Source: an uncultured Helicobacter sp. | Lineage (GTDB): Bacteria > Campylobacterota > Campylobacteria > Campylobacterales > Helicobacteraceae | Reading direction: 5' to 3' | DNA: 38,318 bases | Assembly (NCBI GenBank): GCA_947177485.1 | Contig: CAMWUR010000015.1 | Coordinates: 1 to 38,318, forward strand | In this document: positions 1-38,318 of the stretch, one piece after another | How the letters are laid out: each line of letters begins with the position of its first letter | How positions within the stretch are numbered: the stretch's first letter is position 1 | Translations under genes and position numbers: made by a program | The notes under the pieces: generated by a model | The model's database searches: none | Told to the model about the DNA's origin: nothing | What the model saw: the letters and a program-made list of their open reading frames with translations, nothing else

Positions 1-9
1 CGCACCTCC
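1..9. repeat. Truncated end of a GGAGGTGCG/CGCACCTCC palindromic element
   Basis: The window opens with CGCACCTCC, the same right terminus that ends the complete type A elements at 39-97 and 280-341. The rest of this copy would lie to the left of the window. Confidence 0.5.
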
Positions 10-38
10 CGCCAATTCTACTCGCAATGACATTCATC

Positions 39-97
39 GGAGGTGCGACTTTGGTCGCACTCATGATTGGATTGTGTGCGATTGAAATCGCACCTCC
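39..97. repeat. Type A palindromic repeat, copy 1 (two hairpins inside inverted termini)
   Basis: The element starts GGAGGTGCGA and ends TCGCACCTCC, a 10-bp terminal inverted repeat. Inside each end is a perfect 7-bp hairpin with a 4-nt loop: GTGCGAC-TTTG-GTCGCAC and GTGCGAT-TGAA-ATCGCAC. The DNA or RNA could fold either as two small hairpins or as one long outer stem. It is non-coding. Three more complete copies and one fragment occur in this window, always between genes, which resembles a REP/BIME-type element. Confidence 0.85.
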
Positions 98-108
98 AAT
101 ATTCTAAC

Positions 109-279
109 GTCATTGTGAGCAAAGCGCAACATCTCATGATTCTCACCCCGAGATTCTGCACTCGCGCACACGAGTTCAGAATGACAAAAAGGGATTCTTG
201 TATGTTGATTGCCACGCGTTCTACGAACGTTCGCAATGACACGTGGAATCTTGTCATGTTGGGCATAGCAAAACATCTC
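109..279. repeat. Type B mosaic of short intergenic palindromic modules
   Basis: This stretch is built from short modules with fixed arms and a variable small hairpin inside: GTCATTGTGAG (109), a TCAGAATGACA module (173-187), a GATTGCCACG...TCGCAATGACA module (207-241) and a GTCATGTTG...AAACATCTC module (253-279). The same modules recur at 1937-2092, 2352-2424, 32343-32490, 37247-37275 and 38100-38160. No convincing gene is present; the open frames here are made by the repeats. Confidence 0.75.
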
Positions 280-341
280 GGAGGTGCGACTTTGGTTGCG
301 CTGATTCATGATTCTATATGTGCGGTTAAAACCGCACCTCC
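280..341. repeat. Type A palindromic repeat, copy 2
   Basis: It has the same architecture as the copy at 39-97. The second hairpin is GTGCGGT-TAAA-ACCGCAC, so the third-position pairs differ from copy 1 but both sides of the stem changed together. The first hairpin carries GTTGCGC, which keeps pairing to GTGCGAC through G-U pairs. It ends about 40 bp before the guaB promoter. Confidence 0.85.
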
Positions 342-380
342 ATTTGTCATACGGTTGGTATACTATTAGAAAACTTTGCA

Positions 381-386
381 TACAAT
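381..386 (+). promoter_or_regulatory. Predicted -10 element of guaB
   Basis: TACAAT lies 28 bp before the guaB start and is followed by a good ribosome binding site (AAAGGAG at 404-410). No clear -35 hexamer is visible, as is usual for vegetative promoters of Helicobacter and Campylobacter. Confidence 0.55.
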
Positions 387-414
387 TCCATATATCGTGG
401 GCAAAGGAGCAACA

Positions 415-1860
415 ATGAAATTCCAAACACGTGCCTTAACCTTTGAAGATGTCTTGCTCGTTCCCCAATACTCTGATGTTCTACCTTCAGAAGTGCTATT
501 AACAAGCCAGCTCACGCGTTCTATCACCCTGAATGCCCCCATTCTCTCCGCAGCAATGGATACCGTAACCGAATACCGCATGGCGATTGCCGTTGCAAGG
601 CAAGGCGGAATCGGCATTATCCACAAGAATATGCCCACAGAATCGCAATGTGAACAGATTGTCAAAGTCAAGAAAAGCGAGAGTGGCATCATCATCGACC
701 CCGTGCATATTGAGGCGCACAATTCGCTTGCCGAGGCAAAGGCGATTATGGACAATTACAAAATCTCGGGTGTGCCTGTTGTCGATAGCGACAAAACACT
801 CATCGGGATTCTCACAAATCGCGACATTCGCTTCGAGAGCGATTTTAGCAAAAACGTAGGCTCGGTGATGACGAGCAAGAATCTTGTTACAAGCGAGGTG
901 GGCACAGACCTCGACACCGCGCGCGACATCATGCATGCGCACAGAATCGAGAAACTGCCGCTTGTTGACACAAACGGCAAGCTCAAGGGGCTCATCACGA
1001 TTAAAGACATTCAAAAAAAACGCGACTATCCGCATGCAAACAAGGATTCGTTTGGACGTTTGCGCGTGGGCGCGGCGATTGGCGTGCGGCAGTTTGAGCG
1101 CGCGGCTATGCTTGTTGAATCTGGCGTTGATGTGTTGGTGCTCGATAGCGCGCATGGGCATTCTAAGGGCGTCATCGAGACATTGCAACACATCAAGGCG
1201 AATCTAAAAGTTGACGTGATTGTGGGCAACATCGCCACGCAATCTGCCGCGTGCGATTTGATTGCGGCAGGTGCTGACGCGCTCAAGGTTGGGATTGGAC
1301 CTGGGAGCATCTGCACAACGCGAATCGTTGCGGGCGTGGGCGTCCCACAGATTAGCGCGATTGCCGAAGTCGCAGGCATTGCACACCAACACCATATCCC
1401 CGTGATTGCTGATGGCGGAATCAAATATTCTGGCGATGTCGCAAAGGCTCTTGCGGCGGGTGCTAGCAGCGTCATGCTTGGCGGAATGCTCGCCGGCACT
1501 GAAGAAGCGCCCGGCGAGATTGTGATGTATCAGGGGCGACAATACAAGAGCTATCGCGGCATGGGCAGCATTGGGGCGATGAGCAAGGGCAGCAGCGACC
1601 GCTATTTTCAAGACGGGCTCGCGAGCGACAAACTCGTCCCCGAAGGAATCGAAGGGCGCGTGCCGTTTCGCGGCAAAGCTGCCGATGTGCTGCATCAGAT
1701 TCTTGGTGGCGTGCGCTCGTCTATGGGATATTTGGGCGCAAAAGACGTTTCCACACTTTGGGAGCGCGCAAACTTTGTTGAGATTACGCAAGCAGGACTC
1801 AAAGAATCGCATGTACATGATGTGATGATTACACACGAGGCGCCGAATTACCATATCTAA
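415..1860 (+). CDS. guaB: IMP dehydrogenase
   Basis: GuaB oxidises IMP to XMP with NAD+, the first committed step of GMP synthesis in the cytosol. The 481-residue product has the family's layout: an N-terminal barrel part ([11 protein letters not shown] near residue 8), two CBS domains at about residues 95-205, and the catalytic loop [11 protein letters not shown] with the nucleophilic cysteine near residue 300. The mobile-flap and glycine-rich motifs GGIKYSGD and YRGMGS follow. I chose ATG 415 over an upstream TTG at 376 because AAAGGAG sits just before it and the family starts there. The gene is flanked on both sides by palindromic repeat arrays, so it is probably monocistronic. Nothing in the sequence suggests damage. 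Confidence 0.97.
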
Positions 1861-1874
1861 CACATAGAATCTTT

Positions 1875-1926
1875 GGAGGTGCGACTTTAGTCGCACATTA
1901 ATGAGTGCGATTGAAATCGCACCTTC
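1875..1926. repeat. Type A palindromic repeat, copy 3
   Basis: The hairpins are GTGCGAC-TTTA-GTCGCAC and GTGCGAT-TGAA-ATCGCAC; the right terminus reads CGCACCTTC, one base away from the usual CACCTCC. It begins 14 bp after the guaB stop codon and could act as a transcript end structure there. Confidence 0.85.
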
Positions 1927-1936
1927 GATTCCACTC

Positions 1937-2092
1937 TGTCATTGCGAGGCGAAGCAATCAACCGTCTTTGAACGCTTGCTTGGGATTCTTTGCTCGTTGA
2001 TTGCCACGCTCGCGCCGCTCGTTCGCAATGACATTGGAATCTTTAACGTTGGAATCTTGTCATGTTGAGGCGAAGCCAAAACATCTCTATGG
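1937..2092. repeat. Type B mosaic of short palindromic modules
   Basis: Modules in order are TGTCATTGCGAGGCGAAGC (1937), GATTGCCACG...TTCGCAATGACA (about 1999-2033) and TGTCATGTTGAGGCGAAGCC (about 2057) with its AAACATCTC end. An open frame at 2001-2408 runs through this array, element C and further repeats; it has no family resemblance and I regard it as non-coding. Confidence 0.7.
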
Positions 2093-2156
2093 ATTCCATG
2101 CTATTTTTGATTCTATCTCGTTTTCATCTTTATCTAGGATTCTTTGTTTTTTCTTC

Positions 2157-2204
2157 AAGGGGGATAAGGGGAACTACTTGCGAAGCGTTCCCCTTATCCC
2201 CCTT
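2157..2204. repeat. Perfect 18-bp inverted repeat with 12-nt loop
   Basis: AAGGGGGATAAGGGGAAC (2157-2174) is exactly complementary to GTTCCCCTTATCCCCCTT (2187-2204). The loop is TACTTGCGAAGC. The C-rich right arm leads directly into element C (2221-2347). A related, imperfect C-rich run (minus strand of 38295-38318) abuts the second copy of element C at the right edge of the window. It has no T-run, so a simple intrinsic terminator is unlikely. Confidence 0.8.
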
Positions 2205-2220
2205 AACCACCAATCCCTAG

Positions 2221-2347
2221 CACGCTTCTTCAATGTGCGCTACGCTTGTATATGTCGCACTCCACAGCACTTCGTCTATGTTATGCCTTGCGGCTCAAAC
2301 ATAGACGTTGCGCGCTGTGGCTGGGACATTCACACGATGAGCAATGG
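2221..2347 (+). repeat. Element C, copy 1: folded intergenic element with three-tier stem
   Basis: An outer stem CCACAGC/GCTGTGG (2262-2268 with 2314-2320), a middle stem CGTCTATGTT/AACATAGACG (2273-2282 with 2298-2307) and an apical GCC/GGC pairing form one long hairpin. It is preceded by a conserved arm, AATGTGCGCTACGCTTGTAT. A diverged copy in inverse orientation lies at 38170-38294, with different but still complementary middle-stem bases, and a half copy lies at 32586-32645. It could be a non-coding RNA-like repeat or a non-autonomous mobile sequence; function unknown. Confidence 0.7.
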
Positions 2348-2351
2348 TAAA

Positions 2352-2424
2352 GAGATGTTTCGCTTCGCTCAACATGACAAAGCCTCGTTGTTGGCACGAT
2401 CAACATGACAAATAGCAACATCTC
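2352..2424. repeat. Type B modules before rpsB
   Basis: GAGATGTTTCGCTTCGCTC followed by AACATGACA is the reverse of the TGTCATGTTGAGCGAAGCG...ACATCTC module seen elsewhere. A second, partial AACATGACA...ACATCTC unit follows at 2402-2424, immediately before the rpsB promoter. Confidence 0.6.
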
Positions 2425-2439
2425 AATGTCAAAATATGC

Positions 2440-2445
2440 TATAAT
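2440..2445 (+). promoter_or_regulatory. Predicted extended -10 of the rpsB operon
   Basis: TATAAT preceded by TATGC gives the extended TGnTATAAT-like form. Transcription would start near 2452, leaving an untranslated leader of about 78 nt before rpsB. Confidence 0.65.
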
Positions 2446-2464
2446 GCCCTTTCCAAATCTCGCA

Positions 2465-2507
2465 CATACCCACGACTAGATGCTGCAAAACTTGCGGTAT
2501 GGGTATG
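2465..2507 (+). promoter_or_regulatory. Stem-loop in the rpsB leader, candidate S2 autoregulatory structure
   Basis: CATACCCA (2465-2472) pairs with TGGGTATG (2500-2507). Inside it CTGCAA (2483-2488) pairs with TTGCGG (2492-2497) through one G-U pair. The stem ends 22 nt before the rpsB start and lies within the predicted transcript. In other bacteria ribosomal protein S2 represses its own operon through the rpsB leader, so a similar role is possible here; that link is inference. Confidence 0.45.
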
Positions 2508-2529
2508 GAGGCAAATCTTAGGAGACATT

Positions 2530-3306
2530 ATGGTAACAATGAAAGACCTACTTGAATGCGGTGTGCATTTTGGGCATCAGACGCGACGTTGGAATCCCAA
2601 AATGAAACGTTATATTTTTGGTGTGCGCAAGAATATCCACATCATCGACTTGCAAAAGACTTTGCGCCATTTCCGACTCATATACGGAATCGTACGCGAT
2701 GCGGCAGCAGAGGGCAAAACGATTATGTTTGTGGGCACAAAAAAGCAAGCAAGCGAAACCATCAAGCAATATGCCGAAATGATTGGCGCGCCGTATGTGA
2801 ACTATCGCTGGCTTGGCGGCATGCTCACCAACTATGCCACGATTCGTAAATCAATTCGCAAACTCGAAAATATCGAAGAAATCGAAGCAAATGGGCAGAT
2901 TGACCTGCTCACCAAAAAAGAAAAATTGATGTTGCTGCGCAAAAAAGAAAAGCTCGAGAAATATCTCGGTGGTGTGCGCCATCTCAAAAAATCTCCTGAC
3001 ATGATTTTTGTCGTCGATACTGTCAAAGAACGTATCGCTGTTGCCGAAGCACGTCGACTTGGAATCCCTGTCATCGCGCCGCTTGACACCAATTGCGACC
3101 CTGATTGTGTCGACTATCCCATTCCGGGCAATGACGATGCGATTCGCTCGATTCAGCTCTTCTGTCGCGAAATTACTGACGCCGTGCTCGAAGGCAGGGC
3201 GCTTAGCAATGGCGAAGAAAGCGCTGTGCCTAGCAACATCAACCTTGAAACCACAGAATCTGACGAAGCCGATATGGGCGCTCTTGTCGATAGTATGAAT
3301 CATTAG
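2530..3306 (+). CDS. rpsB: 30S ribosomal protein S2
   Basis: S2 is a late-assembling protein of the small ribosomal subunit that contacts S1. The 258-residue product opens with [14 protein letters not shown] and carries [26 protein letters not shown] and FVVDTVKE, all diagnostic of bacterial S2. ATG 2530 is preceded by TTAGGAGA. It is followed after 8 bp by tsf, the usual pairing, and the two are almost certainly co-transcribed from the promoter at 2440. The acidic C-terminal tail is typical for the phylum. Confidence 0.98.
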
Positions 3307-3314
3307 GAGGCAAT

Positions 3315-4388
3315 ATGGCAGATGTAACAATTAGCGCACAGCTTGTCAAACAATTGCGCGAAATGACAGACGCGCCCATGATGGATTGCAAAAAAGCGCT
3401 TGTGGAAACAGGCGGCGACATCGACAAAGCAGTGGATTTTCTCCGTGAAAAAGGACTTTCTAAGGCGTCTAAGAAAGCAGACAGAATCGCGAGCGAAGGC
3501 GTGATTAGCATGAAAATCGCGCCCGATTTTAGCAAAGCATCCTTGCTCGAAATCAACTCCGAGACCGACTTTGTTGCAAAGAACGATTCGTTCATCGCCC
3601 TTGTTTCAAAGACAACTGATGTCATTTTTGACAAAGAAATCGACACCATGCAAGACCTCGAGACCATCTCGATTGACAATACAAAATTTGCCGAGTTTTT
3701 TCAGCAAAACATCGCAAAGATTGGTGAGAACATCGTTTTGCGCCGATTCCAAACACTCAAGGCAAATGCGCAAGTAGTTGTTAATGGCTATGTACATACC
3801 AACAAGCGCGTGGGCGTGTTGATTGTCTTACGTTTTGGCAAAGAAGAAAATCGCGACAAAGCCATTGCACTTGCCAAAAGCCTTGCAATGCACGCCGCGG
3901 CGATGAAACCCCAAACCATTAGCTATAAAGGCTTCGCGCCAGATTTTATCGAAAAGGAAAAAGTCGCGCTTGTTGCCGAGCTCGAAAAAGAAAATGAGGA
4001 ACTTGCACGATTGAAGAAGCCTTTGCACAAAATCCCGCGCTTTGTGTCGCAAAAAGAGCTCACTGCCGAGATTCTCAAAGAAGAGGAGGAGCATCTCAAA
4101 GAGGAACTCAAAGCACAAAATAAACCCGAAGCCATTTGGGATAGAATCATTCCGGGACAAATGGAACGTTTTGTCGCCGACAACACCCTGCTCGACCAGC
4201 GGCTGACTTTGCTTGGGCAATTCTATATTCTCGATGACAAAAAACGTGTGGAGCAGATTCTAAGCGAAACAGGCAAAGCCGCAGATGATTCCTTTAGTGT
4301 TGTCGATTATGTACGCTTTGAGCTTGGCGAGGGGATTGAGAAAAAAGAGAACGATTTTGCCGCAGAAGTAGCCGCGCAGCTAGGCTAG
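3315..4388 (+). CDS. tsf: Elongation factor Ts
   Basis: EF-Ts is the guanine-nucleotide exchange factor that recycles EF-Tu-GDP. The product has 357 residues. Its N-terminal UBA-like domain contains LREMTDAPMMDCKKAL, and the core has INSETDFVAKND, the EF-Tu contact region. The long charged segment around residues 205-265 and the overall length match campylobacterial EF-Ts, which is longer than the E. coli protein. A Shine-Dalgarno AGGAG lies before ATG 3315. The gene is second in rpsB-tsf-ABC-fliR, an order I recall from Campylobacter. Confidence 0.97.
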   Translation: MADVTISAQLVKQLREMTDAPMMDCKKALVETGGDIDKAVDFLREKGLSKASKKADRIASEGVISMKIAPDFSKASLLEINSETDFVAKNDSFIALVSKTTDVIFDKEIDTMQDLETISIDNTKFAEFFQQNIAKIGENIVLRRFQTLKANAQVVVNGYVHTNKRVGVLIVLRFGKEENRDKAIALAKSLAMHAAAMKPQTISYKGFAPDFIEKEKVALVAELEKENEELARLKKPLHKIPRFVSQKELTAEILKEEEEHLKEELKAQNKPEAIWDRIIPGQMERFVADNTLLDQRLTLLGQFYILDDKKRVEQILSETGKAADDSFSVVDYVRFELGEGIEKKENDFAAEVAAQLG

Positions 4389-4390
4389 AG

Positions 4391-5032
4391 ATGACACTTC
4401 TGCAAGCAAGCGGGCTTGGACATCGTTTCGATTGCCCGCTTTTTCGTGCGCTTGCACTCGAAGTTTGCGAGGGCGAGACTCTAAGCATTGTTGGCGTCAG
4501 CGGCAGCGGAAAAAGCACACTTTTGCATATCCTCGCAACTCTGTTGCGACCGATGGAAGGCGATGTGTATCTCTTTGGCAAAAACATCTATACGTTGAGC
4601 AACGATTCCCTGCTCGCCATTCGCCGCAATCAAATCGGAATCGTATTCCAATCCCACTATCTCTTTCGTGGCTTTAGCGCCACAGAGAATCTTCAAGTCG
4701 CCACATTGCTTGCGGGCGAAACAATCGATGAGGACATTTTGCAAAATTTCAAAATCCAACATCTCCTGCATAGTAGCGCGTCCAAACTAAGCGGCGGCGA
4801 GCAGCAGCGGTTGTCGATTGCGCGCGTACTCATGAAAAAACCAAACATCATCTTTGCAGACGAGCCCACAGGCAATCTCGACCAAGAAACATCTGCAAGC
4901 GTGATGAACGCTATTTTTGACTATGTGGAACACATGAAAGCCGCGCTCGTGCTTGTTACACATGACATCGAGCTTGCACATCGTTGCACCAAATGTTTTA
5001 CGCTTGCAAATCAAACCTTGACACAAAGCTAG
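4391..5032 (+). CDS. LolD-like ABC transporter ATP-binding protein
   Basis: A 213-residue ABC ATPase of the MacB/LolD type. Visible motifs are Walker A GVSGSGKST (residues 35-43), the Q-loop region GIVFQSHYLFRGFSA, signature LSGGEQQR (about 133-140), Walker B NIIFADEPTGNLD and the H-loop VLVTHD. Related proteins power lipoprotein release (LolCDE) or export by MacB-type permeases. No permease partner is adjacent, so the substrate cannot be assigned. It begins 2 bp after tsf and 9 bp before fliR, giving tight co-transcription; the same ATPase sits in this position in Campylobacter as I recall. LolD is the best guess but not proven. Confidence 0.85.
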   Translation: MTLLQASGLGHRFDCPLFRALALEVCEGETLSIVGVSGSGKSTLLHILATLLRPMEGDVYLFGKNIYTLSNDSLLAIRRNQIGIVFQSHYLFRGFSATENLQVATLLAGETIDEDILQNFKIQHLLHSSASKLSGGEQQRLSIARVLMKKPNIIFADEPTGNLDQETSASVMNAIFDYVEHMKAALVLVTHDIELAHRCTKCFTLANQTLTQS

Positions 5033-5041
5033 GATTGTTTT

Positions 5042-5809
5042 ATGGAATTTGTTTCAATGCTCACCGATGCAGGGGTGGCAAATTTTCTGTTCCTGCTTTT
5101 GCGTTTTATGGGCGTTCTTACCTTTTTCCCATTCTATGAACATCAGCTTCTGCCGATGTCCGTTCGCGGAGCGCTTGCATTTTATCTTGCGCTTCTTTTC
5201 TACCCGATTGTCCCACATCAAGTGCCGCCAATGGAGCCTGTTGCATTCATTCTTGGCGGACTCGGCGAGGTGATGCTTGGATTCCTAAGCTCGATGTTTT
5301 TGCAAATTGTGTTTGGAATGATTAACTTCGGCGGCGAGACTGTGAGTTTTGCAATGGGACTCACAATGGCAAGCGCCTTTGACCCAGTGTCGGGCACACA
5401 AAGGGCGATTATTGCACATATCATTACCATGCTCGCCTTACTCATTTTGCTTGCATTTGATTTTCATCATCTCATACTCGAATTTGTCGCTGTTTCGCTA
5501 AACGCGATTCCGCTTGGTGGCTTCGTCTTTTCGGGCGACATTGTGCCCTATATCGTCAAGGCATTCACAAATCTATTCCTGATTGGATTCACAATGGCAT
5601 TCCCGATTGTCGCGCTTATTCTACTCTCCGACATCATCTTTGGCATGATTATGAAAACCCACCCGCAGTTTAACTTGCTTGTCATCGGCTTTCCTGTTAA
5701 GATTTCGGTTGCATTTGCAGTGCTCATTGTGATTTTGCCTGCAATTATGATTCATTTCCAGCGCGAGATTCGACTTGCATTTGACGCATTGCAAATGTTT
5801 TTGCAGTAG
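5042..5809 (+). CDS. fliR: Flagellar export apparatus protein FliR
   Basis: FliR is an integral membrane component of the flagellar type III secretion gate, forming with FliP and FliQ the export channel at the base of the hook-basal body. The 255-residue product is strongly hydrophobic with about six membrane segments and has the family's conserved start (LLLRFMGVLTFFPF) and GGETVSFAMGLTMASAFDP motif. It is encoded at the end of rpsB-tsf-ABC, so its basal expression is probably tied to a ribosomal-protein promoter rather than a flagellar one; I see no flagellar promoter in the 9-bp gap. Confidence 0.93.
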   Translation: MEFVSMLTDAGVANFLFLLLRFMGVLTFFPFYEHQLLPMSVRGALAFYLALLFYPIVPHQVPPMEPVAFILGGLGEVMLGFLSSMFLQIVFGMINFGGETVSFAMGLTMASAFDPVSGTQRAIIAHIITMLALLILLAFDFHHLILEFVAVSLNAIPLGGFVFSGDIVPYIVKAFTNLFLIGFTMAFPIVALILLSDIIFGMIMKTHPQFNLLVIGFPVKISVAFAVLIVILPAIMIHFQREIRLAFDALQMFLQ

Positions 5810-5813
5810 AAGA

Positions 5814-5832
5814 GCCCGCGTAGCACGCGGGC
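5814..5832. terminator. GC hairpin between convergent fliR and peroxiredoxin genes
   Basis: GCCCGCG-TAGCA-CGCGGGC is a perfect 7-bp stem with a 5-nt loop in the 30-bp gap between two convergent genes. It lacks a T-run on either strand, so bidirectional termination is plausible but not certain. Confidence 0.45.
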
Positions 5833-5839
5833 GAGAATC

Positions 5840-6436
5840 TTAGAGGTCTTTCTTGTGTTTTGCAAGATATGAAGCCACGCCTTTCGCGTCCGCTTTCATT
5901 CCCTCATCTCCCTTTTGCCAACCAGCGGGGCAAACTTCGCCATGTTCTTCATGGAAGAGCAGGGCATCAACCATACGCAACATCTCATCAACATTGCGTC
6001 CAAGTGGGAGGTCATTGATAACGGCATGGCGAATAGTTTGGTTTTTATCGATAAGGAACGAGCCGCGCAATGCCACAGATTCATTGAGCAAAATATCATA
6101 GCTTCGAGTAATCGATTTATCAATATCTGCAACCATTGGGAACTGGATATTGCCCACGCCGCCTTGGTCGACTGGGGTATTTTTCCACGCAAAATGTGTG
6201 AATTGCGAATCGATAGAAACACCAATCACATTCACACCACGTTCTTTAAATTTCTCTACGCGGTTCGAGAATGCGATGATTTCCGAAGGGCACACAAAAG
6301 TGAAATCGAGAGGCCAAAAGAATAAAACGGCGCCATTTTTGCCGAGATTCTTATAAAGCTCAAAATCAGGAACAATCTGATTGTCTGCCAAAACAGCTTG
6401 AGCAGTGAAGTTGGGGGCTTTTTTTGTAACTAACAT
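5840..6436 (-). CDS. tsaA: Typical 2-Cys peroxiredoxin (AhpC/TsaA)
   Basis: This enzyme reduces hydrogen peroxide, organic peroxides and peroxynitrite in the cytosol; in H. pylori the AhpC/TsaA enzyme is recycled by thioredoxin. The 198-residue product has the peroxidatic cysteine in FTFVCPSE (about residue 50) and the resolving cysteine in GEVCPAGW (about residue 170), plus the GVSIDS and FPMVAD motifs. AGGAGG lies directly before ATG 6436. It is transcribed divergently from metK. No PerR or Fur box is obvious to me in the upstream region. Confidence 0.96.
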   Translation of the reverse strand: MLVTKKAPNFTAQAVLADNQIVPDFELYKNLGKNGAVLFFWPLDFTFVCPSEIIAFSNRVEKFKERGVNVIGVSIDSQFTHFAWKNTPVDQGGVGNIQFPMVADIDKSITRSYDILLNESVALRGSFLIDKNQTIRHAVINDLPLGRNVDEMLRMVDALLFHEEHGEVCPAGWQKGDEGMKADAKGVASYLAKHKKDL

Positions 6437-6478
6437 AAATCCTCCTAAAGGAAAAAAATTATCATCTCTGACGGGCGC

Positions 6479-6484
6479 ATTGTA
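6479..6484 (-). promoter_or_regulatory. Predicted -10 of the peroxiredoxin gene
   Basis: On the minus strand the sequence reads GGGTACAATGCG. A start near 6472 would give a leader of about 36 nt containing the AGGAGG ribosome site. Confidence 0.5.
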
Positions 6485-6522
6485 CCCCGCTATTCATTAA
6501 AAATAGATTAAACATAATAAGA

Positions 6523-6528
6523 TAGAAT
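6523..6528 (+). promoter_or_regulatory. Predicted -10 of metK
   Basis: GATAGAAT precedes the metK start by about 45 bp; an AT-rich stretch lies upstream. It is divergent from the peroxiredoxin promoter, with about 40 bp between the two -10 elements. Confidence 0.45.
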
Positions 6529-6571
6529 CTTATGAATGGGATTTCCCAAAGTTTGAATTTTAAGGATATGT

Positions 6572-7726
6572 ATGAGCGATTTTTTGTTTACTTCTGAATC
6601 GGTTACAGAAGGGCATCCGGACAAAATGGCTGACCAAATTAGTGATGCCGTGCTTGATTATATCATCGAACGTGATAAAAAAGCACGTGTGGCATGCGAG
6701 ACATTGCTATCAAACGGCTATTGTGTGATTGCAGGCGAGCTCAAAACCACAGCGTATGCACCAATGCAAGAGATTGCACGTAATGTGATTCGCGAGATTG
6801 GTTACACCGATGCTCTCTATGGATTTGATTATCGCAGTGCAGGGATTTTGAACGGAATTGGCGAGCAAAGCCCAGACATCAATCAAGGGGTGGATAGAGA
6901 AGATGGCGAGATTGGCGCGGGCGACCAAGGGCTGATGTTTGGCTATGCGTGCCGTGAAACCGATGTGCTCATGCCATTGCCCATCTATCTCTCGCATAGA
7001 ATCACCGAAGGGCTCGCGCATGCGCGCAAAAGCGGCAACCTACCCTTTTTGCGCCCCGATGGTAAATCGCAAGTGACCGTGCGCTATTCCAACGGCGTCC
7101 CCACCACAATTGATACGATTGTCGTTTCGACACAGCATGCGCCCGATGTCGCCTACAATCGACTCAAAGACGCGGTGATTGAAGAAGTCGTGCAGCGCGT
7201 GATTCCTAAGCAATATCTTGGCGATAATGTGCGCTATTTTGTGAATCCCACAGGCAAATTTGTGATTGGTGGACCACAAGGAGACGCGGGGCTCACGGGG
7301 CGCAAGATTATTGTAGATACGTACGGCGGCAGCTGCCCCCATGGTGGTGGCGCTTTTAGCGGCAAAGACCCAAGCAAAGTCGATAGAAGCGGAGCGTATG
7401 CAGCGCGTTATGTAGCAAAAAATCTTGTTGCTTCTGGTGCGTGCGACAAAGCCACTGTTCAGGTTGCGTATGCGATTGGTGTTGTTGAGCCTGTTTCGAT
7501 TCTTGTCAATAGTCATGGCAGCGGCAGAGTTGAAGACAGCAAGCTCGAGGCATGCGTGCGTGAGTTGTTCAGGCTCACACCCAAAGGCATTATCGAATCT
7601 CTTGACTTGTTGCGCCCTATCTATCGCAAAACCTCAACCTATGGGCATTTCGGGCGCGAATTGCCCGAGTTTAGTTGGGAAAAAACCGATAAAGTCGCAG
7701 CAATCAAAGATTTCTTAAAAATCTAA
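6572..7726 (+). CDS. metK: S-adenosylmethionine synthase
   Basis: MetK joins methionine and ATP to give S-adenosylmethionine, the main methyl donor. The 384-residue product shows the signature motifs: [21 protein letters not shown] at the N-terminus, [12 protein letters not shown] (ATP-binding hexapeptide region) and [16 protein letters not shown] near residue 265. AAGGAT lies before ATG 6572. The gene stands alone in a 340-bp-wide promoter context and is followed 93 bp later by ndk, which has its own promoter. No SAM-sensing riboswitch is visible in the short leader. Confidence 0.97.
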
Positions 7727-7774
7727 TTTTGGCGACAATTGCGCCGCGCTCAAGCTGTATTAAGCTTTACATGC

Positions 7775-7780
7775 TATAAT
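7775..7780 (+). promoter_or_regulatory. Predicted extended -10 of ndk and downstream genes
   Basis: TGCTATAAT is an extended -10 located 40 bp before ndk. No other strong promoter is seen until after fabH, so this probably drives ndk-DUF177-rpmF-plsX-fabH-DUF455. Confidence 0.6.
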
Positions 7781-7819
7781 TTTAGCTTATGCAAAATACA
7801 AAATAAAGGAGTGAAGCTC

Positions 7820-8233
7820 ATGGAACAAACGCTCTCTATTATTAAGCCTGATGCTGTGAAGAAAAATGTCATTGGTAAGATTATTGACCGCTTTGAAAGC
7901 AACGGCTTGCGTATTGCGGCGATGAAACGGCTCTGGCTTGGAAAAGCAGACGCGAAGCAATTTTATGCAATCCATAAAGACCGCCCGTTTTTCAATGATT
8001 TGGTTGATTTTATGGTGAGCGGACCTGTTGTTGTAATGGTGCTTGAAGGCACAAACGCTGTTGCCAAAAACCGCGAGCTCATGGGCGCAACCAATCCCAA
8101 AGAGGCAAAGCCGGGCACAATCCGCGCCGATTTTGCCGACAGCATCGATGCAAACGCCGTGCATGGAAGCGATAGTCTCGAAAATGCAAAGACTGAAATT
8201 GCCTTTTTCTTTGCAAAGCGCGAGATTCAATAG
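7820..8233 (+). CDS. ndk: Nucleoside diphosphate kinase
   Basis: Ndk balances (d)NTP pools by moving the gamma phosphate of ATP to other NDPs. The 137-residue product begins [16 protein letters not shown] and has the catalytic histidine in [12 protein letters not shown] (near residue 118), together with [10 protein letters not shown] and [18 protein letters not shown] chose ATG 7820, preceded by AAAGGAG, over an upstream in-frame codon. It leads the cluster with the DUF177 gene, rpmF and plsX. Confidence 0.97.
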
Positions 8234-8243
8234 AGAATAGAGT

Positions 8244-8597
8244 TTGCGACTTCCGTTTCATAAAATTTCGCAAAAGCCTAAACCTTTTGCAATCGCACAT
8301 GAAGATGTGCAGTTTGAAGGGAAGATTTGGCATAAAGAGGAACGTCTGTATGGGTTAGAAGCCCATATCACAGGCTCGATTGAGCTGATTTGTGATAGAA
8401 GCGGTGAAGAATACACCAAGCAGCTTGATGAACATTTACATTATTTGCTTTGCGATGGTCTCTATGAATCGGAGCTCGGCAATGATACATTAGAAGTTGT
8501 AGAATTTTTTGATGGTTTTGCTGATATAGGATTTCTCTTGCAAAGCGAACTCGAATCGATTCGGCTCGAATACCACACCAAAGATGAAAAGGAGTAA
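8244..8597 (+). CDS. DUF177 (YceD-like) protein
   Basis: A 117-residue protein of the DUF177/YceD family, which is nearly always encoded just before rpmF and has been linked to 23S rRNA or ribosome biogenesis in other bacteria. Here the sequence keeps the family's CDRSGEEY-like segment ([11 protein letters not shown], residues about 48-58) and an acidic C-terminal half. The start is a TTG at 8244, with no better ATG nearby. It ends 2 bp before the rpmF start codon, supporting the assignment by context more than by motif. Confidence 0.8.
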
Positions 8598-8599
8598 AA

Positions 8600-8755
8600 A
8601 TGGCAGTACCAAAAAGACGCGTAAGCAAAACTCGTGCAGCAAAAAGACGCACACATTACAAAATAACGTTAGCAGCACCCATTAAAGATAAAGACGGCAC
8701 ATGGAGGCTTCCACATCATTCCAACAAATTCACTGGGGAATACAAAAAGAAATAG
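8600..8755 (+). CDS. rpmF: 50S ribosomal protein L32
   Basis: This 51-codon gene encodes a small basic protein beginning [17 protein letters not shown], the invariant L32 start, and ending [13 protein letters not shown]. It lacks the CxxC zinc pair of many L32 proteins, as in other cysteine-free forms. GGAG lies 6 bp before ATG 8600. It overlaps nothing and is followed after 3 bp by plsX, the classic rpmF-plsX-fabH arrangement that links ribosome and membrane lipid synthesis. Confidence 0.95.
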
Positions 8756-8758
8756 CCA

Positions 8759-9742
8759 ATGACAAGAGTAGCTGTTGATGCAATGGGTGGAGATTATGGA
8801 CCTGACCCCATTGTAGAAGGGACATTGGAGGCATTAAAAAAGCAATCTTTTTCCGCGTTGCTTGTTGGGGATAGTGCGCAGCTTGAATCCAAAATTCCCA
8901 AAGCTTTCAAAGAGCGGATAGAAATTGTGCATTGCACAGATGTGATTCAAATGGACGATGCAGCCGCAAATGCGATTCGCCGCAAAGAGAGCTCAATTTT
9001 TGTCGCAACCGAATTGCTCAAAAATGGCAAAGCCGATGTGCTCGTTTCTGCTGGACATAGTGGCGCAACAATGAGTCTCGCGACACTGCGGCTTGGGCGA
9101 ATCGAGGGCGTGAGCCGCCCCGCAATCGCCACCGTTTTGCCGCATATTGGCGGTGGCGAATTTTTGCTACTAGACGCTGGCGCAAATGTTGATTGTACCG
9201 CCGAACATCTCCATACTTTTGCCATTATGGGCTATGAATACGCCAAAAGCGTTTTGGGCTATCCCAAACCCAAAGTCGCCCTGCTTAGTATCGGCGAAGA
9301 AGAGTGCAAAGGCAATGAGCTAACCAAAGGAGCGTATGCATTGCTGCAAGATTTTCCGAGCTTCGTGGGCAATATCGAAGGCGATGATATTTTTTCGAGC
9401 GACATCGCCGTTGTTGTATGCGATGGCTTCGTGGGCAATATCGCGCTCAAAACAAGCGAGGGTGTTGCGGATGCGATTGCGAATTTTATTAAAAATTTTG
9501 TCAAAGAATCTGTTTCGAGCAAAATTGGCGCGCTGCTTATGCGCAAGGTATTTCGTAAACTCAAAAAACGGCTTGACTATGCCGAATATGGCGGTGCACC
9601 GCTACTTGGCGTGAATGGTAATGTCATTATTGGACATGGCAAAAGCAATCCCAAAGCCATTTACAATGCCATCAAACAAGGCATCATCGCTCATGAGCAG
9701 CAAATCAACCACAAAATCGCCCAAGCTTTCGTCAAATCATAG
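8759..9742 (+). CDS. plsX: Phosphate acyltransferase PlsX
   Basis: PlsX makes acyl-phosphate from acyl-ACP, the acyl donor that PlsY uses to acylate glycerol-3-phosphate in the first step of phospholipid synthesis. The 327-residue product begins TRVAVDAMGGDYGPD and has VSAGHSGATM, LLDAGANVDC and the GFVGNIALKTSEG motif, all family hallmarks. It starts 3 bp after rpmF and is followed 21 bp later by fabH, so the two lipid genes are co-expressed. Confidence 0.97.
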   Translation: MTRVAVDAMGGDYGPDPIVEGTLEALKKQSFSALLVGDSAQLESKIPKAFKERIEIVHCTDVIQMDDAAANAIRRKESSIFVATELLKNGKADVLVSAGHSGATMSLATLRLGRIEGVSRPAIATVLPHIGGGEFLLLDAGANVDCTAEHLHTFAIMGYEYAKSVLGYPKPKVALLSIGEEECKGNELTKGAYALLQDFPSFVGNIEGDDIFSSDIAVVVCDGFVGNIALKTSEGVADAIANFIKNFVKESVSSKIGALLMRKVFRKLKKRLDYAEYGGAPLLGVNGNVIIGHGKSNPKAIYNAIKQGIIAHEQQINHKIAQAFVKS

Positions 9743-9763
9743 CACAAAGCGCAAAGGAAATTT

Positions 9764-10732
9764 ATGTATGCGGCACTTCGTTCCATAGGCGCTTATGTAC
9801 CACCACATTGCGTGAGTAACAAAGACCTAGAATCTAAGATAGACACAACAGATGAATGGATTGTGCGGCGCACAGGCATTAAGACACGTTATTTTGCAAG
9901 CGATTCAGAGACTTCTAGCTCACTTGGTGTGCGCGCTGCTCGCCAAGCCATTGAGCGGGCACATATTGCAACAAGCGCAATCGACCTCGTGATTGTCGGC
10001 ACACTCGCGCCCGATTATATCAACATGCCTTCAACCGCCTGCCTCATCGCAGCAGAACTTGGAATCCACGATGTCCCCGCATTTGACATTGCTGCTGCTT
10101 GCAGCGGGTTTATCTATTTGCTATCGGTTGCAAAAGCATATATCGAATCGGGCATGGCAAAATGTGTCTTGATTGTCGGTGCAGAAAAGGCAAGCTCGGT
10201 GCTCGACCCAAATGACCGCGGGACATATATCCTGTTTGGAGATGGCGCTGGAGCAGCGATTATCACACCCACGCAGCACAAAGATGAATCGATTCTTGAT
10301 GTCCATATTTCTGCTGATGGCAAATATGCCGATTGTCTCTATACCCCGCGCCAAACTCTCCAAAACGGCGCGAATCAGTGCATGCAAATGCGGGGCAATG
10401 AAGTTTTCAAGCTCGCTGTGAGCAAACTCACAGAAGAAGTCGGCACGATTCTTGCGCGCAACAACATGAGCGCGAGCGATATTGATTATTTTGTTCCTCA
10501 TCAAGCGAATTATCGAATCATCAAGGCTGTGGGGGAGCATCTCAACTTCACCCCCGAACAAACCGTGCTCACCGTTCATCGCTATGGCAACACCTCCGCA
10601 GCGTCTATTCCAATGGCAATCAATTGCCTCTATGAAGAGGGCAAACTCGCACATGGCAATCGGCTTTTGCTTGATGCGCTCGGCGGTGGGCTTACGTGGG
10701 GCTCGGCGATTGTGCATTTTGCTGGAACTTAG
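9764..10732 (+). CDS. fabH: Beta-ketoacyl-ACP synthase III
   Basis: FabH condenses acetyl-CoA with malonyl-ACP to start type II fatty-acid synthesis. The 322-residue product has the catalytic cysteine in [13 protein letters not shown] (about residue 113), the histidine in [11 protein letters not shown] (about 245) and the asparagine in [12 protein letters not shown] (about 275). AAAGGAA lies before ATG 9764. It follows plsX and is separated by only 3 bp from the DUF455 gene. Confidence 0.97.
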
Positions 10733-10735
10733 GTT

Positions 10736-11533
10736 GTGTTTGCGCGCATCGAATCTACCTTTTGCGCGGCAAATTTTGATTCGTTTGTCGCAAGCTTCGA
10801 GAATCTCTATGACGACTTTTTGTGCGACAAAATCCGTCCAACGCACGAACGTGAGCCGCTTTGTGGCGAAGATTTTTGCGAGACATTCGCGCATTTTTGG
10901 AATCTGCGCTTTGTCGAAGCGCGCAAGATTCGCCGCCCCGCGCACACGAAAAGCACGCAAGCGATTGCGAAGATTCTGCATTCCATCGCCCATATCGAGA
11001 TGAGCGCCATCGTCCTTGCGCTTGATTCTGCCTATCGCTTTCGCGAACTTCCGCATGGTTTCTATGCCGATTGGCTTGAGGTTGCGCGCGATGAAATCTT
11101 GCATTTTCAGAGAATCTGCGCCCTACTCTCCGAGCTTGGCTTTACGTTTGGCACATTTGCTGTGCATGACGAACTCTTCGCCGCACTCTGCTGCACACAA
11201 GATTCCCTAGAACTGCGCATGGGCATTGTGCACAGGGGGCTCGAGGCGCGCGGGCTAGACGCGAACCCTTTTGTGCAGCGCAAACTTGCGACCACAGAAC
11301 TCGCGCTCAAGAAAGAGATTTGCGACACAATGAATCTCATTTTGCGCGATGAAATCAACCACGTACACAAAGGCAATGTTTGGTGGAAAAGCTGCGCAAC
11401 GCGCCCTTTTTTGCGGCTTTGTACGAGTTTTCGCTTTCGCCTTGCGGGCAAGATTCTAAACGAGCGCGCACGCATTGCTGCGGGCTTTAGCCAGAGTGAG
11501 ATAGACGAGTTGCGAGAATTCTATCAAGCATAG
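10736..11533 (+). CDS. DUF455 ferritin-like (putative di-metal) protein
   Basis: The 265-residue product resembles the DUF455 family, proteins with a ferritin-like four-helix fold and a predicted di-iron site. The likely ligand motifs are visible: HIEMSAI (about residues 86-92), DEILHF (about 119-124) and LRDEINHVHKGNVWW (about 205-219). Relatives of MiaE-type hydroxylases share this fold, but no substrate is known for DUF455. The start is GTG at 10736, 3 bp after fabH, so it is probably translated as the last gene of the lipid operon. Its coding sequence is rich in CGC/GCG compared with the neighbours. Function unknown; an oxidation or metal-handling role is inference. Confidence 0.8.
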   Translation: MFARIESTFCAANFDSFVASFENLYDDFLCDKIRPTHEREPLCGEDFCETFAHFWNLRFVEARKIRRPAHTKSTQAIAKILHSIAHIEMSAIVLALDSAYRFRELPHGFYADWLEVARDEILHFQRICALLSELGFTFGTFAVHDELFAALCCTQDSLELRMGIVHRGLEARGLDANPFVQRKLATTELALKKEICDTMNLILRDEINHVHKGNVWWKSCATRPFLRLCTSFRFRLAGKILNERARIAAGFSQSEIDELREFYQA

Positions 11534-11600
11534 AATCTCGCGAGCAGAGCCTACAATCTCCCACCCAATCACAATGCCATCAGCCCACACTCATCGAGCG

Positions 11601-12290
11601 CTATTTCTTGCAAGCCTTTTTGGCACTTTCAATGCCAGCAGACCAAAGTTTGTGCCGATGAAGGACATATTTTGCGCTCACCTTGCCGCTAAACATTCCG
11701 CTAAGGAGTGGGCGATTTGCCTTAAAAATAAACGCGGCAAGATGAAAAATAATGGCTAAAATGATGAAAATCATGCCTAAATTATGGATTTGTGCTGCCC
11801 AAAAAATCATATTTTCTCCTAGATTCTCTCCAGCTAGGTTTTTATACGTTTTCACCATGCCGCTCACAATAAGCAATAAAAGCACAAATGCAATCCCCGC
11901 ATAAGCTAAACGTTGTTCGGGCAAATATTTCTCACTTGGCGGCTCTTCGGTCTTATAGAGCATTGCCTTGATGACTGCAACACTTTTGCAAAAATCTCCT
12001 TTTTTAGGGAAAATATCAAACTCTTTGCGCATGATATGAAACACCAAATGGAATCCCACAAAAAACAACAGGGCAGCCGCAAAAACATAATGCACAATCA
12101 GCGAGATATGATAATCTCCGCTCCATGCCATAAGCGGCAATTCATTGAGCATATAGCGCTTGGAAACAGGCATTTGCAATATGCCACTAAAAATCAACCC
12201 AAAAACACTGATTGCGATACCCCAATGCACGATTCGATTTTGCAGACTTTGACGTGTGATTTTGACATCTTTTAGCTCGTTATTCTGCAT
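11601..12290 (-). CDS. FdnI-like di-heme cytochrome b subunit
   Basis: A 229-residue membrane protein with four hydrophobic helices, of the formate dehydrogenase-N gamma/cytochrome b556 type. Candidate heme ligands are H22 in the first helix, H61 or H67 in the second, and H169 and H183 in the fourth; the last two are 14 residues apart, as in E. coli FdnI. Such subunits take electrons from a periplasmic Fe-S subunit and pass them to menaquinone. The start ATG 12290 lies inside the last codons of the Fe-S gene (11-bp overlap) with AAGGAG before it. No catalytic subunit is adjacent, so the electron donor is unknown. Confidence 0.85.
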   Translation of the reverse strand: MQNNELKDVKITRQSLQNRIVHWGIAISVFGLIFSGILQMPVSKRYMLNELPLMAWSGDYHISLIVHYVFAAALLFFVGFHLVFHIMRKEFDIFPKKGDFCKSVAVIKAMLYKTEEPPSEKYLPEQRLAYAGIAFVLLLLIVSGMVKTYKNLAGENLGENMIFWAAQIHNLGMIFIILAIIFHLAAFIFKANRPLLSGMFSGKVSAKYVLHRHKLWSAGIESAKKACKK

Positions 12291-13332
12291 GATGATTCTC
12301 CTTTTTTGATTTTGCCACAGCGATTCCTCCTGCTATTGCCCCAACAACTGGTGCAAAAAGCACACTTTTGATGAGTGCAGAATCCTCGCTCACAAAGTTC
12401 TTGACCTTCAGATTCAAATGCGGAACGCCTATTTTTTGCGGCATATCCGCTGTGAAATGGTGCTTTGCATTGAGCGCTTGTGCAAGCATTTCAAAAGGCA
12501 CGGGCGAAACATAAAATGTCGAAGTTCCTCCATTTTGCGTGTCTCCATAGAGATAAGTGCCTTCTATTTGCGCTCTAGCCTTATAAATTTCAGCTTGTTC
12601 GCGTGCTTTTTGTATTATCTCTTGACGTTTGCCAAAAATAATCGCTCCTTTGGGACACTCTCTCTCACATGCAGGCGCTTGACCGATTTTGAGCAAATCC
12701 GCACATGCATCGCATTTATACATCGCGCCTCCACCTGCGAGTTTGGGGGCAATCTTGAGATAAATTCCCACTCCTGCTTGCCGTTGCGGAATCCCCCAAG
12801 GACAAACATCGCGGCATTTCGCGCCGCCGAAACAAAAGTCTGGGTCAATACTGACTGCGCCTTCTTTGTCTTTACTAATCACGCCAAAAGGACAAATTTT
12901 TTGGCAAGTGGGGTCATCGCAATGCATACAACGTCGTGGCACAAAGACTTCCTGAATGCCCAAGGGCGTGTTTTGTAGCGGAATCTGCTCGATATATGTC
13001 CAATTATAGGGTGTGAGACGCGAGATATTTTCGCGGTTTTTGGAATAATCCTCATGGACTTTTCGTGGAAAATAATCAGGAATCTGCGGGATAGGATTTG
13101 GAAATTTTGACATATTTTTCTCCCGACAAGCTTGAACACATTTGGGTGTCTCCAAGTTTTGACAACCATCACAAAGCCCAACATCAATGATAGATGCGCT
13201 TCTATAAGCAACGTTATCAGGAGAATCAGCTTTTATTTCGTTGCTTTGCTCCATATTTGCAGCATTTGCGCCCAATACACCGACACTTGCTGCTCCTAAG
13301 ACCTTAAAAAAACTTCGCCTACTTTGTTGCAT
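12280..13332 (-). CDS. Tat-exported four-cluster ferredoxin subunit (FdnH/HybA-like)
   Basis: The 350-residue product starts with a twin-arginine signal (SRRSFFK, residues 4-10). Four cysteine groups follow, suited to bind up to four [4Fe-4S] clusters: CDGC...CVQAC near 54-69, CMHCDDPTCQKICP, CFGGAKCRDVCP and KCDAC...CERECP. A C-terminal hydrophobic segment (about residues 320-340) would anchor it in the membrane, as in FdnH and HybA. I chose ATG 13332 with GGAG before it over TTG 13344. It is translationally coupled to the cytochrome b gene. Unlike FDH-N beta, which is carried across by its catalytic partner, this one has its own Tat signal. A molybdopterin or hydrogenase catalytic subunit must be elsewhere or absent. 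Confidence 0.87.
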   Translation of the reverse strand: MQQSRRSFFKVLGAASVGVLGANAANMEQSNEIKADSPDNVAYRSASIIDVGLCDGCQNLETPKCVQACREKNMSKFPNPIPQIPDYFPRKVHEDYSKNRENISRLTPYNWTYIEQIPLQNTPLGIQEVFVPRRCMHCDDPTCQKICPFGVISKDKEGAVSIDPDFCFGGAKCRDVCPWGIPQRQAGVGIYLKIAPKLAGGGAMYKCDACADLLKIGQAPACERECPKGAIIFGKRQEIIQKAREQAEIYKARAQIEGTYLYGDTQNGGTSTFYVSPVPFEMLAQALNAKHHFTADMPQKIGVPHLNLKVKNFVSEDSALIKSVLFAPVVGAIAGGIAVAKSKKENHHAE

Positions 13333-13359
13333 CTGTTGCTCCAATATTGAAATGGAGCA

Positions 13360-13365
13360 AGTATA
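13360..13365 (-). promoter_or_regulatory. Predicted -10 of the Fe-S/cytochrome b pair
   Basis: On the minus strand TTTATACTTGC gives TATACT at 13365-13360. A start near 13353 would leave a leader of about 20 nt to ATG 13332. Confidence 0.45.
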
Positions 13366-13386
13366 AACGACCGCAATGCTTTTGTC

Positions 13387-13401
13387 TGTGATAAAATCAC
13401 A
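13387..13401 (-). promoter_or_regulatory. CRP/FNR-like palindrome upstream of the Fe-S/cytochrome b pair
   Basis: TGTGATAAAATCACA is a perfect palindrome with half-sites TGTGAT. Its centre (13394) lies about 41 bp upstream of the predicted start site, the position used by class II CRP/FNR activators. The spacer is one base shorter than the E. coli CRP consensus TGTGA-N6-TCACA. The regulator is not identifiable from this window. Confidence 0.45.
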
Positions 13402-13529
13402 AAGAAGCTACACAAAAAAAGATAGAGTGGATTTAGACATTGATTAGGAAATGCGCAAAGCGCTTTTTGTAGTGTTTGTGAGAAGTTTGACTTGCGACTT
13501 GCAGACAAGATTCCAAATACTTGCGCGCA

Positions 13530-13549
13530 TTGCTGCTAGGTAGCAGCAA
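13530..13549. terminator. Hairpin between the ABC operon end and the Fe-S promoter
   Basis: TTGCTGCT-AGGT-AGCAGCAA forms an 8-bp perfect stem about 35 bp downstream of the glnH stop codon. No T-run follows on the minus strand, so it is a possible RNA 3' end or an unassigned palindrome. The remaining intergenic sequence from 13402 to 13583 shows nothing else I can name. Confidence 0.35.
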
Positions 13550-13583
13550 GCAAACGCATAGCACGCATTTTAGGCATTCATTT

Positions 13584-14714
13584 CTATTCTAACTTCCCAC
13601 CCTCAATCACAATGTCATCAGCCTGAATATCGTCTGTGAAATATGCCTTGAGTGTTTCATCATAAGCCTTGTGGAAAAATTGCTCCTTAGCAAGGCGCAC
13701 AATCAAGTCATCGATAAACTGCTTAAGCTCGGTATTGCCTTTTTGCACAGCAGCAGCAATCACATCTTGATTGCCAAGCTCCTTAATCGCAACCTTGAAT
13801 TGAGGATTCTCTTTGACCCAAGCAAAGAGCAATGTATTATCATGCGCAAGCGCATCACCCCTGCCATCAAGCAAAGCAGCGAAAGCTTCGGTATTTTGGT
13901 CATATTTGAGCATGTTGATGCTAGGATAGTTTTTGGTAAAAAACGCATCAGCTGTTGTGCCCTTATTGACAATCAATGTCTTGCCCTGCAATTGCTCGGG
14001 GTTTGCAAGTTCCATATCTTGCAAAACAGCAACACCGAGTGCAACTTTCATATAGGGCAATGTAAAATCCACCTGCTCCGCGCGTTCAGGCGTTTTGGTA
14101 AAATTTGCCAAGATAATATCGACTTTGTCCGAGCGCAAAAACTCAACGCGATTCGCTGCCTCGACAAGCACAAACTCGACTTTGCTTGAATCTCCAAAAA
14201 TCTCTTGTGCAATGCGCTTTGCAAATGCAATATCGTATCCAACATTTGCGCCATTTTTATCGATATAGCCAAATGGTGGCTTGTCGCCAAAAACACCGAT
14301 TCGCACAACACCTCTTTTTTGCAAAGCTACAACAGCAGCGTTGGGCACAACAGAATCCGCAGCAGATTCCACAGGTTGCGCCGTATCGTCTGCGTTCTCT
14401 TGGCTTATCGTAATTGTCTCTGTTGTTGTAACAACGACATCAGAATTGCTATCACTTGCGTTTGTATCAAATGTTTGCACGGTTTCAACCACGACAGAAT
14501 CGGTTTGTACGACAGAATGTGTGCTGATGTCATGTGTCGCATTTGTTTCTTCGGTTTTGGTTTCATTTTGTTCAGTTACATTCTGCTCGGTTTGCACAGC
14601 CTGTGCTTGGGTTGTAGAGCTGGTCTTTTTCTCACATGAAGCGACAAAAAAGCCGAGAAATACGGCAAGAATAAGGACAGAAAAATACGAAAATACAGAT
14701 GAGACTGGTTTCAA
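13584..14714 (-). CDS. glnH: Amino-acid ABC transporter solute-binding lipoprotein with long linker
   Basis: The C-terminal part is a family 3 solute-binding protein (RIGVFGDKPPFGYID, GYDIAFAKRIAQEIFGD, FTKTPERAEQVDFTLPYM), the receptor for glutamine or a similar polar amino acid. A signal peptide with lipobox FVASC puts the lipidated cysteine at residue 27. Between this cysteine and the binding domain lie about 100 residues rich in T, V, S, Q, E, N and D and almost free of basic residues. H. pylori GlnH, as I recall about 277 residues, lacks such a linker. I prefer TTG 14714, which has AAAGGAG 5 bp upstream; ATG 14753 would add 13 residues but has no ribosome site. Last gene of the four-gene transporter operon. 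Confidence 0.88.
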   Translation of the reverse strand: MKPVSSVFSYFSVLILAVFLGFFVASCEKKTSSTTQAQAVQTEQNVTEQNETKTEETNATHDISTHSVVQTDSVVVETVQTFDTNASDSNSDVVVTTTETITISQENADDTAQPVESAADSVVPNAAVVALQKRGVVRIGVFGDKPPFGYIDKNGANVGYDIAFAKRIAQEIFGDSSKVEFVLVEAANRVEFLRSDKVDIILANFTKTPERAEQVDFTLPYMKVALGVAVLQDMELANPEQLQGKTLIVNKGTTADAFFTKNYPSINMLKYDQNTEAFAALLDGRGDALAHDNTLLFAWVKENPQFKVAIKELGNQDVIAAAVQKGNTELKQFIDDLIVRLAKEQFFHKAYDETLKAYFTDDIQADDIVIEGGKLE

Positions 14715-14780
14715 GAATACTCCTTTGAATGGTTTGAAAAACCTTGCAATCATAACGAAATAATCTAAATAAAAAGAAAA

Positions 14781-15524
14781 TCAGCTATGGTACGTAAAAA
14801 GATTGAGAAATTTCTGTGCTCGCTCGGTTTTGGGACGTACAAAAAATTCTTCTGGCTTGGCAATCTCGACAATCTCGCCCTTATCCATAAATACAATCCG
14901 ATTTGCCACAGCACGTGCAAAGCCCATTTCATGCGTAACAATGAGCATGCTCATTCCTTCGCGCTTGAGTCCTAAAATCACATCGAGGACTTCGCGCACA
15001 ATCTCGGGGTCAAGCGCGGCAGTTACCTCATCAAACAACATCAGCTTGGGATTCATGCACAAACTGCGCACAATCGCAATGCGCTGCTTTTGCCCGCCAC
15101 TAAGCTCACTCGAATAGGCATGCAGTTTGTCTTCGAGCCCAACTTTTGCAAGCCACGCGCGCGCCTCTGCCTCCACTTCATCACGTTTACGTTTTTGCAC
15201 TTTGATGGGTCCAAGAAGCAAATTGTCAAGCACATTGAGATGTTCAAACAGCTCATACGACTGAAACACCATACCCACCTTTTGCCTTATTCTGCGCCAA
15301 TCCTTGAAATGCGAATCGATTTGCTCGCCATCGATGGTCAGATTGCCACTCTCGAAATGTTCGAGCCCATTGACGCAACGCAACAACGTGCTTTTGCCAC
15401 AGCCGCTTGGTCCAAGCAACACCACGACTTCTTGCTGCCCAACGCAAAGGCTGATGTCGCGAAGCGCATGGAATGTGCCATAATGCTTGTGGAGATTCTC
15501 AATCTGCAAAATCAAATTTTCCAT
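14781..15524 (-). CDS. glnQ: Amino-acid ABC transporter ATP-binding protein
   Basis: A 247-residue polar-amino-acid type ATPase (GlnQ/HisP family) that drives uptake with the two adjacent permeases. It has Walker A GPSGCGKST (about residue 36), FQSYELFEHLNVLDN at the Q-loop, signature LSGGQKQR, Walker B LMLFDEVTAALDP and VTHEMGFA at the H-loop. Walker B has DEV where DEP is usual, a mild change that leaves the catalytic glutamate. ATG 15524 overlaps the end of the permease gene by 13 bp; an upstream in-frame extension to 15584 is unlikely. Confidence 0.94.
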   Translation of the reverse strand: MENLILQIENLHKHYGTFHALRDISLCVGQQEVVVLLGPSGCGKSTLLRCVNGLEHFESGNLTIDGEQIDSHFKDWRRIRQKVGMVFQSYELFEHLNVLDNLLLGPIKVQKRKRDEVEAEARAWLAKVGLEDKLHAYSSELSGGQKQRIAIVRSLCMNPKLMLFDEVTAALDPEIVREVLDVILGLKREGMSMLIVTHEMGFARAVANRIVFMDKGEIVEIAKPEEFFVRPKTERAQKFLNLFTYHS

Positions 15525-16171
15525 TTTCGTTCCAATCGTTTTGAATACAAACTCACAGGGTAGCATAACAAAAAATACAACCAAAAAATCAGCCCATAGA
15601 CAAGAATTGGCGCATAGACATCATAGCGGTGGAGCTCGATGATTTGCTGCCCCACCTTGAGCAGCTCAACAACACCGATGAGGAAAGCAAAAGGCGTGCT
15701 TTTGAGCAAGCGCGTAAAGAGATTCATCACCGCGGGCGTGAGCCGCCTAAGCGCCTGTGGAGCGACAACAAACACAAAGATTTGAATGCGGCTAAGAGAC
15801 AATGCGAGTGCAGCTTGGGTTTGGTGCAACGGAATGCTAAAAAGCGCGCCGCGGACAAGGTCCATCATCTCAAAACTGCCCCAAATACTAAAAACGATGA
15901 TTGTTGCACTCACATTGCTAAGATTGAGCCCAAACCAGCGAGAAAACCCAAAATACATCACAAAAAGCCACACAATAAGCGGCATCACACGTACAAACTC
16001 GAGGCAGATTCGCAACACGGCGCGCACAAATGGACTGCCCGCCCACGCGACAAAACCGAGCGCAAGACCACAAACAAGAGAAACAGCCATACTCGCGAAC
16101 GTGATAAATAGAGTCAGAGAGAGTCCATCAAACAGGCGCGAGAGTGTCGTGGCATTGAAAATCTCAAACAC
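15512..16171 (-). CDS. glnP: Amino-acid ABC transporter permease (second)
   Basis: A 219-residue inner-membrane permease of the His/Glu/Gln/Arg type with about five membrane helices. The EAA loop that docks the ATPase reads ALALSLSRIQIFVFVVAPQALRR, with the conserved A-x3-G-like and PQA features (ATPase contact near residues 130-150). The best start is GTG 16171, overlapping the first permease by 8 bp with AAAGG upstream; a TTG at 16189 is an alternative. It would pair with the first permease as a heterodimer. Confidence 0.9.
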   Translation of the reverse strand: MFEIFNATTLSRLFDGLSLTLFITFASMAVSLVCGLALGFVAWAGSPFVRAVLRICLEFVRVMPLIVWLFVMYFGFSRWFGLNLSNVSATIIVFSIWGSFEMMDLVRGALFSIPLHQTQAALALSLSRIQIFVFVVAPQALRRLTPAVMNLFTRLLKSTPFAFLIGVVELLKVGQQIIELHRYDVYAPILVYGLIFWLYFLLCYPVSLYSKRLERKWKI

Positions 16172-16811
16172 GTGCGAGCCTTTTCTCAAGCCGCCCCAAA
16201 AAAAGCGAGAGAGGCAAAATCATCACCAAATAGCACAAAAAGAGCATGAGTAAGAGTTCATCGGTTTTGTAGTAGATGCTGTTGAGCTCGGTCATCTTAT
16301 AGACGACATCGGCGAGCGCGATAATGCTCACAACTGATGTTTCTTTGAGCAAAAAGATGATGTTCGCGCTCAAGCTCGGCATTGCAACCGCGAGTGCCTG
16401 TGGCAGAATCACATAATAAAGATTCTGCCATTCGCTAAGACCCAGCGACATGCCGCTTTGAATCTGCATTGGGCGCACCGATTCGAGCCCCGAGCGCAAC
16501 GATTCTGCCATATAGGAGCCACCAAGAAAGCCTAGCCCAATCACAGCGCATGTGAACGAGGAAAGCGCGATTCCGATTTTGGGAAGTCCATAATACAAGA
16601 AAAAAAGCTGAATGAGCAATGGGGTGTTGCGCGAAATCTCGATATAGAATCGGCAGCAGCGGCTCAAAAATGGGCGCTTGAAATGCAACAACAAGACACA
16701 AAGCACACCGATGGCAACCGAGAACAAAATGCCAAGCGCCGTGAGCCACAATGTGAGCGCAATTCCCTTGCCAAATTCGGGCGCAAAGCGGAGCATGAAT
16801 GCAAAATCCAT
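16164..16811 (-). CDS. glnP: Amino-acid ABC transporter permease (first)
   Basis: First gene of the operon, 215 residues, with the family's pattern of membrane helices. It has the ATPase-docking segment AESLRSGLESVRPMQIQSG followed by GLSEWQNLYYVILPQA, and SRNTPLLIQLFFLYYGLP, which is typical of polar amino-acid permeases. I chose ATG 16811, preceded by AAAGGAT, over earlier in-frame codons at 16889 and 16835, which lie upstream of or across the predicted promoter. The order permease-permease-ATPase-receptor matches H. pylori HP1169-HP1172 as I recall. Confidence 0.92.
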   Translation of the reverse strand: MDFAFMLRFAPEFGKGIALTLWLTALGILFSVAIGVLCVLLLHFKRPFLSRCCRFYIEISRNTPLLIQLFFLYYGLPKIGIALSSFTCAVIGLGFLGGSYMAESLRSGLESVRPMQIQSGMSLGLSEWQNLYYVILPQALAVAMPSLSANIIFLLKETSVVSIIALADVVYKMTELNSIYYKTDELLLMLFLCYLVMILPLSLFLGRLEKRLARV

Positions 16812-16833
16812 AGCGATTCTATCCTTTGTGCCC

Positions 16834-16839
16834 ATTGTA
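16834..16839 (-). promoter_or_regulatory. Predicted -10 of the amino-acid ABC operon
   Basis: On the minus strand GCGCTACAATGGG gives TACAAT, with a start expected near 16828 and a short leader to ATG 16811. Confidence 0.5.
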
Positions 16840-16928
16840 GCGCATTTTGGAAAACCACACGCAAATCCGCACAGATAGAATTGCGACAATTTGCGCGTTC
16901 ATTCATAAGACTTTTACCAAAAATACAT

Positions 16929-16934
16929 TACAAT
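16929..16934 (+). promoter_or_regulatory. Predicted -10 of the DUF507-carA operon
   Basis: CATTACAATGCG gives TACAAT 34 bp before ATG 16968, divergent from the ABC operon promoter about 90 bp away. Confidence 0.5.
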
Positions 16935-16967
16935 GCGAACAAGCAAACAATGAAAAGGAGGCTAGGT

Positions 16968-17522
16968 ATGAAATTACGACTCTCTCACGCCCCCTATATC
17001 GCTAATAAAATCGCGCTTGATTTGGTGCATTCAGGCGTTGTCGAGCTCGATTCGCAGCCGCTCGAAAAGCTTGCTGAAATCTCACGCATTGTGCTTGAAA
17101 AAGACATCAAGTCCGAGCAGATACTCGAAGAAGAGGTACGCGAGATTCTCGAAAATCGTGTTGATGAAATCGAGTTTTTGCGCGCCGATGAGCGCGCTCT
17201 TTTTTGGCTTGTCAAAAAAGAATTGGCAAACAAAAAAGGGATTCCACTCGGCAAAGACGAACGTTACAACAACTTATCCCATGCAATCCTAGACGCAATC
17301 ATTCAAGAAGACATCGTTTGGTTCGATGTTCCTGAAAATCGGATTCGCAACATCATCTACAAAGCCATCAATGACTACACACGAATCTATGAATCCATCG
17401 AGGATTTTGTCGAAGAAAAAATCAAGAGTTACAAGCGCCGCATTGTTGTTGGCAGCGAGGAATACGACATCATCTTTGAGAAACTCTATGAAGAAGAATT
17501 GCGCAAGCGAGGTTTCCTATGA
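16968..17522 (+). CDS. DUF507 family protein
   Basis: A soluble, strongly charged 184-residue protein that I recognise as DUF507, a family of unknown function found in Campylobacterota and some other phyla. It has no membrane segment or signal peptide and is predicted largely helical. The segment ILENRVDEIEFLRADERALFW and the C-terminal VVGSEEYDIIFEKLYEEEL are its most distinctive parts. AAAGGAGG precedes ATG 16968. Its stop codon overlaps the start of carA (ATGA), and the pairing with carA is also known to me from H. pylori (HP1236-HP1237), which suggests a link to carbamoyl-phosphate synthesis or simple co-expression. Confidence 0.85.
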   Translation: MKLRLSHAPYIANKIALDLVHSGVVELDSQPLEKLAEISRIVLEKDIKSEQILEEEVREILENRVDEIEFLRADERALFWLVKKELANKKGIPLGKDERYNNLSHAILDAIIQEDIVWFDVPENRIRNIIYKAINDYTRIYESIEDFVEEKIKSYKRRIVVGSEEYDIIFEKLYEEELRKRGFL

Positions 17523-18652
17523 ATTCCCTTATCCCAGCATGTGTGTGCTTTGAAAATGGCTATTGTGTCGAGTGCTTAAGCTTTGGTGCGAGCAAAGAAA
17601 GCATTGGTGAAGCCGTGTTTAATACCTCGATGACAGGCTATCAAGAAATCGCGAGCGACCCGAGTTATGCGGGGCAGTTTGTGGTTTTTACGATGCCCGA
17701 AATTGGAATCGTTGGCTGCAACGACAACGACAAGGAGAGTCGCGGCATCTTTGCGCGCGGAATCCTTGTCAATCGCTATTCCTCTTGCGTGTCCAACTTC
17801 CGCGCCACGCAAAGCCTCGCTGAATTTTTACGTACACATGATGCAATGGGAATCTGTGGGCTTGATACGCGCAAAATCGTCCAAATGTTGCGCGTTGAGG
17901 GCGCTATGGCGATGATTGCTTCGACTCAAAACTTTGATAAGGAATCGCTGCTTGCCACGCTCCGTGCAGCACCAAAAATTTCTGAACAAAATCTTGTCGC
18001 ACAATGTTCGACAAAAGAACCCTACACACACAATTTAGCAAATTTTGATTTCGTTACCCAAAGCTATCCCAGCAAGCCCACAACGCGCAAAATTGTCGCG
18101 ATTGACTTCGGAATCAAACGTGCGATTCTCAACAACCTTGTCGAGGCGGGCTTTGCTGTCGAGGTGATTCCGCACAGCTTCAATGCCCAATCTCTGATTG
18201 CGCGCTACAACGCACATGAGATGGACGCTGTTTTTTTGAGCAACGGACCCGGAGACCCACGTTTCTTGGGTGCAGAAATCGAACAAATCCAACATTTGAT
18301 TGCCGCGAAAATTCCCATATTTGGCATTTGTCTTGGACATCAGCTGCTTTCTATCGCGCAAGGTTTTCCCACCTATAAGCTCAAATTTGGGCACCACGGA
18401 GGCAACCACCCCGTGAAGAATCTGCGCACGGGCGCTGTCGAAATCACATCGCAAAACCACATCTACTCTGTCCCTGATTCGATTGAGCAAATTGCCGATG
18501 TTACACATCGCAATCTTTTCGATGGCACAATCGAAGGACTGCAATATAAAGACCACCTTATTTTTTCTGTCCAACACCACCCCGAAGCCTCGCCTGGACC
18601 CACAGAATCCACGCCACTTTTTGCCGAATTTGCACGTTTGCTATGTTGCTAG
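17519..18652 (+). CDS. carA: Carbamoyl-phosphate synthase small subunit
   Basis: CarA is the glutaminase subunit that feeds ammonia to CarB for carbamoyl phosphate, used for pyrimidines and arginine. The 377-residue product has the N-terminal CarA domain (GEAVFNTSMTGYQEIASDPSY) and a class I glutamine amidotransferase domain with the nucleophile in IFGICLGHQLLS (near residue 266), plus FLSNGPGDP and the histidine-glutamate pair in FSVQHHPEASPGPTES. It overlaps the DUF507 stop by 4 bp and the following glycosyltransferase start by 10 bp. carB is not in the window. Confidence 0.97.
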   Translation: MNSLIPACVCFENGYCVECLSFGASKESIGEAVFNTSMTGYQEIASDPSYAGQFVVFTMPEIGIVGCNDNDKESRGIFARGILVNRYSSCVSNFRATQSLAEFLRTHDAMGICGLDTRKIVQMLRVEGAMAMIASTQNFDKESLLATLRAAPKISEQNLVAQCSTKEPYTHNLANFDFVTQSYPSKPTTRKIVAIDFGIKRAILNNLVEAGFAVEVIPHSFNAQSLIARYNAHEMDAVFLSNGPGDPRFLGAEIEQIQHLIAAKIPIFGICLGHQLLSIAQGFPTYKLKFGHHGGNHPVKNLRTGAVEITSQNHIYSVPDSIEQIADVTHRNLFDGTIEGLQYKDHLIFSVQHHPEASPGPTESTPLFAEFARLLCC

Positions 18653-19593
18653 AACTGCCGCTTGTCTCCATTATCATCGCTGCATACAATGCACAGAAAT
18701 ATATCGAAAAATGCCTACATAGCTGCCTTGAGCAGACGTATCAAAATATCGAAATCATACTTGTCGACGATGGCAGCGAAGATGGCACGGTTGCGCTCGC
18801 ACAGAATCTTGCGACAGATTCACGCATGCGCATTGTGCGCAACGAAAGCAATCTCGGGACTTTTGAAGCACGGCTTGTGGGGCTACACAACGCGCGCGGG
18901 GACTTTGTCGCATTTGTCGATTCCGATGACCACATCGCGCCCGAGTTTTGCGAAGCCATGCTCGCCGAGTTTGCCCAAAAGGGCGATAGCATCGATATGG
19001 TCGCTTGTCAATATTTTGTCGAACCTATCGGTGTTTTACGTCATACATGCACGAATCTTTATGAAACTCTGCTAGGTTCACAAATTTGGAAACTCTACCG
19101 CACAGCAGCATTACGTGGCGCAAGCGCACTGTGTGCAAGGATTCTCGCCTCGTATGACACGCGCGAGCTTGTGGGGCTTGAAGATGTGTTGTTTTCGCTT
19201 TTTTTGTTGCCGTCTATACGCGGATTTGGCTATGTTGCTGCGCCACTTTATTTCTATGCTGACAATCCCGAATCGATGACACGGCGACCCTCGATTCGCT
19301 ACTGCGCAAGCGCCGCTCGTTCGCTTGCACTAGTCGAAACCGTACTTTGTTCGCCAGCCTATAAGATTCCGCCAGCAGCTGACGACTATCTCCATACGTT
19401 TCTCATGCACACAAAATATAATTTCTATATCTATCAACGACACAATCAAGAGCTTGTTTGTCTCGATGGCTCGATAAAAACGCGCTTTGTGTATCTGCAA
19501 GCGCTCATGTATGCAGCATATTTTGAAAAACCATTGCGCTGTGCACTGCGTGCGCTAGGCTATTGCGCAAGTTTTGGGAAAATCAGGCGATGA
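18643..19593 (+). CDS. GT2 glycosyltransferase, first of a tandem pair
   Basis: A 316-residue family 2 glycosyltransferase with a GT-A fold: SIIIAAYNAQKYIEKCLHS at residues about 9-27, VDDGSEDGT near 41, and the metal-binding DSDDH near 93. Such enzymes transfer a sugar from a nucleotide donor; surface glycans such as lipooligosaccharide are the usual target in this phylum, but donor and acceptor cannot be read from sequence. There are no membrane segments. The start overlaps carA and the stop overlaps the next gene (ATGA). It is clearly related to the next gene along its full length, including similar endings (YCASFGKIRR against YCLSFGVIKR). Confidence 0.9.
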   Translation: MLLELPLVSIIIAAYNAQKYIEKCLHSCLEQTYQNIEIILVDDGSEDGTVALAQNLATDSRMRIVRNESNLGTFEARLVGLHNARGDFVAFVDSDDHIAPEFCEAMLAEFAQKGDSIDMVACQYFVEPIGVLRHTCTNLYETLLGSQIWKLYRTAALRGASALCARILASYDTRELVGLEDVLFSLFLLPSIRGFGYVAAPLYFYADNPESMTRRPSIRYCASAARSLALVETVLCSPAYKIPPAADDYLHTFLMHTKYNFYIYQRHNQELVCLDGSIKTRFVYLQALMYAAYFEKPLRCALRALGYCASFGKIRR

Positions 19594-20576
19594 GCGAGAA
19601 CTATTCACTAGAACCTTTCGTGTCTCTGATAATCCCTGCATATAATGCAGAGAATTTTTTACAAAAGTCTGTCCAATCCTGCTTGGAACAATCGCATAAG
19701 AATCTCGAGATTCTCATCATCGATGATGGCAGCACCGATTCCACACTCCAAATCGCACATGAGCTTGCACAAAATCATACGCGAATCAAAGTCTTTGCTC
19801 AAAGCCAAAATCGTGGGACATTTGCTGCAAGGGCGCGAGGAATCGAAGAATCAAGAGGCGATTTTATTGCATTTGTCGATGCTGATGATTGGATAGAACC
19901 CGAGTTTTGCGCTCAAATGGTTGCGGCAATTATGCGCAAGGGCGATTTTGCAAATGCAACAGCAGATTTTGCAGTTTGCCATTATTTTCTTGGGGATTTG
20001 CCAAAAATCCGTGTCTTTGACAATAAAGTTGCGGGCACACGTATCGTGAACTGGGCATGTCTCTATCGCCGTGCACTATTATTGCAGGCTCTTAGCCTCT
20101 GTACGCGCGTTTTTGGCGAGATTCCAAACGGGCTTTTTAGCGGCGAAGACACGCTTATGGGGCTACTCATCATCTCTTTTGTACGCGATTGTAGCGTTAT
20201 GAACGCTCCGCTGTATCATTACACACAGCATGACGAATCCACCACACACTCTGCGGCTTTGCGACCCAAAAGATTGCAAAATGCTGCTTTGTGTTTTGAT
20301 TTGGGCAAAACGCTCCAAGCCCACCCAGCATGGAATCCCTCTTTGCCCGTTCGTGAATTTGCACACACAACAAGCAATCTTGCAATCTATGAATTTTATA
20401 TTTTGCAGCGCCATACAGATTCTATTATGATGCTCCAAAGCGAACAGCAATCCTACCTTGTGCGCCTCCCGCCCTATCTCTGCGCGCTGCTCTGCGCACG
20501 GCGCTACCATTGGCGCTGGCGCAATGATTTGCGCATTGTTCTTTATTGCTTAAGCTTTGGTGTCATCAAGAGATAA
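19590..20576 (+). CDS. GT2 glycosyltransferase, second of a tandem pair
   Basis: A 328-residue paralogue of the preceding gene, with SLIIPAYNAENFLQKSVQS, IDDGSTDST and the DADDW metal motif in the same positions. Both also share GTFEAR/GTFAAR after the IDDGS motif and an SLCTRVFGEI/ALCARILASY segment. The pair most likely arose by tandem duplication and then diverged. ATG 19590 overlaps the previous stop codon, so the two are translated together. Substrate is unknown; a glycan-chain role is inference. The gap to cheV (20577-20714) holds only a promoter. Confidence 0.9.
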   Translation: MSENYSLEPFVSLIIPAYNAENFLQKSVQSCLEQSHKNLEILIIDDGSTDSTLQIAHELAQNHTRIKVFAQSQNRGTFAARARGIEESRGDFIAFVDADDWIEPEFCAQMVAAIMRKGDFANATADFAVCHYFLGDLPKIRVFDNKVAGTRIVNWACLYRRALLLQALSLCTRVFGEIPNGLFSGEDTLMGLLIISFVRDCSVMNAPLYHYTQHDESTTHSAALRPKRLQNAALCFDLGKTLQAHPAWNPSLPVREFAHTTSNLAIYEFYILQRHTDSIMMLQSEQQSYLVRLPPYLCALLCARRYHWRWRNDLRIVLYCLSFGVIKR

Positions 20577-20680
20577 ATGGGCTATCGCGATAACAAAGAT
20601 TTCTTATTAAAATGTCTCATCAAATCTGTGTGTATTCTATTTCAAATTAAAGCATTTTCGATGTATTGATGAACTTATGC

Positions 20681-20686
20681 TATAAT
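20681..20686 (+). promoter_or_regulatory. Predicted extended -10 of the cheV-lpxC-dnaB-comEC cluster
   Basis: TTATGCTATAATC is a good extended -10, 29 bp before ATG 20715. It is the only clear promoter before a run of closely packed genes. Confidence 0.6.
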
Positions 20687-20714
20687 CTAGGCATGATACT
20701 AAAAAGGGTAGAAT

Positions 20715-21683
20715 ATGGCGAGTTTGTCCCAAGTTGACCAAATCACCAACCTGCATAAAAACAATGAATTGCAGCTTTTATGCTTTCGACTCGAGAAAGA
20801 CAAAGACCTCTATGGAGTCAATGTTTTCAAGATTCGCGAAGTCATCAAATACAAAGGCGGCATCACGATGATTACGCACAACACGAGCTCGCTTGTCGAG
20901 GGGCTCATCACAATGCGTGAGCTGACCATTCCGCTGATTGATTTACGCAAATGGTTCTACTATGACCCGCGCTTGCCAAATCGAGATTTACGTCAATACG
21001 CGATTGTGCGCGAAAAAGATGATGAGGACATCATCATGATTTGCGAGTTTTCGCGTTGGAAAATCGGTGTGCGAATCTATGAAGCCGACAGAATTTTGAA
21101 CAAAAAATGGACAGAGATTGAACAAACCTCCGGACTTAGCACGGCGACAACCCAAAATAGCAAACTCGTGAGCCGCACGCGCTATTTTGATGGCTCGCTC
21201 GTGCAGATTGTCGATATTGAAAAAATGCTTGTTGAGGCGTTTCCATGGATTGAAACCGAAAAAGAAGAGGAGATGAAGCGCCTGCAACGATTCGACATCG
21301 ACAAAGACATCTTGCTCGCAGACGATTCGCCAAGTGTACTCAAAACAATGCGCAATATCTTGCAAAATGCAGGTGTACATCATCAAGACTTTCCTAATGG
21401 GCAACGATTGCTCGATTATATCTTTAGCCCCACAACCAACATCGACAAAATCGGCATGGTGATTACGGACCTAGAAATGCCCGAGGCAAGCGGCTTTGAA
21501 GTCATCAAGCAACTCAAGGCAAATCCCGCGACATCGCATATCCCTGTGGTTGTCAATTCATCGATGAGTGGCAGCAGCAACGAAGAGCTCGCACGTTCGC
21601 TCAATGCTGATGATTTTATCAGCAAATCCCAGCCAATGCAGGTGGAGGAATGTATCCGTAAATTTTTGATGAAAAATAAATAA
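20715..21683 (+). CDS. cheV: Chemotaxis coupling protein CheV
   Basis: CheV joins a CheW-like coupling domain (residues about 15-175) to a receiver domain (about 195-320), linking chemoreceptors to CheA and tuning the response when phosphorylated. The receiver has the acidic pair in LLADDSPS, the phospho-acceptor aspartate in MVITDLEMPEASGF (about residue 256), and the lysine in DDFISKSQP. The product has 322 residues. Helicobacter species carry several CheV proteins; the sequence resembles the CheV1 type, but I cannot separate the paralogues with certainty. It is followed 9 bp later by lpxC. Confidence 0.94.
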   Translation: MASLSQVDQITNLHKNNELQLLCFRLEKDKDLYGVNVFKIREVIKYKGGITMITHNTSSLVEGLITMRELTIPLIDLRKWFYYDPRLPNRDLRQYAIVREKDDEDIIMICEFSRWKIGVRIYEADRILNKKWTEIEQTSGLSTATTQNSKLVSRTRYFDGSLVQIVDIEKMLVEAFPWIETEKEEEMKRLQRFDIDKDILLADDSPSVLKTMRNILQNAGVHHQDFPNGQRLLDYIFSPTTNIDKIGMVITDLEMPEASGFEVIKQLKANPATSHIPVVVNSSMSGSSNEELARSLNADDFISKSQPMQVEECIRKFLMKNK

Positions 21684-21692
21684 GGAAAAAAT

Positions 21693-22583
21693 ATGCAGCA
21701 AACAACGATTCAAAATCCCGTTGCCCTCACCGGAATCGGGCTGCACAAAGGCGTGCCCGTGCATTTGCGCCTCGAGCCAGCGGAGGCAAACAGCGGACTT
21801 GTTTTTGTGCGCACCGACAAAAATGCAAGCGTGCGGCTTTCTCCGGAAGCTGTTGTGGACACAACAATGGCAACAGTGATTGCCGCAGAAGGACATAAAA
21901 TCTCAACAATCGAACATCTTTTATCCGCAATCTATGCGCATGGAATCGATAATCTCCGCATTTTGATTGATAATGAAGAAATCCCCATCATGGACGGCAG
22001 CAGCATCGGCTTTTGCCTGCTTCTTAGCGAAGCAGGAATTCGCGAACTAGACGCGCCCAAGCAAGTCATGCGGCTCAAACGCAAAATCGAGGTCAAAGAC
22101 GGCGATAAATTCGTTCGTATCGCGCCCAGCAATGCATGCAATTTTGATTTCACCATTGCATTCCCACACCCGCTCATTGGCAGACAACACCATCATTTTG
22201 CCTTTAGTACCAAAGGATACAGAGCCGAAATCGCAAAAGCACGTACCTTTGGATTTTTGCATGAAGTACAATATCTACGTAGCAAGAATCTCGCGCTTGG
22301 TGGCTCACTCGATAATGCCATTGTGCTCGATGATTCCAAGATTCTCAATGAAGAGGGCTTGCGCTATGCGAATGAATTTGTGCGGCACAAAATCCTCGAT
22401 GCGCTTGGCGATATGGCATTGCTCGGTTACCCTATTATCGGCGATTATACCTCGTTTGCAGGCAGCCATGCGCTCAATCACTTGCTGACTAAAGCCATTT
22501 TGGAATCCTCAAAAAATTATGAAATCCTTACAATCGGCGAGCACAAAGAATTGAGCTTCCATGAGATTCTCGCGCTAGGCTAA
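21693..22583 (+). CDS. lpxC: UDP-3-O-acyl-N-acetylglucosamine deacetylase
   Basis: LpxC is the zinc-dependent deacetylase that commits the cell to lipid A synthesis. The 296-residue product begins [18 protein letters not shown] and has the zinc motif [18 protein letters not shown] (first histidine near residue 76). [10 protein letters not shown] follows, then the [14 protein letters not shown] segment that carries further metal ligands, and the general-base histidine in [16 protein letters not shown] lies before ATG 21693. It sits between cheV and dnaB with very short gaps. Confidence 0.97.
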
Positions 22584-22585
22584 AC

Positions 22586-24004
22586 TTGCAGGACACTATC
22601 ATCGAAATTGAGCGCGCGCTTTTAAGCGCGATTTTTTTTGACCCGCAATGCTTTGAGGAAGTCTATGCGCGCCTAAATGCGCATGATTTTTCATACAAAG
22701 CACATCAGAGTATCTTTCGCGCGCTTTTGGAGCTGCATGCCGCCGAAATGCCGCTTGATGAGGAATTTGTCCTCAAAAAATCGACACCAAAAGCACCGAT
22801 TGAACGTGAAGAATTGTTGCAAATTCTTGGCACAAATCCCATTATCCAATTTGAACGTTACATTGACGAAATCAAAGATAACTCGATTAAACGTAGGCTC
22901 AACCACCTTGCCACAATCATCAAGAATCAAACCAACGATGAAGGCAACAGCTCGGAACAGATTCTCGAAAATATCGAACATGAAGTTTTCAAGATTTCGC
23001 AAGAAAGCGCGCAGCATGATTTTCGCGAATCCAAAGACATCATTAGCGCAACCCTTGAACTTATCAAGTCCGTCAAGGAACGGGGCAACACGATTCTGAT
23101 TGGGCTTGATACGGGCTTTAGTCAGCTCAATCGACTCACAACGGGCTTCAACAATGGCGATTTGGTCATCATCGCCGCACGTCCTTCGATGGGCAAAACG
23201 GCGTTTGCACTGAATATCGCACAAAATGTGCTAGAACACAACAAGGGCGTGGCAATTTTTTCACTCGAAATGGCAGCAGAACAGCTCATGTTGCGTTTGC
23301 TTTCGATGAAAACCTCGATTCCATTGCAGGATTTGCGCGTGGGCAACTTGGACGATTCGCAAATCTCGCAACTAAGCGCCGCAAGCGATGCGATTGCGAA
23401 ACGTCCGCTGTTTGTCGATGACGGCGGGCTGCTTGGAATCTCGTTGTTGCGCTCCAAAATGCGCAAACTCAAAGCGCGCCACCCCGAAGTTGAGCTTGTC
23501 ATCATCGACTATTTGCAGCTCATGAGCGGAAGCGGCAAGCAAGAGAGACATTTAGAAGTGAGCGAGATTAGCCGTGGGCTGAAGCTGCTTGCACGTGAAT
23601 TGCAGATTCCTGTTATCGCCCTCTCGCAGCTCAACCGCTCGCTTGAGGCGCGCAGCGACAAACGCCCAATGCTCTCTGATTTACGCGAATCAGGAGCAAT
23701 TGAGCAAGACGCCGATTTGATTCTCTTTATCTATCGCGATGATGTCTACAAACAACGAGCAGAAAAAGAAAAAGAAGAGCAAGCAAAAAAAGAGGGTAAA
23801 AATTACCAATCAACTTTTAAAAAACGTTCAAACGAATCTGCCGAAATCATCATCGGCAAACAGCGCAACGGACCCACGGCGATTGTTGAGCTGATGTTTC
23901 AAAACGCCTTTTCGCGCTTTGTTGAGATAGACGAGTCTCCAACGATTGCACTGGACACCACGCCAACAAGAAACGAAACGCAAATCGACTTGCCGCCCGT
24001 GTGA
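22586..24004 (+). CDS. dnaB: Replicative DNA helicase DnaB
   Basis: DnaB is the hexameric helicase that unwinds DNA at the replication fork. The 472-residue product has the N-terminal DnaB domain (IEIERALLSAIFFDP) and the RecA-like motor with Walker A AARPSMGKTAF (about residue 200) and Walker B VELVIIDYLQLMSGSG. The DnaB signature LARELQIPVIALSQLNRSLE and SDLRESGAIEQDADLILFIYR follow. The start is TTG 22586, 2 bp after lpxC; no ATG is suitably placed. No intein or insertion is visible. Its stop overlaps the comEC start (GTGA). Confidence 0.97.
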   Translation: MQDTIIEIERALLSAIFFDPQCFEEVYARLNAHDFSYKAHQSIFRALLELHAAEMPLDEEFVLKKSTPKAPIEREELLQILGTNPIIQFERYIDEIKDNSIKRRLNHLATIIKNQTNDEGNSSEQILENIEHEVFKISQESAQHDFRESKDIISATLELIKSVKERGNTILIGLDTGFSQLNRLTTGFNNGDLVIIAARPSMGKTAFALNIAQNVLEHNKGVAIFSLEMAAEQLMLRLLSMKTSIPLQDLRVGNLDDSQISQLSAASDAIAKRPLFVDDGGLLGISLLRSKMRKLKARHPEVELVIIDYLQLMSGSGKQERHLEVSEISRGLKLLARELQIPVIALSQLNRSLEARSDKRPMLSDLRESGAIEQDADLILFIYRDDVYKQRAEKEKEEQAKKEGKNYQSTFKKRSNESAEIIIGKQRNGPTAIVELMFQNAFSRFVEIDESPTIALDTTPTRNETQIDLPPV

Positions 24005-25374
24005 AAAAGCCCTCGCGATTCCGCCGTGTCTTGACACAAACGTTCTCGCAATTGTCCCTTATCATCAAGCATCATGTCTGGAAAAGCCAAGCAAACACGT
24101 TTGAGATTCCACTCTTTGTAGGCTTTTGGCAATGGTCTTTGTTCGCCATAGCACTACTGGCTCTGTTTGGATTCTCGCTTGGATACGAATACCATAGCTT
24201 TCTTGCATTCAAAAACAGCGGCTATCGGGAGAATATCTCTAAAGTCTATGCCACCGTTATCAATCAATACGAAAAAACATCTGATAGGGGCACATATAGT
24301 GTCTTGAAACTTAGAATGGATAATGGAAAAATATTCTATACAACAACGAAAGATAAAATCAAGAATCTCATGCATAAAGAATTGCGCCTCAATTTGGTGA
24401 ATAGCAAGATAGGCTTTTGGGACTACCTGCGCGGATTCTATGCGTTTAACATAAATATCGAGCTTTTGCCCACAAAATATGGAATCAAAGAACATCTGCG
24501 CGCATATATCGCCAAGCAGCACGAAAGCCCGCTGATTTCTGGACTCTACCAAACACTCTTCCTCGCCGACACCCTGCCCTTTGCATGGCGCAACAACATC
24601 AATGCGCTCTCTATCGCACATCTGCTAGCCATTAGCGGATTCCATTATGGCGTCCTTTCGCTCTTTGTGTTGCTACTCGTCTATTTCCCCTACTCCGCCT
24701 TACAAAGGCGATTTTTTCCCTATCGCAATGCGTTTTTCGACATCGGACTTTTGACTCTTATTTGTGGCGGATTCTATTTGCTTGTATTGCAAAACTCTCC
24801 ATCGTTTCTACGCGCCTTTGCAATGGCAGCCTCAATGTATTTTTTGGCATTTTGCGGAATCCGCATTCTTTCGCTCCTTTCCTTCGCACTCATCGTGCTC
24901 ATCTTGTTCGCATTGTTTCCAAGCCTGCTTTTTTCTGTCAGCTTCTTTTTCTCCATCTCTGGTGTCTTCTATATCCTGCTTTTTGGGCAATACTATGGTT
25001 TCGTGGGACTCAAAAATCTTCTCTTTTTGCAATACGGAATCTTCACGTTCATGTTGCCCTTAACGCATTTTTTCTTTGCGCCCTTCTCGCCCTATTCACT
25101 GCTCTCGATTCCACTCACCCTCGCCTTTGTCGCGTTCTATCCTCTTGCAATCGTTCTCCATCTCTTTGGAATCGGCAATCTCTTCGATTCGCTCCTTTTG
25201 ATGTTTCTCGATGTCCCTCTCCATGTGCTCAATCTCCCGACTCCGCCCGCACTCTTTGCCGCATGGCTGGTTTTGTCATTGCTTGCAACTGTACACAAAA
25301 GGCTGTTTATCGTGCTCAATCTATCCTGCACTCTCGCTTTTTTGTGGAATTTAATTCTTTTTTGGCTGAAATGA
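24001..25374 (+). CDS. comEC: ComEC/Rec2-type DNA uptake channel, short form
   Basis: A 457-residue polytopic membrane protein with the ComEC competence domain (LADTLPFAWRNNINALSIAHLLAISGFHYGVLSL near residues 180-215). ComEC carries single-stranded DNA across the inner membrane during natural transformation. The product starts with a membrane helix and an OB-like soluble part (about residues 45-150), then about eight or more helices. It ends without the metallo-beta-lactamase domain of longer ComEC proteins; H. pylori ComEC is likewise short as I recall. GTG 24001 overlaps the dnaB stop. The dnaB-comEC-ubiA order matches H. pylori HP1362-HP1360. Confidence 0.92.
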   Translation: MKKPSRFRRVLTQTFSQLSLIIKHHVWKSQANTFEIPLFVGFWQWSLFAIALLALFGFSLGYEYHSFLAFKNSGYRENISKVYATVINQYEKTSDRGTYSVLKLRMDNGKIFYTTTKDKIKNLMHKELRLNLVNSKIGFWDYLRGFYAFNINIELLPTKYGIKEHLRAYIAKQHESPLISGLYQTLFLADTLPFAWRNNINALSIAHLLAISGFHYGVLSLFVLLLVYFPYSALQRRFFPYRNAFFDIGLLTLICGGFYLLVLQNSPSFLRAFAMAASMYFLAFCGIRILSLLSFALIVLILFALFPSLLFSVSFFFSISGVFYILLFGQYYGFVGLKNLLFLQYGIFTFMLPLTHFFFAPFSPYSLLSIPLTLAFVAFYPLAIVLHLFGIGNLFDSLLLMFLDVPLHVLNLPTPPALFAAWLVLSLLATVHKRLFIVLNLSCTLAFLWNLILFWLK

Positions 25375-25376
25375 GA

Positions 25377-25382
25377 TAGAAT
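25377..25382 (+). promoter_or_regulatory. Predicted -10 of the mqnP cluster
   Basis: GAGATAGAATAAGG directly follows the comEC stop codon and lies 39 bp before the mqnP start. Confidence 0.4.
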
Positions 25383-25420
25383 AAGGGCTCTGTTTAGGCT
25401 TAATTTATAAGGAGGAACAT

Positions 25421-26320
25421 GTGGCGCTAGGCGAAAGTAGCGGCTATTTGATGCGATTCAAACAAGGTCTCAAAGACTTCAATGAACTCGTGGTTTTTGA
25501 ACACACCATCTTTTCATTACCTTTTACGCTCATCGCAATGCTTACTGCGTCCTATCATTCTGGCGGGTTTGAGTGGTTCGGCTGGCAGATTCTCTGCGCC
25601 GGGCTTCTTGCTGCCGTAACGGCGCGCAATTTCGCGATGGCTTTCAACCGCTATTGCGACCAAAAGATTGACGCAAGCAACCCGCGCACACTCCACCGCC
25701 CAAGTGCTGATGGACGTATCAGCCGCACGGAAATGCTCATCTTCATCATCGTCAATGCCGTTGCGTTCGTGCTGATTTCCTCATGGATTAACACGCTCGC
25801 CTTTGCCCTCTCGTTCCCATTCCTCGCCATTTTGGCGCTATATTCGTATATGAAATATTTTTCGTCATTGGCACATATCGTGCTTGGAATCTGCCTCGGG
25901 CTTGCGCCCATCGCGGGCGCTGTGGCAGTGAGCGAAACAATCCCGCTTTGGAGTGTATGGCTCGCATGCGGCGTTGTGTTTTGGGTTGCGGGTTTTGACA
26001 TTCTCTATTCGATTCAAGACATCGAGTTTGACAAGCAAAACGCGCTGCATTCTATTCCTTCGCTTCTTGGAATGCACAAATCCTTGCTCGTGGCGCGCGG
26101 CTGCCATGTTTTGGCTATCATCTTTTGGTCGGGCTTTCTCTATATCTCACCGCTTAGCGCGCATTCCTATTTTGCCATACTCATAAGCGCCATCATGCTC
26201 ACGTATGAACATTACCTCGTTGCGCGCAATCTTAACAATATTCCCAAGGCATTCTTCGTTGTGAATGGCTATTTGGGCGTGGTCTTTTTGATAATATTAA
26301 CAATGGATATGCTATTATGA
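25421..26320 (+). CDS. mqnP: UbiA-family prenyltransferase, probably menaquinone MqnP
   Basis: A 299-residue membrane prenyltransferase with about nine helices and the two aspartate motifs that bind the prenyl diphosphate: NRYCDQKIDASNPRT (NxxxDxxxD, about residues 76-90) and DIQDIEFDKQN region near 200. In Helicobacter, menaquinone is made by the futalosine route, so the enzyme probably prenylates the naphthoate intermediate (MqnP) rather than acting in ubiquinone synthesis; that is inference from lineage. GTG 25421 with GGAGG upstream is the start, because the nearby ATG (25419) is out of frame and stops at once. Overlaps the next gene by 4 bp. Confidence 0.9.
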   Translation: MALGESSGYLMRFKQGLKDFNELVVFEHTIFSLPFTLIAMLTASYHSGGFEWFGWQILCAGLLAAVTARNFAMAFNRYCDQKIDASNPRTLHRPSADGRISRTEMLIFIIVNAVAFVLISSWINTLAFALSFPFLAILALYSYMKYFSSLAHIVLGICLGLAPIAGAVAVSETIPLWSVWLACGVVFWVAGFDILYSIQDIEFDKQNALHSIPSLLGMHKSLLVARGCHVLAIIFWSGFLYISPLSAHSYFAILISAIMLTYEHYLVARNLNNIPKAFFVVNGYLGVVFLIILTMDMLL

Positions 26321-26895
26321 TAGACGAAAATCGTAAAAAACAAGTTTTAAACGCATTGCAAAATACTTTATGGGGCAGAACCGTTCAAGCCCCACTCAAT
26401 CTCGAATTTGCGCCCATAGATGCCGCCGATTCTGAAAGCACGAAAGCTTATGAGAGAGAGTATGCATCGCTTTCAAATGCCGATGCCGACCCATTAGGAG
26501 AATATATGAAATACGCTCGTGCGAAAGCGGATTCTCGAGAAGCAGATGATATTGTGCTCAAGCTCCTTGTAACATTGCATTACAAGCTTGATGAAATCAA
26601 GAATATCTTGACAGACAATGTGCGCCAATTCGTCAAACTCAAATCAAAGGAGAGTGTCGAGGCTTTAGGGCATAGCGTTATCATCATGCCTAAGCCTGTT
26701 TTTCAGCAAGGTGCGCAATATTATGCAAGGATTGACCTCCCTGTTTTTCCTGAACGTTTGATTCCAATCTTTCTTGAAGCAGTCGAACCCAAGGTGGCAA
26801 AAGTCAAGCGGATTCACGAACGTGATGAGCGCGATTGGGATAGCTATATCACCTCGCGTGAGCGTTCCCTTATTCGAGAACTCAAAGGTTTTTAA
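26317..26895 (+). CDS. Conserved hypothetical protein after mqnP
   Basis: A 192-residue soluble protein with no signal peptide or membrane segment. Its N-terminal half is acidic and probably helical; the C-terminal half contains GHSVIIMPKPVFQQGAQYYA and RIDLPVFPERLIPIFLEAVE, which look like a small beta-barrel, and a charged helical tail. I do not recognise a named family with confidence; a PilZ-like barrel is conceivable but the arginine motif is not present. It overlaps the mqnP stop (ATGA) and is followed by two more genes in the same run, so it is a real gene of unknown role. Confidence 0.8.
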   Translation: MIDENRKKQVLNALQNTLWGRTVQAPLNLEFAPIDAADSESTKAYEREYASLSNADADPLGEYMKYARAKADSREADDIVLKLLVTLHYKLDEIKNILTDNVRQFVKLKSKESVEALGHSVIIMPKPVFQQGAQYYARIDLPVFPERLIPIFLEAVEPKVAKVKRIHERDERDWDSYITSRERSLIRELKGF

Positions 26896-26904
26896 AGGAT
26901 ACAC

Positions 26905-27441
26905 ATGCAAGAAAATCTCGTTTGGATAACGATTATTGGGATTGTTTGTGCGATTGTTTGTGTGTTAGTTTATATTTATATCAGAGACGTAGAAACAACT
27001 AAATGCTTCAAGCAATATGAAAAAAGCATCGATGACCTCACACGACAAAACTACCAAAAGGACAAAAAAATCAAGATTCTTGAAGAGCGTCTTGAAACCC
27101 TCGAAAAAGGGCAAGGTGGTAGTGCAGCTATGAACCATCTTTCGCACAATCTCAAAGAGGAAATCCAAACCACACTCAACCACGCTATCTCCAATGTCTA
27201 TGCCGAAGTGAATAAACTTGCTGAAGATGTGCGCAACGAAAAAGAAACACTCGATGATAGAATCGTGATGCTCGAAGAGAAAATCAAAGAAGTGGGCTAT
27301 TTCCCCACCAACCCCAACGGTGTCGATGAAAGCAGGATTATCAGCATGTTCAAAGACGGATATAGTGTCGATGCAATCGCGAAAGAATTGCGGATTGGCA
27401 AAGGCGAAGTCGAATTCACCTTAAAGCTCTCGAATCTATAA
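26905..27441 (+). CDS. Membrane-anchored coiled-coil protein with C-terminal HTH-like segment
   Basis: A 178-residue protein. Residues about 5-24 form one hydrophobic anchor, residues about 35-125 are charged and predicted coiled coil, and the C-terminus (DESRIISMFKDGYSVDAIAKELRIGKGEVEFTL) resembles a helix-turn-helix, as in DUF6115-type proteins. The bulk would face the cytosol. Such a layout suggests a scaffold or regulator at the membrane, but the function is unknown. AAAGGAT lies before ATG 26905, 9 bp after the previous gene. Confidence 0.82.
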   Translation: MQENLVWITIIGIVCAIVCVLVYIYIRDVETTKCFKQYEKSIDDLTRQNYQKDKKIKILEERLETLEKGQGGSAAMNHLSHNLKEEIQTTLNHAISNVYAEVNKLAEDVRNEKETLDDRIVMLEEKIKEVGYFPTNPNGVDESRIISMFKDGYSVDAIAKELRIGKGEVEFTLKLSNL

Positions 27442-27444
27442 GCC

Positions 27445-27642
27445 ATGCAGTCATTTCTTAATTTTATCGGCAATCTCCTCCTCACATTGTTTTTGCTTGC
27501 CATCATCGCCATTGTGCTTGTGATTGCGTTTGCTATCATGACGACTCTTCTTGGGCTCTTCACCCTTTTGCTACCTGTTATGGGTGTTGGAATCTTCATC
27601 ATTGCTGCTGTTTTCATTATTTTGGCTCTCTTTTCCCCATAG
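27445..27642 (+). CDS. Small two-helix membrane protein
   Basis: A 65-residue product made almost entirely of two hydrophobic helices (about residues 8-32 and 36-62). It starts 3 bp after the preceding stop codon, which argues that it is translated with that gene. I find no family for it. Confidence 0.65.
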   Translation: MQSFLNFIGNLLLTLFLLAIIAIVLVIAFAIMTTLLGLFTLLLPVMGVGIFIIAAVFIILALFSP

Positions 27643-27680
27643 TTTTGGCAAACATTTACCCCATGTTAAAGAAAACGTGC

Positions 27681-27686
27681 TACAAT
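27681..27686 (+). promoter_or_regulatory. Predicted -10 placing transcription start at the lipoprotein start codon
   Basis: CGTGCTACAATCC is an extended -10. A normal 6-7 bp spacing would start the transcript at 27692-27694, where the ATG lies, and there is no Shine-Dalgarno sequence between them. Confidence 0.55.
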
Positions 27687-27693
27687 CCTACTC

Positions 27694-27993
27694 ATGAGAA
27701 AGTTTTTGGTTCTTGCCCTTTGTGTGGGCTTTTTGGCAATAGGTTGCGAAGACAAATCGCAGAAAAAAACAGGATTTGTTACAAACCTCAATGATTGTGG
27801 TGCTGCTTTCAACAGCTGTATGTCCGAATGTGGCAGCGGGCGCAATTGCGTAAACAAATGTGAACAAGCGCGCGGAATGTGCAATTCGCTTCGTATCAGA
27901 GGCTGCATGCAAAAATGCAATGAACAATTTGGCAAAGGTACAAGCTCGGCAGAATCTTGCAAAAAGAATTGCCAGCAAATGCGCTCACAATAA
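27694..27993 (+). CDS. Small cysteine-rich lipoprotein with four CX3C motifs
   Basis: A 99-residue product with a signal peptide ending in LAIGC, the lipidated cysteine being residue 18. The mature part has ten further cysteines at 35, 42, 46, 52, 56, 63, 71, 75, 89 and 93. Eight of them form four C-x3-C pairs (42/46, 52/56, 71/75, 89/93), as expected for helices joined by disulfides or for a metal site. It lies 8 bp before the AsmA-like gene and probably forms an operon with it. No family recognised. ATG 27694 has no ribosome site, in line with a leaderless message. Confidence 0.85.
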   Translation: MRKFLVLALCVGFLAIGCEDKSQKKTGFVTNLNDCGAAFNSCMSECGSGRNCVNKCEQARGMCNSLRIRGCMQKCNEQFGKGTSSAESCKKNCQQMRSQ

Positions 27994-28001
27994 GGATTAC
28001 C

Positions 28002-30068
28002 ATGAAGCTCATCTGGAAAATTATCCTCGCTATTGTGTTATTGCTTGTCGTGGTTATTGCACTTCCTTTCACACCACCGGGTAATGCGTTGCTCAAGCCC
28101 TATCTCCAAAGCGCACTCAACACCTATTCTCCACTCCCACTAGAAATCGAACGTTTCGAGCTTGGCTTCAGCTCTTTTGGGCTTGACATCAAGGGTGAAG
28201 AATCTGTTACTGCCACGCTCAATGGCACATATTCACTCTTTTCTCTCTCACTTGATTCCTATCTCAACCTCAATGTCAAAGACCTCTCGTATGCGTCTAA
28301 GATTGCTGGAATGGACCTTGAAGGCGCATTTGTCGCCGATGTGCGCGCACATGGCAATCTCTTTGGAACAATCGAAGTCGTTGGCGAAAGCAATATTGCC
28401 GAATCCAAAACCATATTCCTCACCGTACTTCAGAATCTCGGCTTCTCATCTTTAGATTTGCAAATCGAGAATGCTAAAATCCAATCCCTCCTCGCACTTG
28501 TTGCTAAACCACCTTATGCGCAAGGCTTGCTCAATGTGAATGCGAAAGTAACGCAAGATAGCACACAAGGACTAAGCGGCGATGCGAATCTAAAGATTCT
28601 ATCGGGCAAAGTCGATGCGGCGCTTGTCAAAAAAGACTTTGGTGCGAGTGTCCCCGCTACACAATTCACAACCAATCTACTCGCTCATTTTAGCGGCGAG
28701 AATGTAACTCATGACTTAAAGATTCGCTCCAATCTTGGCGACATCACCACAGACGGCACAACCAACATCAACACGTTCGCCACAGATTCCAAATATGCCG
28801 CTGCGTTAAGCGACCTTGCGCCGCTTACACCGCTCGTGCAAATGCCCATTCGTGGCGATTTGCAAATCTCTGGGACAATCAAGGGCGACCAAAAGTCGTT
28901 GCTCGTTGATGGGCAAACCAACCTTGCGCAATCCAAGACCACCTATCGCGCTAGCCTTGTTGATTTTGCCCCTGCAAACGTCGATATTGATTTGCAATCT
29001 TTGAATCTCGAACGGCTTTTGTATATGCTCCATCAGCCCATCTACACACAAGGTGCGCTGACACTCACGGCAAAATTGAACGATTTCAATGACGGAATCT
29101 CGGGGCAAGTTGCCTTGGATATTCCCAATGGCAAGCTCATGAATGCCGCAATGAAGCAAAGCTTTGACCTCGATATGCCCACAACGAACTATACTCTAAG
29201 CGCTGCTAGCACGCTTCACAGAGGCGTTGGAGAGCTCCTTGCTTCGTTTAAAAGCGCACTTGCCAATCTCATCATTGACAAGGCAAACTTCACATTGCAA
29301 CCTGCTATCACGTTCAAATCGCCCTATCAGCTCGGCTTGCCCGATTTGAGCAAGCTGCAATTTGTGAGCGGCATGCCATTGCAAGGCAAAATTGACAGCC
29401 ATGGCGATGTGAGCTTTGATAACGCGGGCTTAATCGCAACATTTGTCAGCAACACGCTCGGCGGCAATATCAATGCCACGCTCAACAACAACCTTTTCAA
29501 GGCAAACCTTAGTCAATTGCGCAGCGAAGAAGTCTTGCGTATGCTGACATACCAGCCGTTTTTCCTTTCCGAAGTCAATGGGGCACTCGAATATGAACTC
29601 ATCAGCAAACAAGGTGTTCTTGACGCAAGGTTAAACAATGGTAGACTTGCCGAATCGACTCTCACCAAGCTTGTTTTGCCACTGCTCAAAGTCGATTTGA
29701 CACGTGAAGCTTATGAGGAAGCGAGCCTCAAAACACGTATTAACGATAAGATTCTAAACAACGACATCAACTTTGTCTCGCACAACACATCGATTGTTGC
29801 AAAAGAACTCAAGCTCGACACAGCGGCGCAAAAAATCGATGGCGTCTTGACGCTTAGTATTAAAGAAAAACCAACCAACATCACCATTTCTGGGAATCTC
29901 AATAGCCCCAAAATTAGCATTGATGTTGTGAATCAAGCCATTGATAAAGCAAAAGAGAAGGCGGGCGAAAAGATTGAACAAGCCATTGACAAAGGCTTGC
30001 AAAAGCTCAAACCCGAGCAGAGCGAAGGTGTCAAAAACCTCCTTCAAAACATTCTCCAAAAGCCTTAA
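28002..30068 (+). CDS. AsmA-like periplasmic-bridge family protein
   Basis: A 688-residue product with one N-terminal membrane helix (MKLIWKIILAIVLLLVVVIAL) followed by a long, mostly beta repeat-like region. Segments such as LDIKGEESVTATLNGTYSL, GLSGDANLKILSGKVDA and GISGQVALDIPNGKLMNAA recur through the protein, as is typical for AsmA/TamB-type proteins, and the C-terminus has a charged helix. Members of this group are thought to form grooves that carry lipids between membranes. I cannot say which subfamily this belongs to. AAGGATT lies before ATG 28002; an upstream in-frame start at 27957 would overlap the lipoprotein gene. Confidence 0.78.
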   Translation: MKLIWKIILAIVLLLVVVIALPFTPPGNALLKPYLQSALNTYSPLPLEIERFELGFSSFGLDIKGEESVTATLNGTYSLFSLSLDSYLNLNVKDLSYASKIAGMDLEGAFVADVRAHGNLFGTIEVVGESNIAESKTIFLTVLQNLGFSSLDLQIENAKIQSLLALVAKPPYAQGLLNVNAKVTQDSTQGLSGDANLKILSGKVDAALVKKDFGASVPATQFTTNLLAHFSGENVTHDLKIRSNLGDITTDGTTNINTFATDSKYAAALSDLAPLTPLVQMPIRGDLQISGTIKGDQKSLLVDGQTNLAQSKTTYRASLVDFAPANVDIDLQSLNLERLLYMLHQPIYTQGALTLTAKLNDFNDGISGQVALDIPNGKLMNAAMKQSFDLDMPTTNYTLSAASTLHRGVGELLASFKSALANLIIDKANFTLQPAITFKSPYQLGLPDLSKLQFVSGMPLQGKIDSHGDVSFDNAGLIATFVSNTLGGNINATLNNNLFKANLSQLRSEEVLRMLTYQPFFLSEVNGALEYELISKQGVLDARLNNGRLAESTLTKLVLPLLKVDLTREAYEEASLKTRINDKILNNDINFVSHNTSIVAKELKLDTAAQKIDGVLTLSIKEKPTNITISGNLNSPKISIDVVNQAIDKAKEKAGEKIEQAIDKGLQKLKPEQSEGVKNLLQNILQKP

Positions 30069-30081
30069 CCTGCCATTAATC

Positions 30082-30097
30082 TATAATGTGCTAGAAT
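30082..30097 (+). promoter_or_regulatory. Promoter region of rplY-pth-lptG-like
   Basis: Two -10-like hexamers are present, TATAAT (30082-30087) and TAGAAT in TGCTAGAAT (30092-30097). The second fits an extended -10 and gives a leader of about 23 nt to ATG 30127. Confidence 0.5.
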
Positions 30098-30126
30098 CTG
30101 CGCTTATTTTAGAAAAAGGACGAGAA

Positions 30127-30663
30127 ATGTTAGAAGGCATCATTAGAGAGAGTGTTTCTAAAGCAGCGGCAAAAGCGCTTAGAAAGGATGGTTATCTAAT
30201 TGCGAACATCTATGGCAAAGGGCAGCCCAACATTCATTGCGCGTTTAAAGTCAATGACTTTATCCGCTCGCTCAAGGCAAAAGACCATGTCATTTTCCCT
30301 GTCAAAGTCGGGGGCAAAGAACTGCGCGTTGTGGTGCAAGAATATCAGCGCGACCCTGTTACAAGCGCCATTTTGCATGTCGATTTGATGCTCGCTCAAC
30401 ATGGCATCGAGGCACGTTATTCTGTCCCAATGGAATTTAGTGGCACTCCAAAAGGGCTCAAAGATAAAGGCGCGCTTGTCATTTCCAAAAAACGGATTCG
30501 CGTCAAATGCACGCCCGAAAAGCTTCCCGCACATTTTGCGCTCAATATCGCACCTCTTGGCGTTGGAGATTCACTGCTTGTACGCGACATCACGCCTGTC
30601 GAAGGCGTGCGCATTCTCGATAGGGCAGATGTTGCTGTTGTGGGCGTTGTCAAATCGCGCTAG
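30127..30663 (+). CDS. rplY: 50S ribosomal protein L25 (long CTC form)
   Basis: L25 binds 5S rRNA. The 178-residue product is the longer CTC type, with the N-terminal L25 domain (SKAAAKALRKDGYLIANIYGKGQ, DPVTSAILHVDLM) and the C-terminal TL5-like domain (GTPKGLKDKGALVIS). ATG 30127 has AAAAGGACG upstream. It is followed with no gap by pth; the same pair heads this cluster in H. pylori (HP1496-HP1497) as I recall. Confidence 0.95.
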   Translation: MLEGIIRESVSKAAAKALRKDGYLIANIYGKGQPNIHCAFKVNDFIRSLKAKDHVIFPVKVGGKELRVVVQEYQRDPVTSAILHVDLMLAQHGIEARYSVPMEFSGTPKGLKDKGALVISKKRIRVKCTPEKLPAHFALNIAPLGVGDSLLVRDITPVEGVRILDRADVAVVGVVKSR

Positions 30664-31233
30664 ATGATTCTTGTTGTTGGTCTAGGGAATCCGGGCAATC
30701 AATACCGCAACACCCGACACAACGCGGGATTCCTTGCAATCGACTGCCTTGCACAAGCTCTATGTGCAAGCGGTCATGCATGCGTTGCGCAAACATCTGC
30801 TGCTTTCAAAGGCGAGCTACTCAAATGCCACGATTGGCTTTTGCTCAAACCCCAAACTTTCATGAATTGTTCAGGCGAATCCGTGCTTGCTGTGCGCAAT
30901 TTCTACAAATGTGATGTTGTGTTAGTTCTCCATGACGATGTCGATTTGCCGCTTGGAGCATTGCGATTCAAGATTGGCGGTGGCAGCGGCGGGCATAATG
31001 GCTTGCGCAGCATCGATAGTGCGATTGGCAATCTGTATCATCGAATCCGAATCGGTATCGGCAAATCAACACTTTTTTCCACGGCAAACTTCGTGCTTGC
31101 ACCCTTTTTGCCCGAAGAAATCCCAACATTGATGCAAACTCTACACCATACAACAAATGCACTACAAGCCTTTCTTTGTGCAGGAGAATCGTGGGAAAAA
31201 GTCGCCTCACTTTATAGCTTGAGTGTGAAATGA
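30664..31233 (+). CDS. pth: Peptidyl-tRNA hydrolase
   Basis: Pth frees tRNA from prematurely released peptidyl-tRNA. The 189-residue product begins MILVVGLGNPGNQYRNTRHNAGF, which contains the essential asparagine and the catalytic histidine (about residue 20), and has LLKPQTFMNCSGES and LVLHDDVDLPLG. It starts directly at the base after the rplY stop codon and overlaps the next gene by 4 bp, so the three genes are translated in one block. Confidence 0.97.
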   Translation: MILVVGLGNPGNQYRNTRHNAGFLAIDCLAQALCASGHACVAQTSAAFKGELLKCHDWLLLKPQTFMNCSGESVLAVRNFYKCDVVLVLHDDVDLPLGALRFKIGGGSGGHNGLRSIDSAIGNLYHRIRIGIGKSTLFSTANFVLAPFLPEEIPTLMQTLHHTTNALQAFLCAGESWEKVASLYSLSVK

Positions 31234-32300
31234 AAGCATTTTGGTTTGTTGCGCGCTATTATCTCAAATATTTCTGCATTATCACGGCTGGTTTGGGGCT
31301 ATTTTTTGTTGGAATCGATGTGCTCAAACTCGCATCCGAATTGCCCGACTCGGCAAACTTGCTCATTCTTTTTATCCTCTATGACTTTGCCTATGCGTTA
31401 GGGTTTATCCTGCCTATCTCAATCCTGCTTTCTGAAGTCATGGTTCTTTCTGTATTTTTGCGCAACAATGAGTTTGCCGCCCTGCTCTCGCTTGGACATT
31501 CCAAACGGCAAATTGCCTTGCCGATTTTTGTTTGTGCCGCATTCTTACTCACAACATTTGTTGCACTCAACGCCACGCCTTTTGCATATAGCAAAGAAGA
31601 GGTGGACCGCATTATCAATAAAAATTTTACAAATAGAAGCAAACAAGAAATCCTTGTCAAACATCAAAACAATTATATCTATTTTGACAAAGTCTATCCT
31701 TTTACCAAGCGCGCCGAGGGAATCCGCATCTACACGCTCAACAACAATACACTCACAAGGCTTGTTCAAGCCACGAATGCCATTTTTGTCAATAATGAAT
31801 GGCAGCTTCTCGAGGTAACACTTTTTGATTTTAATCCCAATGCAAAACTTGGAGACATCGCATACACCCAAACCAATCTCCCTCGCCTTGAAATCCTCAA
31901 GGGTTTCAAGCCCAAAATCTTAGACATCATCTATGAAAAAAGCGATTCTGTGTCTATCCTAGATGCGTTCTCTTCGTTGTTGTTTCTCCAAAAGCAAAAT
32001 ATCGATTCAACCAAAATTCGCGGGATTCTCTATTCTCTTGTCTTTTTCCCGTTTTTTTGCTTCCCAATGCTTGTGATTTTGTTGCGCTTTATGCCGCTCA
32101 CTGTGCGCTATGGTGAATTGAGCTGGTTTGTGTTTGCGTCTATCCTCATGTCGCTTATGGCTTGGGGTGCCTTTTTTGCGCTTTCGCGATTTGCCATGAG
32201 TGGATTTATCCACCCTGAATGGGCATTTGTGTTGCCAATGTTTTTGTGGTTTTTGCTTGGTTGTGTCATTGCCTTGCGGCTGAATAGGTATGAAGGGTAG
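31230..32300 (+). CDS. YjgP/YjgQ (LptF/LptG) family LPS export permease
   Basis: A 356-residue protein with three N-terminal helices, a central periplasmic part (about residues 125-255) and three C-terminal helices, the layout of LptF and LptG. These permeases pull lipopolysaccharide from the inner membrane into the Lpt bridge. The cytosolic segment FLRNNEFAALLSLGHSKRQI matches the coupling helix that contacts the ATPase LptB. LptF and LptG are hard to tell apart here; the H. pylori gene in this position is HP1498 as I recall. A repeat array follows the stop codon. Confidence 0.87.
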   Translation: MKAFWFVARYYLKYFCIITAGLGLFFVGIDVLKLASELPDSANLLILFILYDFAYALGFILPISILLSEVMVLSVFLRNNEFAALLSLGHSKRQIALPIFVCAAFLLTTFVALNATPFAYSKEEVDRIINKNFTNRSKQEILVKHQNNYIYFDKVYPFTKRAEGIRIYTLNNNTLTRLVQATNAIFVNNEWQLLEVTLFDFNPNAKLGDIAYTQTNLPRLEILKGFKPKILDIIYEKSDSVSILDAFSSLLFLQKQNIDSTKIRGILYSLVFFPFFCFPMLVILLRFMPLTVRYGELSWFVFASILMSLMAWGAFFALSRFAMSGFIHPEWAFVLPMFLWFLLGCVIALRLNRYEG

Positions 32301-32342
32301 AATTACTTTGTCCTCGCGATTCTCATTAGCCCTGCTAGGTTG

Positions 32343-32490
32343 TCGACGTGGTTGATTGCCACGAGGCTAACGCCTCTCGCAATGACAAGAATGAAGATCT
32401 GTTTTGTCATTCTGAACTCGCATAAGCGAGTAAAGAATCTCAAACTGTGAGAATCATTGAGATGTTTCGCTAACGCTCAACATGACAAAT
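32343..32490. repeat. Type B mosaic of short palindromic modules after the lptG-like gene
   Basis: Three modules are clear: GATTGCCACG...TCGCAATGACA (about 32352-32388), TGTCATTCTGAACTCGC-ATAA-GCGAGT...AGAATCTC (about 32405-32440) and GAGATGTTTCGCTAACGCTC...CATGACA (about 32459-32487). Each has constant arms around a different small hairpin. Confidence 0.75.
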
Positions 32491-32543
32491 GGAGGTGCGG
32501 TTTCAACCGCACTTAAAATATGTGCGACTAAAGTCGCACCTCC
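32491..32543. repeat. Type A palindromic repeat, copy 4
   Basis: It reads GGAGGTGCGG at the left and CGCACCTCC at the right, with hairpins GTGCGGT-TTCA-ACCGCAC and GTGCGAC-TAAA-GTCGCAC. The order of the GGT/ACC and GAC/GTC stems is opposite to the copy at 280-341, so this copy is the same element read on the other strand. Confidence 0.85.
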
Positions 32544-32585
32544 AAGTCCCCCAACAGATTCCACAATCTCTTATTTCACCATTTC

Positions 32586-32645
32586 ATGGCATGAATGGAG
32601 ACGTGTGTGCTGTGACTAGGGTTATTAGAACTAGTGAGCAATGGC
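32586..32645 (+). repeat. Element C, copy 3 (right half only)
   Basis: GGCATGAATGGAGAC and GTGCTGTG followed by GTGAGCAATGG match the right half of the copies at 2221-2347 and 38170-38294. The left arms of the stems are missing, so it cannot fold the full hairpin. The rest of the 32301-32761 gap (32646-32761) shows only a weak type B fragment near 32735. Confidence 0.55.
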
Positions 32646-32761
32646 ATATAAAAAGATTATGAAATCCAAAGCAGCGCTGTGTGAGCTACACTAGCTTGCG
32701 CGTACTTATCTGGCGATTCTAAGAATCTAGCTATCGTCACTGCGAGCGAGAATCCCCAACC

Positions 32762-33379
32762 CTACAACACTACCAAGCTATCGCTCGCGAGCATATTCTG
32801 CATTCCCTCAACAGCGTTGCCCACAACACCAACCTTGAGCTTGCCAGCTAGAGAGAAATATTCCAAGCATGAGCCGCATGAATAGATTTCAACGCCCTGC
32901 TTCTCGAGCTGCCTCAAAACATCGCAAATCTCGGTGTTATCGATTTTATCATTCTCTGTGGTGAGCAAAACGCCGCGGTGGATAAACAAAATCTTTTGGG
33001 GCAGAATCTCGGTTTGCAATAATGCTTTGATAAAATTCCTAAGCAGCAAAACGCCGAGCTCGCCCTCACCGATGCTATCACCCTTCACCAGCAGCATTTT
33101 GGGCGCAATCTTTTCGCCCTCACGCATTGGCTCGCTTTTCTTGATTCTATCCATCAACCGAAACAGAAATTCGCCATTCTCCAAAATATCGAGCTCGAAG
33201 CTAAAGCCCTCGCCTTCGAGAAAACGTGTGAGATTTTCCTTTGCTGTTGGAGAATTGCCAAGAATCGAATACGTGCGTAATGTGAGTGTATGTGCATTCA
33301 CATGCAAGAGCGCCTTTTGCGTGCGCACGATAGGTTCGGGGCAAGAGAGATTGCGGACATCGATTTGAACATTTTGCAT
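32762..33379 (-). CDS. yedF: YedF-type sulfurtransferase-like selenium metabolism protein
   Basis: The 205-residue product has an N-terminal TusA/SirA domain (DVRNLSCPEPIVRTQKAL, with the key cysteine at residue 13 in the CPxP motif) and a C-terminal DsrE-like domain (FIHRGVLLTTEN, GVEIYSCGSCLEYF with two cysteines). This fusion matches the YedF family, often found with selenium genes such as selD in other bacteria; selenium handling in Campylobacterota mainly serves selenocysteine formate dehydrogenase. No selenoprotein or sel gene is seen here, so the role is inferred. AAGGAACT precedes ATG 33379. A palindrome lies just upstream. Confidence 0.88.
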   Translation of the reverse strand: MQNVQIDVRNLSCPEPIVRTQKALLHVNAHTLTLRTYSILGNSPTAKENLTRFLEGEGFSFELDILENGEFLFRLMDRIKKSEPMREGEKIAPKMLLVKGDSIGEGELGVLLLRNFIKALLQTEILPQKILFIHRGVLLTTENDKIDNTEICDVLRQLEKQGVEIYSCGSCLEYFSLAGKLKVGVVGNAVEGMQNMLASDSLVVL

Positions 33380-33400
33380 AGCAGTTCCTTTGTCTTGTAT

Positions 33401-33417
33401 TGTCTATACCATAGACA
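33401..33417 (-). promoter_or_regulatory. Operator-like palindrome upstream of yedF
   Basis: TGTCTAT-ACC-ATAGACA is a perfect 7-bp palindrome. A -10 candidate TACAAT (minus strand, 33429-33424) would start transcription at the edge of this palindrome, the place where a repressor could act. The regulator is unknown. Confidence 0.4.
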
Positions 33418-33439
33418 TGCGCAATTGTAACAGAAACTC

Positions 33440-34132
33440 CTAAGCCTGCCCTAAATTGTTGTTGCGGATTCGCAATTGATATTTGAGCTCGGCGATTGCC
33501 CAATCATCTATTGTGTCGATGTCTTGCGCGTCCATCGCGCCAAGCGCGATTCCGTAGCTTTGGGCACCAAAAAGTGGAATCTCGCCCAGCCAATCGCGCG
33601 CCGCACCCCAATAGAATTGCCCAGCATCATGCCAGATTCTCGGCAAATCTTGCGAACGCGCGCCGAGATGTTGTGGGTAGAGCATTGCGAGCGCGCCTTT
33701 TTTGTCGCGTTCAAATGCACGCCAAATCGGGTAATCATACGCCACCACAGGGAAGCTAAACGCGAAATGCGCGAGTGCGGCAAGCCCTTCGCGCAATGTT
33801 TTTTCACACACGAGCACGGCTGTGGGATAGATGCAGCACACGTTAGAATCGGATTCCAACCCGAGCGCGTGAATAGCATGGATAACGACATCTCGTGTCG
33901 TTGCAAAATCATCGCTCAATTCTTTTGGGCGCAAAAGCGGCTCTGCGCCAAACGTTTTTGCGAGCAAGAGAATCTCGTCATCATCGCTGCTGACGACAAT
34001 ACGACCAAAGATGTCGCTTTGTTGCAACACGTGCAAAGGATACGACAGAATCGGCTTGCCCAAAAACTCCTTGAGATTCTTACGCACAATGCGCTTGCTC
34101 CCACCGCGCGCGGGCATAATGGCAATGTTCAT
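33440..34132 (-). CDS. pseF: Pseudaminic acid cytidylyltransferase
   Basis: PseF activates pseudaminic acid as CMP-pseudaminic acid for flagellin glycosylation. The 230-residue product begins MNIAIMPARGGSKRIVRKNLKEF, the CTP-binding signature of the CMP-sialic acid synthetase group, and has VVSSDDDEIL and RPKELSDDFATTRDVVIHAI. ATG 34132 overlaps the flgH stop (TGATG), so it is coupled to flgH. In H. pylori flgH is followed by pseF fused to pseG and then pseH, as I recall; here yedF follows instead. CMP-Neu5Ac or legionaminic acid synthetase are the alternatives. Confidence 0.88.
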   Translation of the reverse strand: MNIAIMPARGGSKRIVRKNLKEFLGKPILSYPLHVLQQSDIFGRIVVSSDDDEILLLAKTFGAEPLLRPKELSDDFATTRDVVIHAIHALGLESDSNVCCIYPTAVLVCEKTLREGLAALAHFAFSFPVVAYDYPIWRAFERDKKGALAMLYPQHLGARSQDLPRIWHDAGQFYWGAARDWLGEIPLFGAQSYGIALGAMDAQDIDTIDDWAIAELKYQLRIRNNNLGQA

Positions 34133-34854
34133 CAGAAGGGCCACAACGCGGTGATAATCTTGCTGCCCCAGCCACGTTCGGTTGTGCGGCGCAGCTCGCC
34201 TTGTGTGTCGTATAGAATCTTCGCATCCGCGATGTATTGTGAATTAATCTGGTTGTTGCTGCCGATGTCATAGGGGCGAATCACGCCACTAATGCGGATA
34301 TGCTGCTTTTCGTTGTTCACCATAATCTCGCGGCCACCTTCGATGTAATAGTTGCCATTCTCCATAATCTTGATAATCCGCGCCGAAATCGTTGTCGCGA
34401 ATGTGTCGGTGCGGTTTTGGTTACCATTGCCCGTAAATGTCATCGTGTTGTTGCCCGAGTTGATTCCAAACGAGCCAAGATTATTCAAATCATTCACAAT
34501 CGCGCCAATCGTGCGGTTTGCGCCGCCATAGGCGATGTTTGGCGTGGTGAGTGTGAAGTTTGAGTTCTCGTTGAGCGCCTTTGCGCCCGTACTTGTCGCA
34601 CTCACGTTTTCGTTAATCACGACTGTGACCAAATCATTCACTTTCATCGCGCGCCTATCGGCAAAAATCGGATTGTCGCCTTGTCCAAAAAGGCTGCCCG
34701 CGTTGCCAAAGTTTTCCTCGATTTCTTTAGCCGGAATCTCCTCGACATATTGCGGTGGTTTGAAGCTAATCTGTGGGTCTGCTGTCCCTGGGAAGCAGCC
34801 GGTGAGCCAAAACGCTATGCAAGCGCCAATACTAATGCGAATGCACTCTTTCAT
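34132..34854 (-). CDS. flgH: Flagellar L-ring protein FlgH
   Basis: FlgH forms the outer-membrane L ring that guides the flagellar rod. The 240-residue product has a lipoprotein signal with lipobox WLTGC (cysteine at residue 20) and the family motifs ADRRAMKVNDLVTVVINENVSA and FATTISARIIKIMENGNYYIEG. GLRPxDI-type IRPYDIGSNNQINSQYIADA occurs near the end. AAAGGGACA lies before ATG 34854. An RpoN promoter sits just upstream and the stop overlaps pseF, so ring assembly and flagellin glycosylation appear to be expressed together. Confidence 0.95.
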   Translation of the reverse strand: MKECIRISIGACIAFWLTGCFPGTADPQISFKPPQYVEEIPAKEIEENFGNAGSLFGQGDNPIFADRRAMKVNDLVTVVINENVSATSTGAKALNENSNFTLTTPNIAYGGANRTIGAIVNDLNNLGSFGINSGNNTMTFTGNGNQNRTDTFATTISARIIKIMENGNYYIEGGREIMVNNEKQHIRISGVIRPYDIGSNNQINSQYIADAKILYDTQGELRRTTERGWGSKIITALWPF

Positions 34855-34879
34855 TGTTGTCCCTTTGTGTGAGTTTTGG

Positions 34880-34885
34880 TATAAT
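34880..34885 (+). promoter_or_regulatory. Predicted -10 of yqeY-prfB-mlaF
   Basis: GGTATAATAAAG gives TATAAT 37 bp before ATG 34922. It lies just downstream of, and almost touching, the divergent RpoN promoter of flgH, so the two transcripts start within about 20 bp of each other. Confidence 0.5.
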
Positions 34886-34886
34886 A

Positions 34887-34903
34887 AAGCAAAGCCCATT
34901 CCA
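34887..34903 (-). promoter_or_regulatory. RpoN (sigma-54) promoter of flgH-pseF
   Basis: On the minus strand TGGAATGGGCTTTGCTT fits GGAA-N6-TTGCTT, the campylobacterial sigma-54 consensus, with GG and GC separated by exactly 10 bases. The predicted start near 34877 gives a 23-nt leader to flgH. Confidence 0.75.
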
Positions 34904-34921
34904 CAACCAAAAGGATTCATC

Positions 34922-35371
34922 ATGAGCCTCAAGAATCGCATACTAGACGACATCAAAGTGGCGATGAAAAATGGCGATTCATTTGCGCGCGACACGTTGC
35001 GACTTCTTAGCAGCGCTATCAAGCAAGTCGAGGTGGATTCACGCACAACATTAGACGACTCTGCCATTATCGCGATTCTGCGCAAGGCTTGCAAGCAGCG
35101 CGAAGAAGCAAGCGAACAATACCAAAATGCGGGGCGCAACGATTTGTTTGAGCATGAGCAAAAAGAGCTTGCCATTATCCGCGCCTATCTCCCCGCTTCG
35201 CTGTCTGATTCTGCGCTACGTGAAGAGCTGCAAAACATCATCGCCGAGCTTGGCGCAAAAGACATCAAAGATTTGGGCAAGGTGATGAGCGCGGCAAATG
35301 CAAAACTTTCGGCTGTTGCCGAAGGCAAGCGCATTGCTGCATGTGCCAAAGAGATTCTGAACAAGGGCTAG
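34922..35371 (+). CDS. GatB/YqeY domain protein
   Basis: A 149-residue YqeY protein, resembling the tail domain of GatB that binds tRNA. It begins MSLKNRILDDIKVAMKNGDSFARDTLRLL and has QREEASEQYQNAGRND and ELAIIRAYLP, typical family segments. Freestanding YqeY proteins have no proven function but are thought to act on tRNA. AAAAGGATT precedes ATG 34922. It ends 3 bp before prfB, consistent with a translation-linked operon. Confidence 0.9.
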   Translation: MSLKNRILDDIKVAMKNGDSFARDTLRLLSSAIKQVEVDSRTTLDDSAIIAILRKACKQREEASEQYQNAGRNDLFEHEQKELAIIRAYLPASLSDSALREELQNIIAELGAKDIKDLGKVMSAANAKLSAVAEGKRIAACAKEILNKG

Positions 35372-35374
35372 AAT

Positions 35375-36472
35375 TTGGATAGCTACGCATACACAGAGTT
35401 GCTCAAAACTCTGCAAACCAAATGTGAAAACATCGAATCCATTATACAAGTCCCGCGCAAGAAGCAGCGGCTTGACGAGATATTGCGTCTGCAAGATGAC
35501 GCAAGCTTTTGGAATGATTCGGAAAAAAGCGCAGCGATTCTCAAAGAAAAGCGCCAACTCGAGCGAATCTTGGATAAATTCAATGCGAGTAAAAGCGCGC
35601 TTAGTGATAGTGTCGAGCTTTTCGAGATTGCCCAATCCGAAAATGACGGCGAGATTCTCGCCTCGCTGTTTGCTGACGCAAACGCGCTCGAGTCATGCGT
35701 GCGCAACCTCGAAATCGAGGTGATGTTAAGCGGCGAACATGATAACGCAAACGCGATTCTGACAATCCACCCAGGAGCCGGCGGCACAGAATCGCAAGAT
35801 TGGGCAAACATGATTTATCGCATGTATTTGCGCTATTGCGAACGCAAGGGGTTTGCAGCAGAGATTCTCGACTATCAAGAAGGCGAAGAAGCGGGAATCA
35901 AAGACGCATCGCTTCTCATCAAGGGCGATTTAGCCTATGGCTATCTGAAGGTTGAGAGTGGAATCCACCGCTTAGTGCGCATTTCGCCCTTTGATTCCAA
36001 CGGGCGGCGGCACACATCGTTTTGCTCGGTTGTTGTTACGCCCGAAATCGAAGACGCGATTGAAATCGAGATTGCCGAGAAAGATTTGCGCATCGACACC
36101 TACCGCGCAAGCGGTGCGGGCGGGCAACATGTGAACAAAACCGAAAGCGCGATTCGAATCACGCACATTCCCAGTGGCATTGTCGTCCAATGCCAAAACG
36201 ACCGCAGCCAACACAAAAACAAAGCCACCGCGCTCAAGATGTTGCGCAGTCGTCTCTATGAGCTCGAGCGACTCAAAAAATCGCCCACAAGCCCGCAAAC
36301 AACGACCGAGATTGCGTGGGGACACCAGATTCGCAATTATGTCCTCTATCCCTACCAACAAGTCAAAGACACGCGCTACAATCAAGCGTTTAGCGACACA
36401 GCAGCGATTCTTGATGGCGATTTGCAAAGTCTCATCGAGGGCGTTTTGATTGCCCAAGCACACACACAATAG
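35375..36472 (+). CDS. prfB: Peptide chain release factor 2
   Basis: RF2 ends translation at UGA and UAA. The 365-residue product has the stop-codon-reading tripeptide SPF (in [13 protein letters not shown]), which separates RF2 from RF1, and the catalytic GGQ in [16 protein letters not shown]. The start is TTG 35375, right after the yqeY stop, with AAGGG upstream. The frame is continuous, so the programmed +1 frameshift that controls RF2 in many other bacteria is absent here. Confidence 0.96.
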
Positions 36473-36481
36473 ACACACGCA

Positions 36482-37237
36482 ATGGATATTTTGCTCAAAG
36501 AGGTGCGCAAACAATTTGGCGAACGCGAGGTGCTTCGCGGCGTAAATCTGCACTGCAAAAGTGGGCGCACGACCGTTGTCTTTGGGCTTTCTGGCGGGGG
36601 TAAATCAACTATCATCAAACTCATTGTGCGGCTCATCGAGCCCACGAGCGGTGAAATCTTCATCGGCGGCGAAAGCATTACGCGCGCATCGCCCAAGCGG
36701 CTGAATGAAATGCGTAAAAACATCGGATTCTTGTTCCAATCCGGCGCATTGTTTGATTCGAAGAATGTGCTTGAAAATGTCGCGTTTCCGCTCGAAGAGC
36801 ACACGAAACTAAGCCGCACCGAAATCCGCAAGATTGTATGCGAAAAGCTCGAGCTTGTTGGGCTCCGCCCCGATGTTGTGCTCCACCTTTTCCCCGATGA
36901 ACTAAGCGGGGGCATGAAAAAGCGCGTTGGGCTTGCGCGCAGCATTGCGCTCAACCCGCGCATTATCCTCTATGACGAACCCACAAGCGGGCTTGACCCG
37001 ATTAGTAGCGACCACATCACGCAGATGATTCGCCATTTGCAAGCCGAGCTTGGCGTAACATCGGTGCTGATTAGCCACGACATCAAGGAGAGCTTCAAGG
37101 CAGGCGATGATATGGCGATGTTACTCGATGGCAGAATCATCGAGTATGGCGAGGCGGACGCGTTTGCGCAAAGCGAGCATGCAGAAGTGCATCAATTCCT
37201 CGAGGGCAAAGGCGAAGGGAAGATTGCGCTGTTGTGA
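36482..37237 (+). CDS. mlaF: MlaF-like ABC ATPase of phospholipid transport
   Basis: A 251-residue ATPase of the MlaF/Ttg2A type with Walker A GLSGGGKST (residues 35-43), FLFQSGALFDSKNV at the Q-loop, signature LSGGMKKRVGLARS, Walker B IILYDEPTSGLDPI and LISHD at the H-loop. The GGM signature and GALFDS segment are typical of MlaF. It would energise retrograde or anterograde phospholipid movement between membranes with MlaE and MlaD, but neither is adjacent: prfB lies upstream and repeats plus small lipoprotein genes lie downstream. It starts 9 bp after prfB. Confidence 0.9.
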   Translation: MDILLKEVRKQFGEREVLRGVNLHCKSGRTTVVFGLSGGGKSTIIKLIVRLIEPTSGEIFIGGESITRASPKRLNEMRKNIGFLFQSGALFDSKNVLENVAFPLEEHTKLSRTEIRKIVCEKLELVGLRPDVVLHLFPDELSGGMKKRVGLARSIALNPRIILYDEPTSGLDPISSDHITQMIRHLQAELGVTSVLISHDIKESFKAGDDMAMLLDGRIIEYGEADAFAQSEHAEVHQFLEGKGEGKIALL

Positions 37238-37246
37238 GATATTCCA

Positions 37247-37275
37247 ATCATCATTGCTTCGGGCAACTCTCGCAA
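37247..37275. repeat. Short type B palindromic module after mlaF
   Basis: AATCATCATTGCTTCGGGC and CTCGCAATGAC form an imperfect palindrome like the GATTGC...GCAATGAC modules elsewhere. Confidence 0.45.
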
Positions 37276-37304
37276 TGACGATTCAAAATCTACTCACAAG
37301 CTAC

Positions 37305-37550
37305 CTATTGTGTCGAGATTGGTACGCACTCTGCATCTTGCCAACCCCAAAACAAAAAATTTTTGGGCTTAGTTTGGCAAGCATATCGTTTGCCATGGCA
37401 AAGCGCCTCCCAATGTGTTGGTGTTATCCAATGTTTTCCATCAGGGAAATCAAGCTCTTCGGGCAAACAGCCGGTTCTAGCAGCCGTCATTCTTTCTTGA
37501 CAGCAGCCCACAAAAAGAATGGAGACGCTCACTAGCAAGAAAATGCGCAT
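37305..37550 (-). CDS. Small exported lipoprotein, paralogue A
   Basis: An 81-residue product with an N-terminal hydrophobic signal and a possible lipobox FVGC (cysteine 16). The mature part carries a TGCLPEEL segment and THWEALCHGKRYAC, with six cysteines in all. The same pattern (GC-P, WEA-C, KRY-C, then a final C) appears in the product at 37662-37913, so these are paralogues. Similar short lipoproteins with a W-x-A-x-C-x-x-K-x-Y-x-C core are common in proteobacteria, with no known role. AAGGACA lies before ATG 37550. The lipobox is not canonical. Confidence 0.7.
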   Translation of the reverse strand: MRIFLLVSVSILFVGCCQERMTAARTGCLPEELDFPDGKHWITPTHWEALCHGKRYACQTKPKNFLFWGWQDAECVPISTQ

Positions 37551-37586
37551 ACGTTTGTCCTTATCAAAGATACAAGAATTGCCCTA

Positions 37587-37602
37587 TCGCCATAAGTGGC
37601 GA
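37587..37602. terminator. Small hairpin between the two lipoprotein genes
   Basis: TCGCCA-TAAG-TGGCGA gives a 6-bp stem with a 4-nt loop, about 60 bp downstream of the 37662-37913 gene and 37 bp upstream of the next start. There is no T-run, so the assignment is weak. Confidence 0.3.
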
Positions 37603-37661
37603 AAGGACATTGGGGGTTCAATGCAAATACGGCAACAACAATAAGTTAGTTTATTGATTCG

Positions 37662-37913
37662 CTACCGAATCGATTCTTTGCATTTGGTTTGATAGCCAAC
37701 AAAGACATTCCCAGAACCACTGCATTCATAACGTTTATGACCGCATGTTGCTTCCCAGTAGTCTGATAGAGTAAGTGTTCTTGTTTCGCCAATTGTGATG
37801 TTGTCAGGATGACAACCAATTTCACCTGCAGTGGCGTTTTTGATACTTACACAGCCTGTTCCAAGTAAGGAGAATACAACACTTAAAGCGACAATAAAAC
37901 CTTGCTTTACCAT
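37662..37913 (-). CDS. Small exported lipoprotein, paralogue B
   Basis: The product from ATG 37913 has 83 residues: a hydrophobic signal ending in LLGTGC (cysteine about residue 21), then EIGCHPDN and SDYWEATCGHKRYEC, and a final VGYQTKC. This matches the neighbouring gene in cysteine spacing and in the WEA-C-KRY-C core. ATG 37913 has no ribosome site of its own, but it overlaps the stop of a 23-codon ORF (ATGGTAA) that does have one, which suggests translational coupling. A TTG at 37949 would be an alternative start adding 12 residues. Confidence 0.65.
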   Translation of the reverse strand: MVKQGFIVALSVVFSLLGTGCVSIKNATAGEIGCHPDNITIGETRTLTLSDYWEATCGHKRYECSGSGNVFVGYQTKCKESIR

Positions 37914-37978
37914 GAGACTAGAAGAGATGAAGCAGAGAGAGCTCCGCAAACCATGAGGGTTGAAATAAACTTAGTCAT
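37907..37978 (-). CDS. Tiny ORF with strong ribosome site, coupled to lipoprotein B
   Basis: AAAAGGAGTTGTC precedes an ATG at 37978 that opens a 23-residue frame, MTKFISTLMVCGALSASSLL followed by VSW and a TAA stop. It looks like a free signal peptide or a short membrane peptide. The stop overlaps the ATG of the lipoprotein gene. It may be a leader peptide, a small membrane peptide, or the remnant 5' end of an exported protein whose frame was lost. Confidence 0.45.
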   Translation of the reverse strand: MTKFISTLMVCGALSASSLLVSW

Positions 37979-38099
37979 GACAACTCCTTTTGAAAAAGAT
38001 TACTGAAACAATGGAATGATACCTTTTTATTCTTAGATAAAGTTTAAAATTACTAGGTAAAGCAAAAAAATTGTTTATTTTGGAGGAATGGAAATGCAA

Positions 38100-38160
38100 T
38101 TGGGATTCTTTGCATGTTGATTGCTTCGCTGTGCTCTCAATGGCAAAATCCCAGATTCTC
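38100..38160. repeat. Degenerate type B modules
   Basis: GGGATTCTTTGCATGTTGATTGCTTC resembles the GGGATTCTTTGCTCGTTGATTGCCAC segment at 1981-2006, in the same orientation, but the stem arms are more worn here. The preceding 37979-38099 is AT-rich and holds only the presumed promoter of the small ORF. Confidence 0.45.
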
Positions 38161-38169
38161 TCATTTTGC

Positions 38170-38318
38170 TATTACTCATTATGCAATCGTCCCAACCACA
38201 GCGCAATGTCTCCATTCATGCCAAAGGCAATTATGGAGACGCCGCGCTGTGGAGCATTGGCACATACAAGCGTAGCGCACATTGTAAAAGCGTGCAGGGG
38301 TTTGGGGGTGTTAGGGGG
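38170..38318 (-). repeat. Element C, copy 2 (inverse orientation), with C-rich flank
   Basis: On the minus strand the order is a C-rich run (38318-38295), CACGCTTTTACAATGTGCGC with TACGCTTGTATG, then outer stem CCACAGC/GCTGTGG (38196-38202 with 38246-38252) and middle stem GTCTCCAT/ATGGAGAC (38208-38215 with 38233-38240), with an apical TGCC-TTT-GGCA. It matches copy 1 in layout and in most bases outside the middle stem. The window ends inside the C-rich flank. Confidence 0.7.

Follow-up and report, generated by a model that had tools for sequence, protein, structure and literature searches.

A modular palindromic intergenic repeat restricted to three related Helicobacter species

Known families of intergenic palindromic repeats

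The neisserial intergenic mosaic elements (NIMEs, dRS3/RS) consist of short inverted repeats nested about longer repeat families, and they occupy intergenic sequence. ERIC and Correia-type MITEs are likewise intergenic and non-coding, with a palindromic fold, and belong to the same size class as the repeat described here, element C. Other families are connected with tyrosine transposases. The TIR repeats of the tyrosine-transposase TIRtrons make up longer inverted-repeat families of moderate abundance, and the genomes that contain them have Y1 genes (PMC3733652). In addition, the long inverted repeats that border some RAYT genes elsewhere belong to dispersed families (PMC3733652).

Element C is a modular palindromic repeat found at intergenic sites in three related Helicobacter species. 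Its many copies fold into a hairpin, with stems that are fully paired in some copies and mispaired in others. It is probably a clade-specific, non-coding, dispersed palindromic repeat that was spread and homogenised as DNA.

Copies of the element

The window, that is, the whole stretch of DNA that was analysed, is an entire contig (C15) of 38,318 bases from a genome of 2.04 Mb in 97 contigs. Two copies in opposite orientation, both with the outer stem CCACAGC/GCTGTGG, had been predicted in it together with a right-half copy. Direct reading confirms the two copies and their outer stem, and the right-half copy is real. Their parts are as follows.

2157-2214, plus strand: left module L of copy 1, containing a G-rich/C-rich hairpin, AAGGGGGATAAGGGGAAC (2157-2174) / GTTCCCCTTATCCCCCTT (2187-2204)
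2215-2261, plus strand: link from L to core in copy 1, CCCTAGCACGCTTCTTCAATGTGCGCTACGCTTGTATATGTCGCACT, common to at least 20 genome copies
2262-2320, plus strand: core hairpin of copy 1 (outer stem, internal loop, inner stem), read from the sequence, the copy alignment, and RNA and ssDNA folds
2262-2268 and 2314-2320, plus strand: outer stem of copy 1, CCACAGC / GCTGTGG, from the sequence
2273-2282 and 2298-2307, plus strand: inner arms of copy 1, CGTCTATGTT / AACATAGACG, from the sequence
2321-2350, plus strand: right tail R of copy 1, terminating in GATGAGCAATGGTAA, from the copy alignment
32586-32646, plus strand: truncated copy with loop, 3' inner arm (ATGGAGAC type), 3' outer arm and right tail, the 5' arm missing, from the sequence and nhmmer (E 8.6e-05)
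32647-32704, plus strand: K module, a hairpin 3' of the truncated copy's right tail, common with the G001 C17 and G003 C86 copies
38166-38195, minus strand: right tail of copy 2, from the sequence and the copy alignment
38196-38252, minus strand: core hairpin of copy 2, inner stem GTCTCCAT/ATGGAGAC, from the sequence and RNA and ssDNA folds
38253-38318, minus strand: link and partial L module of copy 2, cut at the contig end, from matches to copy 1 and to L modules

The ends first assigned to the two copies were too narrow. Copy 1 is longer, with its left hairpin at 2157-2204 and a right tail that runs to 2350, and copy 2 reaches the contig end at 38318, its left-module match covering 38258-38318. 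Outside the stem the copies share 49 nt at 86% identity (2206-2254 on the copy 1 side), in agreement with the prediction. The inner stems differ and are nevertheless paired in each copy, GTCTATGTT/AACATAGAC against GTCTCCAT/ATGGAGAC. Both copies fold better than all of 200 shuffles, as RNA (z -4.5 and -3.75) and as ssDNA (z -3.9 and -7.1). The RNA fold of copy 1 pairs whatever part of the L hairpin was included.

The element is not a chance resemblance, because a blastn search with copy 1 returns 44 matches in its own genome, where a covariance model locates the element at about 50 places. This model, R1, was built from an alignment (A1) of 64 copies. It matches copy 1 at 2250-2344 (92.6 bits), the match on copy 2 lies at 38172-38265 on the minus strand (65.7 bits), and the 78 matches in the 2.04 Mb genome reduce to the roughly 50 non-redundant places once the palindrome's two strands are merged. 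The predicted dispersed family thus exists. It is present in 3 of 60 Helicobacteraceae genomes tested, all of one genus, and was not found in the other 57. A pattern search for the core DNA in genome contigs gives 27 stretches from two uncultured Helicobacter MAGs, CAMXAV01 and JAAVGZ01; an exact 24-mer from the link has no match in genome contigs, nor has element C any in collections of phages, plasmids and viral contigs. For many copies the nearest contig end is no more than a few hundred bases away, and the element and its associated repeats lie near many of the contig breaks in this clade's draft assemblies.

Modular structure

The full unit consists of L, link, core hairpin, R tail and sometimes K, and is larger than first described. 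The core measures about 60 nt and the complete composite about 200-250 nt; coverage by other copies around the core falls in steps, reaching about -240 and +190. The L module (TTTTCTAAGGGGGACAAGGGG...TATCCCCTTATCCCCCTTA) forms a hairpin by itself in copy 1, and homologues of it lie upstream of most cores that have enough upstream sequence. The R tail terminates in GAGCAATGGCAA. K is an additional hairpin 3' of R, found only in a subset of copies and ending in a T-run in some. Most copies keep the order L-core-R, several have an inverted right tail in place of L, and some are missing L or K.

Copies of element C can also stand head to head, or with their L modules facing, as at G000 C72:427-1079, C82:274-863 and C53:5-498 and at G001 C102:3414-4128. 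Between such pairs lie other short repeats, sometimes inverted pairs of a GGAG-tagged REP, which produces concentric inverted repeats. The same REP occurs in the window.

37-64, 73-100, 278-305, 317-344, 1873-1929 and 32482-32546: copies of the GGAG-tagged REP, mostly inverted pairs

Element C is thus dispersed and intergenic and mixes in modular fashion with other short palindromes, in the manner of an intergenic mosaic palindromic repeat.

The short repeats GTCATTGCGAG, GTCATTCTGAA and GTCATGTTGAG adjoin element C at window positions 1938, 2059, 2368, 32376, 32406, 32476 and 37269 and at many other loci.

The head-to-head pairs and the contig ends suggest a long inverted-repeat transposon with a collapsed middle. 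This candidate was rejected, as the middles at C72, C82, C53 and G001 C102 consist of short repeats and hold no gene. An integron attC-like site, with its stem-spacer-stem form, was rejected as well, since the R boxes RYYYAAC/GTTRRRY fail to match when judged by eye.

Stem pairing and covariation

From the paired changes between copies, the original prediction concluded that the stems covary and that it is the folded form which is maintained. In alignment A1, 31 of the 64 copies have a perfect inner stem, and in 33 one or more of the inner pairs are not Watson-Crick; one particular inner pair is unpaired in 24. Unpaired stem changes in many copies, which the prediction itself took to count against it, are therefore largely what the family displays.

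Within the proposed stems, 93.7% of the cells of alignment A1 are paired, compared with 91.0 +/- 0.3 in shuffles, and both sides are changed in 31 cells against 7.5 expected. Pairs in which any double change occurs are not in excess, at 5 against 4.5 in shuffles. This combination arises because there are few stem types, visible as inner-stem haplotypes, each of which was inherited by many copies.

Covariation was also compared with a tree-aware null, in which substitutions were randomly replaced on a FastTree tree of 92 copies; it is a simplified in-house version of R-scape, with a tree built with the stem columns included. Inner-stem covariation, at 0.197, exceeds this null (0.064 +/- 0.027, p<0.001), so that the claim of covarying stems holds for the inner stem. 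It fails for the outer stem, which has no covariation above the null (p=0.81). Overall pairing is 94.7% against 89.5% under the null (p 0.001). Pair-breaking changes number 56 against a null of 56.1, and pair repairs 14 against 8.2, a marginal excess (p 0.07), these event counts being approximate because recombination distorts the tree of paralogues. With 33 of the 64 copies mispaired, breaking changes at the level of the null and repairs only marginally raised, retention of the folded form does not follow from the paired changes. Some selection for pairing may still act, since inner-stem covariation and overall pairing do exceed the null.

The GGAG-tagged REP serves as a positive control for stem pairing. 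Of its 115 copies, 100 have perfectly paired stems, in which two positions swap A-T/G-C and C-G/T-A, and element C behaves differently.

One explanation for the hairpin is a structured non-coding RNA, or an mRNA 3' element, with a fold under selection. The low folding energies of both copies, the covariation of the inner stem and the T-run after the K hairpin of some copies are all consistent with this. Half of the copies are mispaired, however. When only Watson-Crick pairs are counted as paired, 13 of the pair-breaking events give G-U, 25 give A-C and 31 give other mismatches. G-U has no advantage over A-C, so there is no sign of the tolerance of G-U that a selected RNA helix should show. A search of Rfam with element C returns nothing at gathering or relaxed thresholds, and around copy 1 there is no promoter-like or terminator-like site. 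Furthermore, L and K are not universal among copies, and the element occupies tandem, convergent and divergent gaps alike. Of the three candidates originally named (structured RNA, single-strand transposon relic and protein-binding cruciform), the structured RNA is the weakest, and it is very unlikely.

The outer stem is 98% conserved and its flanks 75-76%. Such conservation suggests a constraint on sequence, for example for predicted binding, rather than on pairing alone. The cruciform candidate would be a protein-binding palindrome, an architectural or recombination site with the outer stem as its putative binding sequence. Across the three species, 93 copies conserve CCACAG/CTGTGG at 99%, with flanks at about 75%, and at several shared sites the orientation of the core to the neighbouring gene varies between species. 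Recent spread can also give high similarity between copies, though, and head-to-head pairs truncated at contig ends could account for the differences in orientation. This proposal is quite improbable.

Probable copying between arms

The internal loop of the core is usually asymmetric, GCGCTGCG against CGTTGCGCGC. In the copies on G001 C3, G000 C87 and G000 C72, the 5' side of the loop is instead an exact 8-nt complement of its own 3' side. The resulting 8-bp matches are GCGCAACG/CGTTGCGC or a copy-specific variant, GCACAACG/CGTTGTGC, and two further copies have near-exact arm matches. There are also chimeric stems that combine arms of two types, such as that of C83, with 5' CTCCATT and 3' AACATAGCC.

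Template switching during replication is a documented origin of compensatory changes of several bases, and multi-base matching changes in the arms are what it produces (PMC8794818). Paired changes between two copies of a repeat need not mean selection on RNA structure. They are no proof of it here, because the family of about 50 copies includes mismatched intermediates and arm-copied variants.

Genomic context

For 16 copies there is enough flanking sequence on both sides to place them. Eight lie in tandem gaps, six in convergent and two in divergent ones, and the only ORFs overlapping their cores are short and probably spurious. A Pfam scan of 30 neighbouring ORFs names ordinary genes (PGK, SelA, FeoB, Hsp90, flagellin and similar) and no transposase.

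Three copies (G000 C81, C61 and C76) adjoin pentapeptide-repeat ORFs, at loci L029, L013 and L023.

The copy upstream of rpsB is in the same place in G003 and absent from that place in G002 and G004. Comparison of empty and occupied sites among G001, G003, G002 and G004 yields no pair with exact ends, the contigs of sister MAGs breaking at the element and G002 and G004 being only about 70% identical; with contigs so broken or species so distant, these comparisons establish no target duplication. At G000 C54, G001 C3, G003 C74 and three other shared sites, the orientation of the core to the neighbouring gene is reversed between species. These differences could be flips, or head-to-head pairs cut by contig ends.

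A RAYT-type gene and its own REP

The presence of a TnpA_REP-like (Y1) transposase had been proposed as a check on the transposon candidate. The genome does contain a single PF01797 gene (C13:29031-29312, 44 bits), in an ORF at L041:2849-3376 with the motifs MPNHLH and YYDKAIR. Its closest NCBIfam model is the REP-associated tyrosine transposase, at 63 bits, below the cut-off of 80. The repeats flanking this gene on both sides are a different REP, GGAG+GTGCGACTTTAGTCGCAC (GGAGGTGCGACTTTAGTCGCAC), at 2640-2668, 2811-2837 and 3391-3420 of L041, and no copy of element C is among them. The gene and the GGAG-tagged palindromes together appear to form a REP/RAYT system of Helicobacter. The GGAG REP and the repeats GTCATTGCGAG and GTCATGTTGAG are all common in the three species that have element C, in stretches that are enriched for element neighbourhoods and whose repeat densities are thus not genome averages; 385 kb of G002 and G004 contain none.

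An AbiP2-type reverse transcriptase (PADLOC AbiP2, E 3e-186) is encoded at L041:699-2330, adjoining a type I specificity subunit and the RAYT-type gene.

Element C could be the relic of a single-strand transposon, a REP-like or MITE-like hairpin that a Y1 (HUH) transposase acting on ssDNA once mobilised in trans. A RAYT-type gene does occur in the genome, the core is a stable ssDNA hairpin on either strand, and its outer stem is near-invariant, as expected of a recognition site. The dispersed long inverted repeats around some RAYT genes elsewhere provide a precedent (PMC3733652). Nevertheless, the gene found here has its own REP rather than element C at its borders, that REP is far better paired (100/115 perfect, against 31/64 inner stems), and 5' of the core there is no GTAG-like tag. 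The two other species with element C, represented by MAGs only about 60% complete, have no match to a Y1 gene. Such an origin is doubtful.

Evolution of the repeat

If element C spread and was homogenised as DNA, its arms would be kept alike mainly by replication or repair, in which one arm is copied from the other (quasi-palindrome template switching). Copies within one genome would also convert each other, making the family more uniform. Selection on an RNA fold would not be required for the likeness of the arms. Dispersal, the weakest step, would be non-autonomous. Either a trans-acting enzyme would recognise the hairpin or the near-invariant outer stem, or copies would recombine with one another.

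In a more specific version, a putative hairpin-specific recombinase or transposase would act on the core hairpin and its near-invariant outer stem. Such an enzyme would scatter the core, flip it, swap the flanking modules and build nested concentric palindromes around classical REP pairs. This is a speculative idea, and rather improbable.

Comparison with known systems

The MITEs of the ERIC and Correia type have in common with element C the properties given above. However, the ends of a single unit of element C, TTTTCTAAGGGGG... and ...GAGCAATGGCAA, are not mutual inverted repeats, and no parent IS was found. Terminal inverted repeats common with a transposase-bearing element, by which a MITE is recognised, are thus lacking. 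Like the TIRtrons, element C is a moderately abundant longer inverted repeat in a Y1-bearing genome (PMC3733652), but no Y1 gene with element C flanks was found.

NIMEs are similar in that element C is likewise intergenic amid nested short inverted repeats, a likeness of arrangement with no claim of a sequence relation. The difference is that the longer unit of element C carries its own hairpin.

The REP and BIME elements with RAYT (TnpA_REP) share several features with element C: they are intergenic, palindromic, clade-specific and of high copy number, with inverted pairs, stem covariation and a RAYT-type gene in the genome. A REP measures 20-40 nt, whereas the core of about 60 nt in element C lies within a composite several times that length. 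Element C has no GTAG/GGAG tag, and 5' of CCACAGC there is no conserved tetranucleotide, the upstream columns being about 76% conserved. Its stems are imperfect in half of the copies, and the RAYT gene of this genome is flanked by another repeat.

Going by open-licence full texts, a palindromic repeat set with a REP and a RAYT-type gene has apparently not been reported in this Helicobacter clade. By analogy, element C would be a new family of a previously known sort, the bacterial intergenic mosaic repeats of the BIME, NIME and ERIC type.
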